Below, one piece after another: positions 1 through 64,000 of a DNA stretch of 64,000 nucleotides. Numbering within the stretch: position 1 is the stretch's first letter; the number at the start of each line of letters is the position of its first letter. This DNA comes from Nitrospira sp. (GTDB lineage Bacteria > Nitrospirota > Nitrospiria > Nitrospirales > Nitrospiraceae): assembly GCA_030123625.1 (NCBI GenBank), contig CP126121.1, positions 1,528,179 through 1,592,178 on the forward strand. Reading direction: 5' to 3'. The position numbers and the translations under genes are program-made. A model generated the notes under the pieces. That model did no database searches. It saw nothing but the letters and a program-made list of their open reading frames with translations, and was not told where the DNA came from.

Positions 1-2
1 TG

Positions 3-938
3 GAAGTGGGGCCCTACGGCATCCTCCAACCGTTTGCGGACGCCATCAAGCTCTTCTTCAAGGAAGACATTATTCCCGCCGGCGCCAATAAGTTCCTGTT
101 CACCATCGCGCCGATCCTTTGTTTAATTCCCGCGTTCATCGGATTTGCCGTGATTCCTTGGGGCCCCAACCAGACGTTTGAAGTCGACGGCATCACGGTG
201 AGGCCGTTTGTGATCAGCGACATCAACATCGGCATCCTGTACATCTTAGCGTTCGCCTCGCTTGGGGCCTACGGCATCATCCTCGGAGGATGGGCTTCCA
301 ACAGCAAATACTCGCTGCTCGGCGGTCTACGATCGGCGGCACAAATCATCAGTTACGAGCTCAACGTCGGATTATCCATTGTCGGCGTGTTGATTCTGGC
401 CGGTTCACTCAGCCTCGTGAAAATCACCGAGGCTCAGACCGGAGGCTTTTGGAATTGGTATCTCTTCGCGTTACCGGCCCCCCAAATTTTTGCGTTTGTC
501 GTCTATGTGATCTCATCGGTGGCTGAAACCAACCGGGTCCCCTTCGATCTGCCGGAAGCGGAGAGCGAGCTCGTCGCCGGCTTCTTCACCGAATACAGCG
601 GCCTCAGATTCGCGTTCTTCTTCCTCGCCGAGTACGCCAACATGGTGTTAGTGTCCTGTGTAGCCGCCGCGCTGTTTCTCGGCGGATGGAACGCACCGTA
701 CCCCGGAACGATTCTGGCGCTCATCGGTTTGCCGTCCGTGGCTTGGGTCGAGAACACGATGTGGTTTGCGGTCAAAACGTACTCTTTCTTGTTTCTCTTT
801 TTCTGGCTTCGGGCCACGTTGCCGAGACTGCGATACGATCAACTGATGAGATTCGGCTGGAAGGTGATGCTGCCCATTGCGTTGGGTAACATCGTCGTGA
901 CGTCCCTTGCGGTATTTTTCTACCAACAGATGAAGTAG
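3..938 (+). CDS. nuoH: NADH-quinone oxidoreductase subunit H (5' partial)
   Basis: Membrane subunit of respiratory complex I that forms the quinone-binding cavity together with the peripheral arm. The window opens inside the gene: the first in-frame residues ([20 protein letters not shown]) are the conserved segment normally found some 40-60 residues into NuoH, so the true start lies upstream and the GTG at position 6 is internal. About eight hydrophobic segments follow. The conserved acidic loop [20 protein letters not shown], which faces the quinone chamber, is intact near residue 175. It is followed after 14 bp by nuoI in a co-directional nuo operon. The family assignment is firm; only the N-terminus is missing. 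Confidence 0.96.
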
Positions 939-952
939 CGGGCGAGACCCAT

Positions 953-1519
953 ATGGCATCTACGGCGACCACCAAGCGTTTGAACCTGTACGAATGGTTC
1001 AAAACGATCACATTCTACGAGATTCTGGTCGGCATGAAAGCGACCTTATCGCATTTGCTTCATTACCGTCCCGTGACCTTGCAATACCCTCACGAAAAAC
1101 GCACACTGCCGGATAATTATCGGGGCATGCTTGCGCTGCTCCGATACGATGATGGAACCGAGAAGTGCGTAGGATGCGATCTCTGTGAAGCAGCCTGTCC
1201 GTCGCGCGTCATCCGGGTCGTCAGCGCCGAAGTGCCGGGTGAACCGACGAAGCGTTACTCGAAAGAATATTATATGGACATGACCCGTTGCTTGTTCTGT
1301 GGGATGTGTGTGGAGGCCTGTCCCGTCGATGCACTGGGCATGACGAGAGAATTCGAGTGGGCGGTATACGACAAGCGCCAGCTCCACTTGAATAAACAAC
1401 AATTGCTCGCGATCGGCGACCGCTCATTTCCAGTCCGTGAGAAACGCCTGGAACTGCAACATCCGAACGTGGCGTTTTTCAACGTGGCATTCAAGCACGT
1501 GCCGCCCAAACCGGACTGA
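953..1519 (+). CDS. nuoI: NADH-quinone oxidoreductase subunit I
   Basis: Peripheral-arm ferredoxin-like subunit of complex I, 188 residues. It carries two [4Fe-4S] clusters (N6a and N6b) that pass electrons toward N2 and quinone. Both CxxCxxCxxxC motifs are visible: Cys72/75/78/82 (CVGCDLCEAACP) and Cys113/116/119/123 (CLFCGMCVEACP). The N-terminal amphipathic stretch (NLYEWFKTITFYEILVGMKATL) fits membrane attachment next to NuoH. It lies 14 bp after nuoH and 89 bp before nuoJ. Length and motif spacing are normal for the family. Confidence 0.97.
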   Translation: MASTATTKRLNLYEWFKTITFYEILVGMKATLSHLLHYRPVTLQYPHEKRTLPDNYRGMLALLRYDDGTEKCVGCDLCEAACPSRVIRVVSAEVPGEPTKRYSKEYYMDMTRCLFCGMCVEACPVDALGMTREFEWAVYDKRQLHLNKQQLLAIGDRSFPVREKRLELQHPNVAFFNVAFKHVPPKPD

Positions 1520-1608
1520 CTCTCAAAGATTGCTCATCGGACGAACGATGGCTGCAACACCGTTGCGTTAGTCCGGCTCTGATCGCTCGCTGACCCAGGA
1601 ACCGTCTC

Positions 1609-2121
1609 ATGTCGCAGCTGTTTTTTGGATACTTCGCCGGGATGATCGCCCTAACCTCCATGCTGGTGGTTGCGCTGAGAAACCCCGTCTACAGCGCACT
1701 GTCGCTCTTGGTCATGTTCTTCCATATCGCGGGACTCTTCGTCATGCTTCATGCCGAATTCCTGGCCGCTGTGCAGATTATCGTCTATTGCGGGGCCATT
1801 CTGGTGCTGTATCTGTTCGTCGTCATGTTGCTCAATGTCAAGCAAGACGACCGTTATCACAGCCAATGGCGAATCGCCGCAATCGTCTGTGTGCCGTTGG
1901 TGATCGAATCCATCGTGCTGCTCGCCGGCGGAGCGGGGACGATGGTCTCGAGCCGCAACTCCGAACCGCATGATGCCGTCGCCACCGACAATACGCTGGC
2001 CATCGGTCAGACGCTTTTTTCAACCTACTTATTCCCCTTCGAAGTGGCCTCGTTGGTTCTCTTGGTCGCCATGATCGGTGCCATCGTCCTCGCGAAACGC
2101 GATATCGGCGAGGTGAGATGA
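1609..2121 (+). CDS. nuoJ: NADH-quinone oxidoreductase subunit J
   Basis: Small integral membrane subunit of complex I, 170 residues with five predicted transmembrane segments. The third segment holds the conserved (A/V)QIIVYCGAILVLYLFVVMLLN pattern around residues 53-75, which contains the flexible pi-bulge helix that couples quinone chemistry to proton pumping. The loop of about 40 residues before the last helix is longer and more polar than in E. coli. The gene sits in normal nuo order between nuoI and nuoK. The gap to nuoK holds a heptamer repeat array. Confidence 0.95.
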   Translation: MSQLFFGYFAGMIALTSMLVVALRNPVYSALSLLVMFFHIAGLFVMLHAEFLAAVQIIVYCGAILVLYLFVVMLLNVKQDDRYHSQWRIAAIVCVPLVIESIVLLAGGAGTMVSSRNSEPHDAVATDNTLAIGQTLFSTYLFPFEVASLVLLVAMIGAIVLAKRDIGEVR

Positions 2122-2153
2122 TTCAGCATGGTTCATGAAGATAATGACGCGAA

Positions 2154-2218
2154 TCACTGTCCATTACCCATCAATCGTCAACCATTCGCCATCAACCATT
2201 TACCGTGAGCCATTGAAC
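2154..2218. repeat. tandem heptamer array (CCATYRA family) between nuoJ and nuoK
   Basis: Eight consecutive 7-bp units in perfect register from 2161 (CCATTAC, CCATCAA, TCGTCAA, CCATTCG, CCATCAA, CCATTTA, CCGTGAG, CCATTGA). The units are degenerate but share CCAT. A weaker, inversely oriented partner (ATGGTTCATG) lies upstream near 2128. The array ends directly at the nuoK start region. See the findings for the genome-wide pattern. Confidence 0.85.
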
Positions 2219-2220
2219 CC

Positions 2221-2523
2221 ATGATTCCCATTTCTTACTACCTCATCCTGAGCGCCATTGTCTTCCTGACGGGCGTGGTGGGCGTGCTCATTCGGCGCAA
2301 TATCATTGCCATTCTGCTGTCGGTGGAACTGATGCTGAACGCGACCAACATTAACTTCGTCGCCTTTTCCGACCACCTTCATGATCTCGGTGGACAAGTG
2401 TTCGTCTTTTTTGCTCTCACGGTGGCCGCTGCGGAGGTTGCCGTCGGACTCGCGATTATCATCGCCCTGCATCGATCCAGATCCACGATCAACGTGGAGG
2501 AGTTCAACCTGTTGAAATGGTAG
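2221..2523 (+). CDS. nuoK: NADH-quinone oxidoreductase subunit K
   Basis: Complex I membrane subunit of 100 residues with three transmembrane helices, homologous to MrpC. The conserved glutamate in helix 2 ([18 protein letters not shown], around Glu37) and the second glutamate in helix 3 ([17 protein letters not shown], around Glu72) are present; both belong to the E-channel and central proton axis. The start ATG follows the heptamer array directly with no strong Shine-Dalgarno sequence, so translation may depend on coupling or on the repeat context. Confidence 0.96.
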
Positions 2524-2533
2524 GCGCGAAACA

Positions 2534-2632
2534 TCATGGGTCATGTTGAATGGTTGATGGTCGATGATTCGAGGGCCTTGCACGACCTTCATTCACCATT
2601 CACATTAACCATTAACCATTGATCATCTGATC
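2534..2632. repeat. inverted pair of heptamer arrays between nuoK and nuoL
   Basis: Left arm from 2534 in TGATGGT-type heptamers (TCATGGG, TCATGTT, GAATGGT, TGATGGT, CGATGAT). Right arm from 2591 in the opposite sense (ATTCACC, ATTCACA, TTAACCA, TTAACCA, TTGATCA). The arms can pair in RNA across a spacer of about 20 bp rich in GC. No coding function is apparent. Confidence 0.8.
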
Positions 2633-2634
2633 AC

Positions 2635-4536
2635 ATGCTCTACGCCCTCATCCCATTTCTTCCGCTAACTGCCTTTTTGATTCTCGGCCTGGGCGGCTGG
2701 CGCATTAAGGACCGTGCGCACCTTGTCGCGGTTCCGGCGGTCGTATTGTCGCTCGTCTTGTCGGTGGCGGCATTTTTAGAAGTGGCGGTGTCCGGCTCCG
2801 TGATCGCGGTTCCGCTGTATATCTGGCTGACATCAGGGCATCTCGATATTCACATCGGTCTCCATATCGATCGGCTGACGGCCGTCATGCTCTTACTGGT
2901 TACCGGTGTCAGTTCGCTCGTGCACGTCTATACGATCGGTTACATGCACGGCGAACCAGGCTATGCCCGTTTCTTCAGTTACATCGCCCTGTTCACGTTT
3001 TCCATGTTGATGTTGGTAATGGCCGATAACTTGCTCCAGCTTTTCGTGTTCTGGGAGGCCGTGGGACTGTGCTCTTATCTGCTGATCGGCCACTGGTACG
3101 AGCGGGCTTCCGCCTGCGCCGCCGCCACCAAGGCGTTCGTCGTGAATCGGGTAGGCGATTTTGGGTTCATGCTGGGTCTTTTGCTCGTCTGGTACCACTT
3201 CGGCTCGCTGAACTACCTCGACATCTTTTCTGCCCTCCATGAGGCGACCGATTTGACGATGAATCTCCTCGGCCCTTTCGGTGGGACGTGGGACGTGTCG
3301 GTATTCACCCTGATCGGGCTTCTTCTGTTTACCGGCGCGGTAGGGAAATCGGCGCAAGTTCCGCTTCACGTGTGGCTGCCTGATGCGATGGAAGGACCTA
3401 CCCCGATTTCGGCGCTCATTCACGCCGCCACCATGGTCACAGCCGGTGTGTTCATGGTGGCGCGCCTGGCCCCGATCTATAACCTTTCTCCCACCGCGAT
3501 GAGCGTGGTCGCTGTTACAGGGGCGGCGACGATGGTCCTCGGTGCCACTATTGCGTTGACTCAAACCGACATCAAACGTGTCGTCGCGTATTCGACGGTC
3601 AGCCAGCTCGGTTACATGATCATGGCTTGCGGACTCGGAGCCTACGCCTCCGGTATGTATCACTTATTGACACACGGCGCGTTCAAAGCCCTGCTTTTCC
3701 TGGGCTGTGGTTCGGTCATTATCGCGCTGCATCATGAACAGGACATGAGACACATGGGTGGCCTCAAAGACAAGTTGCCGATCACCTACTGGACGTTCGT
3801 CATCGGTTCGCTGGCGCTCGCAGGCTTCCCTCTGACGGCAGGATTCTTCAGTAAGGATGACATCCTCGTCTCTGCTTGGTCGTCGGGCGACCTTGGTCAC
3901 GTACTGACGTTCTTTGGTCTGCTGACGGCTCTGCTGACGGCTTTCTACAGTTTCCGTCTGGTATTCGTGATCTTTTGGGGCCCGTCGCGGGTCGATGCGC
4001 GCCACGCAGACCATGTCCATGAGCCGTCTCAGACGATGACGACGCCGCTCCTGATTCTCGCGCTGCTCAGCATTCTGACGGGCTATCTCGGCATCCCATC
4101 CTTTCTCGGGCCGGTGTTTTCAAGCGGACGCGACGCGGCCGCTCACCATGGTTCGGATGGGCTCATGATTATGGCTGCTGCGACAGCGGTGGGTCTGATC
4201 GGCATCGCCGCGGCGTACTATGCCTACGTACTACACCCTGATCTCCCGGATCGCATGGCCCGACAGTGGGGCGTCCTGTATCGCGGCTCGTTGAACAAAT
4301 GGTATGTGGATGAAGCCTATGACCGCCTCTTTGTCAGGCCGACGCGTAGAGCCGCTTCAGCGCTTTGGAAGCGGGTCGACGTCAATCTTATCGACGGAGC
4401 GGTCAACGGCATCGCGCGTGGTGTTGCGTGGGGTGGGTGGTTGTTGAGACTGATCCAGAGCGGACAAACTCAACATTACGCGCTGGCGATGGCGGTTGGG
4501 ATTGTCGTGATCGTGACGGTCTTTCTGATGTCGTAA
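2635..4536 (+). CDS. nuoL: NADH-quinone oxidoreductase subunit L
   Basis: Distal antiporter-like proton-pumping subunit of complex I, 633 residues. Visible hallmarks are the helix-5 glutamate motif (LLQLFVFWEAVGLCSYLLIG near residue 140), the helix-7 lysine region (GAVGKSAQVPLHVWLPDAMEGPTPISALIHAA), the broken-helix region with ALTQTDIKRVVAYSTVSQLG, and the long C-terminal part bearing the lateral helix and final anchor (residues about 530-633). Length is normal for the family. It sits between two heptamer-repeat spacers in the nuo operon. Confidence 0.97.
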   Translation: MLYALIPFLPLTAFLILGLGGWRIKDRAHLVAVPAVVLSLVLSVAAFLEVAVSGSVIAVPLYIWLTSGHLDIHIGLHIDRLTAVMLLLVTGVSSLVHVYTIGYMHGEPGYARFFSYIALFTFSMLMLVMADNLLQLFVFWEAVGLCSYLLIGHWYERASACAAATKAFVVNRVGDFGFMLGLLLVWYHFGSLNYLDIFSALHEATDLTMNLLGPFGGTWDVSVFTLIGLLLFTGAVGKSAQVPLHVWLPDAMEGPTPISALIHAATMVTAGVFMVARLAPIYNLSPTAMSVVAVTGAATMVLGATIALTQTDIKRVVAYSTVSQLGYMIMACGLGAYASGMYHLLTHGAFKALLFLGCGSVIIALHHEQDMRHMGGLKDKLPITYWTFVIGSLALAGFPLTAGFFSKDDILVSAWSSGDLGHVLTFFGLLTALLTAFYSFRLVFVIFWGPSRVDARHADHVHEPSQTMTTPLLILALLSILTGYLGIPSFLGPVFSSGRDAAAHHGSDGLMIMAAATAVGLIGIAAAYYAYVLHPDLPDRMARQWGVLYRGSLNKWYVDEAYDRLFVRPTRRAASALWKRVDVNLIDGAVNGIARGVAWGGWLLRLIQSGQTQHYALAMAVGIVVIVTVFLMS

Positions 4537-4543
4537 GAGGAAA

Positions 4544-4725
4544 GTCAATGGTCACCGGTCATTGTCATAGGAATGGTTAATGGCCAATGGGTAATGGTTG
4601 ATGAAAAAGTCATGATCGTTGACCACCGCCGTCGCACTATATCAACCATTCCCATTTTTCTCAGTGACCGATGACTATTGACCATTGACCGACAACCATT
4701 GACCAATGACTACTTGACCAATGAC
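4544..4725. repeat. inverted pair of heptamer arrays between nuoL and nuoM
   Basis: Left arm 4544-4603: GTCAATG, GTCACCG, GTCATTG, TCATAGG, then AATGGTT, AATGGCC, AATGGGT, AATGGTT. Right arm 4665-4725: TGACCGA, TGACTAT, TGACCAT, TGACCGA, CAACCAT, TGACCAA, TGACTAC. The right arm is the reverse-complement family of the left, so the about 180-bp spacer could fold into one long imperfect hairpin. The last unit supplies the ATG of nuoM (4721). Confidence 0.88.
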
Positions 4726-6358
4726 GCATTCTGTTCCTTGGCTTACCATACTGATCCTTCTCCCACTGATCGGAGCGGCTGCGGTCTTTTTCGTGAAGGA
4801 CACTTCGGCTCGGCTCATCGCCCTCGCCGTCGCCGTGGCCGACGTACTGATCTCGCTCCCGCTTTGGTGGTTGTTCGATTCCTCCTCCGGCCACATGCAA
4901 TTCGTGGAATCGGCCGTGTGGATCTCGTCGCCGCCGATTCATTATCGACTGGGGCTCGACGGCATCAGTCTGCCGTTGGTCCTCATGACGACGGTCTTGA
5001 TGCCGCTCTGCATCCTGATTTCTTGGCACTCCATCGAATCGAGGGTCCAAAGCTTCATGGCCATGCTGCTGATCATGGAAGGCGCCATGATCGGCGTGTT
5101 CTCGGCCTTGGATTTTGTGTTGTTCTATGTGTTTTGGGAAGCGATGCTGATCCCGATGTATCTCTTGATCGGTGTCTGGGGCGGACCGAATCGGCTCTAT
5201 GCCGCAATTAAATTCTTTCTCTATACCCTTGCCGGCAGCGTCCTGCTGCTGGTCGCAATTTTAGTACTGTATTTCCAGGGCGGCCATACATTCGACATTC
5301 TTCAATTGAGCCAAGGCACCTATTCCAAGTCGCTGCAATTCTGGCTTTTCCTGGCGTTCTTTGCCGCATTCGCCGTCAAGGTCCCCATGTTCCCCCTGCA
5401 TACCTGGTTGCCCGACGCGCACGTGGAAGCGCCGACGGCAGGCAGCGTGATTCTCGCCAGCGTCCTGCTCAAGATGGGCACCTATGGATTTTTGCGCTTC
5501 AGTTTGCCGATGTTGCCGGACGCCTCTCAAGCGTTTACGCCCTTGATGGTGGTGCTCTCGATTATCGCCATCATCTATGGCGCGTACATGGCATTGGCCC
5601 AAGCCGACCTGAAAAAGCTCATCGCCTATTCGAGCGTGAGCCACATGGGGTTCGTCACACTCGGCCTGTTCATGTTTAATATTCAAGGAATCGAAGGCGC
5701 CGTGATGCAGATGGTGAATCACGGCATCACGACCGGGGGGCTCTTTCTCTGCGTGGGGATGATTTACGAACGTACCCACAGCCGACAGATCGCGGACAAT
5801 ATCGGGCTGACCAAACCGATGCCGCGGTATGCGACCTTCCTGGTTATTTTTGCGCTATCTTCGTTGGGATTGCCCGGCACCAACAGTTTTGTCGGAGAGT
5901 TTATGGTTCTGATAGGCACCTTCCTCTGGAGCAAGATCGCCACGGCCTTTGCATCATTGGGGATCATCCTCGCCGCCGCGTATTTGCTCTGGATGGTTCA
6001 ACGTGTCGCGTTCGGCGTGCCGGCCCCGCACATGCTTCCGAAATTACGAGATGTCGATCGGCGTGAGATGGTGACCCTGGTGCCGCTCGTCGTATTGATC
6101 TTTGCGATCGGGCTGTTCCCTAACCCCATACTGACCCGCATGCATCCAAGCGTCGAGAAGGTCATCGCTCGCGTCTTCCCCCCTGCTTCCGGGCAGGCTG
6201 CAACCGTAAATCCGGCTGTGCCATTCTCTTCATCCGTGAAAGACATAGCCCGTACAACCGAACTTGCACTGGGCCGAGAGATGAACAACGCTTCGCGCCG
6301 AGAGCCTCGCGGCGAAACGGGTCTCGCGAATACCGGAGCGGAGAAAAGACAGCCATGA
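4721..6358 (+). CDS. nuoM: NADH-quinone oxidoreductase subunit M
   Basis: Antiporter-like proton-pumping subunit of complex I. The family is usually about 490-510 residues; this product is 545. Hallmarks include the helix-5 glutamate (FVLFYVFWEAMLIPMYLLIG), the lysine helix (FAVKVPMFPLHTWLPDAHVEAPTAGSVILA) and ALAQADLKKLIAYSSVSHMG. The extra length is a polar C-terminal tail after about residue 487 (alanine/serine-rich, then basic). The start codon lies inside the heptamer repeat, and the hydrophobic N-terminus follows at once (HSVPWLTILILLPLIG). The stop overlaps nuoN by 4 nt (ATGA), which implies translational coupling. Confidence 0.96.
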   Translation: MTHSVPWLTILILLPLIGAAAVFFVKDTSARLIALAVAVADVLISLPLWWLFDSSSGHMQFVESAVWISSPPIHYRLGLDGISLPLVLMTTVLMPLCILISWHSIESRVQSFMAMLLIMEGAMIGVFSALDFVLFYVFWEAMLIPMYLLIGVWGGPNRLYAAIKFFLYTLAGSVLLLVAILVLYFQGGHTFDILQLSQGTYSKSLQFWLFLAFFAAFAVKVPMFPLHTWLPDAHVEAPTAGSVILASVLLKMGTYGFLRFSLPMLPDASQAFTPLMVVLSIIAIIYGAYMALAQADLKKLIAYSSVSHMGFVTLGLFMFNIQGIEGAVMQMVNHGITTGGLFLCVGMIYERTHSRQIADNIGLTKPMPRYATFLVIFALSSLGLPGTNSFVGEFMVLIGTFLWSKIATAFASLGIILAAAYLLWMVQRVAFGVPAPHMLPKLRDVDRREMVTLVPLVVLIFAIGLFPNPILTRMHPSVEKVIARVFPPASGQAATVNPAVPFSSSVKDIARTTELALGREMNNASRREPRGETGLANTGAEKRQP

Positions 6359-7821
6359 CCTTTGCTGTTGGAGACCTGTTTCTCATTCTTCCCGAACTGT
6401 TGGTCATCACCGCCGCCTGCATGGTGATTGTGCTTGACCCGGTCCTGCGCCCCTCCGACAAAGACGGGCTGGTGTGGCTGAGTCTGGGAACACTCGCTAT
6501 TTGCATGGGTTTGACGGCCTCGCAGATGAACGCGCCTGTCGAGGCTTTTAACGGGCTGGTGGTCATCGACCCCTACGGAGCCTTTTGGAAGCTGCTGCTC
6601 TACTTTGTCACCGGCCTCACGATTCTCCTTTCCCATTCGTACCTCAAGGAAGAGCGACTGTACTTCGGCGAATACTACGGCTTTGTCCTGCTCGCCCTCT
6701 CAGGAATGATGGTGATGGTCTCGGCAGCCGACTTGCTGACGATCTATCTGGGTACTGAACTCATGTCTCTCTCGCTTTACGTGATGGCGGGACTCAAGCG
6801 ATCGGAACCTCGTTCGCTCGAAGCGTCGGCAAAATATTTCGTACTGGGCGCGTTTTCGTCCGGCATCCTCTTGTACGGGATCTCACTTCTCTACGGAGCG
6901 ACCGGAAGCACCAGGCTTCCGGCCATTGCCGTAGCGATCGCGGGGCTGAGCCTGGACGATCCCTTATTATTGTTCGCCACCATTCTGCTCGCGGTTGGAT
7001 TCGGGTTCAAACTCGCCGTCGTGCCGTTTCATATGTGGACGCCGGACGTCTATGAAGGCGCCCCGACCTCCGTCACCGCATTCATGGCCGTGGCATCCAA
7101 AGCCGCCAGTTTCGGCGCCTTCCTCCGGGTATTTATCGAGGGGCTCGGCGGCTTGAGAGCCAATTGGTCCGCCATCTTCCTCCTGCTCTGCCTCGCCACC
7201 CTGGTGTTGGGAAATGTCGTGGCGCTGGTGCAGACGAATATCAAGCGGATGCTCGCTTATTCGAGTATTGCCCATGCCGGCTATGCCTTGATCGGCGTGG
7301 TGGCAGCCGGACGGTTAGCAAACTCTTCAGGCATCGCAAGCGTATTGCTTTATCTCGCGCTCTACACATTCATGACCTTCGGCGCGTTCGCCATCGTCGC
7401 CATGCTGCGCAAAGACGGGATTGAAGGAGATGAGATTGAGGACTTTACGGGTCTGTCCAAACGCCATCCGGTAGCGGCGCTGCTCATGTTGATTTTCATG
7501 GTCTCCTTGGCTGGTATTCCTCCCACGGCGGGATTTATCGGAAAATTTTACGTCTTTATGTCGGCCGTTGAAGCCGGCATGACGTGGCTGGCGGTCATCG
7601 CGCTGATTTTTGCCGCCGTGTCGGCCTATTACTATCTCCGACTGGTGATGGTGATGTACATGCGTGAGCCGAGTGACGTCGGGGATAGCGCTCCGCAGTT
7701 GATCATGTCCCCGACTCTTTCCATCGTGCTGGCCTGCGCGGTGGCCGGAGTGGTGATCTTCGGAATCTACCCCAATCCGCTCGTGCAGCTAGCCATGCAG
7801 GCGGTGCTGACGTTAAAATGA
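6355..7821 (+). CDS. nuoN: NADH-quinone oxidoreductase subunit N
   Basis: Third antiporter-like subunit of complex I, 488 residues and about 14 transmembrane helices. The conserved elements are present: LLTIYLGTELMSLSLYVMAG (helix-5 glutamate), FGFKLAVVPFHMWTPDVYEGAPTSV (lysine helix), and VQTNIKRMLAYSSIAHAGY. It overlaps nuoM by 4 nt and is the last gene of the nuo cluster here. An IS110 element follows about 370 bp downstream, so the operon probably ends at nuoN. Confidence 0.97.
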   Translation: MTFAVGDLFLILPELLVITAACMVIVLDPVLRPSDKDGLVWLSLGTLAICMGLTASQMNAPVEAFNGLVVIDPYGAFWKLLLYFVTGLTILLSHSYLKEERLYFGEYYGFVLLALSGMMVMVSAADLLTIYLGTELMSLSLYVMAGLKRSEPRSLEASAKYFVLGAFSSGILLYGISLLYGATGSTRLPAIAVAIAGLSLDDPLLLFATILLAVGFGFKLAVVPFHMWTPDVYEGAPTSVTAFMAVASKAASFGAFLRVFIEGLGGLRANWSAIFLLLCLATLVLGNVVALVQTNIKRMLAYSSIAHAGYALIGVVAAGRLANSSGIASVLLYLALYTFMTFGAFAIVAMLRKDGIEGDEIEDFTGLSKRHPVAALLMLIFMVSLAGIPPTAGFIGKFYVFMSAVEAGMTWLAVIALIFAAVSAYYYLRLVMVMYMREPSDVGDSAPQLIMSPTLSIVLACAVAGVVIFGIYPNPLVQLAMQAVLTLK

Positions 7822-7939
7822 GAATGCTGCAATAGCCCTCCAGCTTCGTTCTCGCGTCGCTTAAGGCCTCAACGCACGAAGCGGGAGAGAGCTGCTCTGG
7901 CAGCTCGGGGTGGGCCGGGTGAGAAAGGTTACGCCTCAG

Positions 7940-9160
<1,221 letters not shown>

Positions 9161-9258
9161 CGTCGCCTCGCGGACCTCGCTGCGGCCTTGCTGGACGAGC
9201 TTTTTCAGCATTCTCAAGCACCTGCCGTGTTACACTGACGATCCGCAATGCGGGCCTC

Positions 9259-10116
9259 ATGAATGTCCTCCGCTTCCTTCTTGATGTTTTGAAGTCCTTT
9301 ATACGTCAAGGCTGCGCCAGCCTCGCTGCCTCCTTGGCTTTTTTCTCTCTCCTCTCGCTCTTCCCTCTGGCGTTTCTCCTCCTCTATGGAGTGAGTTTCT
9401 TCGTCAGTCAGGATGTCCTCGGCGAGCAGTTCATGCTGAGCTTCCTCAAAGAATTTTTGCCCTCATTGGGCGAGCGTCTGGCTGAAGAGCTCCATCGGAT
9501 CAGTGCGTTGGAGAGTGTGCGATGGCTCGTCTTTTTGTCGTTTTTCTGGTTCGGGGGGCTGGTCTTTTATGAACTGGACTACACCCTCAATGTGGTCTTT
9601 GAGAGCATGCATCAGCGCCATCCGCTGATTTCAACGGCGATCTCCATCGCGCTGGTCGGATCGACCGGACTTCTGCTGCTTCTGGCGTATGTCGGCACGC
9701 AAACCATCACCTTTTTAACCGACTACGCACCCAGGTTCTGGGGGCTCGATCTTGTCGCCCTTGCTGCGCATGATTTTCACCTCACCTACACTCTGCCCTT
9801 TACCCTCGCATTCCTGGCGGTCAGCCTGTTGTACCGTCTGGTTCCTCGCCGCCGTCCACGATGGCGGGCCGCCATGGCTGGAGCACTTACGTTCAGCCTA
9901 CTCTGGGTCTCGGCCAAGTTGTTGTTCGTCAGCTATAGCGACTATGCCACCGTCTACGCTCGACTGTATGGATCATTGCTGGAAGTCGTCCTCTTGCTGC
10001 TGTGGGTGTATTATTCCGCCGGGCTCTTCCTCTTCGGCGGCATCATCGCCCACAAGCTGCAACAGCTCGCCCCTGCGTCGCCTACAGCGCCGGCAGATGG
10101 AACCTATGGCCAATAG
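9259..10116 (+). CDS. YihY/BrkB family inner-membrane protein
   Basis: A 285-residue polytopic membrane protein of the YihY/BrkB (formerly RNase BN) family. The family signature is seen in QGCASLAASLAFFSLLSLFPLAFLLLYG near the N-terminus and in LYGSLLEVVLLLLWVYYSAGLFLFGGIIAH near residue 250. Six transmembrane segments are predicted. The function of the family is not settled; the older tRNA-processing annotation is wrong for these membrane proteins. The stop TAG lies at the edge of a heptamer array. Downstream, the convergent site-2 protease gene is about 150 bp away. Confidence 0.88.
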   Translation: MNVLRFLLDVLKSFIRQGCASLAASLAFFSLLSLFPLAFLLLYGVSFFVSQDVLGEQFMLSFLKEFLPSLGERLAEELHRISALESVRWLVFLSFFWFGGLVFYELDYTLNVVFESMHQRHPLISTAISIALVGSTGLLLLLAYVGTQTITFLTDYAPRFWGLDLVALAAHDFHLTYTLPFTLAFLAVSLLYRLVPRRRPRWRAAMAGALTFSLLWVSAKLLFVSYSDYATVYARLYGSLLEVVLLLLWVYYSAGLFLFGGIIAHKLQQLAPASPTAPADGTYGQ

Positions 10117-10219
10117 TCAATGGTCATCGGTCACTGCTGAGAAAGGGGTATGGTTAATTCATGAGGGGGATGGAGGCAAGGGTCAGTGAGCGTTCATCAG
10201 CCATCAACCATTACCTATT
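10116..10219. repeat. inverted heptamer arrays between yihY and the site-2 protease gene
   Basis: Left arm 10116-10136: GTCAATG, GTCATCG, GTCACTG. Right arm about 10193-10219: TTCATCA, GCCATCA, ACCATTA. The arms are short and degenerate. The pair lies between two convergent genes, where it could also act as a bidirectional transcript-end hairpin. Confidence 0.65.
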
Positions 10220-10266
10220 CCTCGGTACCGAGGAACCGCCGGCTTCTGGCATGGTGCTGAACACGT

Positions 10267-11421
10267 TCAACGAGAGCCGCGTAGCTGCAGAAAATGCACG
10301 ATGGCTGAATGGGTGACGAGCCCGACGATTTCCTCGTCCTTCATGACGACCAATCGATCCCACCCTTCACGAGCCATACGCTCCATTGCATGAATCACAG
10401 GAATGTCCGGCTCAATGACCAACGATTCCGAGCGCGGGCGCATCACCTGCTCGACTCGTCGCCAAGGCCACAGCGACGGCGATACGTTCTGAATTTCCAA
10501 GACTGTGATGAGTCCCACCAATCGGCCATCTTCCAATACCGGAAAGCCGCCGTAGCCATAGGACTGGAAGTACTGGTTCACCGCCTCATCCAGCGTGCAA
10601 TGCGATGGGATGGTGGTGACCGTCGTCACCATTAAATTGCGAATAGGGACCGCCGCCAACGACTGGCGTATGACGGCTTGACGGCGACTCGCCAGAGCCG
10701 CGGCGAAGAGAAACATGCCGATGACGAGAATCCACCCGCCGTTTGATGCCATCGAAGCAGGCAATCCGCCGCTCACGGCGCCGTACATCACAACAAGACC
10801 CACCAGTCCGAGCAGCAATCCAAACACCAGACCCACCACTGCGGCTTGCTTGGTAGCCCGATAAAAATCGTTTCCCCATGCCCACAATCCCGCACGCAAC
10901 ACCCGTCCGCCGTCCAGCGGAAAACCCGGAATCATATTGAAGAGCCCGAGCTGCATATTGACGAACCCCAGCAAGGCTCCGAGCATGATCCACCCTTGGA
11001 GGCCATGTTGTCGCTGAATCGCCTCGGCCAGTTCCACAAAGACAAAACAGAGGCCGCCGATCACGAAGCTTACCGCAGGCCCGGCCAACGCAATGAGGAA
11101 TTCTGCACGGGGGGTCGGAGCCTCTTTCCGCATGTGAGCCACTCCGCCGAAAATGAACAACGTGATCTTTTCAATCGGGATGCGATAGTGCAACGCGACG
11201 TAGGAATGGCCGAGCTCATGCAAGAGCACGGAGAGGAATAACAGCACCGCCGCGAGGCCGCCCATGGCCCAATAACGCTCCGGAGTAAGGCCGGGCAAAC
11301 TTTCCGGCAGATATCCGGTGGAGAGAGTCCAGGTGACCAGGAGAAAGACCAAAAACCATGAGGCATGGATACGGATCGGAATGCCCAATGCTCGGCCGAT
11401 TTCCCAGGAAGGTATGCGCAT
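10267..11421 (-). CDS. site-2 protease family zinc metalloprotease with CBS domains (M50B)
   Basis: Intramembrane metalloprotease of 384 residues. Zinc ligands and catalytic residues are visible: HELGH (His68, Glu69, His72) in the first core helix, and NMIPGFPLDGGRVLR (Asn162, Asp170) as the third-ligand motif. Roughly six transmembrane segments are followed by a C-terminal pair of CBS domains (about residues 255-380), which suggests regulation by an adenine nucleotide. Such proteins cleave membrane-bound regulators, but no substrate such as an anti-sigma factor is encoded beside it. Its 5' end is divergent from the deacetylase gene. Confidence 0.92.
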   Translation of the reverse strand: MRIPSWEIGRALGIPIRIHASWFLVFLLVTWTLSTGYLPESLPGLTPERYWAMGGLAAVLLFLSVLLHELGHSYVALHYRIPIEKITLFIFGGVAHMRKEAPTPRAEFLIALAGPAVSFVIGGLCFVFVELAEAIQRQHGLQGWIMLGALLGFVNMQLGLFNMIPGFPLDGGRVLRAGLWAWGNDFYRATKQAAVVGLVFGLLLGLVGLVVMYGAVSGGLPASMASNGGWILVIGMFLFAAALASRRQAVIRQSLAAVPIRNLMVTTVTTIPSHCTLDEAVNQYFQSYGYGGFPVLEDGRLVGLITVLEIQNVSPSLWPWRRVEQVMRPRSESLVIEPDIPVIHAMERMAREGWDRLVVMKDEEIVGLVTHSAIVHFLQLRGSR

Positions 11422-11491
11422 AGGCCATACCGTAACAGCCGAATACGTAAAGGGTCAATTCTTCGCCATGGGTTCAGGTATACTAGCCCCC

Positions 11492-12199
11492 ATGCGGCGA
11501 CAGTTTCTGCTACACCTGCTGTTCGGTGTCTTATTCGCCACAACTCCCGGGCTATTCGTTCCGGTTGACGGTGTTGCCCAAGTTATCAAGTCCGGCCCGC
11601 CAACGTGCCCGGGTGTGGCATTGACGTTTGATCTCTGTCCCGTGCGGAAGGGGCCCGGCTACGATCAGCCGTTGATGGACTATCTGATTACGCATCGCAT
11701 CCCGGCCACATTCTTCATGTCCGGCAAGTGGATGGCAAAACATGAAGCCGAGGTGGATCACCTGCTGGGTATGGGATTCTTTGAAGTGGGGACGCACGGT
11801 GAGGTGCATGCCCACCTTCCCATGCACGATGCCGACGAACAGCGCACGGAGATCCTCGGCCCCGTCAAACTGTTGCGGGAACACTATGCCCATGAGGCGA
11901 CGTTGTTTCGGCCTCCGTATGGAGAGTACAACGACGTGACCGTCGCCGTCGTGAACATGCTCGGCCTGCGTTTCATCCAATGGAATATCGAATCCGGCGA
12001 TCCGGACCCCACGCTCTCCGCCGAGCGGATTCTCACCGGAGTCGCCACGCGTGCCAAGCCGGGAAGCATCATCGTTTTTCACGCGAATGGAAAAGGTAGA
12101 CAAACTCGGCTGGTGGTTGAACAACTCACATCGGACATCCTGCCTCGGAAAGGACTCCGGCCCATGACCGTGAGCGAGCTGTTGAACTGTGCTCCCTGA
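11492..12199 (+). CDS. secreted polysaccharide deacetylase family protein
   Basis: NodB-fold carbohydrate esterase 4 homologue. The ATG at 11492 is chosen because it begins a clean signal peptide (MRRQFLLHLLFGVLFATTPG); the longer frame from 11318 would run antisense through the protease gene. Motif 1 is LTFDLCP instead of the usual TFDDG, motif 2 is the THGEVHAH zinc-binding segment, and motif 3 is FRPPYGEYND. The second metal-binding Asp of motif 1 is therefore replaced, a variant known in some NodB-like subfamilies. The substrate is unknown; it is probably periplasmic and acts on cell-wall or exopolysaccharide. Confidence 0.85.
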   Translation: MRRQFLLHLLFGVLFATTPGLFVPVDGVAQVIKSGPPTCPGVALTFDLCPVRKGPGYDQPLMDYLITHRIPATFFMSGKWMAKHEAEVDHLLGMGFFEVGTHGEVHAHLPMHDADEQRTEILGPVKLLREHYAHEATLFRPPYGEYNDVTVAVVNMLGLRFIQWNIESGDPDPTLSAERILTGVATRAKPGSIIVFHANGKGRQTRLVVEQLTSDILPRKGLRPMTVSELLNCAP

Positions 12200-12203
12200 G
12201 CCC

Positions 12204-12683
12204 ATGACTGACTCGGTGATCAGAAACATGGATCCGGACGATCGTGAGTCCGTCGTCCAGCTGCTCAGTGAGTCCGATCCCTGGAAGAGGCTCGGTTACT
12301 CGAAGGAGGATTGGAACCGCATCTTTTGTCCGACGCCACAAGGGAGAGACTGTTACGTTGCGCTTCTCGATGGGCAAGTGGCGGGCGTCGCCATCGTGAA
12401 GCAGAAGTTTCTCCTGGGCGACTATTTGGAGCTCCTGGGGGTGGCGGTATGGGCTCGTCACAAGGGAATCGGCGGTCAGCTGTTGCGGCACATCGAGGAG
12501 TTGGTCTTTAAAAGAACCAAGAATTTCTTTGCCTGCGTGTCGGATTTCAACGAACCGGCGAGGGTCTTCTACCAGAAACACGGCTATCAGGAAATCGGCC
12601 CCATGCCCAATTTTTTGATCCCCGGCAGCGCGGAGCTGTTGTTGCGGAAGACAGCGGGGCCAGCCAGACAAAAAGGTCAATAG
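12204..12683 (+). CDS. GNAT family N-acetyltransferase
   Basis: A 159-residue acetyltransferase of the RimI-like GNAT class. The acetyl-CoA-binding motif A is seen in LELLGVAVWARHKGIGGQLL (R/QxxGxG/A as RHKGIG), followed by the motif-B region with NEPARVFYQKHGYQEIG. The ATG at 12204 is preferred over the in-frame GTG at 12189. It follows the deacetylase by only 4 bp, so the two are probably co-transcribed. The acceptor substrate cannot be deduced. A heptamer array overlaps the last codons. Confidence 0.85.
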   Translation: MTDSVIRNMDPDDRESVVQLLSESDPWKRLGYSKEDWNRIFCPTPQGRDCYVALLDGQVAGVAIVKQKFLLGDYLELLGVAVWARHKGIGGQLLRHIEELVFKRTKNFFACVSDFNEPARVFYQKHGYQEIGPMPNFLIPGSAELLLRKTAGPARQKGQ

Positions 12684-12745
12684 TCATTGGTCACTGGTAT
12701 GATGAGAGTATATTCGCTGTTCCAATGACCACTGACCAATGACTG
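12676..12745. repeat. inverted pair of heptamer arrays between GNAT and VOC genes
   Basis: Left arm 12676-12696: GTCAATA, GTCATTG, GTCACTG. Right arm 12722-12745: CCAATGA, CCACTGA, CCAATGA, CTG. The arms are reverse complements in consensus and separated by about 25 bp (AT-rich, GATGAGAGTATATTCG). The left arm supplies the GNAT stop codon, and the right arm supplies the ATG of the next gene. Confidence 0.85.
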
Positions 12746-13146
12746 ATTTGCGAGTCAAAAAGTTTCTCCACACCCGCATGCGGGTCAGCGATTTGGATGA
12801 AACCATCCGGTTTTACACGGCTGTCTTGGGCCTTGAGGTTATTGAACGAAAAACTTCTCCTCGCGGATCGCACCTCGCTTTTTTGAAAGTGCCTAACAGC
12901 GATGAGTTGATTGAACTGACCAGTTTCCCACCGAGCGGTCCAGTGAAGGTTCAGGAAGACCTCGTCCATCTGGCATTTCAAGTCGAAAGTCTCGGCGAAA
13001 CGATCGCCTCGCTCAACGCACAGCGGGTCAAGATCACCGATGGCCCGACGACCACCTCTTCCGGCAGCCGATTCATCTTCATTGACGCGCCCGACGGCTA
13101 TGAGATCGAACTGATCGAACGGCCGGCCGGCGTGAAAATCGTCTAA
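12739..13146 (+). CDS. VOC/glyoxalase I family protein
   Basis: A 135-residue vicinal-oxygen-chelate protein resembling lactoylglutathione lyase (GloA). Likely metal ligands fit the glyoxalase I pattern: His11 (KFLHTRMRV), Glu in IELTSF, His in LVHLAFQVES, and Glu in GYEIELIERP. The fold signature RVSDLDETIRFYTAVLGLEV is typical. The start codon is inside a heptamer repeat (CCAATGACTG) and no separate Shine-Dalgarno sequence is seen. Glyoxalase activity on methylglyoxal adducts is the likely role but is not proven by sequence. Confidence 0.85.
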   Translation: MTDLRVKKFLHTRMRVSDLDETIRFYTAVLGLEVIERKTSPRGSHLAFLKVPNSDELIELTSFPPSGPVKVQEDLVHLAFQVESLGETIASLNAQRVKITDGPTTTSSGSRFIFIDAPDGYEIELIERPAGVKIV

Positions 13147-13151
13147 CAACA

Positions 13152-13221
13152 GTCATGAGTCATAAGTCATTGGTCATTAGAAGACCAACCAATGACTATT
13201 GACCATTGACCAATGACTCAG
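13152..13221. repeat. inverted pair of heptamer arrays upstream of dapF
   Basis: Left arm 13152-13179: GTCATGA, GTCATAA, GTCATTG, GTCATTA. Right arm 13189-13216: CCAATGA, CTATTGA, CCATTGA, CCAATGA. The spacer is only 9 bp (GAAGACCAA), so this is the tightest predicted hairpin of the set. Confidence 0.88.
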
Positions 13222-13275
13222 TACCCTCGACCTCCAGCAACCTTTATCAATTCACAGAACTTCCGGGAGAATGGC

Positions 13276-14145
13276 ATGAAGAACGGTTTCTTTCGCGGAC
13301 ATGGCCTCGGCAATGATTATCTTGTGATGGATCCGAAGGAGCTGGCATTCAAGCTGACACCAAACAATATCCGGTCTATATGCGACCGAAATTGGGGCGT
13401 AGGCAGTGACGGGATTCTTGCCTTGGTTCCTTCCAAGAGGGCCGATTTCGGGCTACGCATCTTCAACCCAGACGGTAGTGAGGCGGAAAAATCAGGGAAC
13501 GGCCTCAGAATCTTTGCGCGCTATCTCCATGCGACCGGCAAGACGAGGAAAAAGCGCTTCACCGTCGAGACGAAGGGAGGGCTGGTCCGCATTGAACTGC
13601 ATATAGATCGGCATGGCGATGCAGCTGCAGCAACCGTCGAAATGGGGGTCGCCACATTCAAGCCCGGCGCTCTCCCCTGTTCCCTCGACGTGCCCGAGCT
13701 GATTCAGCAGCCGATCGACGCAGCCGGACGGACTTTGACGTTTACCGGCGTGAGCGTCGGGAATCCACATTGTGTCGTCTTCAAACCAGTTGGGGAATCC
13801 TGGTCACGGGAAGACCTTTTGGCGCTTGGGCCGGCCCTGGAAAACCACGAGCTGTTTCCTAAACGGACTAACGTGCAGCTGGCAGTTCCAACCGGGCCGA
13901 AGGAAGTTTTCATTCTGATTTGGGAGCGCGGTGCAGGAGAAACGCAGGCCTCCGGCTCTTCATCTTGTGCTGCAGCTAGTGCGGCGGTGCGCTTGGGACT
14001 CGTACGGAGCCCCGTCACTGTGAAGATGCCGGGGGGAGTGCTGCATATCGATGTGGCTCCGGACTTCAGTCTCACCATGAAAGGGCCGGTGGCCGAAGTC
14101 GCACGAGGGACATTAAGCCCGTCGTTTGTGCGAGGATTGCGGTAA
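13276..14145 (+). CDS. dapF: diaminopimelate epimerase family protein with Ser in place of both catalytic Cys
   Basis: A 289-residue DapF-fold protein. The ATG at 13276 is preferred because GGGAG lies 8 bp upstream; the earlier ATG at 13213 belongs to the repeat. The family frame is clear (GHGLGNDYLVMD, GVGSDGIL, GNPHCVVF, ERGAGETQ, VKMPGG). Where canonical DapF has Cys73 (CGNG) this protein has Ser73 (EKSGNGLR), and where the second catalytic Cys (GETxACGTG) is expected it has Ser226 (GETQASGSSS). Such a Ser/Ser subfamily seems to recur in other bacteria (from memory), so this is not a local mutation. Whether it racemises meso-DAP is uncertain. Confidence 0.8.
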   Translation: MKNGFFRGHGLGNDYLVMDPKELAFKLTPNNIRSICDRNWGVGSDGILALVPSKRADFGLRIFNPDGSEAEKSGNGLRIFARYLHATGKTRKKRFTVETKGGLVRIELHIDRHGDAAAATVEMGVATFKPGALPCSLDVPELIQQPIDAAGRTLTFTGVSVGNPHCVVFKPVGESWSREDLLALGPALENHELFPKRTNVQLAVPTGPKEVFILIWERGAGETQASGSSSCAAASAAVRLGLVRSPVTVKMPGGVLHIDVAPDFSLTMKGPVAEVARGTLSPSFVRGLR

Positions 14146-14146
14146 A

Positions 14147-14176
14147 GAGTCATTGGTCAGCAGTCATTGGTCATTC
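14147..14176. repeat. heptamer array, left flank of bIVP gene 1
   Basis: Four 7-bp units in the GTCATTG sense (GTCATTG, GTCAGCA, GTCATTG, GTCATTC) end six bases before the bIVP start. The inverse array lies beyond the gene at 14619-14649, so the bIVP gene is bracketed. Confidence 0.85.
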
Positions 14177-14181
14177 GAAAA

Positions 14182-14568
14182 ATGGCTATCGCCAAGACAT
14201 TTCAGGACCTTGAGGTATGGAAGATCGGCAGATCACTCCGCAGGAAACTCTATGAGATTACCAAAACCTTACCGACCCACGAGCGCTACAATCTTGCCGG
14301 TCAAATCAGAGCGGCGGCCATCTCTCTCACATCGAACATCGCAGAGGGCTTCGGACGGTTTCACTACAAAGAAAATGTGCAGTTCTGTCGGATTGCTCGC
14401 GGTTCTGCCTGCGAAGCTCGGGACCATCTTCTGACGTGTCTTGATGAGCGTTACATTTCATCAGGTCAGTACCAAGAACTGGACCAAGAGTTGACGACTT
14501 TCTTACGGACACTTAACGCGTATATCAAATCCATAGGTTCCTCAAAGACATTTCCCGACGCGGAATAG
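14182..14568 (+). CDS. four-helix-bundle protein, 23S rRNA intervening-sequence (IVP/S23) family
   Basis: A 128-residue protein of the bIVP/S23 family (TIGR02436 type). Signatures are FQDLEVWKIGRSL at the N-terminus and QIRAAAISLTSNIAEGFGR in the second helix, followed by a conserved pattern of FxRIARGSACEARxHLL. The family was first seen in 23S rRNA intervening sequences of Leptospira, but most members stand alone; the molecular role is unknown. This copy lies between dapF and uvrC and is bracketed by inverted heptamer arrays. No Shine-Dalgarno sequence is evident before the ATG. A second, divergent copy at 37490 has the same architecture. Confidence 0.88.
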   Translation: MAIAKTFQDLEVWKIGRSLRRKLYEITKTLPTHERYNLAGQIRAAAISLTSNIAEGFGRFHYKENVQFCRIARGSACEARDHLLTCLDERYISSGQYQELDQELTTFLRTLNAYIKSIGSSKTFPDAE

Positions 14569-14594
14569 CTCCATTGTGCGTCGAGCTGTACAAT

Positions 14595-14610
14595 AGGACA
14601 ATGTTGTCCT
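14595..14610. promoter_or_regulatory. 16-bp palindrome upstream of uvrC, candidate SOS-type operator
   Basis: AGGACAA-TG-TTGTCCT is a perfect inverted repeat with 7-bp arms. It begins directly after a TACAAT hexamer (14589-14594) that would serve as a -10, so a bound repressor would cover the transcription start. A damage-inducible gene (uvrC) follows. LexA-type control is an inference; no lexA gene is in the window. Confidence 0.45.
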
Positions 14611-14618
14611 TTTCTCCT

Positions 14619-14649
14619 CCAATGACTAATGACCAGTGACTAATGACTG
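14619..14649. repeat. heptamer array, right flank of bIVP gene 1
   Basis: CCAATGA, CTAATGA, CCAGTGA, CTAATGA, CTG: four units that are the reverse-complement family of the array at 14147. The final ATG of the array is the uvrC start codon. Confidence 0.85.
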
Positions 14650-16445
14650 AACTCCTCCAATCCAAACTCGCCCATCTGCCCGGTAGCCCCGGCGTCTATC
14701 TGTTCAAGAACGAGCAGGGAGAAATCATTTACATCGGAAAAGCCGCGGTGCTCGCCGATCGCGTCCGATCCTATTTCCAGAAAGGTGCGGACCATAATCC
14801 CAAGACCGGTCTTCTCGTCACCCACATCACGGACGTAGAAACGATGGTGACTCGATCCGAGCTCGAAGCGCTGATTCTTGAGAGCAATCTGGTCAAGCGC
14901 CACAAGCCCCGCTTCAACATCGTATTGCGGGACGACAAGCAGTATCCTTACCTGCGGTTGCCCGTCAAAGACGATTTTCCCCGGCTGTCGATCGTGCGCC
15001 GCGTACAAAAAGACGGAGCCCTCTACTACGGCCCTTATACACCGGCGAACGCGCTTCGGGAAACGTTGAAAGTCATCAAACACGTCTTTCCCCTTGCCAC
15101 GTGCACGATCGATATCGACGGGACGGCCGACCGCGCCTGCATCGAATTTGAGATCAAGCGATGCATGGCGCCCTGCACCGGCCATCAGTCGAAAGAAGAG
15201 TACTATCAGATCGTCAAACAAGCCCGCCAATTTCTGGAAGGCCGGGATCGCGAGTTGTTGGACGATCTCCGTGCCCGCATGGAAGCGGCGGCGGAGCGGG
15301 AAGAGTTCGAGGAAGCGGCCCGACTGCGGGACCGTCTCTTCAAGATCGAACGGATGCTGGAAAAGCAACGGATCACGCAGACCTCGGCAACCGACCAGGA
15401 CGTGATCGGCTTAGCCAGACAAGGTTCGGCGGTAGATCTCCAGATTCTGTTCGTGCGCGGAGGCTTACTCATCGGACGGAAAGATTTCTTCTGGCCTCAG
15501 TCTGCCGAGGTATCCGATGAGGAGCTGGTGCATTCCGCCATCGAGCAGTTCTACAACAAGGACGGCCAGCCGCCGAGGGAAGTCTTGGTCCCCACCGACC
15601 TCGAGGACGCCGCACTGATTCAACAATGGCTATCCGATAAGCGAGGGGAATCGGTTCGTGTGCGTTCGCCTGAACGAGGCGTCAAGCATCAGCTCGTTCT
15701 CTTAGCCGAAGAAAATGCGGCTGCGGCTGCCGCCGATCACTTGCGCGATGAGGAACTGGACCGGCAAGCCGGTGAGGAACTGAAACGGTGGTTGCGACTG
15801 GAACGTGCTCCGCGTCGGATTGAAGGGTTCGACATCTCCAATACGATGGGCAATCAATCAGTCGCTTCGATGGTCATCTGGGAAGACGGACAGATGAAGA
15901 AGGCGGACTATCGGCGATTCAAGATCCAAACTGTCACGGGGGCCAATGACTTTGCCAGCATGAAAGAGGTGGTCAGGCGTCGCTATGGGGGGGAGGAGAA
16001 CCTGGCTCTGCCGGATTTGATCCTCATCGACGGCGGGTTAGGCCAATTGGCCGCCGCACTGGAAGGACTCAAAGAGGTCGGACGACAGGGTCTGCCGATC
16101 CTTGGGCTGGCCAAGGCCCGAGGCGACAAAGAGGAGCGGATATTCCTGGCGGGGAGAAAAAACCCGATCGTGCTTAGACCGCAATCTCCTTCCACCCATC
16201 TGCTGCAACGCATTCGCGATGAAGCTCATCGCTTTGCGATCACGTTCCATCGAAAGCTGCGCGGCAAATCTCTGGTCGGCTCCAGATTGGATCAAGTCAT
16301 CGGAATCGGTGAGATTCGGCGCAATCGGCTCCTCGAAAGATTCGGCAGTCTCGACAAACTGGCGTCGGCCAGCGACGAAGCCCTCCGGGAAGCCGGGCTC
16401 AATGCGAAGACCGTCTCGGATCTCCGTAGGGCGCTTGCCGAGTAG
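14643..16445 (+). CDS. uvrC: excinuclease ABC subunit C
   Basis: Nucleotide-excision-repair dual incision nuclease, 600 residues. The N-terminal GIY-YIG domain (GVYLFKNEQGEIIYIGKAAVLADRV, residues about 16-40) makes the 3' cut. The UVR motif (ARMEAAAEREEFEEAARLRDRL) binds UvrB. The RNase H-like domain carries the 5'-incision residues (EGFDISNTMGNQSVASMV and LILIDGGLGQL), and two helix-hairpin-helix motifs end the protein. The length is normal. The start ATG is contributed by the heptamer repeat. It is convergent with the outer-membrane protein gene, with 14 bp between stops. Confidence 0.97.
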   Translation: MTELLQSKLAHLPGSPGVYLFKNEQGEIIYIGKAAVLADRVRSYFQKGADHNPKTGLLVTHITDVETMVTRSELEALILESNLVKRHKPRFNIVLRDDKQYPYLRLPVKDDFPRLSIVRRVQKDGALYYGPYTPANALRETLKVIKHVFPLATCTIDIDGTADRACIEFEIKRCMAPCTGHQSKEEYYQIVKQARQFLEGRDRELLDDLRARMEAAAEREEFEEAARLRDRLFKIERMLEKQRITQTSATDQDVIGLARQGSAVDLQILFVRGGLLIGRKDFFWPQSAEVSDEELVHSAIEQFYNKDGQPPREVLVPTDLEDAALIQQWLSDKRGESVRVRSPERGVKHQLVLLAEENAAAAAADHLRDEELDRQAGEELKRWLRLERAPRRIEGFDISNTMGNQSVASMVIWEDGQMKKADYRRFKIQTVTGANDFASMKEVVRRRYGGEENLALPDLILIDGGLGQLAAALEGLKEVGRQGLPILGLAKARGDKEERIFLAGRKNPIVLRPQSPSTHLLQRIRDEAHRFAITFHRKLRGKSLVGSRLDQVIGIGEIRRNRLLERFGSLDKLASASDEALREAGLNAKTVSDLRRALAE

Positions 16446-16459
16446 TGTCCAGCCGCCAT

Positions 16460-17797
16460 TTAGAAGAGAGTACGCACACTGAGCGTGCCCAAGTGTACGA
16501 AGGCGTGGTACGTCCCATCGACGGTCGGATTCAGATTGTCGATCACAGTGCGCGATTCGTAGAACCATTCCTGATAGGCCAAATCGAGCCCGATGCCCTT
16601 CGGCCACAGGATCGACTCTCCACTGCAGGGAATGACGCCCAGAAATCGACCTGCTCCCGTGCAAAGGAAACCGGTGCCAAGAGACAGCGTATGAGCCGGC
16701 AAGGAGATGGTCGCAGGATTGAACGTTCGATCTGGAACAGGGTCCGCTGTATAGGTATAGCCGGAACGCACTGCAACGTCCCAGTGAGGCAACCATCTTG
16801 GGTTCAGCCACTTATACTCGGTTCCGAGTGCAATCACCGGCACGTTGTTCCACTGTTGCGGCTGGGGAATCGTCGCCCCGTTCGACAGGCGGATATCAAG
16901 ATTCTTGTTCGAACTCCAGCCCACATACTCGACATCGAGCTCCACCTTCCACGCGTTCTCGCGTGTGCGCACCGGCCAGACCGCGATGGCTCCGGTTACC
17001 ACTTGCGGCAAGACAAGATCGGTGGAAGCATCGGCCACCTTCGCTCCGTTGACTAATAATGATCCCCTCAACGGCAACACGGCTTGACTGCGATAGACCA
17101 GCCCGATGGACAGAATCGGTTTGCCGACTCCGTTTCTCACGGGGGTATAGAGGAGGCTGGCTGTGACGCCTGCCCCGGTTCCTTGCCCATTCAGTTCGAT
17201 AGACGCTCCAACCGGGATTCCCAAGGTTCCGGCGCTTACCTGTTTCTGCTCCACATGTCCTTCGCCGAGAAAGCTCGCAAACGTGTAAACATCAGCGCTC
17301 ACACCCACCGACAAATCCTCGCTTATCTTGTAGGCAATGGTAGGCTTGATGTCGATCAGCGGAAGCGCGGCCGAGGTCACAGCCGTATTGAACGGGCCAT
17401 CGACCGGGTGACGAGTATTCAAGCCGAACGGCGAAGTTAATCCGATTCCAACCGTCACCGGCGACATAATGGGCAATCCAACACGCGCCAGATTGGCACT
17501 GAAATAAAAGTTACTCGGAGGAGGCCAGTTCACACTGCCATTGAAGTCGCCACGACTATCGAGGCCGGTCGGGCTTTTGAATTTGACGGATCCGCCGAGC
17601 ACATTGAACCCAAGTATGCTTTGCACCCCTACCGCTTGGGTTAACCCGGCCGGGTTGTAATGGATGGCTGATGCATCATCTGCTTCCGCTGCGAAAGCAT
17701 TGCCCTGCCCTGCCGCACGCGCCCCTTGAGGCTGAAAACGTAGCGCCTGAGCTTGACTATCCGTCGACTCCACGAGACAAGACAAAAGGATGACCAA
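16460..17797 (-). CDS. FadL/OmpP1/TodX-type outer-membrane transport protein
   Basis: A beta-barrel porin of the FadL family for long-chain fatty acids or other hydrophobic compounds, 445 residues from the TTG at 17797. The hallmark N-terminal hatch region is present (GARAAGQGNAFAAEADDASAIHYNPAGLT), and the C-terminus ends in an aromatic residue (VRTLF). The TTG start gives a short signal peptide without basic residues. Reading upstream in frame adds LTHARHLGGSTV, and a GGAGG (17843-17847) lies 6 bases before an ATT codon at 17836. The true start may therefore be ATT (17836) or CTG (17833), which gives a complete signal peptide. Confidence 0.85.
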   Translation of the reverse strand: MVILLSCLVESTDSQAQALRFQPQGARAAGQGNAFAAEADDASAIHYNPAGLTQAVGVQSILGFNVLGGSVKFKSPTGLDSRGDFNGSVNWPPPSNFYFSANLARVGLPIMSPVTVGIGLTSPFGLNTRHPVDGPFNTAVTSAALPLIDIKPTIAYKISEDLSVGVSADVYTFASFLGEGHVEQKQVSAGTLGIPVGASIELNGQGTGAGVTASLLYTPVRNGVGKPILSIGLVYRSQAVLPLRGSLLVNGAKVADASTDLVLPQVVTGAIAVWPVRTRENAWKVELDVEYVGWSSNKNLDIRLSNGATIPQPQQWNNVPVIALGTEYKWLNPRWLPHWDVAVRSGYTYTADPVPDRTFNPATISLPAHTLSLGTGFLCTGAGRFLGVIPCSGESILWPKGIGLDLAYQEWFYESRTVIDNLNPTVDGTYHAFVHLGTLSVRTLF

Positions 17798-18069
17798 GAC
17801 GGTACTGCCGCCGAGATGCCGCGCATGCGTCAGAATGTGAACCCTCCACTACAGCGTGTATCCCGCCTGATGAAAGGTTACAATGATCGGCTACGATCCC
17901 CGCCACCGCTTCTCGCTCGATACATAAGCGTAACGGCAGTATAGGGTTCAAGTATAGAGACAATCAGCCCTATTCGAGACATGAGGCAGCCCTGGTAATT
18001 TTTCTTGCAGTTTTTGAATTGGTTGTATGGTATATGTATTTACCCCCCCATAGATCAGGAGGCTCGCCT

Positions 18070-18888
18070 ATGGATCACACCTCAACAAGACGACCATTTC
18101 CGCATAAGACGTTCGATGCGCTCTCCAAGACTGAATGTCAGAACTTCATCGAGATTCTCCATTACGCGATGCAGGCGGAGACTCCGGAACACGTGCGAGA
18201 TGTGCTCGTACGATTCCAGGGTCATTTTTCCTTCACGAGAGCTTTAGGGGGACTCGTTCGCCTTGGACCGAATCAGACATTTGCCGGGTTCGGGAACGTC
18301 GTCAACGCCAGTTATCCGGATGAATGGCTATACCTGTACTGGAAGAACGGATTTGCGGAGATCGACCCGGTATTCCAGTCTGCCTTGAAATCACCAGGCA
18401 CCCAACATTGGCACGAGATCTATCAGAACATGTCATCCAAGAAGGAACAGGAGTTTATCGCGACCGCGCGCCAATTCGGCCTATGCGACGGCATTACCAC
18501 GGGCTCTGTCGATCAGGCCTGCGGTGTCGCGACATTCTGTTCGTTTGCGAGCGAGGAGGCCCTCGATGGGAAGCGACTGGTTCCGCTCGTCGAGTACCTG
18601 GGGTCCTATATTCACATGGCTCTTCTGAAAAGCGCTCCCAATTCCGTCCCGCAGACGAATCGCTGCGTCAAGGAGCTGTCCTCTCGAGAAGTCACGATTC
18701 TCAATTGGATGAAGAACGGCAAGACCAACTGGGAAATCGGCAAGATACTCGGAGTCAGCGAACGAACCATACGATTCCACATCGAAAGCATCTTTTCGAA
18801 ACTAGAGGTGACTTCTCGCTCTCAGGCTGTGGCCACTGCGATGGAACACGGTCTGCCTGCGCTCCACGGCTTGCCGTCCGCCATGTAA
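18070..18888 (+). CDS. luxR: LuxR-type quorum-sensing transcription factor
   Basis: A 272-residue acyl-homoserine-lactone receptor. In the N-terminal ligand domain the residues that contact AHL in TraR/LuxR are all in register: Trp86, Tyr90, Asp99, Pro100, Trp114. The C-terminal GerE helix-turn-helix reads LSSREVTILNWMKNGKTNWEIGKILGVSERTIRFHIESIF. The ATG at 18070 follows AGGAGG with suitable spacing; the in-frame ATG at 18019 has none. It is convergent with luxI and separated by about 60 bp. Two lux-box-like dyads lie beyond luxI. Confidence 0.92.
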   Translation: MDHTSTRRPFPHKTFDALSKTECQNFIEILHYAMQAETPEHVRDVLVRFQGHFSFTRALGGLVRLGPNQTFAGFGNVVNASYPDEWLYLYWKNGFAEIDPVFQSALKSPGTQHWHEIYQNMSSKKEQEFIATARQFGLCDGITTGSVDQACGVATFCSFASEEALDGKRLVPLVEYLGSYIHMALLKSAPNSVPQTNRCVKELSSREVTILNWMKNGKTNWEIGKILGVSERTIRFHIESIFSKLEVTSRSQAVATAMEHGLPALHGLPSAM

Positions 18889-18947
18889 GCATTCATCCAG
18901 ACGCACACATGGAAGCGTAGACATCGCCTCCGATGCTCCACGAGAGG

Positions 18948-19697
18948 CTACACCGCGCGGACGAGCCGCCGATCTTCCGCCAATTCTGCATATTTCCCCA
19001 TGTCGCTTTCCTGAGCGGTTTTGTAAGCCGGAGCCTGACCGAAGACCGGCGTCGTTGTTGTCAGCCAATCCAACATGGCGGGTCGACATAGTGAGGTTTG
19101 GTGGCGAAATTCGTTGAGGTCGAGCAATCCACCAATCGAGAGCACCTCGGCCGGTGGTAACGCGACAGGCTCTCCGATGGCTCGACATGGCCATCCCATG
19201 CGCTGAACGACCCGTAGCAGTCGATGCTCCACAACCATATACGTATAGCGGACGTCATGAAGAAGGCACCACTGGTACATGCCCTTGAAAACAGTTTTCA
19301 TGAGCCTCGCGGACAGGCCGCGATCCACAATCGCGGGGTCAACGGCAAGCCGCGTGATCTCCGCTGTATCCGTCTCCTTGCGGACCCGATGACTCCCCAC
19401 AAGACAGGCGCTGAACTCACTTTCCAGCATGAATGGGACCGGCGCATGGGTCATACGGACCAATCCCAGCAACTTCGTTCCATTCGCGAATACTCCAAGT
19501 GAAGTGCTCCAAGCATCGTAGATATCGGTTTCCAGTTCGTCGGCCCGCTCGGGCACCCACTTCAGCCGCTCGGCAAAGACGCGATGTCGCAAGTGATACG
19601 CTTGAGTCAATTCTTCTTTGGTCTCGAGCGTCTTGACCAAAAGCTCGCCTTCCAGGAATTCCACGGTTCTTTCTTCAATAGCTGCCACTTCTCGCAT
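18948..19697 (-). CDS. luxI: LuxI-type acyl-homoserine-lactone synthase
   Basis: A 249-residue GNAT-fold autoinducer synthase that joins an acyl chain (from acyl-ACP or acyl-CoA) to S-adenosylmethionine. The near-invariant LuxI residues are present with correct spacing: Arg37, Phe41, Trp47, Glu56, Asp58, Asp61, Arg81, Phe95, Glu113, Arg116 (EITR). About 45 residues are extra at the C-terminus compared with LuxI. The start is supported by AAAGGAG six bases upstream. Related exosortase-associated acyltransferases share the fold, but the complete LuxI residue set and the neighbouring luxR favour AHL synthesis. Acyl specificity cannot be read. Confidence 0.9.
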   Translation of the reverse strand: MREVAAIEERTVEFLEGELLVKTLETKEELTQAYHLRHRVFAERLKWVPERADELETDIYDAWSTSLGVFANGTKLLGLVRMTHAPVPFMLESEFSACLVGSHRVRKETDTAEITRLAVDPAIVDRGLSARLMKTVFKGMYQWCLLHDVRYTYMVVEHRLLRVVQRMGWPCRAIGEPVALPPAEVLSIGGLLDLNEFRHQTSLCRPAMLDWLTTTTPVFGQAPAYKTAQESDMGKYAELAEDRRLVRAV

Positions 19698-19792
19698 GGC
19701 GGTCTCCTTTCAACTTGAGTTGATTTGCCGTCGGCATGGGCCGACTGGGTAGTGGAGGTGGCGGGATGGTTCCATCTAGGCGGCTAGGCGTC

Positions 19793-19812
19793 ACCTGGCG
19801 GATTCGCCAGGG
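19793..19812. promoter_or_regulatory. lux-box-like dyad 1 (upstream of luxI)
   Basis: ACCTGGCG-N4-CGCCAGGG, a 20-bp dyad with 7 of 8 arm pairs. It begins ACCTG and ends CAGG, like the classical 20-bp lux box. It lies 96 bp upstream of the luxI start and is a candidate LuxR binding site for autoinduction. Confidence 0.6.
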
Positions 19813-19929
19813 GATTTCCTAGTGGACTTCGTATAAAAGAGCTCTCTTGTGAATGGGCGGTGTTTAGAAGACTCCTACAAAGGAACGGGGTGGAGGATGC
19901 TGCGGTGACAGAAGAAGGCGAATGGCGTG

Positions 19930-19949
19930 ACCTGGCGAGTCCGCCAGGT
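19930..19949. promoter_or_regulatory. lux-box-like dyad 2 (upstream of kinase gene)
   Basis: ACCTGGCG-AGTC-CGCCAGGT is a perfect dyad with 8-bp arms in a 20-bp frame. Its centre is about 33 bp upstream of a TACAAA hexamer (19971-19976), the spacing expected for a LuxR-activated promoter reading toward the histidine kinase gene at 20039. Confidence 0.6.
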
Positions 19950-20038
19950 GTGTTCTTTGCCCCTTTAGGGTACAAACATAACCATTCGGCTTTGAACAGG
20001 TTAATTTCCGACGAAAGATGCGGAAGGAGGACGGCGGC

Positions 20039-20836
20039 GTGACGGAAGGCAAAACGAGGTTTCAATTATTACACGGCGGGCGCCAGTCAACCCCGGCATT
20101 GCCCCAGCCGGCACGACCAAGGGAGGAATCTCTCGACCTCTACCAATTGAAGCCTTGCGCCGGCGAATTGACCACCGCGTTCAAAGCCACTGAAAGCCGT
20201 TTAAGCAAGCTCCTGGAAGATCGCACCCGTATCGGTCGAGATTTGCATGACTGCGTGTTGCAATCGTTGTATGCCATGGGTTTGAACATTGAAGCGGCTC
20301 GGCGGACCCGAAACGATCAGAGGGCGGCAGCGAAAGAAGCCGACGACCGAATGATCCAGCAGATCAATCAGTTGATTCATGAGGTCCGTGGGATGATTCG
20401 AGAATTGGAATCGGGAAGTGTCCAAGAATTCGACTTGTCGTCCGAGCTCTTCGCCCTATGCACGACCTATGAGCAAACAGGGCGGTTACACATCAAGCCG
20501 GATCTGCAACAGAGCGCCATTGATGTTCTGACGAACGAGGAGGAGCGAGAGATTCTCAATATCGTGCGCGAGGCGCTGAGCAACTGCGCGCGCCACGCCA
20601 ATGCGACCCAGGCTGTCGTTTCGATTCGCATGCGACACACGAAAATTCGGGTGAGCATTCATGACGATGGCATCGGATTTTCGACGGCGGTCGGGCGGCC
20701 ACGAGGATACGGGCTTGCCAATATGGAGGCTCGAGCCAAACGACTCGGTGGGATGTTGAGGATCCAGTCCAAGACCGGAGAAGGCACGCAGGTCATCGTG
20801 GAGTTTTCCTTGGAACCTCTTTTGACTTCCATATGA
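20039..20836 (+). CDS. soluble NarL-type sensor histidine kinase
   Basis: A 265-residue HisKA_3 kinase without transmembrane segments or an obvious sensory domain. The phospho-acceptor is His70 in IGRDLHDCVLQSLYAMG. ATP-binding boxes are [16 protein letters not shown] (N box), IHDDGIGFS (G1) and RGYGLANMEARAKRLGG (G2). A GTG start at 20039 is chosen because AAGGAGG lies 8 bases upstream; the ATG at 20018 overlaps that site. It overlaps the next gene by 4 nt (ATGA). A lux-box-like dyad upstream suggests quorum control. The signal it senses is unknown. Confidence 0.88.
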   Translation: MTEGKTRFQLLHGGRQSTPALPQPARPREESLDLYQLKPCAGELTTAFKATESRLSKLLEDRTRIGRDLHDCVLQSLYAMGLNIEAARRTRNDQRAAAKEADDRMIQQINQLIHEVRGMIRELESGSVQEFDLSSELFALCTTYEQTGRLHIKPDLQQSAIDVLTNEEEREILNIVREALSNCARHANATQAVVSIRMRHTKIRVSIHDDGIGFSTAVGRPRGYGLANMEARAKRLGGMLRIQSKTGEGTQVIVEFSLEPLLTSI

Positions 20837-21513
20837 AACAGTCCCCGACCAGCATCGTTCTTATCGATGATCATGAGATGGTCCGTAGAGGGCTCCGTGC
20901 GCTGCTGCAACTCGAACCGGATCTGACGATCGTCGGAGAGGCCTCAACCGTGGCGAACGGCGTAGCAGCCGTTGAGCGACTCGCCCCTCAGATGGCATTA
21001 CTCGACGTGAAGCTTCCCGACGCCTCGGTCACGGAGGCCTGTCGGCGGCTTCTGGCTGTTTCTCCGAAGCTTCGGATTCTCGTCCTCACCAGTTACGCGG
21101 AAGATTCCACGGTGATGGCCGCAGTTCAAAACGGAGCTCACGGATACGTCCTCAAGGATGTCCGCATGGAGGATCTGATTCGTGCCATTCGCACCGTCGC
21201 CGGCGGCCAGGGTTATCTCGACCCGCGCGTCACCCAGAAAGCCCTGCATTGGATTCGGGCCAGTTCACACCTTGGAACGGCTTCCCATGGGACTTCCCGA
21301 CTGTCCCCACAAGAGCGCTTGATCCTGCCGCTTCTGGCTGAAGGAAAAACCAATAAGGAGATCGCCGTCCAGCTTCGCTTGAGCGATAAAACCGTGAAAA
21401 ACTACCTGGCCAATATCTTTGATAAACTCCATGTCAAGCGCCGTACGGAGGCCGTCGCCTGGTTCATGAAAGAAACCCATATGCCGGGTGCTGCAAGAAA
21501 TCAAAAACTTTAA
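20833..21513 (+). CDS. NarL/FixJ-type response regulator
   Basis: A 226-residue regulator with an N-terminal receiver domain (acid pocket IDDHE; phospho-acceptor Asp58 in MALLDVKLPDAS; switch Thr in VLTSY; Lys in YVLKDV) and a C-terminal LuxR-type helix-turn-helix (LSPQERLILPLLAEGKTNKEIAVQLRLSDKTVKNYLANIFDKL). It is translationally coupled to the kinase before it, so the two form a cognate pair. Targets are unknown. Confidence 0.93.
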   Translation: MKQSPTSIVLIDDHEMVRRGLRALLQLEPDLTIVGEASTVANGVAAVERLAPQMALLDVKLPDASVTEACRRLLAVSPKLRILVLTSYAEDSTVMAAVQNGAHGYVLKDVRMEDLIRAIRTVAGGQGYLDPRVTQKALHWIRASSHLGTASHGTSRLSPQERLILPLLAEGKTNKEIAVQLRLSDKTVKNYLANIFDKLHVKRRTEAVAWFMKETHMPGAARNQKL

Positions 21514-21675
21514 CGTCGTCCGTAGGCTCCTCCCTCCTCATACTATCTGTCCGACGACTCCTCTGGCATTAGCAGACCGGCAGGTTCTATACTACTTACT
21601 CAAGATTGACTCACCTGTGATGGGAAGCGGGCTAGCCTTGTAGCATCATCTGGTATAGCACCGGAACTCTTCTTT

Positions 21676-24321
21676 ATGAGTGCGCCGCTGGGTACCGACA
21701 GCTCAATATCCGCCAAACTTGTCCACCTACACCGAGACACACTCGAAGCCCAAGTCCGTAAACGCACAGCGGAACTCGAGCAAGCCATCACTGACCTCAA
21801 GCAGGAAGTCAAGCGGAGGCAACAGGCCGAGTCTGCGCTCAAAGCGAGTGAACAACGCTACCAATTACTCTATGAACAGAACCCCTTCATGTATTTCACC
21901 CTCACCGCCGACGGCACCATATTGTCCGTCAACCGATTTGGAGCCGATCAACTTGGATACCTGAAAGAAGACCTCATCGGCCAATCTATCGTGAAATTGC
22001 TTGATTCGCGCGACCGGCAAACCATGCTGACCCGATTGAGGGACTGTGCAACCAGTCCCTACATGCTGTTTCAGTGGGAAGTTGAAACAATCCGGAAGGA
22101 CGGAACCAGGCTGTGGACCAAAGAACGAGCGAAGGCGATTCATGACCAAACCGGGCAAATCTTCATTCTGGCGGTCTGCGAAGACATCACGGAGCGCAGG
22201 CAGGCGGAATACCAGCTCCAAGAAACTTCGCGCATGCTCCGTACTCTCGTCAAGGAATCGGCCCTGCCGATCGTCAGTCTTGATCAAGACGCCCGGGTAA
22301 CCAGTTGGAACCAGGCGGCGACGCGCTTATTCGGTTGGTCTGAAGAGGAAGTGTTGGGGCACGAACTCCCCTATATTCAGCCGGGTGAAGAAGCATCCGC
22401 CGACGCACTGTGGCAAGCAGGAATCCGTGGAGAGGTGACCGGCCCGATAGAACTGCGGCGCCGACACAAAGACGGCAAGATGCTCGACCTCCTCCTTTGG
22501 CCTGTCTTTGTCTATGACAAGTTTGGACAGCTTTCCATCGCCGTCGGACTGTATGTGGATCAATCGGACCTGAAGCGGGCCGAGGAGGCCAAGACCAAGA
22601 GCGAAGCTCGGCTCCGCTCATTCCTGGACGCGTTGGACGACCTCGCTTTTGAATTTGATGAGGACGGACGATACCTCAATGTGTGGACCCGCAATGAGGA
22701 TAAACTGTTGCTTCCCAAGCAGGACCTTGTCGGCAAGCGATTGGTCGACATCTTCGGACCGGAGACTGGTTCCCACTATCTTGAAACGATTCGTCGCGTC
22801 ATTACGACAGGTGAAACAGCGACCGTCGACTATACGGTGTCGTTGGGTGGGGAGTTACGGTATTTTTCGGGGATTCTGACGCTTATTCCAGGAAGCGGAG
22901 CGAATAGCGCCACGGTCGGGTGCATCGTGCGCGACATCTCCGATCGCAAACGTTCCTACTCACTTCTCCAAGCCGCCATCAATTCGGTCGCGGACGGCTT
23001 GCTCGTTATCGACCGGCAAGGGAATGTCACCAGTGTCAACCGGCGTTTCCTGCACCTCTGGAATATCCCTCAAGCACTCGCGGACAGTGGGGACGACGAG
23101 GCGCTGTTGGCCTTTGTCGTCGACCAACTTCAAGCCCCCGAGGCATTTTTACGCAAAGTCCGCGAGCTCTATGCACATCCGGATCAGGAGAGCTTTGATG
23201 TGCTTGAGTTCAAGGACGGACGGGTGTTTGAGCGCTATGCCAGACCGCAGATCCTCGATGGTGAAATCGTCGGCCGCGTCTGGAGTTTCCGAGATGTCAC
23301 CGAACACAGGCGTGCCGCGGAGGCCTTACGCGCAAGCGAGCTGAGGCTTCAGCGCTTCCTAGCCGAAGCCCCGGTCGGACTGTGTATCCTCGATGAAAAC
23401 TGGCGAACAATCAAGGTCAACAAAGCCTTTTGTGAACTGACCGGATATGGAGAGCATGAAATTATCGGCAGTACGTATGCCCTCTATACACACCCGGAAG
23501 ATCTTTCCGCCAACATCATGTTGACGGACGAGTTTTTTCGTGGGATTCGATCGGAATATACCTACGAAAAGCGATACATTCGTAAGTCCGGTGAAATCAT
23601 TTGGGTCTCGGTCAAGGCGACTCGCGTCGAGTTATCCGGCCATGCCGAGCCGCTCCTCCTTGCAGCCGTTCAGGACATTACCGAGCGCAAACTGGCGATG
23701 GAAGAGCGTGAGCATTTGAGCCGAGACTTGCATGACAATATCTTACAAGCCCTTTACGCGGTGGGGATGCAGTTGGAAGCCGGTAAATTGTCGATGGGGA
23801 AATCGCCTCGTCGATCCAAAATCCACATGACTCAAGCCGTTGACCAACTGAATAATCTGATGCGCGATGTGCGGCGGTTCATTGCCTTGCTGACACAGCG
23901 CACGACGGCGGAGCCGGACTTCGGACAGGCCCTGCGGCAGCTCATCGCATCGATGTCCGGCGCCGGCCAATCCACTCCTGAACTGGACCTTACAAACCCG
24001 GTCCTGTCCTTCATCACTCCCAAGCTGGGAGAACAATTGCTCAACATCGTCCGAGAAGCCCTCAGCAATAGCACCCGCCATGCGCATGCGTCCCATCGCT
24101 GGGTTCGACTGAGTCTGGTGGATAACACGATTCACTTGATCATCGGCGACAACGGGGTCGGATTTTCCACCAAACGCAAACGGCGTGTCGGCCATGGATT
24201 AAGCAATATGGCCGCCCGAGCCAAACAAATCTCCGCCACCTTTACGCTGGAAAGTTCCCCGGGAAAGGGAACCAGTGTCCTGGTCGATGTTCCGCTGAAG
24301 AAGGGAATTGTGTATGAATAA
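21676..24321 (+). CDS. multi-PAS sensor histidine kinase
   Basis: An 881-residue cytoplasmic hybrid-free kinase. A coiled coil (about residues 10-55) leads into about five PAS/PAC domains, near 55-165, 180-300, 310-425, 427-545 and 553-680, each ending in a typical PAC tail such as [12 protein letters not shown]. The HisKA_3 dimerisation helix carries His686 ([16 protein letters not shown]), and the C-terminal HATPase shows [22 protein letters not shown] and [12 protein letters not shown]. No transmembrane segment is seen, so it probably senses redox, gas or small molecules. It overlaps the next regulator by 8 nt. Confidence 0.92.
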
Positions 24322-25048
24322 GTCCAAACCGATCCGGCTGGTGCTGGTGGATGATCATGAAGTCGTGCGTATCGGCCTCTGTGCGGTCCTCAGTTTGACA
24401 CCCGGCATGAAGGTTGTAGGGCAAGGGAGGCGGATGGAAGAGGCGAAGAAACTCTGTTATCGTCTTAAGCCGGACCTCGTATTACTCGACATTCGACTGC
24501 CGGACGGCAGCGGGGTGGAGGCCGCCCGCAAGATTCTCGCAAAGTGCCCCACGACTCGCGTATTATTTCTCACCAGCTTCGCCGACGACCATACCGTCCT
24601 CGAGGCTATTCTTTCCGGCGCTCACGGCTACATCCTGAAGGACATCGCTTCCAATGCCTTGATCCGCGCCATTCGGACCGTCGCTTCGGGTCACGCTCTC
24701 ATTGATCCTCGCTTGACGAAACATACACCGGAATGGCTGAGGAACGTGAATAGTGAGCCGGGGCAATCAAAGCGTCCTCTCCTTTCTCCGCAAGAACAAC
24801 GTCTCCTGCCGTTGGTGGCCAACGGCCTCACGAATAAAGAAATCGCTCATAATCTGCAGTTAAGCGAAAAGACCATCAAGAATTACCTCGCGAATATCTA
24901 TTCAAAGCTGAATATTGGACGCCGATCCCAGATTGCCGCCTTCTACGCCGGGAGTTTTAAGGGTTCAGGAGCCCTTTATCCATCGAGCTTCGCTGATCCG
25001 GGCAAACCCGACCACGACAGGACCATTCCTCATCTCAACTCTTGTTGA
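24314..25048 (+). CDS. NarL/FixJ-type response regulator
   Basis: A 244-residue partner of the multi-PAS kinase. The receiver has VDDHE, phospho-acceptor Asp59 ([13 protein letters not shown]), FLTSF and YILKDI. The helix-turn-helix is [43 protein letters not shown]. It is very similar in plan to the regulator at 20833, which suggests duplication of a kinase-regulator cassette. The ATG at 24314 is used instead of an upstream TTG, and it sits within the kinase stop region. Confidence 0.92.
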
Positions 25049-25258
25049 TGCTCCTCTGTTCCCACAGGGGAAAAAGCAGCCTATCGCAGATGACATTCCC
25101 ATCTGTCCAATATCGGCAATCTCTTTGTACACCGCTTCCGCAGCCGACGAACAAGGCACAGCATTGAATTGACAGCTTCGAATTCACTGACTAGGATACG
25201 CCTCGCCGTCGAGCCGCCGCTTGAAGGCATGTCATCGTGAGACTGCGAGGAGGTGTTG

Positions 25259-25828
25259 ATGCCCGATTCTCATTCGCTTGAACCGCGAGAAGCCCATAGA
25301 TCACTGAAGCCCTCTCATTCAGCCAGCAATCACGTCGAGGCATTTTTCGAATCCGTTGTCTTTGCCAGCCGATGGATTCAAGCGCCGCTCTATGCCGGAC
25401 TCATCATGGCTGAACTGCTCTATGCGTACAAATTTCTTGTCGAGCTCTGGCACATGGTGGCGCATGTCCATCAGATGGAGGAAACGGCGTTCATGCTGGG
25501 AGTCCTGGGATTGATCGATGTCACGATGGTCGCTAATCTGCTGACCATGGTCGTGATAGGGGGCTACGCAACATTTGTCAGCAAGCTGGATTTAGAGCAC
25601 CATCCGGACCGTCCGGACTGGCTGACCCACGTCGATCCCGGCACCATCAAGATCAAGCTGGCGGCTTCCCTGATCGGTATCTCCAGTATTCATTTATTGA
25701 AAGGATTTGTAGATGTCGCCAATGAAAACCCGGAACACTTGAAGTGGAAGATCTTCATCCACATGACCTTCTTAGCGTCCGCCATTTTGTTGGCATGGAC
25801 CGATAAGATCATGCAGAAGAAGCATTGA
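25259..25828 (+). CDS. UPF0114 (YqhA/TIGR00645) family membrane protein
   Basis: A 189-residue inner-membrane protein with about four transmembrane segments. Family signatures are SRWIQAPLYAGLIMAELLYAYKF, GLIDVTMVANLLTMVVIGGYATFVSKLD and LAASLIGISSIHLLKGFVD. The function is unknown. The ATG at 25259 is preferred because GAGGAGG lies 5 bases upstream. It is followed by a gene in the opposite direction. Confidence 0.9.
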   Translation: MPDSHSLEPREAHRSLKPSHSASNHVEAFFESVVFASRWIQAPLYAGLIMAELLYAYKFLVELWHMVAHVHQMEETAFMLGVLGLIDVTMVANLLTMVVIGGYATFVSKLDLEHHPDRPDWLTHVDPGTIKIKLAASLIGISSIHLLKGFVDVANENPEHLKWKIFIHMTFLASAILLAWTDKIMQKKH

Positions 25829-25942
25829 TCAATGAGGAAAACGTCTTCTTCATCGACTGGTTCAACAATTTGCCGTAGGAACGGAATCTCTTCACCTATT
25901 GGGTTCTGATGTTGCCGCACTTTCACGTAAAGGGCAGCCGCC

Positions 25943-28486
25943 TTAAGTCCAAGCCGGAGTGAGGCCGCCATGAGCATCCCGCCAATACGGTGTCCATGCA
26001 AGAGTCACAAGTTTGACGGCAATGTTGGATTTGGTGGGTTTAATGGAGAGGGTTTCGAGTCTTTCATTCAGCGGGTCGGTCGCCGCGGCGAGTGCATCGC
26101 CCTCGGATGTGAATTGCGCTTCAAGATCGGCCAGTTGTTTTTGCAGTGCCGCCACATTTTCTTCCGCGACCCCGACGTCTTTGGACTCTTTCATAACCCG
26201 GCCGGCGCTTCGGATCGCGGTCGTGGCCCGGCCGATGTTCGAGGCGCTGATCGTTTTCCGTCCCAGAAACGCCCCGAGGATGGAAGCACCCACGGAAATT
26301 GCCGCCTGGACTTGGCTGGAGCGGGATTCAGCCTGCTGTTTTTCTCTGGCTAATTCCGCCCGTCTAATGCGCTCTTGAAGCGTCGCGATCTTTGGCGCAT
26401 ATTTCCGGCGAAGTATCTCGGCGCCCTTATCGCGTTGTTCCCGCCCCGTTTGCTGTAACCGCACTCGAAAATCCCGCTCGGATTCTCCGGGTTTTGATAT
26501 TTCGTTGGTGCCCGGGCTTCTGAACAGCTCCATCTTCTGTGTCCGGAAGAGCCAGCCACCGAACTCCTTGTTCCAATCGCCATAGCTCTTCGCCTTGCCG
26601 GCGCTTGCCGGCAGCGCGAGAAATTGCGCGTCCCTTTCAGGATCCCGCTCCAGATCCTCCACCACCAAGTCCGTCGCAGAGGCCTTATCAAAGTCGACGA
26701 TCATGGGACCTTCGGCCATGGGTGCCAGTACGGTCACGTCTTGAGTGGCATCGATCCCGCTCTTTAAGTCGCAGAAACGGACCTGCGATGCGCCCAATAG
26801 CATCGGGACATACACCAATTCACTTCCCTCCGACTTGCCGCCTCGCAACGGTAAAAAGTGCTGCGGCACATCGGGAGGCAGCATGGGACGGGATTTGAGT
26901 GTTGAGTGCCGGGAATAGCTGGAGGTTGGAGGTTGGAGGTTGGCGGTGGTCGCCTCTAACCTCGTGCCTCTAACCTCGGGCTGTTTTCGTGGGTCCATCA
27001 GCTGTTTGATCTGCGTCCTCGTGAGTGGGCCGCGCAGGTAGGAGAGACACCACCGCGTCTCAAAGGCGACCGGTTCGTCCTCATGCACGTTGTTCATAAG
27101 AAAGATGCGATTGCCGAGGCCCGCCAGTGTTTGCTCCATACGGCCACGGTCGAACTTCTTCCCGGCGCTGGTCGACGCTCCTTCCAATCCTTCAAGCACC
27201 CGCGCCTTGTCGCGTTCCGTCTGCAGACGCCCAATGAACCAGGTGCCGGTGTTGGCCAAGCCCTTGTAGTCGAGATCCACGGGGTTTTGCGTGGCCAACA
27301 CGACACCGAGCCCGAACGCGCGCGCCTGTTTGAGCAAGGTCATCAGCGGAAGCTTCGAAGGAGGGTTGGCGACCGGCGGAAAGTAGCCGAAAATTTCGTC
27401 CATGTAGAGAATCGCCCGCAGGCTGGTGGTACCAGACTGCGCTCTCATCCACCCGACCGTTTGACTGAGTACAAGCGTCACGAAAAACATACGCTCGGCA
27501 TCGTTCAGGTGCGCAATGGAAAAGATCGCCAGACGCGGCTTGCCCGTGGGGGTGTAGAGCAACGACTGGATGTCCAGCGCCTCGCCTTCCAACCAGGCCT
27601 GGAAGCCCGGCGCTGCGAGCAAATTGTTCAATTTCATGGCGAGCGCGAACCGGTCTTTCGAGGGGAAGAAGGACTCTACATCCATCACACCGATCTTTGA
27701 GACCGGCGGTGATTGAATGGCCTGGATCAATGCCGCGAGATCAAGATCCTGTCCTTTTTCCCAGGCGTGATCGAGAATGGTGGAGAGGAGAATGTGCTCG
27801 CGGCTTTGGATCGGATCGGCCTCGATGCCGAGCAACCCGAGCAGACTGGTGACCGTCGTGCTGATACGCTCGCGCAACAACTCCGCATCTTCACGCACAT
27901 CGGCAGCCGGTGCGGCGAACGATTTGAGGATGGACACCGGTAACCCGGCGTTACTGCCCGGCGTATAAATCGCAACGTCCGCGGCATCGCGGAGCCGTTG
28001 AATGCGCGCGCCATCCTGTTGCCAGTCGGCCAACCCCTTCGTCCACAATTCAGCTTGAGCCTGGGCATAGTCGGCTGGTGACAAGCCTTTCTTGCGCGCA
28101 TCGTCCTCATTGATCCAGGGCTGAAAGTCTTCTCCCTTGAGAGACGGGAACGTCAGCATCAAATTGCCCAGGTCCCCCTTCGGATCGATGATGATCGCGG
28201 GAATGTTGTCGATCGCGGCTTCTTCCAGGAGCGCAAGGCACAGACCGGTCTTGCCGCTGCCGGTCATGCCGACGCAGACGGCGTGAGTCACCAGATCTTT
28301 CGAGTCGTAGAGCAGCCATCCAGGCTTGGCTTGTTTGACGGCGAGATCGTATGGTCGGCCTAAGTAGAACACTCCGAGCTTTTCAAAATCTTCCGCAGCC
28401 GACGGAGCAGGCGAGAGTGACGGGCCGGATTTCTTCGCAGCCCTCTCGGTCTTCACATTCCCATCGGTCTTTTTGACCTTCGGCAT
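25943..28486 (-). CDS. HerA-like (DUF853/DUF87) ATPase with C-terminal coiled coil
   Basis: An 847-residue protein with a HerA/FtsK-like P-loop ATPase. Walker A is GMTGSGKT (residues 73-80), followed by IIIDPKGDLGNLM, and the Walker B region is LRAILYMDEIFGYFPP with GVVLATQNPVDLDYKGL downstream. The C-terminal third is charged with two coiled-coil runs around a small GASILGAFLGRKT segment. It may be a DNA-translocating or secretion-associated ATPase; no nurA nuclease is adjacent. Residues about 499-530 are encoded by inverted heptamer arrays inserted in frame, a low-complexity linker (GTRLEATTANLQPPTSS). Confidence 0.85.
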   Translation of the reverse strand: MPKVKKTDGNVKTERAAKKSGPSLSPAPSAAEDFEKLGVFYLGRPYDLAVKQAKPGWLLYDSKDLVTHAVCVGMTGSGKTGLCLALLEEAAIDNIPAIIIDPKGDLGNLMLTFPSLKGEDFQPWINEDDARKKGLSPADYAQAQAELWTKGLADWQQDGARIQRLRDAADVAIYTPGSNAGLPVSILKSFAAPAADVREDAELLRERISTTVTSLLGLLGIEADPIQSREHILLSTILDHAWEKGQDLDLAALIQAIQSPPVSKIGVMDVESFFPSKDRFALAMKLNNLLAAPGFQAWLEGEALDIQSLLYTPTGKPRLAIFSIAHLNDAERMFFVTLVLSQTVGWMRAQSGTTSLRAILYMDEIFGYFPPVANPPSKLPLMTLLKQARAFGLGVVLATQNPVDLDYKGLANTGTWFIGRLQTERDKARVLEGLEGASTSAGKKFDRGRMEQTLAGLGNRIFLMNNVHEDEPVAFETRWCLSYLRGPLTRTQIKQLMDPRKQPEVRGTRLEATTANLQPPTSSYSRHSTLKSRPMLPPDVPQHFLPLRGGKSEGSELVYVPMLLGASQVRFCDLKSGIDATQDVTVLAPMAEGPMIVDFDKASATDLVVEDLERDPERDAQFLALPASAGKAKSYGDWNKEFGGWLFRTQKMELFRSPGTNEISKPGESERDFRVRLQQTGREQRDKGAEILRRKYAPKIATLQERIRRAELAREKQQAESRSSQVQAAISVGASILGAFLGRKTISASNIGRATTAIRSAGRVMKESKDVGVAEENVAALQKQLADLEAQFTSEGDALAAATDPLNERLETLSIKPTKSNIAVKLVTLAWTPYWRDAHGGLTPAWT
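26897..26977. repeat. heptamer arrays inside the HerA-like coding sequence
   Basis: GGAGGTT three times plus GGCGGTG at 26921-26948, then the inverse family CTCTAAC, CTCGTGC, CTCTAAC, CTC at 26954-26977. A further short array (GAGTGTT, GAGTGCC) lies at 26897-26910. The reading frame of the host gene is preserved. The heptamer sequences differ from those of the nuo region, but period and inverted pairing are the same. Confidence 0.85.
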
Positions 28487-28574
28487 ACCGATATCCCCCT
28501 TCGCTCGGCGGTTGGAATGAATTGGGGCGTATTTTAGTAGCCGAAAGGAGGAGCTGCAAGCGGTCCATCATTCG

Positions 28575-28904
28575 TTACCATTCTTTGAAGATGACGAACA
28601 CCGCTATCACAATCAGCGCGAACCCGACCACATAGTTCCACTTCATCGCTTCTTTCAAGTACACGACGGAGAAAATCGAGAACACGACCAGCGTGATGAC
28701 TTCCTGGATCGTCTTGAGCTGCGCCGCGCTGAACTGCGCATGGCCGATCCGGTTGGCCGGCACTTGGAAACAATATTCGATAAACGCAATTCCCCAACTT
28801 GCCAGAATCACCGTGAACAAGGGATATTCTTTAAACTTCAGATGACCGTACCACGCAAGCGTCATGAACACGTTCGAAATCGTCAACAATGCGACAGTCT
28901 GCAT
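28575..28904 (-). CDS. DMT-superfamily small membrane protein (DUF486)
   Basis: A 109-residue protein with four transmembrane segments of the DUF486/DMT type. The family pattern is LTISNVFMTLAWYGHLKF, ASWGIAFIEYCFQVPANRIG and FSAAQLKTIQEVITLVVFSIFSVVYLKE. The function is unknown; it resembles half of a drug/metabolite transporter. The ATG at 28904 follows AAGGAG at 8 bases. Confidence 0.9.
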   Translation of the reverse strand: MQTVALLTISNVFMTLAWYGHLKFKEYPLFTVILASWGIAFIEYCFQVPANRIGHAQFSAAQLKTIQEVITLVVFSIFSVVYLKEAMKWNYVVGFALIVIAVFVIFKEW

Positions 28905-29100
28905 TGAGCACACTCCTTTTTCGTGGAGGCAATGTCGGCATATTGTCTCTTGAATTCACACAGCAGGAAAGCAAATGGTCAATTACCGGGACAACCGCAG
29001 GGGGTGCGAGGTCGGCACACTGACTCACAATGAAACGGCATGGTTCGGATTGGAAGAGTGCCTCGGGGAGGAGCTGCTCAGCTGCCTCCCGCGAGTCACA

Positions 29101-29193
29101 TTATCGAAGAATTCCCAGAAACCACAGCAAGACTAATACGCTTACGGGAACACCCAGCAGCCACAAGATGAAACCTTTTCCCATCGTGCCCAT
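29101..29193 (-). CDS. 30-residue hydrophobic small protein
   Basis: A 30-residue ORF, MGTMGKGFILWLLGVPVSVL then VLLWFLGILR, forming one transmembrane helix. AAGGAG lies 13 bases before the first ATG (29193), and a second ATG is in frame at 29184. Similar very short GKGxxLWLLGxP membrane proteins occur in Proteobacteria (from memory), which supports a real gene. An imperfect GC-rich hairpin at 29066-29090 follows the stop and could end the transcript. The function is unknown. Confidence 0.55.
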   Translation of the reverse strand: MGTMGKGFILWLLGVPVSVLVLLWFLGILR

Positions 29194-29232
29194 AATATCA
29201 ATATCACTCCTTTTTAGACGCCTGCGCTTCTC

Positions 29233-29385
29233 CTAGGCAACGCTGCCTCTGACTCCAAGACTCGTGCGCGAGAATAACCGGATGATCGTGTCGATCGTCG
29301 CCTTCGCAATGTTGCATGCTGTCAGCATGCCTGCCAGGCTCGCCGCCAATGTGCATATCATGCTATTCCTCAATGCTGTCCGCAT
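29233..29385 (-). CDS. 50-residue small lipoprotein
   Basis: A short ORF beginning MRTALRNSMICTLAASLAGM with a lipobox-like LTAC ending at Cys24, then a short polar/basic tail (IIRLFSRTSLGVRGSVA). GAGGAGG lies 5 bases before the ATG. It sits among other small envelope or stress genes (30-residue membrane protein, CsbD-like). The family is not recognised. The entericidin-like size and lipobox suggest a small outer- or inner-membrane lipoprotein, but this is inference. Confidence 0.55.
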   Translation of the reverse strand: MRTALRNSMICTLAASLAGMLTACNIAKATIDTIIRLFSRTSLGVRGSVA

Positions 29386-29424
29386 AAGCCCTCCTCGATG
29401 CGTCAGCCCGCATCATCCGTTCGC

Positions 29425-29784
29425 TTATCGGTCTTTTTCTGACTGAACAGGGTGATGTTTCTTGAACCATTCATCGGTCCATCGTTTCACTTCCTCTCTC
29501 TTATCGCCGTAACGTTCCTGTACTCTGCCTTCGAACTTGTCGTAATTGCCTTCAATAATGAGCAAGTCATCGTCCGTTAATTTCCCCCATTGCTTCTTGA
29601 GGTCACCTTTGAATTGTTTCCAATTTCCCTCGAATTGATCCTTATTCACGATCAGAATGCCGGGATAACTCTCTGAATGCATGTTCACGCTTCCGGTATC
29701 CATGGCAGAGACAGCCGAACTGGTTGAAAGAACTGTGACGATAAGGACAGCTATGAAAATTGAAATTGACCAGATCGTCTTCAT
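29425..29784 (-). CDS. exported CsbD-like stress protein
   Basis: A 119-residue protein with an N-terminal signal peptide (MKTIWSISIFIAVLIVTVLS) and a CsbD-like domain (DQFEGNWKQFKGDLKKQWGK and EGNYDKFEGRVQERYGDKRE). CsbD is a general-stress protein of unknown mechanism in Bacillus, usually without a signal peptide, so export is notable. The ATG at 29784 follows GGAGG at 5 bases. Two GACAAGTTGTC dyads lie 150-230 bp upstream. Confidence 0.85.
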   Translation of the reverse strand: MKTIWSISIFIAVLIVTVLSTSSAVSAMDTGSVNMHSESYPGILIVNKDQFEGNWKQFKGDLKKQWGKLTDDDLLIIEGNYDKFEGRVQERYGDKREEVKRWTDEWFKKHHPVQSEKDR

Positions 29785-29931
29785 AAAAACCTCCGTGAAA
29801 GTCCCAAGAAGATAGCAACGCAAAGGACGGGCCACAAAACTTGCTAATGTGAAAGCCCGCTGAACCTTTGATTTAGTAGGGATAGCTCGTTTCCTTTGAA
29901 GACAGGGAAACAGAGGTATTAGGAAGGAAAT

Positions 29932-29948
29932 CCTGACAAGTTGTCAGG
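29932..29948. promoter_or_regulatory. palindrome CCTGACAA-G-TTGTCAGG upstream of csbD-like gene
   Basis: A perfect 17-bp inverted repeat with 8-bp arms around a single G. It shares the 11-bp core GACAAGTTGTC with a second site 71 bp away (30005-30017). It is a candidate operator for an unidentified dimeric regulator. Confidence 0.45.
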
Positions 29949-30004
29949 GGATGCAGAAAGAACGGCTAACTATTCCTAGAGAAAACGATGTGTTGCGGTA
30001 GGCC

Positions 30005-30017
30005 GGACAAGTTGTCC
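30005..30017. promoter_or_regulatory. palindrome GGACAA-G-TTGTCC upstream of csbD-like gene
   Basis: A 13-bp perfect dyad with the same core as the 29932 site and close to the uvrC operator candidate (AGGACAA-TG-TTGTCCT), but with a 1-bp instead of a 2-bp centre. Confidence 0.4.
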
Positions 30018-30106
30018 TTGGCGGCGACGCCTATTCTGGATCGGCCATTCCACCACTCACCACTAGCAAAGGAGAACTAGCTGATGCCCACCCACACCAC
30101 GGGTGG

Positions 30107-30460
30107 TCAGTATTCTAGAGATGGGAGCGATGTTTCTTGTTTCTCTTGGCTCTGGCTGAGTTCAGCCTCAATTTTGGCAACCCGCTCGGCTGCTTGCTGA
30201 TGACCTTCCTGCGCCGCGAGCCTGTAAAACGCGAGCGCCTTCTTCAGATCCTTTAGCCCGCCCAAACGGCCCGATTCAAGAGTTTTCCCTACGCGGTACG
30301 CAGCTTCGGCATCTCCCTCTTCGGCTTTCTCTGAGTCGGACACATAGTCCTGGGCTGCTTCATGATCCAATGGCCGTAGCATCTGCGCCCTTACAGAACA
30401 GAGACCTCCGACCATTGAAACATAGAGCGCCACAAACGTGATCATCTTAACGTTTGTCAT
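30107..30460 (-). CDS. secreted Sel1-like repeat protein
   Basis: A 117-residue exported protein. A signal peptide (MTNVKMITFVALYVSMVGGL) is followed by about two Sel1-like TPR repeats (AEAAYRVGKTLESGRLGG and DLKKALAFYRLAAQEGHQQA) and a polar C-terminus. Sel1 proteins are usually interaction scaffolds. The ATG at 30460 follows GGAGG at 5 bases. A 69-bp MITE lies about 55 bp upstream of the start, where it could affect the promoter. Confidence 0.8.
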   Translation of the reverse strand: MTNVKMITFVALYVSMVGGLCSVRAQMLRPLDHEAAQDYVSDSEKAEEGDAEAAYRVGKTLESGRLGGLKDLKKALAFYRLAAQEGHQQAAERVAKIEAELSQSQEKQETSLPSLEY

Positions 30461-30515
30461 GGCAGCCTCCATAACTGTTGTAGAAAATTCAAACGCACAT
30501 CATTTGTTTATTCAA

Positions 30516-30584
30516 GGCACTGGTAAAATTTGTCTTACTCGTTACGAACATTGATGCAAAAAACATTCAAACTTTACCAGTGCT
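30516..30584. mobile_element. 69-bp MITE, copy 1
   Basis: Terminal inverted repeats are GGCACTGGTAAA and TTTACCAGTGCT (11 of 12 paired). Flanking 8-bp sequences TTATTCAA (30508-30515) and TTATGCAA (30585-30592) match at 7 of 8 positions and look like an aged target duplication. The element matches the inverted copy at 36557-36625 at 66 of 69 positions. There is no ORF, so it is a non-autonomous element; its 8-bp duplication and GG terminus would fit an ISL3- or IS256-type transposase. Confidence 0.8.
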
Positions 30585-30913
30585 TTATGCAAGCCCACTG
30601 ATATCCGATTGCAGATAGTACGTAAGGCGAGCGAGCTTTTGAACAATAGCTTGCAAAACCATTTTTTCGGTGTGCCGGAAAGCCAAGTGTCGGTTGGAGT
30701 GAATAGGATTGAGCTTTCGGGAGTCGTCATGGCGGAAGCGGTGAGATGTAGCTGAACAGGTGCCGCGGGCGACCTCAATCCCTCCCTACCGCCACTCACA
30801 GAGCGGGACGGCTGGACCGTCCTTCACTGCACGCATGCAACGAGCACCGCCCCCAATCTAATTAAACTTGCGTGCGCGTTGCGCGAGCACGAAGGATGAT
30901 CAGCCGACCCGCT
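30585..30913. other. intergenic region, no supported gene
   Basis: About 330 bp between the MITE and the 3' end of uvrA. Six frames show only short unconvincing ORFs and no Shine-Dalgarno-supported start. No repeat of the heptamer type is present. The uvrA terminator may lie here, but no clear stem with a T-tract was seen. Confidence 0.5.
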
Positions 30914-33421
30914 CTACACCCCCGCTTCTTTTAACACCTGCCCCGTATACGACCGCTTCGCCTTGGCAATCTCACTCGGTGGCCCTTCGGCCACAATCTC
31001 GCCGCCTCGATCTCCCCCCTCCGGCCCCAGGTCGATGATCCAATCGGCATTCTTGATGACGTCGAGATTGTGTTCGATCACAAGCACGGTATTTCCCGCT
31101 TCGACAAGCCGATCCAGCACATCGAGCAAGCGCTGCACATCGGCGAAATGTAGCCCTGTCGTCGGCTCATCGAGGATGTACATCGTGCGGCCTGTTGCCC
31201 GTTTGGAAAGCTCACGTGACAGCTTCACCCGCTGCGCTTCGCCGCCGGAGAGTGTCGTCGCAGATTGTCCCAGCTTCACATAATGCAGGCCGACATCGTG
31301 AAGTGTTTGAAGCTTCGCCTTGATCAATGGAATGTGCTCGAAGAATTCCAACGCATCGTCCACCGTCATGTTGAGGACATCGGCGATGCTTTTGCCCTTG
31401 TGGAGAATCTCCAGCGTTTCTCGGTTATATCGTTGTCCCTTGCACACCTCGCAAGTCACATAGACATCCGGCAAGAAATGCATCTCGATCTTGATCAGGC
31501 CATCGCCTTGGCAAGCCTCGCATCGCCCCCCTTTCACGTTGAAGCTATACCTTCCAGGCTTGTATCCACGGACTCTCGACTCCGGCAGATTTGAATAGAG
31601 ATCGCGAATATACCCAAACAAGCCCGTATAGGTGGCCGGATTGGACCGAGGGGTTCGGCCTATCGGCGATTGATCGATATCGATCACTTTGTCGAGCGCA
31701 TCGACTCCTCTCAATTCTTTGCACCCATCGATTTTCGGTTTCTTGTGATAGAGCAACTGGGAGAGCGAGTGAAAGAGCACTTCCAGCACCAAGGTGCTCT
31801 TGCCCGACCCCGATACGCCGGTCACGCATGTCATCAGGCCTAGCGGGATTCGCGCCGTCAGGTTTTTCAAGTTATGTTTCTGCGCCCCGACTATAAAAAG
31901 CATCCCTCTGGGCTTCCGCTGTCGTTGCGGCACGGACACAGTCTGCGCGCCGCGCAGATATTGGCCCGTCAGCGAGTTGGGATCACCCATGATCTGTTGA
32001 GGCGTCCCTTGCGCGATGATATGCCCACCATGCGAGCCGGCGCCGGGCCCCATGTCGAGAAGATGATCAGCGGCCTGCATCGTCTCGGCATCATGTTCTA
32101 CGACCACCACCGTATTGCCGAGATCCCGTAACCTCAGCAATGTCTGTAACAACCGGCGATTGTCGCGTTGGTGCAGCCCAATGGACGGTTCATCCAAGAT
32201 GTACAGCACGCCGACCAGGCCGGATCCGATCTGCGTGGCTAATCTGATGCGTTGCCCCTCGCCGCCGGACAAGGTCGCCGCTGCCCGATCGAGCGTCAGA
32301 TAATCCAAACCCACATTGACGAGAAACCCTAATCGCTCGCGAATTTCTTTGAGAATCCGATGCGCAATCACCAGTTCTCGATCGGTAAATTTCAGCGACA
32401 GAAAAAAATCCGCCGCCGCGCGAACCGAAAGGCCGGTCACTTCAGCGATCGACTGCTTGGCGAGTTTTATAGACAAACTCTCCGGCCGGAGTCGCGCACC
32501 GCGGCAGATTTCGCAGGGTTCCAACAGTGTGAAGTCCTCTTCCTCCTGACCACCCGGCGTCACGGCATAGCCGATACCGTCGCAGGCCGGACAAGCGCCG
32601 TGAGGGCTATTGAAGGAAAAGATCCGGGGAGTGACTTCCGGGTAACTCACACCGCAATTGATGCAGGCCAGTTTATCGCTATAGAGCCTCGTTCGAGCGT
32701 CTTCCGTTAAGACTCCGACCAATCCTCCAGTCAACTTGACCGACGTTTCAACGGAATCGGCCAGCCGGCGCATGAGCGCATCGCCAGGCTTCATCACCAG
32801 CCGATCGACGATAATTTCAATCGTGTGTTTCTTCTGTTTATCGAGGGCAATGTCTTCACCCAGATCGACAATTTTGCCATCGACCCGAGCGCGGACATAA
32901 CCCGCCTTTCGCATCTCCAGCAGTTCCTTCCGATATTCACCCTTTCGCCCACGCACGATTGGGGCCAGAATCTGAAACTTTTCCCCTTCCGGTAAGGAAG
33001 CGATGGCATCGACCATTTGTTGGACGGTCTGTGCAGTAATCTCTTCTCCACATTGGAAACAATAGGGACGCCCGACGCGGGCAAAAAGCAGCCGAAGATA
33101 ATCGTAGATTTCCGTGACCGTGCCGACGGTGGAACGGGGATTGTGGCTGGTACTTTTCTGTTCAATTGAGATCGCGGGAGACAGGCCCTCAATCGAATCG
33201 ACATCGGGCTTGCCCATCTGTTCAAGGAACTGCCGGGCATAGGCAGACAGCGACTCGACATAGCGCCGCTGTCCCTCCGCATAGATGGTATCAAAGGCAA
33301 GCGAAGACTTACCCGAGCCGCTCAAACCGGTGATTACCACCAGCTTGTCGCGCGGAATCTCCACGTCGATGTTCTTGAGATTGTGCTCTCTCGCGCCCTT
33401 GATGATGATGGAGTTGCCCAT
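30914..33421 (-). CDS. uvrA: excinuclease ABC subunit A, compact form lacking most of the insertion domain
   Basis: DNA-damage-recognition ATPase of nucleotide excision repair, 835 residues against about 940 in E. coli. Both ABC modules are complete (GLSGSGKSS near residue 32, GVSGSGKST in the second half, and two LSGGE signatures). The UvrB-binding domain (about 117-245) and first zinc module (Cys253/256/277/280) are present, as is CEACQGDG...CEVCKGQ. Between Cys280 and Cys303 only about 22 residues remain where E. coli has about 125, so the DNA-binding insertion domain is missing. The frame is continuous. The ATG at 33421 is preferred ([17 protein letters not shown]). Confidence 0.93.
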
Positions 33422-33430
33422 AAGGGCGGG

Positions 33431-33436
33431 ATTATA
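33431..33436 (-). promoter_or_regulatory. consensus -10 box just upstream of uvrA
   Basis: TATAAT on the minus strand with only 9 nt to the uvrA ATG and no Shine-Dalgarno sequence between. Transcription would begin at or within a few bases of the start codon, so the uvrA mRNA would be leaderless or nearly so. The -35 is weak (TGTCAG at 18 bp). Confidence 0.45.
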
Positions 33437-33482
33437 CCATTGAGCCAAAGAATCCTGACAGTCATCACATGCACGTCTAATA

Positions 33483-33492
33483 TACGTACGTA
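33483..33492. promoter_or_regulatory. palindrome TACGTACGTA upstream of the VapBC-like pair
   Basis: A 10-bp perfect palindrome in the uvrA-antitoxin intergenic gap, 17 bp before the antitoxin ATG. Antitoxins commonly repress their own promoter through such a site; assignment here is inference. Confidence 0.35.
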
Positions 33493-33508
33493 CGATTGAG
33501 AGGCTTGG

Positions 33509-33778
33509 ATGGCAAAATCTGCGTTGCGCAAAGAGAAATGGACATTATCATTTGACCCCGTCTTGAAAAATTTAGTCGTGAAAGCCGCGAAGCGGAGAGG
33601 TGTGTATCCCGTCACCGTGCTCGAGAACCTTGTACGGGAGAAATTCAATCCTTATGGACATACGGATGTAGAAGACAGCGCCGAATACGTTGCCGCCATT
33701 CGAAGGCACGGGCGCAGTCAATCCGACAAGGAATTCCTCGCAGAGATCGAGGCATGGCAAAAGTCTCGGTCCTCATAG
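33509..33778 (+). CDS. putative antitoxin of a PIN-toxin pair
   Basis: An 89-residue basic-then-acidic protein. The N-terminal region ([36 protein letters not shown]) resembles a ribbon-helix-helix DNA-binding strand followed by two helices, and the acidic C-terminus ([26 protein letters not shown]) would bind the toxin. GAGAGG lies 5 bases before the ATG. It overlaps the PIN-domain gene by 25 nt, the typical order for VapBC-type modules. The family is not recognised by name; the role rests on context. Confidence 0.7.
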
Positions 33779-34128
33779 ATACCGATATCTTCATCGATTA
33801 TTTCAACACCGGTCGTTTCTCCTCTCTTTTCGACACAGCACGTTTTACCGTTTATTATTCGATCATCACAAAGAAAGAACTCCTGACGAAGTCCGGACTT
33901 CGCGATGCAGAACGCGATGCCATCCTCGAGGAATTGAGACCTTGCCGATTGATCAACCTGTCACGCTCGATTGCCGCCCGATACTCCGGTCTCCGCCGGC
34001 GATATCCAAGACTCGAAAAGAACGATGCTCTCATCGCCGCGACGGCACTGGTCAAACGGCCGCCGCTCGTCACAAGAAACAAGCGGCATTTTCGCATCGT
34101 CAAGAATCTCATGCTGTTCGGAGAGTAA
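33754..34128 (+). CDS. PIN-domain (VapC-like) toxin ribonuclease
   Basis: A 124-residue PIN domain. Catalytic acidic residues are in place: Asp9 in [12 protein letters not shown], Glu in ITKKELLTKSG, and Asp in EKNDALIAATALV, with a final LVTRNKRHF strand. VapC toxins cleave tRNA or rRNA loops in a Mg-dependent way. The gene overlaps its putative antitoxin and converges on the GHKL ATPase gene with 40 bp between stops. Confidence 0.88.
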   Translation: MAKVSVLIDTDIFIDYFNTGRFSSLFDTARFTVYYSIITKKELLTKSGLRDAERDAILEELRPCRLINLSRSIAARYSGLRRRYPRLEKNDALIAATALVKRPPLVTRNKRHFRIVKNLMLFGE

Positions 34129-34168
34129 GTATTCCCGTCGAAATTAAGACGTCGGGCTTCTGATACGG

Positions 34169-35770
34169 CTAAGAGCGCTTGCGGGTTCTGCGGCGCGTCG
34201 CATCGAGGACTTCCCCCCAATGGGTAAGGAAGGCCGTCACGAATTCGTGTTCCTCAGCCGGCGGCACGGCCAAACGAGCCAAAGCTAACGCGACCGCCAG
34301 AGCAATGTGGTACCCCTCCGAGCGGGAAGCGACGGCGCGACGATAGGCGGGATGCCCATCGTTGATGACGACGGTAGATTCGACCAGCCGACCGAGATCC
34401 GGATCGCCTGCATGAGACTCGAACCGGATGTTTAATCCATAACGAGCAGGCTTAGACCGTCCCTTGGGTCCCGGAACGACGGCAACGCCAGGGAAAGGCT
34501 GAGGTTCAGCCTGAGATGCGGATTCTGTCTGTCTTTCTGCATTCGGCTGCTCTACGCCCGTCGGTTCAGTCGGCGACTCCGGCGGGAGCGCAGGTCCTTG
34601 TACGTCTTCCGCTTGACTGACGATGGAGGCAGCGAGCATCGCCTGTCCATCCCCGCTCACCTCGGTTGGACCGATGGGCAGTCGCTTCTGACCACCGGGT
34701 CGTCGTTCGACCAGCGACGCCAGTAACGGAAATTCTTCAGCCAGATCCACCAAGACAGTTTCGAGATCCCGCTTCAACGGCCGCACGGCTCGGCGATTGA
34801 CTTTGTCGCCTATTTCCCTGGCATCCCCCCAATGGACTAATTGCTGCGAGACTGCCTCTTGGATGGCTTTCCGATAGCCCAGATACAACGCGCCTCGCGT
34901 TCCAACGCGAACGAAGTCTCCCTTGTTGAGCGTGAGGGCTGCCGCCAACGCCGGAGCTTCGATCATCCCGGCCACTCGGTCCGGCGCAGCAGGCGTGATG
35001 CCGAGCCAATCCCATCCGTGTTTAATCACCTTACCGAACGTGCTGACGGCCATACCACGCTGATGCTCTGGAAAAGGCGATTCGCTTCGCGCCAGGTAAC
35101 CGACCGCCGTCGGTTTGCGCTTGCCGGCGAGACAGACGGCCAGCCTCGATACTTCCGTACCTCTGCCATGCTGACGCGTCAGCACCCGGCCATTGACCTC
35201 GAAACGAAACCCTTTCGGATAATGCCGGCCGAGGATCTCGTCAAACTCCGGCTCCAGCAGCGGTTGGTATTGTCGGCGAAGCGTTTCCTCTATGTATCCT
35301 TCGTCCAAAAGCGGCGAGAGCGCGTTCTGTAGCTTGAGCTGCACCGCCGTGCCATGATCGGCCACCAAACCAGGCGGAGGAATCCATTTCCACGGTGCTT
35401 TGTGCCGACCGGCCAGGTGCCAGCGGCTCGCCACATGTTCCTTACCACGCTTGGTTTCTGTGACGACGTCTTCGCAGACCAGTAGACCAAGCTTGATCCC
35501 GACACCGGCGAAACCGATGCCATGGCCGCGCGTCTTCGTGCTGGCCGCCAGATCGTGGTAGCGAACAAGGTCCCTCCGTCTCATACCGGAACCGTCATCC
35601 ACGATGGTGAGTGTCGACGAAGCAGGATCGGCCGTGATACGGAAACAGGTGGCACCGGAGTCCAGCGAATTGGCGACGACCTCGGTCAGAATGGTTTCTT
35701 CCAACGCGCCCGGATAGGCGTCGCGTAGGTCTTCGAGCAGATGCTGCAGATCAACGCGCGTTTCGCCCAA
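34169..35770 (-). CDS. GHKL-fold ATP-binding protein of unknown function
   Basis: A 533-residue protein with a GHKL (Hsp90/MutL/gyrase) ATPase domain in the first 180 residues: N box TEVVANSLDSGA, G1 IVDDGSGM, G2 GIGFAGVGIKLG. The middle region is unassigned, about residues 370-420 are proline/glutamate-rich, and the C-terminus is alpha-helical. The start is TTG at 35770, supported by AGGAG 5 bases upstream. Such stand-alone GHKL proteins occur in phage-defence contexts and DNA repair, but no function can be assigned. It borders a toxin-antitoxin pair and two decayed genes. Confidence 0.75.
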   Translation of the reverse strand: MGETRVDLQHLLEDLRDAYPGALEETILTEVVANSLDSGATCFRITADPASSTLTIVDDGSGMRRRDLVRYHDLAASTKTRGHGIGFAGVGIKLGLLVCEDVVTETKRGKEHVASRWHLAGRHKAPWKWIPPPGLVADHGTAVQLKLQNALSPLLDEGYIEETLRRQYQPLLEPEFDEILGRHYPKGFRFEVNGRVLTRQHGRGTEVSRLAVCLAGKRKPTAVGYLARSESPFPEHQRGMAVSTFGKVIKHGWDWLGITPAAPDRVAGMIEAPALAAALTLNKGDFVRVGTRGALYLGYRKAIQEAVSQQLVHWGDAREIGDKVNRRAVRPLKRDLETVLVDLAEEFPLLASLVERRPGGQKRLPIGPTEVSGDGQAMLAASIVSQAEDVQGPALPPESPTEPTGVEQPNAERQTESASQAEPQPFPGVAVVPGPKGRSKPARYGLNIRFESHAGDPDLGRLVESTVVINDGHPAYRRAVASRSEGYHIALAVALALARLAVPPAEEHEFVTAFLTHWGEVLDATRRRTRKRS

Positions 35771-35782
35771 GCAGGCTCCTAT

Positions 35783-36168
35783 TCAGAGCAGAGTCGTGAA
35801 GACCGCTCGCAACATCCTGACGGACGTTGCCTGATAGGACATATCGCGGGCCTCTCGCAAGGCTTCCTCCAACAGCGCATTGTACGCCGTACGCCGGAAG
35901 GAATTGAACCGGCACGCCTTCGATCAGCACACATTCCTCTTCTTCCATGTATCCCTTGGCACGCAACGCTTCATAGAGCGGAGCCAAAGTGAGCAATCCG
36001 CTATTCATTTGCGGCAAGAGCACAATGATGTCCAGATCGAAGGTGAGGAGAGGTTCGACGTAAAACGTCGCTCCCATAGCACCGCCGATGGCGTAACGGC
36101 TCATGATACCGTCTTGTTCAAGCTCATTCAGGACTTGGAGCGTGCAGGACTTGGAGCGTGCGTTCCAT
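35783..36168 (-). pseudogene. nucleotidyltransferase-like gene broken by two tandem duplications
   Basis: The core frame reads MSRYAIGGAMGATFYVEP then LLTFDLDIIVLLP, a nucleotidyltransferase-like GG...D-x-D fold (AbiEii-like family) . Upstream, an ATG at 36168 starts ERTLQVL and would join NELEQDGIMSRY, but a 16-bp tandem duplication (36131-36162) shifts the frame. Downstream a 7-bp duplication (GTACGCC twice, 35882-35895) shifts it again; after removal the frame reads FLPAYNALLEEALREARDMS and continues to RAVFTTLL before a stop. The protein is then also shorter than relatives. It is probably a recently inactivated gene. Confidence 0.75.
36131..36162. repeat. 16-bp tandem duplication (15/16 identical)
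   Basis: GGACTTGGAGCGTGCA followed directly by GGACTTGGAGCGTGCG. It inserts 16 bp in the 5' end of the nucleotidyltransferase pseudogene and breaks its frame. Confidence 0.85.
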
Positions 36169-36170
36169 AA

Positions 36171-36547
36171 CTAATATGGGACCATGTCGGAAAGATGCAG
36201 CGTACGAACCGGTTCGATAGTACCTCGTTTCCAGCCGAAAACATACGGATCTCTTCTGCTTACTCCTGTCACCTCCACGGTCACCGGCACCAGCATCATC
36301 GTGTCGTTGCCGAAGATGTCGATGACTTTCACGGCGATGGTGTAGCGGCCGGGCTTGTCATAGGTGTGGGTGGCACCGCCCAATAGTCCACCCAGTCGGT
36401 CCACTTCTTCGTCAGCACATCACGGGTCACGACGCCCTGCTTGTCCTTGCTGATCTTAATGAGCTGGCCCGCCTCGCAAACCACCTCGCTCTTGCCTTCT
36501 TTCAACTCAGCTGTAATCGATTCGGAAATGTCCCCGAAGGCTCAACT
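36171..36547 (-). pseudogene. remnant of a DNA-methyltransferase-type gene (C-terminal pieces)
   Basis: Two fragments on the minus strand are out of register. One (about 36400-36535) reads FGDISESITAELKEGKSEVV then ISKDKQGVVTRDVLTKKWTDWVDYW. The other (36171-36404) reads THTYDKPGRYTIAVKVIDIF then GNDTMMLVPVTVEV. These resemble the C-terminal region of site-specific DNA methyltransferases seen in restriction-modification systems (from memory, not searched). A central part is deleted, and a MITE lies next to the 5' fragment. No catalytic domain remains. Confidence 0.5.
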
Positions 36548-36556
36548 CGATCAGTT

Positions 36557-36625
36557 GGCACTGGTAAAGTTTGAATGTTTTCTGCATCAATGTTCGCAAC
36601 GAGTAAGACAAATTTTACCAGTGCC
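36557..36625. mobile_element. 69-bp MITE, copy 2 (inverted)
   Basis: Perfect 12-bp terminal inverted repeats GGCACTGGTAAA and TTTACCAGTGCC. The 8-bp direct repeats GATCAGTT flank it exactly at 36549-36556 and 36626-36633, a clean target-site duplication. It is the reverse complement of the copy at 30516 with three differences. Inserted beside or within the methyltransferase remnant upstream of ubiE. Confidence 0.88.
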
Positions 36626-36676
36626 GATCAGTTCGACCGCTTGACACCGCGTTGAACCGGGTGCTACCACGATCGC

Positions 36677-37453
36677 ATGGTGAAAACCGACCATCCTCCA
36701 TTGACCCAAGACTCTCACGCTCCGGCCAAGGTCGTCTCGACCTGGTCCGGCCAGGCTCGCGAAGATGCCGTACAACGGATGTTTACCGCCATTGCGGGCG
36801 TCTACGATCTGAACAATACGCTGTTGAGCTTCGGTCTGCATTACCATTGGAAGAAGATTACCGCTTCCTTCATTACTCCCGTCGGCCGGGGGACGGCGCT
36901 CGATGTCGGATCCGGCACAGCCGACCTGGCCCTCCTTGTCGAGTCCCGAATGGGACCCAAGGGGCGCGTGATCGCATCAGACCTGAACCATGCGATGCTG
37001 GCCGAGGGCCTCAAGAAGATCGGAGGTAAAGGGCTCACCGACAAGATCACCTGCCTCCAGGCAAGCGCGGAACATCTGGGTTTTGGGGATAACACCTTCG
37101 ATGCAGTCACCACCGGTTTCTGCATGCGGAATGTGGGTGATTTACCACAAGCAGTGCGGGAGATCCGCCGCGTGATGAAGCCCGGCGGTCGCTTCGTGTG
37201 CCTGGAGTTTTCACGGCCGGTATTCGGTTGGCTACGGAAGAGCTACGATTGGTATTCGTTCAAACTGCTCCCCTGGATCGGCACCATGGTGGCCCGCGAC
37301 CACACCGGCGTGTACGAGTATCTTCCAGCGTCGATACGGACATTCCCCGATCAAGAACGGTTGTGTCAGATCCTCCGAGAAGCCGGGTTCCGTCAAGTGT
37401 CGTACAAGAACCTCAGCGGCGGCATTGTCGCCGTTCACGTCGCGACTAAATAA
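36677..37453 (+). CDS. ubiE: demethylmenaquinone/2-polyprenyl-benzoquinol methyltransferase
   Basis: A SAM-dependent C-methyltransferase of 258 residues that completes menaquinone (or ubiquinone) synthesis. Motifs are TAIAGVYDLNNTLLSFGLHYHWKK (UbiE signature 1), ALDVGSGTADLAL (SAM motif I), NHAMLAEGLKK, and FDAVTTGFCMRNVGDLPQAVREIRRVMKPGG (signature 2). It serves the quinone pool used by complex I. In an organism of this group the product would be menaquinone. A heptamer array begins directly at its stop codon. Confidence 0.93.
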   Translation: MVKTDHPPLTQDSHAPAKVVSTWSGQAREDAVQRMFTAIAGVYDLNNTLLSFGLHYHWKKITASFITPVGRGTALDVGSGTADLALLVESRMGPKGRVIASDLNHAMLAEGLKKIGGKGLTDKITCLQASAEHLGFGDNTFDAVTTGFCMRNVGDLPQAVREIRRVMKPGGRFVCLEFSRPVFGWLRKSYDWYSFKLLPWIGTMVARDHTGVYEYLPASIRTFPDQERLCQILREAGFRQVSYKNLSGGIVAVHVATK

Positions 37454-37481
37454 GTGTTGAGTCCTGAGTGCTAAGTGCTGA
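37454..37481. repeat. heptamer array, left flank of bIVP gene 2
   Basis: GTGTTGA, GTCCTGA, GTGCTAA, GTGCTGA: four units in perfect 7-bp register directly after the ubiE stop, 8 bp before the bIVP start. The inverse array is at 37884-37911. Confidence 0.88.
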
Positions 37482-37489
37482 GTAGAAGA

Positions 37490-37915
37490 ATGAAAGTTGA
37501 ACGCTTTGAAGATCTTGTCGCCTGGCAGAAAGCGCGAGCGCTTACTCAAGCAGTTTATGAGGTGACTCGAGTGCAGGCCTTTAGAAGGGATATCGGCTTA
37601 TCCAGTCAGATGCGACGTGCGGCCATATCGATCATGGCGAACATTGCAGAGGGTTTCGAACGTAATCGCGCGACAGAGTTTCATCAGTTCTTGTCGGTCG
37701 CGAAGGGCTCCTGCGCAGAGGTGCGCTCTCACCTGTATGCTGCTTATGACGCCGGTTATCTCGGCAAAAGTCGTTTCTCCGAAGTGTTAACACAGGCTGA
37801 AGAAGTGGGCCGAATAATCGGTGGGCTGAGGGGTTCAGTCGCTGTCCAGAGAAAGCCCTCTCTATCAGCCACCGTATCATTAACTCAGCATTCAGCACCC
37901 AGCACTCAGCACTGA
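37490..37915 (+). CDS. four-helix-bundle protein, IVP/S23 family, copy 2
   Basis: A 141-residue bIVP protein. Signatures are [41 protein letters not shown] and [21 protein letters not shown]. It is clearly a paralogue of the protein at 14182 but diverged. The C-terminal tail ([12 protein letters not shown]) is translated from the right-hand heptamer array, and its stop TGA is also in the repeat. The next gene starts one base inside the stop (TGATG), so it is translationally coupled. Function is unknown; no rRNA gene is nearby. Confidence 0.88.
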
Positions 37916-37917
37916 TG
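37884..37917. repeat. heptamer array, right flank of bIVP gene 2
   Basis: CTCAGCA, TTCAGCA, CCCAGCA, CTCAGCA, CTGATGA: the reverse-complement family of the 37454 array. It encodes the bIVP C-terminus and stop and the start codon of the radical SAM gene. Confidence 0.88.
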
Positions 37918-39534
37918 AATTCCATCCTCTACATCTTCCTCCCCTGCAAAAAGGTCTATCCCATCGGGATCACCTACTTGGCAGACTTTATCCATCGGCG
38001 AAAGCCGGAGGTTCGTCAGCGCATTCTTGATCTGTCTCTGTTTCCTGTCGCACAGCGAAGCCATGCCATCCGCGATGCAGCCACGGAGTTTAAGCCGGAG
38101 CTGGTCTGCTTTTCTTGGCGCGATATTCAGATCTTTTCGCCCCATGAAGGCGACACCTCGTTGGAGCACGCATTTAATTTTTACTTCGCCAGTAACCCGC
38201 TCAAGCGCATCGCCGCGTCGGTCGAGGGCGTCAAGCAGCTCTACCGCTACTACAACCACATCTATACGATCCTGTCGTACCCTGCGCTGATCCGCAAAGA
38301 GTTTCCCAAAGCCCAGATCATGATCGGAGGCGGGGCGTTTACGGCCTTCGCCGATCAATTGATCGAAAAGCTTCCGGAAGGAACCATCGGCATTCTCGGT
38401 GAAGGGGAAGACGCCATACTGAAAGTCATTGAAGGTCGATCCATCGAGGATGAACGGTACATTGTCAAAGAAGGGAACCGGGTTCGGAAAGGCCGACAGG
38501 GTTCGCCGGCGCTGCTCGACGCGCTGACCGTCGATTTGCCCTACCTCACATCGATCTTTCCTCAGTACGGTGAATACGTCGGTGAATCGATCGGCGTGCA
38601 GTCGAAACGAGGCTGCCCCTACGACTGCGCCTTTTGCCTCTATCCGTATATTGAGGGCAAACGAGTCCGCTATCGGCCGCCCGACATGGTCGTCAAGGAT
38701 ATCGCTCAGCACTACCATCAGTGGGGCGCCCGTCGATTCTGGTTTACCGACGCTCAATTCATCACCGGGAAAGAAGCCTATCCTCAGTGCACGGAGATCC
38801 TCGAGCGGATCGTTGCCGAGAAACTCGATATCGAGTGGTCCGGCTACATTAGAACCTCGTTGATTACCCCGGAACTCGCGAAACTGATGGTCCGATCAGG
38901 CGTGGGCGATCTGGAGGTGGCCATTACGTCCGGCTCGCAAGAAGTTCTGAATAATCTCCATATGGGATTCAAGCTGGAACGGTTGTATGACGGTTGTCGT
39001 TATCTGGCGGAAGCCGGTTTCAAGGGCAAGGTGATCCTGAACTACTCGCTGAACAGTCCCAAAGAAACGGAAGAGAGCCTCCTGCAGAGCGTCGAGTCTT
39101 ACAAAACGGTGGCCTCAATAATCGGAGCAGAGCGTGTCTTCCCCTTGATGTTCTTCCTCGGCATCCAGCCAAACACCGATTTGGAACAGCGCCTGTTGGA
39201 GGAGGGATATCTGTCGGCCGGCTACAATCCCTTGATGTTGACCCCGACCAGTATCAAAAAGTTGCTCTATAATCCTGCCCCACTCAACAAGATCATCGCC
39301 AAGGCTTGTCTCCGCGCGTGGGAACGAAAGCAAGGGAGCCGTGATCCTCGTCGATGGACCGGATCTCTGTCCCAAACTTCGGAATCATCTACCTATGCGG
39401 ACCAAAATCTCAGCCGGGGCATCGAAGGCAATTCGGGGCGGGACGCGCTCCTTTCACTCGAAGAAATCCTTCGTTCGCGCCGGCCGGTTCCATCCTCATC
39501 ACAAACCCCTGAACCAAGAACTTCAGCCGGATAA
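37915..39534 (+). CDS. B12-binding-type radical SAM protein
   Basis: A 539-residue enzyme. An N-terminal cobalamin-binding-like Rossmann domain (about 1-190) precedes the radical SAM core with CxxxCxxC in KRGCPYDCAFCLYPYIEGKR. The pattern fits B12-dependent radical SAM enzymes (methyltransferases, cyclases such as BchE-type), though the DxHxxG motif of the B12 domain is not evident, so cobalamin use is uncertain. The C-terminal about 80 residues are low-complexity and polar (SQTSESSTYADQN). The start codon lies in the repeat and overlaps the bIVP stop. Substrate unknown. Confidence 0.82.
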   Translation: MNSILYIFLPCKKVYPIGITYLADFIHRRKPEVRQRILDLSLFPVAQRSHAIRDAATEFKPELVCFSWRDIQIFSPHEGDTSLEHAFNFYFASNPLKRIAASVEGVKQLYRYYNHIYTILSYPALIRKEFPKAQIMIGGGAFTAFADQLIEKLPEGTIGILGEGEDAILKVIEGRSIEDERYIVKEGNRVRKGRQGSPALLDALTVDLPYLTSIFPQYGEYVGESIGVQSKRGCPYDCAFCLYPYIEGKRVRYRPPDMVVKDIAQHYHQWGARRFWFTDAQFITGKEAYPQCTEILERIVAEKLDIEWSGYIRTSLITPELAKLMVRSGVGDLEVAITSGSQEVLNNLHMGFKLERLYDGCRYLAEAGFKGKVILNYSLNSPKETEESLLQSVESYKTVASIIGAERVFPLMFFLGIQPNTDLEQRLLEEGYLSAGYNPLMLTPTSIKKLLYNPAPLNKIIAKACLRAWERKQGSRDPRRWTGSLSQTSESSTYADQNLSRGIEGNSGRDALLSLEEILRSRRPVPSSSQTPEPRTSAG

Positions 39535-39725
39535 TTCTCTTCGAATGCGTCGAAATCATGCATGGAACCGATATCTCCCGCTCCTGCGACACCTTGCATT
39601 CCAATTTAAGCCGGTGCTATCATTCATTTTCTTCAGAGGGGCGGGACAGCACGTCACCCAATCGGTTTTTCAGATAATTACGGTCCCTTTCCTCCATCAA
39701 ACTCGCGCCCTAAGGAGGCGCTTCA

Positions 39726-41792
39726 ATGTATAAGACTATCTATGTTCCAGTCGATAACTCCGACCATTCCAATACTGCGGTGGATGTCGGCGTCCAGATG
39801 GCCAAGACCTTCGGCTCGAAAATTGTGGGAAGCCACGTCTATGCAGCGAAAATGCACGACAAGCGCTTCAAGCAGATGGAAGCGGGCCTGCCGGAGGAAT
39901 ATCACGATGAAAAAGAGCTCGACCGGCAACGACAGATCCATGATTCGCTGATCACCCGCGGACTCCAGATCATCACCGATTCCTACCTCGACTACGTCGA
40001 CAAAAAATGCAACGAAGCGAATCTTCCGGTCGAACGGCGATCGCTCGAAGGACGAAATTGGAAGGTACTGGCCGAGGACATCAACACCAACGGGTATGAC
40101 CTCGTCATCATGGGAGCATTGGGAGTCGGTGCGGTCAAGGACAGCGTCATCGGGAGCAACACCGAGCGCGTGGTCCGTCGAGTCCGTAATTCCGACATGT
40201 TGATTATCAAGAACGTTCAGCCGATGACCGGCGGGAAGATCGTCGTTGCCGTCGACGGCAGCCCCTACTCGTTCGGCGGACTGATGACCGGCTTGGCGCT
40301 CGGCAAGGCGCTCAACATGCCGGTGGAGGCGATTTCGGCATTCGATCCCTATTTCCACTACGCGGCATTCCACAGCATTTCCGGGGTCCTGAACGAAGAG
40401 GCCGGCAAAGTGTTTCGTTTCAAGGAGCAGGAAAAGTTGCACGAAGAAATCATCGACAGCGGTTTGGCAAAGATCTATCAGTCCCATCTGGACATTTCCC
40501 GCGAAATCGCCCAGGCCGAACAGACTGACCTGAAGACCACTCTGCTGGACGGCAAAGCCTTCGAAAAAATCATTCAGTATGTCCGCAAAGACGTCCCGGC
40601 CCTGCTCATCGTCGGACGCATCGGGGTCCACAGCGACGACGACATGGACGTGGGCAGCAACACTGAAAACCTGCTCCGGAGCGCACCCTGCAATGTGCTG
40701 ATTTCCAATCGTAAATACGTGCCTCCGATCGATACCCAGGCCGAGTACACGATCGCCTGGACGGAAGAAGCCCTGCGGAGGATGGAAAAGATCCCGGTCT
40801 TTGCACGAGGCGTGGCGAAGACGGCCATTCATCGGTATGCCATCGAAAAAGGCCATACGATCATCAGCAACACCGTCGTGGATGCCGCGGTAGGACATAT
40901 TTTGCCTAAAGGAGCCATGGACGCCATGCGGGCGCTCGGCGGCAGCCTGGACGCGGCGGGTATCGACCGCGACAAGATGCAGGCCGACCAGGCTGTAACG
41001 AAGGATCTCATGGGTCCGACATTGAGCGGAATCATGACCCAGATCGTTGAGGAGAAACCGAAAGAGATCAATGCCTCCACGCAGGCCTACCTGGACCGTA
41101 TGGATCAAACCTATTTTGTCTGTGATGGGTGTGGCTACATCGGAAAAGGAGAGACTCCTGTCAAATGCCCGGTGTGCGGTGTGGACGGGACAAGGTTCAA
41201 GCAGGTCGACAAAAAGATTTTCGAAGTGGCTGCGACGTCGGAAGGTGAGTTAGAAACGGACGTTGCCTATGACGACGTGCCGATGCAATGGACCAAGGAT
41301 GCGAAAGAAGCGATCCGCGCCGTACCGGCCGGATTCCAGCGCAGGCGTGCGAAGGCCAGGATCGAAAAGAGCGCGCGTAAGTTAGGAATGACGACCATCA
41401 CACTCGAATATGCGGCGCCGATGATCAAGGAAGCCGCGGCCGAGGACTACACGCCCATTTTTTCCAATAAGGGTACCGGCACATCGCCAGTCGGAGAAAC
41501 CACGCTGGCAGCCACGAAGGGGAATAGTTCGAACGGCCATGTCGAATCCACCTCACCCTATACCTGGACGGCGGAAGCACAAGCCAGACTGGATCGGGCT
41601 CCAGAGGGCTTTATGCGGGATTGCACGAGAGCGCTCATTCTCAAGCACGCTGCAAAAATCGGAGCGACCGCGATCACGCTCGAAGTCGCAAATGAAGGCA
41701 TCGAACAGGCGAAGGGGTACATGGCGGAAGCTATGAAGACCGGCAATCTCAAGGACATGATCGCCGACCTGACCGGAAAAGGAAGTGCGTAA
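39726..41792 (+). CDS. multidomain fusion: USP-USP-PCP_red-zinc ribbon-PCP_red-PCP_red
   Basis: A 688-residue cytoplasmic protein. Two tandem universal-stress-protein domains (about 1-160 and 168-330; each with a GxxGSNTE nucleotide loop, VIGSNTERVVRR and DVGSNTENLLRS) are followed by a PCP_red-type domain (340-391, WTEEALRRMEKIPVFARG). Next comes a rubredoxin-like CxxC-x11-CxxC knuckle (Cys466/469/481/484) and two further PCP_red domains (519-566 and 612-660, both beginning WTxxA). PCP_red is the small C-terminal domain of light-independent protochlorophyllide reductase subunits. AAGGAGG precedes the ATG. The role is unknown; a redox-responsive scaffold is plausible. Confidence 0.85.
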   Translation: MYKTIYVPVDNSDHSNTAVDVGVQMAKTFGSKIVGSHVYAAKMHDKRFKQMEAGLPEEYHDEKELDRQRQIHDSLITRGLQIITDSYLDYVDKKCNEANLPVERRSLEGRNWKVLAEDINTNGYDLVIMGALGVGAVKDSVIGSNTERVVRRVRNSDMLIIKNVQPMTGGKIVVAVDGSPYSFGGLMTGLALGKALNMPVEAISAFDPYFHYAAFHSISGVLNEEAGKVFRFKEQEKLHEEIIDSGLAKIYQSHLDISREIAQAEQTDLKTTLLDGKAFEKIIQYVRKDVPALLIVGRIGVHSDDDMDVGSNTENLLRSAPCNVLISNRKYVPPIDTQAEYTIAWTEEALRRMEKIPVFARGVAKTAIHRYAIEKGHTIISNTVVDAAVGHILPKGAMDAMRALGGSLDAAGIDRDKMQADQAVTKDLMGPTLSGIMTQIVEEKPKEINASTQAYLDRMDQTYFVCDGCGYIGKGETPVKCPVCGVDGTRFKQVDKKIFEVAATSEGELETDVAYDDVPMQWTKDAKEAIRAVPAGFQRRRAKARIEKSARKLGMTTITLEYAAPMIKEAAAEDYTPIFSNKGTGTSPVGETTLAATKGNSSNGHVESTSPYTWTAEAQARLDRAPEGFMRDCTRALILKHAAKIGATAITLEVANEGIEQAKGYMAEAMKTGNLKDMIADLTGKGSA

Positions 41793-41967
41793 GTGCTGAG
41801 TCCTGAGTGCTGAGCGACAAAGAACGATACAAGCCAGTAAGCAGAAGTCGGATTTAGTATCCCACCTTAGCACCATAGCAACCATGGGTAAGTCACTTCC
41901 CGTTCTCAACTCTCCAATGTTGCCTGGGCCTGAGCGATTCTCAGCACTCAGCACTGATCACTCTGCA
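41793..41967. repeat. inverted heptamer arrays with no bIVP gene between
   Basis: Left arm 41793-41813: GTGCTGA, GTCCTGA, GTGCTGA. Right arm 41940-41967: CTCAGCA, CTCAGCA, CTGATCA, CTCTGCA. These are the same heptamers as around bIVP gene 2, but the about 125-bp interior has no bIVP sequence. It contains the ATG currently assigned to the next radical SAM gene. Confidence 0.82.
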
Positions 41968-43254
41968 TCAGTTCATGACGGCCGGACGGTTGACGACTTC
42001 AAACCCTACCTCGTTGCGCTGAACCTGACCAAGCGTTGCAACCTCAAATGTGATCACTGTTATCTCGATGCGACGACCAAAGCCGCCGGTGGAGACGATG
42101 AGCTCAGTACCGAAGAATGCTATCGGCTTATCGCGCAGATCGCGGAGGTGAACAAGGGCTGTCTCCTTGTCATCACGGGCGGCGAACCACTCGTGCGGCC
42201 AGACATCCTCGACATTGCTCGTTACGCGGTCCAACTCGGCTTTATGGTCGTCTTCGGGACAAACGGAATGCTGATCAACGACCAATTGGCCAAGACCCTT
42301 GTCGAGATCGGCGTAATGGGCGTGGGCATCAGTATCGATTCGTTGCAAGCCGCCAAGCACGACGCCTTTCGTGGCGTGCCGGGAGCCTGGGAAGCGGCGG
42401 TCGCCGGCATAGAAGCCAGCAAGCGGAATGGACTCCAATTTCAAGTGCATTTTAGCGCTCAGCCGATGAACTATAGGGAACTGCCCGAGGTCATCGACTG
42501 GGCGCACCGACTCGGCGCCCGCGTATTGAATGTGTTCTTTATGGTTTGTACGGGAAGAGGCGAAGAGCTGACTGATATTACCCCCGCTCAGTATGAAGAG
42601 GTGCTGGGATATCTCGTTGAATGTCAGGATAATTACAAAGGCATGCTGGTCAGGGCCCGCTGTGCTCCGCACTTCAAACGGTTGGCGTACGAGAAAGATC
42701 CTCACTCGCCGATCACCAAAGCTACCGGATACATGGGAGGCGGGTGCCTCGCGGGCACCAACTATGCCCGGGTGACGCCGAACGGCGAGTTGACTCCTTG
42801 CCCCTATATGCCGCTGTCGGCGGGAAACCTCCGCCGACAGAGCTTCGTCGACCTCTGGGAACGATCGGACGTCTTCAATTCATTCCGCTATCCTCAGCTC
42901 AAGGGGAAGTGTGGCGACTGTGAATATAGCGACATCTGCGGTGGTTGCCGCGCACGTCCCTATGTTGATCACGGCGACTGGCTGGATGAAGATCAGTGGT
43001 GTCTCTACACCCCGAAAGGCGGCGAGAAAATCAAAGTGGCGTTCAATGTCTTGGAAGAAACCGACGTCACATGGGACGAAGCCTCCGCCCTCAGATTGAG
43101 CCGTATCCCCTACTTCTTACGCGCCATGGTCAAAAAAGGTGTGGAAAAGCACGCCCGAGAAAACAATATGCGGCTCATCACCGTCGAATTGATGGAGGAG
43201 CTGCGCAAGAAGCGATTCGGCAATGAAGCACCGGTCTTTAAATTTGAACGTTAA
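41884..43254 (+). CDS. radical SAM/SPASM protein with C-terminal PCP_red domain
   Basis: A 456-residue enzyme related to AhbC/AhbD/NirJ-type SPASM proteins that modify haem precursors. The radical SAM cluster motif is Cys52/56/59 (TKRCNLKCDHCYLDA). SPASM cysteines appear in GGCLAGTNYARV...TPCPY and GKCGDCEYSDICGGCRARPY. Residues about 395-450 (WDEASALRLSRIPYFLRAMV) form a PCP_red domain like the three in the preceding protein. The first about 35 residues are partly encoded by a heptamer array, so the N-terminus may be repeat-derived or the start may be elsewhere. A haem-biosynthetic or peptide-modifying role is inferred. Confidence 0.85.
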   Translation: MGKSLPVLNSPMLPGPERFSALSTDHSASVHDGRTVDDFKPYLVALNLTKRCNLKCDHCYLDATTKAAGGDDELSTEECYRLIAQIAEVNKGCLLVITGGEPLVRPDILDIARYAVQLGFMVVFGTNGMLINDQLAKTLVEIGVMGVGISIDSLQAAKHDAFRGVPGAWEAAVAGIEASKRNGLQFQVHFSAQPMNYRELPEVIDWAHRLGARVLNVFFMVCTGRGEELTDITPAQYEEVLGYLVECQDNYKGMLVRARCAPHFKRLAYEKDPHSPITKATGYMGGGCLAGTNYARVTPNGELTPCPYMPLSAGNLRRQSFVDLWERSDVFNSFRYPQLKGKCGDCEYSDICGGCRARPYVDHGDWLDEDQWCLYTPKGGEKIKVAFNVLEETDVTWDEASALRLSRIPYFLRAMVKKGVEKHARENNMRLITVELMEELRKKRFGNEAPVFKFER

Positions 43255-43343
43255 CCGTTAATCGTTATTCGTTAACCGTATCAGCTGGAATGTTCGATTC
43301 TTCAGTCTCCTCGATTCACGTTTAACGGCTCACGATTAACGGG
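43249..43343. repeat. inverted heptamer arrays (CGTTAAC family)
   Basis: Left arm 43249-43276: CGTTAAC, CGTTAAT, CGTTATT, CGTTAAC. Right arm 43313-43340: GATTCAC, GTTTAAC, GGCTCAC, GATTAAC. The left array supplies the TAA stop of the radical SAM gene. The spacer is about 36 bp. Confidence 0.82.
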
Positions 43344-43351
43344 GTTCGAGC

Positions 43352-43861
43352 ATGGATGCCCTCCAAAGTATCACCACCGATCTCAATATCCTTATTCCGA
43401 TCGTCAACCACTGGTTTCATCTGCTCTCGGCGATCATTTGGATTGGCGGCTTGGCATTTCTCGTCATGGCGGTGACACCCGGACTGCAAAAGGCCGTTCC
43501 AAGGGATCAGATCAAACCCATCACGGACATTTTTTATCGGTACTACAAAAAGGTCGCCGGCATTCTACTGATCGTCCTGCTGTTTACCGGCGGTGTGAAC
43601 CTCCATTACGTCAATCAGGTTTTGGTCTCGCAAACCGGCAGCGGGGTGCAACACCACTCCAAGTATCTCATGGTCTTCATGATAAAACTTCTTCTCGTGC
43701 TGGGCCTCCTCACGCTGTTCCTCTACACGGTCATTTTCAAGTCAGACGATGAGACCGATGAGGGAGAGTCCTATGAAGCCATTCCCTTTCAGCGCGCCGC
43801 TCTCTGGATGGGTTTCTTCATCGTCCTCTGCGCCGCAGCCATGAAACACCTGCATCAATAG
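43352..43861 (+). CDS. CopD/HemJ-like four-helix membrane protein
   Basis: A 169-residue integral membrane protein with four transmembrane segments. The first helix has NHWFHLLSAIIWIGGLAFLV, in which the His and the WxGG turn match CopD-domain proteins and resemble the haem-binding histidine of HemJ (protoporphyrinogen oxidase). Further histidines occur at HYVNQ, QHHSKY and the C-terminal KHLH. It follows two PCP_red-domain proteins on the same strand, which favours a tetrapyrrole-linked or redox role, but copper transport cannot be excluded. Confidence 0.7.
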   Translation: MDALQSITTDLNILIPIVNHWFHLLSAIIWIGGLAFLVMAVTPGLQKAVPRDQIKPITDIFYRYYKKVAGILLIVLLFTGGVNLHYVNQVLVSQTGSGVQHHSKYLMVFMIKLLLVLGLLTLFLYTVIFKSDDETDEGESYEAIPFQRAALWMGFFIVLCAAAMKHLHQ

Positions 43862-43895
43862 TCCTAGTCGCATCTTGTGACAGGCTTCAGGACAA

Positions 43896-43988
43896 ACTGT
43901 CTCACACGAGACAGTCATTGTATCAGTTCGATACAGTTCTACATCCTTAACAACAGTTGATTTCCATATATACTCCGAAGAATCAACT
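43896..43988. promoter_or_regulatory. three inverted repeats upstream of the receiver-domain gene
   Basis: ACTGTCTC-N4-GAGACAGT (43896-43915, perfect 8-bp arms), TGTATC-N5-GATACA (43919-43935), and AGTTGATT-N18-AATCAACT (43955-43988, perfect 8-bp arms). The first two lie side by side like adjacent operator sites. The regulator is unknown; the first could alternatively be the terminator stem of the CopD-like gene. Confidence 0.4.
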
Positions 43989-44099
43989 ATATCGACGCAT
44001 ATTTATTTGTCCATCATCCTGGGAATGAATGTTGCTTAATCTACTGGTAAAAGCCACAAGGTATTAGTCCATCTCGAAACCGGACAAAATGGAGTATGT

Positions 44100-44624
44100 A
44101 TGAAACCGGCAGCCCGGGCTGGTGATGCTCATGCCATTGGTGCAAAATCGAGCGGGCCAATTCAGGCGGCCCTCTCCTCTCTGGAAGGCGAGACGACTCC
44201 TCCGCAGCGTGTGTTACAGCCGGATCAAGAACAGAACCCACATTCGGACGCCAAGGTCGAACTGAAAATGTTGCATTCCCTGTTGGTTGTCGAAGATGAG
44301 CCGGATATTGCAATGGCGTTGCAAGATCTGCTTGAGTTCGAGGGATTTCAAGTGGACTGTGTACAGACCTGTCGCCAGGCTTTCTTATCCATAGAACAGA
44401 ATATTTACAATGCAGTCCTCCTTGATCTCGAATTACCGGACGGAGACGGCTGCTCGATTTTGGAGAAGCTCCAAGTCTCTCATCCTTCACTTCCCGTGAT
44501 CATCTTATCGGCTTCAAATAGGAATCTAGGGCTTCTGCGCCCGTATGCTCGCTTGGCCAAACCGTGGAAGAGAAGAGAGTTATGCGGGATCCTTCACCGG
44601 GCCGTCGGCACGGCGACGTCTTAA
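44100..44624 (+). CDS. single-domain response regulator with N-terminal extension
   Basis: A 174-residue protein. The first about 56 residues are polar and unstructured (AGDAHAIGAKSSGPIQAAL). The rest is a receiver domain (VVEDEPD acid pocket, Asp109 in AVLLDLELPDGDG, IILSAS, and the lysine in LAKPWKRREL). There is no output domain. The ATG at 44100 is supported by GGAG five bases upstream; an internal ATG at 44268 would give a minimal receiver. No kinase is adjacent, so it may act in a phosphorelay. Confidence 0.82.
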   Translation: MKPAARAGDAHAIGAKSSGPIQAALSSLEGETTPPQRVLQPDQEQNPHSDAKVELKMLHSLLVVEDEPDIAMALQDLLEFEGFQVDCVQTCRQAFLSIEQNIYNAVLLDLELPDGDGCSILEKLQVSHPSLPVIILSASNRNLGLLRPYARLAKPWKRRELCGILHRAVGTATS

Positions 44625-44670
44625 ACAGTGAGTTGAATTAGGACGGTCATCAAGCCCAGAGCAAATTTCA

Positions 44671-45417
44671 TCACTTGGGCCGATTCAAGCCCAGAGCCCG
44701 CTTGAAGACCGTGGCGAAGCCGAAATAGCCGAAGGAGTCTTTGAGGTTGGAATAGAGCCGCTTAATGGTGCCCATCTCCGGATTGGTGACATATTCCATC
44801 GTGAGTGCGATCCGCTCCTCGCCTTCCCCAAGAGGCGTGACCGCATGCCAGAGCTTGTCCCCATTGAAAATCACCATGTCTCCCGGTTCAGTGACAAGCT
44901 CAAGATGACGCGGCTGCTTGGTGGGGTGGTCTTTGAAGAGTTCGCACACCAACTTGCACTGAGTTGATCGATCGACAAGCCCCATCAAGATCGTGTACCG
45001 AGCGCCCTTATAGTATGACGTATCGTAGTGGAACCCAATGTGGTCGCCCGGTTCAGTGTAGTAGTAGAGGGCGCAAGAATGGGGATCGTTGTCCGGACAG
45101 AACATCAGCTTCGCATCCACCAGCCGGTTCAGGAATGTCCGGAACGACTCAGACTGGTAGAGGTCGATAAAGCGGGGAGCTTTTTCTTGCACGGTATAAT
45201 AGCTGACGCTCCCGCCTTTCTTGTGGCCGGGAATAAAGTTTCGATTGAGCTCCGCTTTCACACCCTGGGCCTGGGGAACAAACACGTCCTCTACGAAGGC
45301 ACGGGGCAAGAATTGTTTGATCACCAGGAACTCGTTTTGCTCCCAATATTCCCGGTGAAGACGATCAACGTCCAAGGCTGCGACGGCTTGATCGACCGTG
45401 TCCGTCACGCTCTTCAT
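44671..45417 (-). CDS. 2-oxoglutarate/Fe(II)-dependent dioxygenase
   Basis: A 248-residue jelly-roll oxygenase of the 2OG-FeII superfamily. The iron triad is seen in GFHYDTSYY (HxD) and KLWHAVTPLGEGEERIALTMEY, which supplies the distal His and the Arg that binds 2-oxoglutarate. The substrate is unknown; the family hydroxylates small molecules or protein residues. The ATG at 45417 has GAGG upstream. It lies just after lolA on the same strand. Confidence 0.85.
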   Translation of the reverse strand: MKSVTDTVDQAVAALDVDRLHREYWEQNEFLVIKQFLPRAFVEDVFVPQAQGVKAELNRNFIPGHKKGGSVSYYTVQEKAPRFIDLYQSESFRTFLNRLVDAKLMFCPDNDPHSCALYYYTEPGDHIGFHYDTSYYKGARYTILMGLVDRSTQCKLVCELFKDHPTKQPRHLELVTEPGDMVIFNGDKLWHAVTPLGEGEERIALTMEYVTNPEMGTIKRLYSNLKDSFGYFGFATVFKRALGLNRPK

Positions 45418-45460
45418 GAGATTTGTCCTCGGTCGAACTATCTCCCGTTCGCGCACAACC

Positions 45461-46168
45461 CTACGGCCCATTCAACACCGGAGCCCTCACGACTTCTACA
45501 TCCGACGGCGTCTTAAAGTCGAACACCTCACTACCTAATCCCAGGTTGGGTTTCAAGTTTGAAAATTCAAAGACGGCAACGTTGCCGCTGACCTCATAGA
45601 GTGACACCGTGCGGATAAAATAGGTCTTAGGAAAGACCTCCACAATGATCTTTTGAAGATTCTGGGTGGATTCCTGTTCCTTGGCTTTGGGAATCAGCGT
45701 GATAAGCGGCGTGCCACCGACTCCCCGGTCTTTTCCCGTGGTGGGCTCAATCTCAAACGACTCCTCCAATTTGGCCGCTCCCTGCAACAATTCCAACGGC
45801 GCTTTGGAAGCAGCCATTTGTGTGAGTTTGCCGACCAGGACCTGCTTATGCTCGGGAACATACACCTTCACATCATCCTGGTTCACATAAATTTGCTCGG
45901 TTGCCGGATCCACATAGTCCCACCGTAAGCGGCCGGGCCTTTTGATATATACCTTGCCCGACGACGTCACCGGTCGCTCAAACCCCTCAATCTTCGTTTT
46001 CTGAGAAAAGTCGGCTTGCAGGTCTTTTGTTTTCTCGTACCGTGCTTGCAGTTGTTTGGCGGCTTCGCGAACTTCCTGCCACGCTTTTTCATTAATCAAC
46101 GCGTCTGCCGCCCAGGCCGACGAGGCAACCATGACACTCAATGGGGCTGCAAGCCACCAACGCATCAT
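45461..46168 (-). CDS. lolA: outer-membrane lipoprotein carrier protein LolA
   Basis: Periplasmic chaperone that moves lipoproteins from LolCDE to the outer membrane, 235 residues. A signal peptide (MMRWWLAAPLSVMVASSAWA) is followed by the LolA-type fold: TKDLQADFSQKTKIEG, SGKVYIKRPGRLRWDYVDP and EQIYVNQDDVKVYVP. The start ATG overlaps the ftsK stop (ATGA), as is common for ftsK-lolA. It suits the many lipoproteins in this window. Confidence 0.93.
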   Translation of the reverse strand: MMRWWLAAPLSVMVASSAWAADALINEKAWQEVREAAKQLQARYEKTKDLQADFSQKTKIEGFERPVTSSGKVYIKRPGRLRWDYVDPATEQIYVNQDDVKVYVPEHKQVLVGKLTQMAASKAPLELLQGAAKLEESFEIEPTTGKDRGVGGTPLITLIPKAKEQESTQNLQKIIVEVFPKTYFIRTVSLYEVSGNVAVFEFSNLKPNLGLGSEVFDFKTPSDVEVVRAPVLNGP

Positions 46169-48594
46169 GCTTCCGCCGCACCGACCGGGCCGCGCCGGCC
46201 AAGCACCTCCCGCCGCCCATCACGACCCGCCGCCCCCACAATGCCTTCCGATTCCATCTGTTCGATCATGCGCGCCGCCCGAGGATAGCCGACCCGCAGT
46301 CGGCGCTGAATCAACGAGGCTGACGCCTGTCCGGTCGACAAGACCAATTCTTTAGCCTGTTCGTACACTTCGTCTTTTGCCTCTTCCTCCGCCGCCTCCT
46401 CCAACTTGAGCGACTGCAGCTCCTGATTATAGATCGGGAGCGCCTGCTTCTTCACAAACTCAACGACTGAACGGACATCGTCGTCCGATACAAAAGACCC
46501 ATGCAGACGCGCGAGACGTCCTGTGCCGGAGGCCAGGTACAGCATATCGCCGCGGCCGAGCAGAGCTTCCGCTCCGTTCGCATCGAGAATGGTTCGTGAG
46601 TCGGTCTTCGAAGAGACTTGAAACGCGATCCGCGCCGGGAAATTCGCTTTGATCAAGCCGGTCAGCACATCGACGGATGGGCGTTGAGTGGCCAGCACCA
46701 GATGAATGCCCGACGCCCGTGCCATCTGCGCGAGTCGGGCGATCTTGTCCTCCACATCTTTGGGGGCCACCATCATCAGGTCCGCCAGCTCATCGATCAT
46801 GACGATGATAAAAGGCAGCGGTTCCGGCGGCGTCGGTTTTGGCTGCATGCAGCCCCGCTCACCCTCGGCGATCGATGTTTCACCGGCAGAGAGGCGCTCT
46901 TCTTCGGAGAGAAACCGCATCGGAAGGTGCTCGATGCCTGCCGGATTATTTTCAGGACGCACCTCTTGCAAACCGGCAACCTTTCGATTGTATGCATCGA
47001 TATTCCGTACGCCGGCCTCAGCCAGCAGTTTATACCGTCGTTCCATTTCAGCGACGACCCACCCCAGCCCTCTCGCGGCTGATTTGGGCTCCGTAATGAC
47101 CGGTCGCAACAGATGAGGAATGCCCTCGTACGATTGAAACTCGAGCATCTTTGGGTCAATGAGCAGGAGCTTCACTTCACTGGGCTTGGCGGAAAAGAGA
47201 ATACTGAGCAACATCGTATTCAAACTGACACTCTTCCCGGCACCAGTCGCACCGGCTACCAAGAGATGCGGCATTGTCTTCAGATCGGCGGTCATCGGAG
47301 CGCCGAAGATATCCTTGCCCAACGCCAGCGTCAATCTGGATCTTGCCCGACGAAAAGCATCGCTCATGACGACTTCCTTCAGCGACACCGTCTCCCGCGA
47401 CCGGTTCGGCACTTCGATCCCGACCACTGATTTTCCCGGCAACGGCGCAACGATTCGTAAACTCGTCGCCTTGAGAGCCAACGCAAGGTCATCGGCCAAA
47501 TTCACGATGCGGGCCACTTTCGTGCCGGGCGCCGGCTCAAATTCATACATCGTGACGACAGGGCCGGGCCTCACTTCCGTCACGATGCCTTCGATGCCGA
47601 AACTCATCAATGCTCGTGACAAGACCTCGGACTGTGCTTTTAACTCTTCATCCGACATCCGATCCATCGGTCCGGAGGAATCGCTTAACAGCATCTCCGG
47701 GTCAGGCAACTGGTAGTCTCCGGACTCAGCTGTCGGAACAACCACATCCGACTCCGCCGTTTGCGTTTCCGGGGTTGGTATTGTGACAGAAAATGGCTGG
47801 ATGATCGGAGCCGGCGGAGCCGGGGATGGTAGCAATGATGAGTCCTCGACCCTCTCGGCAGCCGACTCCTCTTCCAGGGTAATAGCCATCGACCTGGAAG
47901 ACCTCCCTCGTGACCGTCGATTGCCGATCTCCTTCTGGACTTCAATCGATCGCTCAGGCATCACTGCGGACAGTCCTTCACGGAGAGTGGCCCAACGTTC
48001 CGGCATTCGACGCACGGCTTCAGCCAATGATAGAGGAGTGGTCAGCAGAAGAGAGATCAGGAGTCCCGTCATGATCAGAATATGGGCTCCCGTTCCGGCA
48101 AAGACGGCACGGAGTCCCTCGGCGATTGTCTGGCCGACGACACCACCGGCCATCCCTCGGGAAATCATTCCGCTGGTCAGCGTCGGAACCCCCATCGTTT
48201 CAAGATGCAGAAAGGCACTCAAGAAGAATACGGAAGCAAGGGAACTGGCGGCCGTCCGCAGTCTGAGACTCACCGGTGCCTGGGAGAAGCAGCGAAATCC
48301 CAACCGCCCCAGCAGCAAGGGAACGAGATAGGCCGCTCCACCGATACCATAAAAGAATCCACCTGCCAGCAGTGCACCAAATGAACCAATGAGATTGCGA
48401 GGCGGGTCGGCCGTCGGGACACCGGAGGCCACATTCGTGGCCTCCCCGGGCACAAACGACAGCAGACTCAAGAACATAAGCAAGCTCAACGCGATCAACA
48501 TTACGCCGATCACTTCGCGCTGAATATGAGAAGGGGGAGATGGGGATGAGGCACGGCGGGTTTCTCTCCGCTTAGCCGAGGTGGTGGCACCCAT
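46165..48594 (-). CDS. ftsK: DNA translocase FtsK
   Basis: Septal DNA pump that aligns chromosome dimers for resolution, 809 residues from the ATG at 48594 (an upstream start at 48642 is possible). The N-terminus has four transmembrane helices (VIGVMLIALSLLMFLSLLSF and others), followed by a proline/glutamate linker. The motor domain has Walker A VAGATGAGKSVSLN, Walker B FIIVMIDELADLMM and the LATQRPSVDVLTG region. The C-terminal winged-helix gamma domain (ASLIQRRLRVGYPRAARMIE) recognises KOPS. The SpoIIIE/FtsK motor is complete. It is coupled to lolA. Confidence 0.96.
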   Translation of the reverse strand: MGATTSAKRRETRRASSPSPPSHIQREVIGVMLIALSLLMFLSLLSFVPGEATNVASGVPTADPPRNLIGSFGALLAGGFFYGIGGAAYLVPLLLGRLGFRCFSQAPVSLRLRTAASSLASVFFLSAFLHLETMGVPTLTSGMISRGMAGGVVGQTIAEGLRAVFAGTGAHILIMTGLLISLLLTTPLSLAEAVRRMPERWATLREGLSAVMPERSIEVQKEIGNRRSRGRSSRSMAITLEEESAAERVEDSSLLPSPAPPAPIIQPFSVTIPTPETQTAESDVVVPTAESGDYQLPDPEMLLSDSSGPMDRMSDEELKAQSEVLSRALMSFGIEGIVTEVRPGPVVTMYEFEPAPGTKVARIVNLADDLALALKATSLRIVAPLPGKSVVGIEVPNRSRETVSLKEVVMSDAFRRARSRLTLALGKDIFGAPMTADLKTMPHLLVAGATGAGKSVSLNTMLLSILFSAKPSEVKLLLIDPKMLEFQSYEGIPHLLRPVITEPKSAARGLGWVVAEMERRYKLLAEAGVRNIDAYNRKVAGLQEVRPENNPAGIEHLPMRFLSEEERLSAGETSIAEGERGCMQPKPTPPEPLPFIIVMIDELADLMMVAPKDVEDKIARLAQMARASGIHLVLATQRPSVDVLTGLIKANFPARIAFQVSSKTDSRTILDANGAEALLGRGDMLYLASGTGRLARLHGSFVSDDDVRSVVEFVKKQALPIYNQELQSLKLEEAAEEEAKDEVYEQAKELVLSTGQASASLIQRRLRVGYPRAARMIEQMESEGIVGAAGRDGRREVLGRRGPVGAAEA

Positions 48595-48689
48595 GCGGTG
48601 GATGCTAACACAGGGGGTAGGGCATTTCAAACAATCGGGCATTCATGCATCTGATCGCATGCATTCCGAACGGGAATGAATTCGGGGCG

Positions 48690-49361
48690 TTACAACGGAA
48701 CCGATGGCGACGTGTGGCGGATGATCTTGCCTTCCACGAGATAGACGACCAGCTCGGCGATGTTGGTCGCATGATCAGCCATCCGCTCAAGATACTTGGC
48801 GATGAAGCTCAAACGAATCGCACGTGAAATGGTATGCGGGTTTTCCATCATAAAGGAGAGCAGCTCGCGAAATAATTGCTCCATCAGATCATCGACCAGA
48901 TCGTCATCCACCAGCACTTTCCGAGCGAGCTTGGAATCCTCTTTGATGAACGCGTCGATGCTTTCCTTCACCATGACCCTTGCGAGGGTTCCCATCCTCG
49001 GAATATCGATGTACGGCTTGAGCTGCGGTTCTTCATTCAGCTCGATCGCGCGCTCCGAGATATTCTCCGAAAGATCGCTGATCCGCTCGAGCTCGGTGGA
49101 GATTTTCATGGCCGTCGTGACGAGCCGTAGGTCGTGGGCAGCCGGTTGATGGAGTGCCAATAACTCAATACAGGCCTCGTCGATCTCCACATCGAGAGCG
49201 TTCACCTTGTGGTCTCGTTCGATCACTCGGCAGGCCAAGGCGGAATCGCGCGTGACCAGTGCCGTCAGCGCCTTGTCGATCTGGTCCTCGGCCAGTGTGG
49301 CCATCCGAGCTAATTTGGTCTTGAGTTCCGCAAGCTCTTCGTCAAAATGCCGCTGAATCAT
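48690..49361 (-). CDS. phoU: phosphate-transport regulator PhoU
   Basis: A 223-residue all-helical protein with two PhoU repeats (MIQRHFDEELAELKTKLARM and about residue 120 onward). Conserved metal-binding patches (DxxxD/ExD types in ISDLSENISE and RMADHATNIAEL) are seen. PhoU links the Pst transporter to PhoR and damps the phosphate response. It is the last gene of a pstS-C-A-B-phoU unit, five bases after pstB. Confidence 0.93.
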   Translation of the reverse strand: MIQRHFDEELAELKTKLARMATLAEDQIDKALTALVTRDSALACRVIERDHKVNALDVEIDEACIELLALHQPAAHDLRLVTTAMKISTELERISDLSENISERAIELNEEPQLKPYIDIPRMGTLARVMVKESIDAFIKEDSKLARKVLVDDDLVDDLMEQLFRELLSFMMENPHTISRAIRLSFIAKYLERMADHATNIAELVVYLVEGKIIRHTSPSVPL

Positions 49362-49366
49362 ACGAA

Positions 49367-50182
49367 TTACCCGAATCGTCCGGTGATATAGTCTTCGGTC
49401 TGTCTCCTTGATGGATTCGTGAACAGCTGCTTCGTGAGGCCGAACTCGACGAGTTCACCAAGATACATGAAAGCCGTCCAATCCGACACCCGCGCTGCTT
49501 GCTGCATGTTATGCGTCACGATCAGAATGGTCACGCGGCGCTTGAGATCGAGCAACAGTTCCTCGATGTTGGCCGTGGCAATCGGGTCGAGTGCCGACGT
49601 CGGCTCATCCAGGAGCAGCAGTTCCGGGTCGGTCGCCAGGGCGCGGGCCATACAGAGACGTTGCTGCTGGCCGCCGGACAGGGATGTTGCTTGTGCCGAC
49701 AATCGATCCTTGACCTCTTCCCATAATGCCGCACTTCGCAACGCCTGTTCGACCTTCTCATCCAAGATTCGCCGATCCCTAACTCCGCGAACCTTTAGTC
49801 CATAAGCAACATTTTCATAGACGGATTTGGGGAAAGGATTAGGTTTTTGAAATACCATGGCCAACCGCATGCGCACCTCAATTGGGTCCACCTCGCGAGC
49901 CAGGATGTTGCGGCCATCCGGGTAGAGCAAGATTTCTCCCTCGTAACAGGTCCCAGGGTAGAGATCGTGCATCCGGTTAAAACAACGGAGGAAGGTGGAC
50001 TTTCCGCAACCAGACGGTCCGATCAATGCCGTGATTTTGTATTCGGCGATGGGGATGGACAAATTCTTCAATGCCGGTCGACTCCCATAGGAAAAACTCA
50101 AGCTGCGGGCCTCGGCCTTGAGAGGCTTAGGCAAAACCCGATCCTCGGGTAAGTCGATACGTCGTAGCTCCATGAGATCCAT
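49367..50182 (-). CDS. pstB: phosphate ABC transporter ATP-binding protein PstB
   Basis: ATPase of the high-affinity phosphate importer, 271 residues. Walker [11 protein letters not shown], the PstB-type [14 protein letters not shown] segment, the Q-loop [20 protein letters not shown], the signature [16 protein letters not shown], Walker [14 protein letters not shown] and the H-loop [13 protein letters not shown] are all present. It lies between pstA and phoU with spacings of 1 and 5 bp. Confidence 0.96.
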
Positions 50183-50183
50183 A

Positions 50184-51077
50184 TTACCAAGCGATACGCT
50201 TGCGCATGCGATAACGTACGTAAATGGCCAAGCCGTTCATTCCGAGGGTCATGCAGACCAGCAACAATCCTGCAGCCGCCGCATTGCTCGCGAAGTCTTC
50301 GCCCGGTCTTGAAACCCATGCGAACATCTGAATGGGCATGACCGTGAAGGGAGACATCAACCACTCGAACGAAATAAACGGAGGTTCCGTCGTAACGGGG
50401 GCCGGGGGGAGAAAGGCGATAAAGGTGAGGGCGCCGATCGTCACGATGGGTGCCGTCTCTCCGATCGCCCGACTCAAGGCCAGGATGATCCCGGTCAGGA
50501 TCCCTGACGCGGAATAGGGCAACACGTGATCTGAGACCGTCTGCCATTTGGTCGCACCCAAAGCAAAGGCCGCTTCGCGGATCTGCACCGGAATCGCGCG
50601 AATGGCCTCTCGTGTCGTCACGATCACGACGGGAAGAATGAGCAGAGCCAAGGTGAGACCAGCCGTCAGAATGCTCGCCCCCAGACCTAGAATATAGACG
50701 AAAAACCCTAACGCCAGGAGGCCAAATATAATCGATGGCACGCCGGCCAGATTCGTCACCGTCACCTCGATCAACTCCGTCAGCCACGTCTTGCGGGCAT
50801 ATTCCTCCAAGTAAATGGCCGCAGCGACCCCCACGGGGATGCCCACCACGGCCGTGACCAGCATGATCAAACTCGAGCCGACCAACGCAGGAAGAATACC
50901 CGCCTGTGAGGCGCGACGAGACGGAAAGGATGTGAGAAATTGCCAGTCGATTCGGCTGGCCCCTTCAACGATGAGCGCGCCGAACAACAACACCAGCGTT
51001 CCGATCCCAAGAGCGAGGGAACAGATCCCCACGGCCTTGAATAACGTTTCCGCAAGCTTGCGGCGTCTCAACATCAA
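50184..51077 (-). CDS. pstA: phosphate ABC transporter permease PstA
   Basis: Integral membrane permease of 297 residues with six transmembrane helices. The ABC permease EAA loop ([25 protein letters not shown]) docks with PstB. Its start overlaps pstC by 4 nt (ATGA). Start, order and length are normal for the family. Confidence 0.95.
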
Positions 51078-52030
51078 TACACCTCCCGGAACCGTTTTCG
51101 CATGACATGGCCCAGCATATTGAAGGTAAACGTCATCACCGCAAGGATGAGCCCGGCAGCGAAAATGCTCTGGTAGCCGATGCTGCCATGAGGAAGATCA
51201 CCGAGGGCCACTTGCACGATATAAGCCGTAATGGTGGCTGCAGGCTCCATGGGGTTCCACGTGAGATGTGGATTTTGTCCGGCTGCGATCGCTACCACCA
51301 TCGTTTCCCCGACGGCACGCGAGACTCCGAGCACATAGGCCGCTACAAGACCGGAAGTGGCTGCCGGGACTACCACACGCCAAGCTGTCTGAAGACGTGT
51401 CGCTCCCGTCGCATAGGATCCTTCCCGCAACACCATGGGCACAGCCCGCATCGCATCCTCACCCAGAGAAATAACGAGAGGCAATATCATGATGCCGATG
51501 ACGATTCCCGGGCCCAGCATATTGAAGCCTGGGAGGTCCGGCCAAAGCTTCTGCAGAGCGGGCGTGACCACGAGAAGTGCAAAATACCCATACACGACCG
51601 TCGGTACCGCTCCGAGCAGTTCCAACACCGGCTTGATGAGTTCTCGCAAGCGAGACGAGGCAAATTCCGAGAGATAGATCGCCGACACCGTCCCCACGGG
51701 AATCGCCACGAGCAGACCGACCAGGCTGGTGACTACCGTCCCGGCGAGCAGGGGCAGGATTCCATAGTGGGCATCATCAAAGAGTGGTGTCCACAATGTA
51801 TCGGTTAAAAAGTCCGTGAGCGACACGGCCTTGAAGAACCCGAGTGATTCCCACAAGAGCACAGTGAGAATCGCAACCGTGGCAGCTACCGACATCAACG
51901 CGGCAAGGCAAAGCCCGCTTTCGATCGCTTGTTCTCGCCGGTGTTGAGTCCGACGCCGAGCGGTTGCTTCTACTATGACTGGTTCGCTGATACGAATCAT
52001 TTCCCGCACAGCCGCTAGAGACTTATTCAT
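51074..52030 (-). CDS. pstC: phosphate ABC transporter permease PstC
   Basis: Permease partner of PstA, 318 residues from the ATG at 52030 (AAAGG nine bases upstream); the in-frame ATG at 52081 would add 17 residues. It has six transmembrane helices and the EAA loop EGSYATGATRLQTAWRVVVPAATSG. A polar N-terminal tail with TARRRTQHRREQ precedes helix 1, consistent with positive-inside. Confidence 0.95.
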   Translation of the reverse strand: MNKSLAAVREMIRISEPVIVEATARRRTQHRREQAIESGLCLAALMSVAATVAILTVLLWESLGFFKAVSLTDFLTDTLWTPLFDDAHYGILPLLAGTVVTSLVGLLVAIPVGTVSAIYLSEFASSRLRELIKPVLELLGAVPTVVYGYFALLVVTPALQKLWPDLPGFNMLGPGIVIGIMILPLVISLGEDAMRAVPMVLREGSYATGATRLQTAWRVVVPAATSGLVAAYVLGVSRAVGETMVVAIAAGQNPHLTWNPMEPAATITAYIVQVALGDLPHGSIGYQSIFAAGLILAVMTFTFNMLGHVMRKRFREVY

Positions 52031-52094
52031 GAACAGCCAACCTTTTCCTGTATCCTTCCTGTATCCCTCGATGCAAGTCAAACGTGGGTGCTAC

Positions 52095-53108
52095 CTATTG
52101 CTTTGGGGAGCGCTTCATAATCTCTTCAACCGGCAGTCCGACTTCGGGTTCACCGCCAAAGCCGGTTCCTACAAGACCTTTTTGAAATCGCTCACGGGCC
52201 ATCCCATACGCCTTGTCATCCAATGGAATATATCGGACTTCTGCGATCAGCTTGGGACCTTCGGCGAGATAGTACTCGATGAATTGTCTCACTTCCGGAC
52301 GTTTAGCCGAACGCTCACTAACATAGATGAAAAGAGGACGTGAAAGCGGCTGATAACTGCCGTTCACCACACTTTCCACACTAGGAAATATCGCTCCATT
52401 CTTGCCTGTCACGGCGACTGCCTTGAGCTTTTTCATCTGCGCGGCATAGTAGGCAAACGGGATATACCCTAATGCATTCTTGTTCCTCTCAATCCCTTGA
52501 ACCAACACGTTGTCGTCCTCGCTGGCGGTGTAATCCCCGCGACTGGACTTGGCTTTCCCCACAACCGCATCTGTAAAGTAGTCAAAGGTTCCTGAATCTG
52601 AACCGGCCCCGAAAAGAACGAGCTGGGCGTCGGGCCAATCCGAGCGAACTTGGTTCCATTTGGTGATTTTGCCTTGTGCCGCCGGTTCCCAGATTTTCTT
52701 CAACTCCTCAATCGTCATCGAAGTCACCCAGGTGTTCATTGGACTTACGGCCACCGTCAGGGCATCGAAAGCAATGGGCAACTCATAGTAGGTGATACCG
52801 TTCTTCTGGCAGAGAGCCATTTCTTCCTTCAAAATGGGGCGGGACGCATCGGCGATATCGATCTCGCCTCGACAAAACTTCTTGAACCCGCCGCCTGTCC
52901 CCGCAATACCGACGGTCACTCGAATCTTCCCGCGATTGGCATTCTGAAATTCTTCCGCCACCGCTTCGGTTAAGGGATACACGGTACTGGAGCCATCAAC
53001 CTTGATGATCATGGCCAATTGATCGGCATGAGCTGGATGACTTGCTAAAACAAACGTCGCCCATACGCTGGCTACGATCATACTCCGCAAGTATTGCAGA
53101 ATCAGCAT
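52095..53108 (-). CDS. pstS: phosphate-binding protein PstS
   Basis: Periplasmic phosphate-binding protein, 337 residues with signal peptide (MLILQYLRSMIVASVWATFV). Binding motifs are KVDGSSTVYPLTEAVAEEF, GIAGTGGGFKKFCRGEIDIADASRP and GAGSDSGTFDYFTDAV. These resemble the PstS/SphX clade of cyanobacteria and Nitrospirota. GGGGGAGAG precedes the ATG. It heads the transport genes; a 63-residue ORF and a Pho-box-like repeat lie upstream. Confidence 0.94.
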   Translation of the reverse strand: MLILQYLRSMIVASVWATFVLASHPAHADQLAMIIKVDGSSTVYPLTEAVAEEFQNANRGKIRVTVGIAGTGGGFKKFCRGEIDIADASRPILKEEMALCQKNGITYYELPIAFDALTVAVSPMNTWVTSMTIEELKKIWEPAAQGKITKWNQVRSDWPDAQLVLFGAGSDSGTFDYFTDAVVGKAKSSRGDYTASEDDNVLVQGIERNKNALGYIPFAYYAAQMKKLKAVAVTGKNGAIFPSVESVVNGSYQPLSRPLFIYVSERSAKRPEVRQFIEYYLAEGPKLIAEVRYIPLDDKAYGMARERFQKGLVGTGFGGEPEVGLPVEEIMKRSPKQ

Positions 53109-53149
53109 TCTCTCCCCCTTTGGTTCAGATAGCGTAATAATGCACTCAT

Positions 53150-53341
53150 TCAGTTCCGTGACATTTCCCCACTGACCTCTAGTTTTGAAAATAAGCCGTC
53201 AAATCTTTTCCCCATCTCACCCATGTAGTATTGGATAAATGCCACTTCTTCCTGCGAGAGTGGGGAGTCGAATGAGTGCTTGGAAAGAAGACGCTCGCAA
53301 CTACCACCATAATCCCGAACGACTTTACGGATGGCAAGCAT
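53150..53341 (-). CDS. 63-residue small protein upstream of pstS
   Basis: A short ORF (MLAIRKVVRDYGGSCERLLS, then KHSFDSPLSQEEVAFIQYYMG) with GGGGGA about 5 bases before the ATG. It is predicted to be helical and has no signal peptide. It lies between the Pho-box-like repeat and pstS, so it would be phosphate-regulated. The family is not recognised; it could be a small regulator of the operon. Confidence 0.6.
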   Translation of the reverse strand: MLAIRKVVRDYGGSCERLLSKHSFDSPLSQEEVAFIQYYMGEMGKRFDGLFSKLEVSGEMSRN

Positions 53342-53437
53342 AAGATCCCCCTTCGTTGTATTGTTCTGATTCAATCGGGAGTGGCACACGCGAGGCCACC
53401 TCGCGGCTCTCAGGGTAAGACTCCTCCATTCCGATGT

Positions 53438-53466
53438 TGTCACACATATGTTAATTGCGTGTTAAC
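53438..53466 (-). promoter_or_regulatory. triple Pho-box-like direct repeat, pst unit
   Basis: In gene sense: GTTAACA-CGCA-ATTAACA then TATG then TGTGACA, three 7-bp units separated by 4 bp (period 11, start points 53460, 53449, 53438). The 7-4-7 plan is that of PhoB boxes, although the sequence is not the E. coli consensus. It lies 97 bp upstream of the small ORF that precedes pstS. Confidence 0.65.
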
Positions 53467-53559
53467 TTTGTGCCCGCTTTTTTCATTAGGAATGGGCGCG
53501 CGGCGAAGACTGCGGAGTGGGAAACAGCCAAATGATGTATCAGCAGAGAATAGGAAGGC

Positions 53560-54543
53560 TTACTGCTCAGGAACCGGTTTGAAGGATTTCCCCTTGGATT
53601 TGGACGGAGGAAGTTCACGGCGCAACTGTTCTATCTGATCTTGCAACTGCTGTGTACGCTTATTCTGTTCATCAAGCCGAATTTTGAGCTCTTCATTGGC
53701 ACCGGAGAGTTCTCGAATTTGGAGTTGCAGATCCTCAGGCGAGGCACTGCCCCGACGGCTTTCTGATGGCACTGCGGCAGGTAGAAGGGTTGGCACCTCT
53801 GCTCCCGCTTGATTCATAGACGCAGCCGGAACGTGTTCTTTCCGAGCCAGCACTCGATTGACATCGAGAGAAATATGAACCTTTTCGAAGTGCGCCCATT
53901 GCGGCTCTTCGAGATCCGGAACGGTTGCCGCGCGAGCAGGACCGGTCACCCACAGTTTCATGCCTTTGGTATCTCGAACATCTTTGTAATCTCCTCCCCC
54001 TCCGGTATCGGTAGGAATGATCGAAGAATGGTCAGTCAGAACCATATGGAGGTAGGGACCACGAAAGAACAAGTATCCGACTGTGCGAGCCTCGCTATAG
54101 GTTATGCCCGGCTTCGGCAACGAGAAGAATACCCGCTCCGTGGGCTTCGCCTCCTGAAATGCCGTGGCGAGATGTTCCGAGATGGCCGACAATTCCTTGG
54201 GTGTGAACACAGGTACGGGTTGTGGATTGGTCATGAGACCAACGAGGGTGCCGCTATAGCCGCTGACCTGAATGGGTTGAAGAAGCGATTCGAGATCTTT
54301 TGCAGTCAGATCGATCGGGTGATTGTTGAGACTCCTGGAAACGGATTGTCGGACTGTGGGATCTGCTTCCAAAGCGATCCGGATTCCCTCTCGGTCATAT
54401 ACCAATCGCTCATGGCCAAAGAGGGCACAGCCCGAGAGATTCCCAATTGCGATGATCAGGCATATCATGCAAGAAATGGTCGCCGTAAGGATTGAACGAT
54501 GCCCGACCGATCGTCGATTTTTCAAACTGATAATTACCAACAT
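53560..54543 (-). CDS. putative lipoprotein with C-terminal coiled coil
   Basis: A 327-residue exported protein. A long basic signal sequence ends at a lipobox LSGC (near residue 39), so it should be lipid-anchored. The middle (about 50-240) is an unassigned globular region (VGYLFFRGPYLHMVLTDHSS), and the C-terminal about 60 residues form a coiled coil (LQLQIRELSGANEELKIRLD) ending in a basic tail. It is the last gene of the pstS2-oprP-slp-lipoprotein unit. No family is recognised. Confidence 0.75.
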   Translation of the reverse strand: MLVIISLKNRRSVGHRSILTATISCMICLIIAIGNLSGCALFGHERLVYDREGIRIALEADPTVRQSVSRSLNNHPIDLTAKDLESLLQPIQVSGYSGTLVGLMTNPQPVPVFTPKELSAISEHLATAFQEAKPTERVFFSLPKPGITYSEARTVGYLFFRGPYLHMVLTDHSSIIPTDTGGGGDYKDVRDTKGMKLWVTGPARAATVPDLEEPQWAHFEKVHISLDVNRVLARKEHVPAASMNQAGAEVPTLLPAAVPSESRRGSASPEDLQLQIRELSGANEELKIRLDEQNKRTQQLQDQIEQLRRELPPSKSKGKSFKPVPEQ

Positions 54544-54568
54544 CAACCTTAAATCGAGTGCGCCGCAA

Positions 54569-55105
54569 TTATGGATTCTTTGTACACACAGTCTCTTGCC
54601 TCAGCGTTACATATCCTGCTTCAAAGAATGGAAAATCTGCAATCTCTCGCCCCTGCGTGTTCCAGAAATGAAGACATTGAGCCGCCACGAGGGGAAGCCT
54701 CCGAGAGGAATCATTGATAGTGACGACTTCCCAAGGAAGAGTTGTCCCCACCACCATCACTCGATTGCCAAGCTGGAGGTCCGAGGCCTCTACTTTCCCC
54801 CGATAGATGATAGCGAATTCTCCATTATCCCTTCTGTTCTCCTTTGGTCCATAAGCCGGGTGCTCGACAATGGGCAACTGAGCCACGACAATGGTCACAG
54901 TGTCGGCGGACGCCTGAGATTGCACAATCCTCCCACCAAGCTGCACCTTTTTCGGTTCAGCCCCATCGGTCACCATACGCCACCGGGAGAAATCGAAATC
55001 GCGGTCGATGTTTTCCATAACTTTTGGGGGAAACACCTGGTGTGTGGGAGTACAGGCGCTCGCCGCCGGCAATGATAAGGCGAGAAGACCGGCAACAACT
55101 TTCAC
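54569..55105 (-). CDS. Slp-family outer-membrane lipoprotein
   Basis: A 178-residue Slp (starvation lipoprotein)-type protein. The GTG at 55105 is chosen because AAGGAGG lies 5 bases upstream and the signal peptide VKVVAGLLALSLPAASAC fits, with lipobox ASAC. The family frame is CTPTHQVFPPKVMENIDRDF, LGGRIVQSQASADTVTIVVA and FAIIYRGKVEASDLQLGNRV. Slp is starvation-inducible in E. coli; here it is next to the OprP-type porin and presumably phosphate-controlled. Confidence 0.85.
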   Translation of the reverse strand: MKVVAGLLALSLPAASACTPTHQVFPPKVMENIDRDFDFSRWRMVTDGAEPKKVQLGGRIVQSQASADTVTIVVAQLPIVEHPAYGPKENRRDNGEFAIIYRGKVEASDLQLGNRVMVVGTTLPWEVVTINDSSRRLPLVAAQCLHFWNTQGREIADFPFFEAGYVTLRQETVCTKNP

Positions 55106-55122
55106 ATTCACCTCCTTACGCA

Positions 55123-56667
55123 TTACATGTACCGCAACTGCCATTGTAAGAAGAACGCATTCTGCGCGAAGGGGTCGTTAGCAGCATTGAGCGCGATGCC
55201 TGGTCCCAATCCCGAATGGTGTCGGAACTCATAGTTAAACTGGATTTTAGACTGCATTTTCGGCGGGAAATTTTCAAAATAATAGGTTAGCCCGGCGATA
55301 TGCCTCGTGTAAAGATCGTTCGACAGTCTGGTATTAGGATCGAATTCCTCATACATATAGACCGGCTCAAAGTTTTCGAGCGGCCCTTCTGTAAAGAGGT
55401 ACTTTGCCAGCACGTACCATGTGCGTCGCTGCACCCCTGGCGCACCGGAGCCGCCGCAAGTATCAAGACAGGCGCCATTTGCTGCCGTCCCTACCGTGGT
55501 CGCATTCGAGCCGTCATGTCCTTGCCAGTATTCTCCATAAACCATGAACCCGGGCAAGAACTTCGGGTTGTAGCGAAAATCTACGCCATAGCGGTCAAAG
55601 TGGCCTTTACCACGACCATTAATGAGCGTGCCGGCGTTATTCGAAGTCCCCTGAATCATGTTGAAGCTAATAAACGAGACATCGTCTCCGAACAGCCTGA
55701 TGCGGGTATACACCGCCTTAGGTTGATTGGCTCCCCCGATTCCCGACGTGGTGCTGCCGATCCCATTCGCTAGAAAGTTATTGTTATTCATGATACCGAC
55801 CACATACTCGAGTCGGTTCAGCACCTTCCCTCGAACGTCGACGAATAAATCACGTTCCTGAAGAAATTCGATGGCGCCGCCGGTGCCGTTCCTATTCTGC
55901 CCTGGTCCACCACCGCCTCCCACCGCAGTCAAATAGGGAGAATTGATGATGTCCCGGAGACCTCCGGACGTCTCAGTGAAGATGCCGAATGGCATACGGA
56001 AAGTCCCCATCCTGATGATGTTGAGATTGGGCGCCCATGCTTGGACTGGACGCACATCGATATAGGCTTCGCGAAAGATAGTTGCGACGCTCGGAGTTGA
56101 TGCACCGGACAAGGGGGTGTTGTTCGAGAAACCGGAACTTTGGAACTCCATCAGCATGTGCCAGCGGGGAAGATAGTCACTGAGCTTTCCCCAGAAAATC
56201 AGCTCTGCCCGACGGATAGAGAAACTGTCTTGGCTTTGTCCTTCCGGAACATGTGCATTGACGTGCCCATACCGAAATTGCAACGAGTTCAGACCGAAAT
56301 TGACCTTGTCACGCAGCATCGGAAGCAGTTCCGTTTGACTCTTCCAGTCCTCTAAGTTGTCCAACCGTCGTGTTTGGTCCGCAGCTTTGTATTCCTGCTC
56401 TGCACGAATCCGGAGCCACTCATCCTTGGTAATCGTACCTTTTTGGAGGAGAAGATCTTCCAGGGATATCCCGCCCGGTGTGGCCTGGCCAGTCGACGGT
56501 TGTTCTTGGTTTCCAGGTCCTGATTCGACCTGTTGGGCAACTACTGTCGGAAGCGGTGATGGACTTCGGTGGGTTGAAGATTCCTGGGCTAATGCAATGG
56601 ATGCTGCACTACACGCGACAACGAGCATCATATGGACAGTGTATGCCGCACCGTACCGTCCTCTCAT
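55123..56667 (-). CDS. phosphate-selective porin (OprP/OprO family)
   Basis: A 514-residue outer-membrane beta-barrel. The signal peptide (MRGRYGAAYTVHMMLVVACS) is followed by a linker and a coiled-coil-prone segment (TKDEWLRIRAEQEYKAADQT), then an OprP-type barrel (NSLQFRYGHVNAHVPEGQSQ, FRMPFGIFTETSG, LFVDVRGKVLNRLEYVVGIM). The C-terminus is LQWQLRYM, so the final residue is Met instead of the usual Phe. GGAGG precedes the ATG. It fits the phosphate-starvation unit. Confidence 0.87.
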   Translation of the reverse strand: MRGRYGAAYTVHMMLVVACSAASIALAQESSTHRSPSPLPTVVAQQVESGPGNQEQPSTGQATPGGISLEDLLLQKGTITKDEWLRIRAEQEYKAADQTRRLDNLEDWKSQTELLPMLRDKVNFGLNSLQFRYGHVNAHVPEGQSQDSFSIRRAELIFWGKLSDYLPRWHMLMEFQSSGFSNNTPLSGASTPSVATIFREAYIDVRPVQAWAPNLNIIRMGTFRMPFGIFTETSGGLRDIINSPYLTAVGGGGGPGQNRNGTGGAIEFLQERDLFVDVRGKVLNRLEYVVGIMNNNNFLANGIGSTTSGIGGANQPKAVYTRIRLFGDDVSFISFNMIQGTSNNAGTLINGRGKGHFDRYGVDFRYNPKFLPGFMVYGEYWQGHDGSNATTVGTAANGACLDTCGGSGAPGVQRRTWYVLAKYLFTEGPLENFEPVYMYEEFDPNTRLSNDLYTRHIAGLTYYFENFPPKMQSKIQFNYEFRHHSGLGPGIALNAANDPFAQNAFFLQWQLRYM

Positions 56668-56738
56668 ACAAATTCCTCCCGAGTGGAAATCCTGTCTGGC
56701 CGTTCAAACTCGAACTTAAATCGTTCTTGATAGACGCG

Positions 56739-57830
56739 TTAGGGATTCATCGGCGGTATTCGTCCGGTGGGCACGCCGAAGGCAATGGTCCTGTTCTCTG
56801 CCTGGTTGGCAGGTAAAGGAAACAAACCTGCCTTCAGTATGGTCTCTTCCCCTTCCCGACTCATGATGAAGGTTAAGAATTCCTGGACTGCCTCAGGCAA
56901 AGACGTCTTGGGCGACTTGTCGAAGTACAGATACAACCCATGTCGCAATGGATAGGTCTGATCAATGACCGTCTCTCGAGATGGTGATACAAACGGCATC
57001 CCTTCCTTCTCCGCAATTGGGACGGCTCGTACATTCGACGCATGCAAGCCCAGTCCGCTGTAGCCTATTCCCATTGGGTCACGATCGATATTGAAGACAA
57101 CTGACGCCGCTCCATGATGTTCCTGCACGCTCGATTTGAATTCACCGCCGCTAAGCCCGTGTTCTTGAAAAGTGGCCCGAGCTTCTGATCGTCTATCACG
57201 GCCATGGAGCTGAATAGGCGCCTCCCTCCAGTTGTCTGCCAACCCAAGTTCTCCCCACTGGGAAATGGCTGTCTTGAATCCTCGTTTCCGCGTGGATGAG
57301 AACACGGCATCGACTTGGTCCAGAGTCAGACCAGGCAGCGGGTTCTCCTTGTGCACATACAGCGCGACGGCATCGACGGCCACAGGGACGGTAGTCGGTT
57401 CATAGTCATGTTGAGCGACGAATTCTTTCACTTCGGCGTCAGAGAGCTGATGCGTTGTAGCCAGGAGTTGGAAGCTGGATCCCCGATCGTCTATCATCAT
57501 GATCTTGCCGGTCTTGCTGAGCGGAGGCTGCAGAAACTCGGAAACCGCTTTCGGGCCTCCTTTTTTCAAATCGATGTTCACCTTCGGCTGAAACCTCTGG
57601 AAATCAGCACTGAGGCGGGTGAGCAATGGATACAGCGCTTCTGAACTTTGAACTTTGAACGCACCTGCGACCTGCTTCTTCGAGCTATAATGGGCCAATT
57701 CTGAATTCGTACCTCCAACGGTGAATGGATCGCTCAGCTCAGCCGACGATGGCTCAGCAAAGCAGACAAGATAAAGAGCGGACTGCACAACAAATCCAAG
57801 CGCGATCGTTTTCCCAGATGGTCGTATCAT
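56739..57830 (-). CDS. second PstS-like phosphate-binding protein
   Basis: A 363-residue periplasmic protein with signal peptide (ending SSA-ELSDPF). It has the type-II PBP fold (VQSSEALYPLLTRLSADFQR, KKGGPKAVSEFLQPPLSKTG, LPGLTLDQVDAVFSSTRKRG and RHGLYLYFDKSP). It is diverged from the pstS at 52095 and has no permease genes of its own. GGGAGG precedes the ATG. It heads the oprP-slp unit and follows a Pho-box-like repeat; it could scavenge phosphate or oxyanions for the Pst permease. Confidence 0.85.
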   Translation of the reverse strand: MIRPSGKTIALGFVVQSALYLVCFAEPSSAELSDPFTVGGTNSELAHYSSKKQVAGAFKVQSSEALYPLLTRLSADFQRFQPKVNIDLKKGGPKAVSEFLQPPLSKTGKIMMIDDRGSSFQLLATTHQLSDAEVKEFVAQHDYEPTTVPVAVDAVALYVHKENPLPGLTLDQVDAVFSSTRKRGFKTAISQWGELGLADNWREAPIQLHGRDRRSEARATFQEHGLSGGEFKSSVQEHHGAASVVFNIDRDPMGIGYSGLGLHASNVRAVPIAEKEGMPFVSPSRETVIDQTYPLRHGLYLYFDKSPKTSLPEAVQEFLTFIMSREGEETILKAGLFPLPANQAENRTIAFGVPTGRIPPMNP

Positions 57831-57897
57831 GGGGTTCCTCCCTGGTTAAGGTAACCATTGCTGTCGGCTCCGTTGTAATCGCGCAGGATTGCGAGAG

Positions 57898-57926
57898 GGT
57901 AACCGCAGTATTACAGGAGTGTTAAC
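57898..57926 (-). promoter_or_regulatory. triple Pho-box-like direct repeat, oprP unit
   Basis: In gene sense: GTTAACA-CTCC-TGTAATA then CTGC then GGTTACC, three 7-bp units with 4-bp gaps (period 11). The first unit is identical to that of the pst box at 53460. It lies 68 bp upstream of the pstS2 start. Confidence 0.6.
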
Positions 57927-57942
57927 TTTTCCTTAGTCGCTG

Positions 57943-58467
57943 ATGAGACAAGAACGAGAGAGTGCCGCCACGTCTCACAAAATCCATAGCACTGGCCACA
58001 CTCGGTCCTCATTAATGGGAAGAGTGGATCAGGAAATGCCTACAGCCCCTACAAACGATGAGAATAATAGAGCTGAGCCTCCACTCTGGTCGATCGGCGT
58101 TGCCGTCATCATCATTCTGCTGGCTCCGCTGGTTCTGTATTCCTGGGCGCCAACCGGACCTATACGGGAGGGGGATACTGTGTTCTCAGAGGGGCAACAG
58201 CACGTTCAAATTCGTCATACAGCGGCAGGCCGAGAGGCTAAAGACAATACTTGTTTACTTGATCCGAACAGTCCTCTCATAGTCGTTCGCCTGCTCAACA
58301 TCGACACAGACGGCTCTATCATTGCACATGTCCAGGGCAACCCAGCCGGCGAATGGCCTTTTTGCCCCGTGCATGCCGAGGTACTGCTGAAAACACATCA
58401 AGTATTCCAGAAGCCGGCGATCTTTGGGACGGTACGAGAGATTTTGGTGGGATTGTTCAGCCGATGA
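57943..58467 (+). CDS. hypothetical single-pass membrane protein
   Basis: A 174-residue ORF with one transmembrane helix (SIGVAVIIILLAPLVLYSW, about residues 50-68) and a polar, probably periplasmic domain with two cysteines (NTCLLDPNS, EWPFCPVHAEV). The start is uncertain: in-frame ATGs at 58015 and 58036 would remove a basic N-terminal segment, and none has a strong Shine-Dalgarno sequence. The family is not recognised. It is divergent from the oprP unit. Confidence 0.65.
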   Translation: MRQERESAATSHKIHSTGHTRSSLMGRVDQEMPTAPTNDENNRAEPPLWSIGVAVIIILLAPLVLYSWAPTGPIREGDTVFSEGQQHVQIRHTAAGREAKDNTCLLDPNSPLIVVRLLNIDTDGSIIAHVQGNPAGEWPFCPVHAEVLLKTHQVFQKPAIFGTVREILVGLFSR

Positions 58468-58478
58468 GTGGGCACGGC

Positions 58479-59042
58479 TTAAATTTTTAGACGATAAGCA
58501 AACTGCTTTCTAAACTTGGCGACTTTTGGACCCACCACAACCTGACAGTAACCTTGGAAGGGATTTCGAACAAAATATTCCTGATGATAGGGCTCCGCCT
58601 CATACCATTGCCCAGCCGGGACGACTTGGGTGACGATCGGAGCACTGTACAGCTTCTCTTCAGTTAGGGTTTTGATCAAGGCCTCGGCTGTGCGGAGCTG
58701 TGTTGCGTCACAGAAGAAAATCGCCGAACGGTATTGGGTTCCCTTATCGTTTCCTTGCCGATTGGGTGTCGTTGGATCGTGAACGGCAAAAAAGATCTCA
58801 AGCAGCTCTTTATAGGTGATCAGCCGAGAATCAAAGGTGATCCGCACGGCTTCGGCATGGCCGGTCTGTCCCCCACACACAGCTTCGTACGTAGGGTGAT
58901 CGAGGTTGCCACCGATGTACCCAGACTCGACGGACTCCACACCTTTGACCTGATCATACACAGCCTCAAGGCACCAAAAACAGCCGCCTGCAAGAATAGC
59001 GACTTCCTTCTCAGGTAAGGTCGCTCGTAGTTCGTCGTCCAT
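58479..59042 (-). CDS. msrA: peptide methionine sulfoxide reductase MsrA
   Basis: A 187-residue enzyme that reduces methionine-S-sulfoxide in proteins. The catalytic GGCFWCLEAVYDQVKGV motif near the N-terminus, the GYIGGNLDHPTYEAVCGGQTGHAEAVRI segment and EPYHQEYFVRNPFQGYC are all typical. There is no signal peptide, so it is cytosolic. The ATG at 59042 is used instead of an upstream TTG. Confidence 0.94.
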   Translation of the reverse strand: MDDELRATLPEKEVAILAGGCFWCLEAVYDQVKGVESVESGYIGGNLDHPTYEAVCGGQTGHAEAVRITFDSRLITYKELLEIFFAVHDPTTPNRQGNDKGTQYRSAIFFCDATQLRTAEALIKTLTEEKLYSAPIVTQVVPAGQWYEAEPYHQEYFVRNPFQGYCQVVVGPKVAKFRKQFAYRLKI

Positions 59043-59093
59043 TGCGTGATGGGCCAAGCGAATTGTAGGACTCTTTCAGCAGACGAAGACTGG

Positions 59094-59255
59094 CTACTCC
59101 TCTTCTTCTTCCTCAATATCCTCAATCCCTTCGTAACTCATTTCTGGGAATGAGGCCGACGCTTTTTCACAGGCGGTTTCGACCATCTCTTCAGCATCTT
59201 CGGCTGAATCGGCATCGACCAAAAACTTCACGGTAATTGCATACCTCTGTTCCAC
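59094..59255 (-). CDS. 53-residue acidic small protein
   Basis: A GTG-started ORF with AAAGGAG six bases upstream. The product reads VEQRYAITVKFLVDADSAED then AEEMVETACEKASASFPEMS and ends in a run of glutamates. The beta-alpha pattern and repeated acidic residues look like a small soluble binding domain. It follows the same strand as msrA, about 50 bp upstream. The family is not recognised. Confidence 0.6.
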   Translation of the reverse strand: MEQRYAITVKFLVDADSAEDAEEMVETACEKASASFPEMSYEGIEDIEEEEEE

Positions 59256-59478
59256 TCCCGACTCCTTTCTCTCTCCTCATGCCGAGATTTTAGATTCAGG
59301 CATCGACTATTCCGTACTTTCTGACAGTTACGATAGCCATGTCAACCGTGTTCAGGATAGCATCTGTGGAAATCGCTTAGGCACACAGATGGAACGCAAG
59401 GTCGACGCGATCCCGCCGAGCGACTCTTCAAGAAATGCTTACGAGGGTGGAAGTGTGTGTGCTGTAGACCAGGGGAAT

Positions 59479-59859
59479 CTACTCGTCCTGTTCAAGTTCA
59501 GAGAGTACCGTCTTGAGCTTCGCAAACTCTTCTGGAGTGATACGCGAAAACGCCACTCCAAAACTCTTGTCATCAATCCAACGCACAGTGGCTTCGTCGA
59601 TCCGCAACGGCCAACTAAGGCCTGGAATGTGGAGACGGCATTCGAACTTCGCACCTTGCTCCACTTTCATGCCGCTTTCGATTTTACAACCGCCGGCAGA
59701 TACATCCAAGGTTCGCCCCTGTCCTTCCTGCCTCTGACCCGAAAAGGTGCTGCGAAATTGCGCCGTGAATCTAGGTTGGACACGTCGGTCCTGTGGCCGA
59801 GGCTTTGACGGAGTGTGATCGACGGTTTCTGTTTTGAAGAAAGAAGCGAGCTTTTTCAA
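59479..59859 (-). CDS. PilZ-domain protein
   Basis: A 126-residue protein with a PilZ domain, the c-di-GMP receptor fold. The ligand motifs RxxxR (RRVQPRFTAQFR) and D/NxSxxG (LDVSAGGCKIES) are intact. A short N-terminal linker (MKKLASFFKTETVDHTPSKP) precedes the domain. It probably responds to c-di-GMP to modulate motility or polysaccharide; partners are unknown. Confidence 0.9.
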   Translation of the reverse strand: MKKLASFFKTETVDHTPSKPRPQDRRVQPRFTAQFRSTFSGQRQEGQGRTLDVSAGGCKIESGMKVEQGAKFECRLHIPGLSWPLRIDEATVRWIDDKSFGVAFSRITPEEFAKLKTVLSELEQDE

Positions 59860-59964
59860 TGTAGATTCTTCCTCACAAGTTTACGATCTGAAAGACGCGA
59901 TAGATCTTTCGGGGTCAGGAAGGATCCTGTGCTTCACGCGGATGACGTCCGACCATGAAATCCC

Positions 59965-60600
59965 TTATTTCTTGTTCGTCAGAAGCATGTGGCCGCGGCG
60001 ATTCTGTTGATAGCAGGCTTCATCCCGATCAAAGCAAAAGGGACGCTCTTTGCCATATGACACGATCGTTAGCTGCTTAGGGTTTACTCCGACTTCCGTA
60101 AGGTAGTTCCGAGCAGCTTTGGCGCGTTTGTCGCCTAACACCATGTTGTAGTCGGCGGTGCCTCGCTCGTCACAATGCCCTTCAATTTTCAACAGAGCGC
60201 CTGGATGATCCTTCAGATAAACGGCGTCTTGATTGAGTGTTTCCGTGCCGGCATCCGACAGGGTCCACTGATCATAACCAAAGAAAACATCCTGTAAACC
60301 CGCCTCTACTGCAGCCGTTTCTTCTTTTGTCAGTTCGGCACGCTGACGTACGCTGAACCCTGACGGCTTCAGCGCCGTCGAATATCCGCTTTGCGTAAGT
60401 CGTTCCTCTGGCGCATTACGCGAGAAACCGCTCAATTCACCATTTGAGCCTCCTCTCGACATATTGGGAAGCTTCGAACTTTCGCTCCCGGCTTTCCCTT
60501 CACCGTCGGATTGGAGCCACTTCGTGTTACAACCTTGGTTCGACAACAAGGCTAATCCCATCACCGCCACAGCTCCGGACTTCATAATGAGTCGATGCAT
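59965..60600 (-). CDS. pal: peptidoglycan-associated lipoprotein (OmpA-like)
   Basis: A 211-residue lipoprotein of the Pal/OmpA type. The signal peptide ends at lipobox SNQGC (Cys24), then a Ser/Gly-rich linker leads to the OmpA-like peptidoglycan-binding domain: VFFGYDQWTLSDAGTETLNQ, LLKIEGHCDERGTADYNMVL, GDKRAKAARNYL. The start at 60600 follows GGAGAAGGAG. No tol genes are adjacent. Confidence 0.88.
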   Translation of the reverse strand: MHRLIMKSGAVAVMGLALLSNQGCNTKWLQSDGEGKAGSESSKLPNMSRGGSNGELSGFSRNAPEERLTQSGYSTALKPSGFSVRQRAELTKEETAAVEAGLQDVFFGYDQWTLSDAGTETLNQDAVYLKDHPGALLKIEGHCDERGTADYNMVLGDKRAKAARNYLTEVGVNPKQLTIVSYGKERPFCFDRDEACYQQNRRGHMLLTNKK

Positions 60601-60893
60601 GCTCCTTCTCCTCCATATGACGTTCCAGCGACTCAATTAATTCATAGAATGCACGATAGTCTGCGATGCTCGCCGGTTCCCTTTCCAAACAAATATAGCA
60701 CCGCTATTGAAAAGGGATGCTTTAGCAAGAGGGTAGCTGATGAAGGACAGAATGGCTAATAAATTCAAATATTGTTCGAACGACCGGCCGGGAAGGAGGA
60801 TTCTTGGACTAGATAGAAAAACTAGGAACGAGAAAACACCAAGAGGAGAGGTCAAGCAAGCAACACTGCCGGCTCAAACGGACCAGACCTTGC

Positions 60894-61034
60894 TCAACGA
60901 TACCCTTTTCGGTCAGACCAACGGACCGGTTGCAGCACTGTGCCTAAGCCAGCCAACGCACAGATGAACAACAGCATGGCTAGGGCGATAATCAGAAAAA
61001 ATGCTGCCCTCACGTCGTGCAAAACGGGGATCAT
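60894..61034 (-). CDS. 46-residue single-TM small protein
   Basis: An ORF with GGGAGG four bases before the ATG: MIPVLHDVRAAFFLIIALAM followed by LLFICALAGLGTV, then a basic tail (RWSDRKGYR). One transmembrane helix with a positive C-terminus. The rest of the 60.6-61.5 kb gap holds this ORF and the zinc-ribbon ORF but nothing else convincing. The family is not recognised. Confidence 0.55.
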   Translation of the reverse strand: MIPVLHDVRAAFFLIIALAMLLFICALAGLGTVLQPVRWSDRKGYR

Positions 61035-61058
61035 GGTACCTCCCTCTTCTTGCTCGAT

Positions 61059-61226
61059 TCATTGACTGCGCCATCCACATTCACAGACCCACGGACTCAT
61101 TGGATCCGTCTTCTCAAGTGGTCTTCCACAACAGGGACATTGTCTCGTCCAGGCAAACCGCTTCTTCTGTTCAAAGTATACCGCTCCAATCGGCGGATAT
61201 TTTCTATATCGGCACAACCACTGCAC
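61059..61226 (-). CDS. small zinc-ribbon protein
   Basis: About 55 residues from a GTG at 61226 (AGAGG seven bases upstream); an ATG at 61247 is also in frame. The sequence YRKYPPIGAVYFEQKKRFAW is followed by CPCCGRPLE and WVCECGWR, giving a CxxC...CxC zinc-ribbon. Small cysteine-ribbon proteins of this kind are common and usually bind nucleic acid or protein. The specific role is unknown. Confidence 0.6.
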   Translation of the reverse strand: MQWLCRYRKYPPIGAVYFEQKKRFAWTRQCPCCGRPLEKTDPMSPWVCECGWRSQ

Positions 61227-61492
61227 GGCATAACCTCTTTCACGCATAGGGTTACAGTAAATAATATTCCACCACTGATCTATCCAGCTTTAGCGGAATG
61301 GTTGATGGAATCCGCAAAATCTTAACCCAGTGGAAATATGTGGAGATAGCGGCACTTGTCTCCTGAACTCGCAGGAATTGAAACTATACCCACGTGATTC
61401 GAACACCGGCATCGCAACATGTGGGGAGACTACACAGGCAGATGAACGAAAATCAAGGCAGGAATTGTTCAATGCTGCAACTATACCGCGTA

Positions 61493-62176
61493 CTAAAACA
61501 GCGGCTTCTTTCCGCCAGCTTTGATGATGGCGTGGTTAAAGGCTTTCGAAAGGCTGTCTAAGGTTGCCATGTCACAGACGGGGATATACGCCTCCCCCTT
61601 TTTTTCTCCCGGTTTGTCTTTTGGGGCGCGATCCTCATACACAAGCTCCTCAAGATTTGTGACGGCCACTTTGCCGGTTTTGAGTTCGTGCATGGTTTTG
61701 CCAGGTATTGCGAGAGACGCTAGCCATTCCGTTACACAGGCGCCGCGCGCACAGCGTAGCCGGACTCCAAAAATATTCTCACCTTCTCGCTCCGGGCTCA
61801 CGTGAGGAGACAAGGCGCTCAAGTCAAACTCCTGAATCATTTCTGCCGGCGATTGGAGTGCGAATATTCCGCTCAACTTCCTCCGTTCATTCAGACGTGT
61901 GATAATTTTGAGGGATGACGGAGGCATAATAATCACGTCAACCTTCGCCATTCTATCCATGTGCCAGCGGGATCCGTCCTTAGCCACCATAAGTTGCAAA
62001 CCACTGTGCATCGTTGCACATGCGTCCCACGTGTCTTTGATGAAGGCCACCGTCTCTTCCAGTGACGGTCCGTCATTGCCAGGCGTGTCGTTTGATGTTG
62101 CCCATGCGTTCGACAGACTCGTCATGAGGATAAGGAGGCACATGACCAGCCTCCCCGCTTGCCACTTCGTCATCAT
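61493..62176 (-). CDS. hypothetical exported protein
   Basis: A 227-residue protein with a signal peptide (ending NAWA-TSNDTP). The body shows a conserved-looking LEETVAFIKDTWDACATMHS segment and two cysteines (RLRCARGACVTEW), but no named domain is recognised. It is the third gene of an operon: its ATG overlaps the preceding stop by 4 nt (ATGA). The IS5-interrupted lipoprotein gene is the first gene of the operon. Confidence 0.7.
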   Translation of the reverse strand: MMTKWQAGRLVMCLLILMTSLSNAWATSNDTPGNDGPSLEETVAFIKDTWDACATMHSGLQLMVAKDGSRWHMDRMAKVDVIIMPPSSLKIITRLNERRKLSGIFALQSPAEMIQEFDLSALSPHVSPEREGENIFGVRLRCARGACVTEWLASLAIPGKTMHELKTGKVAVTNLEELVYEDRAPKDKPGEKKGEAYIPVCDMATLDSLSKAFNHAIIKAGGKKPLF

Positions 62177-62439
62177 GTTGCCCACATTTGGTGTGCGGCG
62201 ATATCCCTTCGATCGTGATAGCCGTCGGCTTGCCCGACCATTACTCCCTGGTGGTAATTGCAGCGATAGATTGACTCGACAAGTAAGATACCTCCTGCGG
62301 GGATAGGATCTTCTTCACATGAAGATCCAGTAGCTTCATTGAACTTGGTGCACCTAGCAGGAATGAGCCTGCAACCTACGGGTTCGAAGTCACCCCCTGA
62401 CGGAAAGACGGCTTCAGGGATGCGGATATCGTTTGGCAT
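62173..62439 (-). CDS. hypothetical 88-residue protein
   Basis: The middle gene of a three-gene operon. The ATG at 62439 has GAGG six bases upstream, and the stop overlaps the next gene (ATGA). The sequence is MPNDIRIPEAVFPSGGDFEP then VGCRLIPARCTKFNEATGSS, with several cysteines (C40, C47, C58-type spacing). There is no signal peptide, and no family is recognised. Its start overlaps the reconstituted 3' end of the interrupted lipoprotein gene by 26 nt. Confidence 0.6.
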   Translation of the reverse strand: MPNDIRIPEAVFPSGGDFEPVGCRLIPARCTKFNEATGSSCEEDPIPAGGILLVESIYRCNYHQGVMVGQADGYHDRRDIAAHQMWAT

Positions 62440-62500
62440 AGCGATCCTCACAGCGTTCTTCCTTGTCCACATCAGCAAGGGCTTCCTGCCCATACATTAG
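62414..62500 (-). pseudogene. 3' remnant of the IS-interrupted lipoprotein gene
   Basis: When the IS5 element and one CTA target copy are removed, the frame of the lipoprotein gene at 63266-63733 continues exactly into this segment, adding LMYGQEALADVDKEERCEDR then YAKRYPHP before a TGA at 62414. The reconstituted protein is about 167 residues. This confirms both the insertion and its 3-bp duplication. Confidence 0.75.
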
Positions 62501-63313
62501 GGTCTGTTAACACTAAGGGTCATTTCATGCGATACTGTGTATATGGAAATCACCGACGCCCAGTATCGCCAAATCGTGCCGTGGTTGCCGAGGCAACGAG
62601 GCAACGTGACACTCGACAATCTGCATGTGCTCAACGCCATCCTGTACGTTGCCGAGCAGGGGTGCAAGTGGCGCGGTCTCCCCAAGCGATTCGGCAACTG
62701 GCACACCATCTATACCCGCATGAGTCGTTGGTCGAAAAGCGGGGTGCTGGATCGCGTCTTTGCACAGTTACAGCACGCACAGATCATCCGCGTGAAAATC
62801 GAAGCCGTCAGCTTGGACAGTACCATCGTCAAGGTCCATCCAGATGGCACGGGGGCGTTAAAAAAAACGGCTCGCAAGCCATTGGTCAGTCCCGCGGCGG
62901 ATGGACGACCAAGATTCATATGGTTGCCGCGGATGCTCGAACGGCCATAACGTTTGCTCTGTCCCCCGGCCAAGCCCACGATGCACCCGAGGGGCGACAG
63001 CTGCTGCAACGCGTCGGTCGCATACCGCGTCCGATACATCTGTTGATGGATCGAGCGTATGAAGGCGATGAGACGCGGCACCTGGCCGTGGAGTTAGGGT
63101 ATGTACCGGTGGTGCCGCCCAAGTCCAATCGACTCGCGCCATGGGAATACGACCGAGTTCTGTATAAACGACGCAATGAGATCGAACGGCTGTTCCGTCG
63201 GCTCAAGGGATTTCGGCGCATCTTCACACGGTTTGAAAAACTCGATGTCATGTTTGTCGCGTTCATCAATTTCGCTCTGATCGTCGATGGCTTGCGTTAG
63301 TGTTAACAGGACC
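62501..63313 (+). mobile_element. IS5-family (IS427-like) insertion sequence, complete
   Basis: An 813-bp element. The left end GGTCTGTTAACACTAA (62501-62516) and right end, read inward, GGTCCTGTTAACACTAA are near-perfect inverted repeats with a 1-bp gap. The 3-bp direct repeat TAG flanks it at 62498-62500 and 63314-63316, matching the short target duplications of the IS427 group. It carries a frameshifted DDE transposase and looks intact. It splits a lipoprotein gene. Confidence 0.9.
62543..63300 (+). CDS. IS5-family DDE transposase, made by -1 frameshift
   Basis: The transposase is split between two overlapping frames. The first (62543-62950) gives the N-terminal domain (MEITDAQYRQIVPWLPRQRG and AILYVAEQGCKWRGLPKRFG) and the first catalytic Asp (LDSTIVKVHPDG). 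The second frame continues with GGWTTKIHMVAADARTAITF, the DRAYEGDETR Asp and the ERLFRRLKGFRRI Glu region. They are joined by a run of eight A at 62860-62867, where a -1 slip fuses the frames. This is a programmed frameshift of the IS427 type, so the gene is considered functional. Confidence 0.85.
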
Positions 63314-63733
63314 TAGTGAAATGGCTACATCCGTGTCGGTATGCGGGAGAAAACTGTGACTTGATATCAGATCGAACGAAGGTGAATGCCCTTGTAAATG
63401 GGAGAGATAGGAAATGACACGGAGAATTTCCTCATCGTTGAGTTTAGCGACTTCCTGGATTGGGATCATTCCCGTTGCTGAAATGCCATACTTGATGATC
63501 AGATAGAATTGACGCAGGGACTTATCATTCGGTGTGCGGAGATCGGTTGGGGGTGGGGTTACCCTCGCGAGCTGTGAATGGGATACACGATTGATGTTCC
63601 CATTTTCATGTTTGCTTGCTCGTTCCTGTTTCTGTCGACCGAACTCATCCGCATGATGAGCCACACATCCGACTAAGAGAATGCTCAATACGGTCATGAA
63701 TACCGGATCCCGTAATTTATTGAAGAAGAGCAT
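63266..63733 (-). CDS. small lipoprotein, C-terminus replaced by IS sequence
   Basis: The ATG at 63733 (AGGAG five bases upstream) starts a lipoprotein signal peptide ending LLVGC (Cys23). The body reads SLRQFYLIIKYGISATGMIP then EVAKLNDEEILRVISYLSHL, which resembles the C-terminal half of a class I cytochrome c (met-ligand and last helix), but no CxxCH haem site is present. The last 15 residues (GPVNTNASHRRSERN) come from the IS5 element. Without the IS the protein would run on for 27 residues. It may be partly functional. Confidence 0.7.
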   Translation of the reverse strand: MLFFNKLRDPVFMTVLSILLVGCVAHHADEFGRQKQERASKHENGNINRVSHSQLARVTPPPTDLRTPNDKSLRQFYLIIKYGISATGMIPIQEVAKLNDEEILRVISYLSHLQGHSPSFDLISSHSFLPHTDTDVAISLGPVNTNASHRRSERN

Positions 63734-64000
63734 CGTTTCTCCTACGGGAAACGAGAGTTTCCTCACTATCCCACCACCATTTGAATGGTCCGGAAAATAA
63801 AAGACCAGACCGTGAAGGAGAATGGCACCATAGGGATGGATAGCAAACGACACAGGCCCCGGTCTACTGGGTCTACTGTTTGGAGGACAGGCTATTGTAA
63901 GACTCTGAGTAGGTGAGGCACAAGAAGCTTGTGTGGCCTCGTGGCCGCTTTCATAGACATCGCTACCCGCTTGAGTCGCTTACTACTCATACGGACGGGC
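63734..64000. other. upstream intergenic region at the window end
   Basis: About 270 bp upstream of the lipoprotein gene. A GTCTACTGGGTCTACTG direct repeat is seen near 63863-63878, but no gene, RNA or repeat family with good support. The region may hold the operon promoter. Confidence 0.4.

Follow-up and report, generated by a model that had tools for sequence, protein, structure and literature searches.

The window, a 64,000-nt stretch of the Nitrospira sp. contig CP126121.1, carries at 37453–37915 a bIVP gene embraced by two short tandem arrays. This element fills the entire gap between the stop codon of a ubiE-like gene and the start codon of a radical-SAM-type gene, and is laid out as follows:

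36677–37453, + strand: upstream host gene, ubiE-like methyltransferase, directly adjoining the left array
37453–37483, + strand: left heptamer array, AGTGTTGAGTCCTGAGTGCTAAGTGCTGAGT, made of AGTGTTG, AGTCCTG, AGTGCTA, AGTGCTG and a final AGT, giving five AG cores at 7-nt spacing
37490–37915, + strand: bIVP gene (four-helix-bundle protein, S23p/PF05635), start ATG at 37490, stop TGA at 37913–37915
37885–37913, − strand: right array, an inverted copy of the left-array heptamer, TCAGCATTCAGCACCCAGCACTCAGCACT
37915–39534, + strand: downstream host gene, radical-SAM family (identity inferred from sequence), whose start overlaps the bIVP stop

The right array codes for the C-terminus of bIVP and leads into the next gene's start codon through a TGATG overlap. 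The two arrays aligned best in inverted orientation (score 19, compared to 3 for direct), in agreement with the preliminary description of a bIVP gene at 37490 with inverted arrays on both sides. In the predicted minimum-energy fold of the cassette RNA, left and right arrays pair end to end, closing the whole cassette with one stem (z −3.06).

The window holds a second bIVP cassette and, downstream of the radical-SAM-type gene, a pair of free arrays:

14149–14175, + strand: left array of the first bIVP cassette (GTCATTG family)
14182–14568, + strand: first bIVP gene of the window (genome locus L004)
14621–14648, − strand: right array of the first cassette, running into the uvrC start
41792–41814, + strand: left arm of a bIVP-less GTGCTGA element, AGTGCTGAGTCCTGAGTGCTGAG
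41940–41962, − strand: right arm of the same bIVP-less element

As had been proposed, the two cassettes share protein family and architecture and differ in their heptamers, which are of GTCATTG/AATGACC type in the first (14149–14648) and of GTGCTGA type in the second. The free arrays at 41792–41814 and 41940–41962 carry the GTGCTGA heptamer and face each other as an inverted pair, with an inverted score of 17. Across the window 19 period-7 segments scored at least 10, compared to none in shuffled sequence. Further bIVP-less inverted pairs of heptamer arrays lie at 2534–2626, 4572–4710, 10103–10219, 12676–12743, 13151–13217, 26920–26977 and 43237–43342, and belong to several heptamer families (TGGTTGA, TGACCAT, TGGAGGT and GTTAACC types).

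The protein encoded at 37490 matched PF05635 (E 1.7e-34, 118.7 bits against a cut-off of 33.8) and TIGR02436 (3.2e-33), and showed a weak match to bAvd (PF22296, 8.7e-05), under the family cut-off. Its Pfam and NCBIfam matches comprised only PF05635, bAvd and PRK12275 subfamilies, and no Y1 (HUH) domain was found with the profiles of these two collections. AlphaFold2 predicted a four-helix bundle with a mean pLDDT of 91, for which the closest solved folds in Foldseek were 2gsc (TM 0.94 by target), 2rld and then Avd, 4dwl (TM 0.84 by target, E 0.029), with chains of diversity-generating retroelement (DGR) ribonucleoproteins also among the matches. The solved bIVPs 2gsc and 2rld have five chains each, and the Xanthomonas bIVP has been described as a homopentameric toroid (PMC4990558). 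Across 41 aligned bIVPs, W12, Q40, S47, N51, E54, G55, R58, S74 and E77 were invariant. In the predicted bundle the polar residues among them fall on helices 2 and 3; Q40, S47, N51, E54, S74 and E77 might be structural or might form a candidate, so far unrecognised active site.

Prevalence of the bracket and anatomy of the arrays

The bracketed arrangement extends well beyond the window. In the closed 4.69-Mb genome, 5 of 6 bIVP genes were bracketed, each by its own heptamer (GTGAGGC, GTGCTGA, GTCATTG, GGACTGA and GAGGTTT/GAGGGTG types), while the sixth (L003, 3192716–3193030) was without recognisable arrays. bIVP was present in 42 of 59 congeneric genomes, mostly drafts, and period-7 arrays were detected in the left flank of 36 and the right flank of 41 of the 75 congeneric loci, where 0.2 or fewer were expected. 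Among the other periods only 14, a multiple of 7, was comparably enriched at these 75 loci; period 9 was seen at 7 loci per side. The bracket recurred across the phylum, with 8-nt arrays at some loci, and in a wider sample drawn from many bacterial phyla and one archaeon period-7 arrays flanked 62 of 80 loci on the left and 57 of 80 on the right, against about 1 expected, these loci having been picked from GTDB species genomes by likeness to a four-sequence query alignment and not at random. Since the loci are related, these counts are not counts of independent events. Detection was threshold-based and passes over arrays scoring below the threshold, and under the scoring used about a quarter to half of the sampled loci were without clear arrays. 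Nevertheless, most sampled relatives are bracketed, and the pattern is more general than the preliminary description stated.

The two arms of a cassette match each other. Left arrays scored on average 17.5 against the reverse complement of their own right array, compared to 9.4 against the right arrays of other cassettes (0 of 2000 permutations), and in 64 cases the own right arm ranked in the best nine of 74; therefore, both arms carry one heptamer and change together. In a common register most repeats read as AG followed by five nucleotides. Units were mostly 7 nt long, with 8 or 9 nt at a minority of loci; units of 8 nt and apparently 9 nt were seen in bIVP clades (L107, L108, L112, L114, L118, L191, L203, L205, L213; L032, L035, L039, L056, L065, L070, L072).

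When AG dinucleotides at exact 7-nt spacing were counted, the mode was five cores. In the worldwide set, right arrays had five cores in 25 cases, four in 3 and six in 5, and left arrays had five in 18, four in 10 and six in 11, while shuffled left flanks never rose above three. Arrays of 8-nt units likewise peaked at five; the quantity kept is the core number, five, and not the length. Because five AG cores agree with five chains, a correlation of numbers rather than a contact, we considered one repeat per subunit, and the analogy suggests that each subunit of the pentamer may take one AG-cored repeat. TRAP, an 11-mer beta-ring that binds (G/U)AG triplets in RNA, offers a parallel as a ring protein taking one short AG-containing repeat per subunit, as proposed here for bIVP, although its fold differs.

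Turnover at orthologous sites and dispersed hairpins

Comparison with relatives showed that orthologous sites vary in state, with full, hairpin-only, scar-like and empty sites all found. At the ubiE site, relatives whose neighbouring genes are 94–97% identical hold 9–16 nt in place of 461, and other relatives hold hairpins of 55–97 nt from different heptamer families at the same spot. One GTGCTGA hairpin site showed similar turnover, and two further bIVP sites were empty in most relatives. At the uvrC site of the related genome G052 (L268), the gene is internally deleted, with the start of the reading frame fused to its end and both arrays kept; this locus is an apparent direct intermediate between full element and hairpin. 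Some of the presence/absence cases are likely losses rather than gains: the elements L002 and L029 have diverged about as much as their flanks. No target-site duplication was visible at the compared full and empty sites, though scar-like single units stood at some empty sites. Single heptamer-like units were seen at the empty sites L224 (TTCAGTGCTGAGACATG), L077, L080 and L084 (ACTCAGCACTG) and L089 (GTGCTGAGTA), and could be either the scar of a loss or a heptamer-like target.

Elements were also replaced as units. At the site of L005, the loci L047 and L050 have flanks that are 85–87% identical and elements that are only 71% identical, with differing heptamers, whereas L047 and L005 have flanks of 68–76% identity and elements of 82%. 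From this mismatch between flanks and elements it follows that both arrays were swapped along with the gene. The ubiE, uvrC and L335 intergenic spots carry unrelated heptamer families in different species of the genus, which suggests hotspots or repeated replacement. The upstream neighbour was codirectional with bIVP at 148 of 174 loci, compared to 64% for adjacent large open reading frames in this genome; with the left array occupying the space that a promoter would need and upstream neighbours codirectional, expression by read-through from the preceding gene is probable.

About 20 GTGCTGA arrays are dispersed in the genome, most of them paired as bIVP-less hairpins, including the one at 41792–41962. 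A search with AGTGCTGAGTCCTGAGTGCTGAG gave at least 19 matches elsewhere in the closed genome and the GTGCTGA-array pattern gave 27 genome matches, compared to 0 for the reversed pattern; these genome-wide counts rest on searches and a 400-kb sample. The typical dispersed element consists of a left arm, a loop of ~29 nt and an inverted right arm, and stands at the end of a gene without bIVP. The variant unit GTCCTGA is common to the dispersed arrays and the family of the window cassette. Among the own-genome hairpins L316–L332 the arms were alike down to GTCCTGA and the loops no more alike than shuffled sequence; because the loops are unrelated while the arms are alike, simple copying of whole hairpins is disfavoured.

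The preliminary description had taken free arrays of the matching family to be non-autonomous relatives of the cassette. The abundance of these arrays, mostly hairpins, and their shared GTCCTGA unit speak for this view, and genomes with the bIVP of this clade held 5.7 GTGCTGA arrays on average, compared to 2.1 in those without (P 0.005). There are exceptions, however: the draft genomes G001 and G002 hold 11 and 13 such arrays without any bIVP, so that dependence of the free arrays on a resident bIVP is a tendency only. A 400-kb sample of two bIVP-free genomes contained 0 inverted pairs and the same amount of this genome four, a contrast that is not decisive because this genome itself gives only four.

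Proposed mechanism and competing readings

We consider it fairly probable that the cassette is a minimal mobile element whose ends are read by a pentamer, and that the intervening sequences (IVS) of 23S rRNA are its rRNA-resident form. This reading builds on features observed here, namely the architecture and how widely it occurs, the agreement of left and right arms, the mode of five cores, the dispersed hairpins, and both presence/absence variation and unit replacement at orthologous sites. The element, one member of a family found very widely, would comprise a single gene, bIVP, framed by terminal arrays in inverted orientation with a repeat unit of 7 nt, sometimes 8 or 9. It would lack a promoter of its own and would be transcribed by read-through from the preceding gene. 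The most likely role of the bIVP homopentamer is to bind the array of its own element, each subunit taking one AG-cored repeat, be it on the DNA at the two ends of the element or on those ends in single-stranded or hairpin form. The bound pentamer would mark the ends for mobilisation; we infer bIVP-driven movement, in which the mover could be a general host enzyme or bIVP itself. Copies without a gene would persist as hairpins of two facing arrays, possibly spread in trans, and the bIVP-carrying intervening sequences of 23S rRNA would be the same element at an rRNA site. A broader proposal, which we put forward tentatively, sets bIVP elements apart as a mobile DNA class of their own. Five tandem repeats at either inverted end would be read by a small homopentamer devoid of recognisable recombinase, nuclease or polymerase domains, gene-less derivatives would account for many orphan heptamer and octamer repeats of bacteria, and the 23S intervening sequences would form an rRNA branch.

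The best-placed alternative, though an unlikely one, is a regulatory system without mobility, in which bIVP, in the manner of TRAP, would bind the array that lies in the leader of its mRNA, and the free hairpins would serve regulation of other mRNAs. The left array indeed lies just ahead of the ribosome site, elements stand on the sense strand behind a host gene, hairpins are found at gene ends, and MacGregor proposed translational control for the TAACTGA repeats of Beggiatoaceae (PMC4679880). However, regulation would have no need for an inverted right array, and it sits poorly with the swapping of gene and both arrays as one unit, with the empty, hairpin and full states among close relatives, and with cassettes of about half a kilobase that carry many heptamer families across phyla.

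Distinctly less probable than regulation is a mobile element in which bIVP does not read the heptamer, with array and gene merely linked and the arrays drifting by slippage and conversion. Here the evidence is the covariation of protein and heptamer, which the preliminary description had proposed as a check on whether each bIVP recognises its own repeat. Pairs of cassettes always had a common heptamer at protein identities of at least 80%, in 54% of cases at 70–80%, in 16% at 60–70% and in 1–2% below that; covariation was thus present above 60–70% identity, but below 60% heptamer similarity was gone and matches were at chance level, a loss that favours mere linkage. For protein clusters below 70% identity, P was 0.057 in a Mantel test. 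In the residue-heptamer mutual information, domain positions 27, 59, 66 and 101 stood out, but the signals were weak and confounded by descent, and most shrank when only sequences below 60% identity were used. In addition, L137 and L152, whose proteins are 70% identical, differ by a switch of both arms together, as linkage would have it. Against it, unit length followed the protein clades (7 versus 8 nt clustered on the protein tree with 9 changes, compared to 15.4 after shuffling, 0 of 500), and an AG core that is nearly universal, present in a fixed number, suggests that the arrays are read. As array and gene travel as one unit, covariation alone is not proof of recognition, and the protein-heptamer match, judged from sequence comparison, fits recognition but also simple linkage.

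The likeness to REP sequences and RAYT proteins drawn in the preliminary description holds for the layout. As in the REP/REPIN and RAYT system, one protein gene is flanked by inverted short repeats and accompanied by many non-autonomous hairpins, and by analogy the bIVP cassettes are functionally like REP-RAYT without being a member of it. The strict analogy fails, since bIVP is a four-helix-bundle pentamer without the Y1 HUH nuclease domain, its ends are tandem heptamer arrays, and G001 and G002 have arrays without bIVP. We also considered a REP-like repeat moved in trans by Y1/RAYT transposases, with bIVP as a passenger, which is very improbable. This genome has 4 Y1_Tnp genes, two of them of ~300–350 aa, and the arms and spacing of the hairpins resemble REPINs, but in many phyla the bracket goes specifically with bIVP genes, and the closed relative G052 keeps seven bIVPs, with neither a Y1 transposase nor a reverse transcriptase found in it. 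G005 likewise has ten bIVPs and no Y1_Tnp. Dependence on Y1/RAYT was therefore rejected as a general requirement.

Slighter still is the chance of a retroelement in which bIVP acts like Avd of DGRs while a trans-acting reverse transcriptase makes copies from the hairpin RNA. Avd has a homologous pentameric four-helix-bundle fold and acts in a nucleic-acid complex (PMC10053308), and the resemblance of the predicted bIVP to 4dwl and DGR ribonucleoprotein chains, the weak bAvd match and the predicted closed stem of the cassette RNA would all suit such a role. DGRs, however, comprise a reverse transcriptase, a template and a variable repeat, all of which the cassettes lack. RVT_1 is absent from the closed genome with its 6 bIVPs, none was found in nine genomes with at least 5 bIVPs, and bIVP and RVT_1 were uncorrelated (rho 0.01, P 0.93). 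With RVT_1 absent where bIVPs abound, dependence on reverse transcriptase was rejected for this genus, barring a non-RVT_1 polymerase.

Equally remote are neutral heptamer microsatellites or G-quadruplex repeats flanking bIVP by chance: heptamer repeats are over-represented in many bacteria, and the four-unit preference of Xanthomonas and Nostoc arrays has been ascribed to G-quadruplexes (PMC4692102), but the arrays here are inverted and cassette-matched, the preferred number of AG cores, five, does not depend on unit length, and many are without G-tracts (AGTTCTC, AGCTGGT and AGCTTTC, for example), so that G-quadruplexes are not the general reason for the fixed count and, like slippage, were rejected as a general cause.

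Relation to intervening sequences and orphan repeats

The closest known relatives of the cassettes are the 23S rRNA intervening sequences with an S23p reading frame in Coxiella, Leptospira and Brucella, which have the same protein family in sense orientation and terminal inverted repeats that close a stem, as in the predicted fold of the cassette RNA. Excision from the RNA by RNase III is a further trait of these sequences, for which the cassette offers a predicted long stem. In Coxiella, three to four tandem heptamers (GACAGAT) stand just before the S23p start and vary in copy number between strains, and the terminal stem is 28 bp long; the authors call the intervening sequence selfish or formerly mobile and its origin unclear (PMC4990558). 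The bIVP cassettes differ in lying between protein genes, in several copies, with different heptamers and with dispersed bIVP-less hairpins. The window cassette, between ubiE and the radical-SAM gene, is not in a 23S rRNA gene (helix 9, 25 or 45), and a scan with five conserved 23S motifs over the bIVP loci collected gave isolated single-motif matches and no 23S gene around a bIVP. We therefore class the cassettes as putative IVS-like mobile elements outside rRNA; what is new is their setting, their number and their non-autonomous relatives. In the openly licensed literature, we found no paper linking bIVP genes to heptamer arrays outside rRNA.

The function of bIVP has been unexplained since its discovery inside 23S rRNA genes decades ago, and the bracket ties it to the over-represented heptamer repeats of bacteria, with five AG-cored repeats for five subunits as the rule we offer. 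Orphan repeats have been reported as GGGAATC in Xanthomonas and GGGGATT in Nostoc (PMC4692102), as TAACTGA in Beggiatoaceae (PMC4679880), and as paired hepta/octanucleotide sites and H4 elements in Geobacter (PMC2700814). Likened to the bIVP arrays by description only, these are intergenic tandem 7- or 8-mers of 4–5 units, dispersed and in many cases in inverted pairs. The papers do not name bIVP genes and read the repeats as regulatory or G-quadruplex elements (PMC4692102, PMC4679880, PMC2700814), though MacGregor suggested a repeat-binding protein as a possible mobile element (PMC4679880). If our preferred reading of a pentamer-read mobile element is true, an element of less than half a kilobase would move in many phyla without a known enzyme class of its own, a large set of orphan intergenic repeats would gain a maker, and the origin of rRNA intervening sequences would be explained. 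Lastly, the source species of XCC0516, the bIVP solved as 2gsc, is one in which GGGAATC heptamer arrays abound (PMC4692102).
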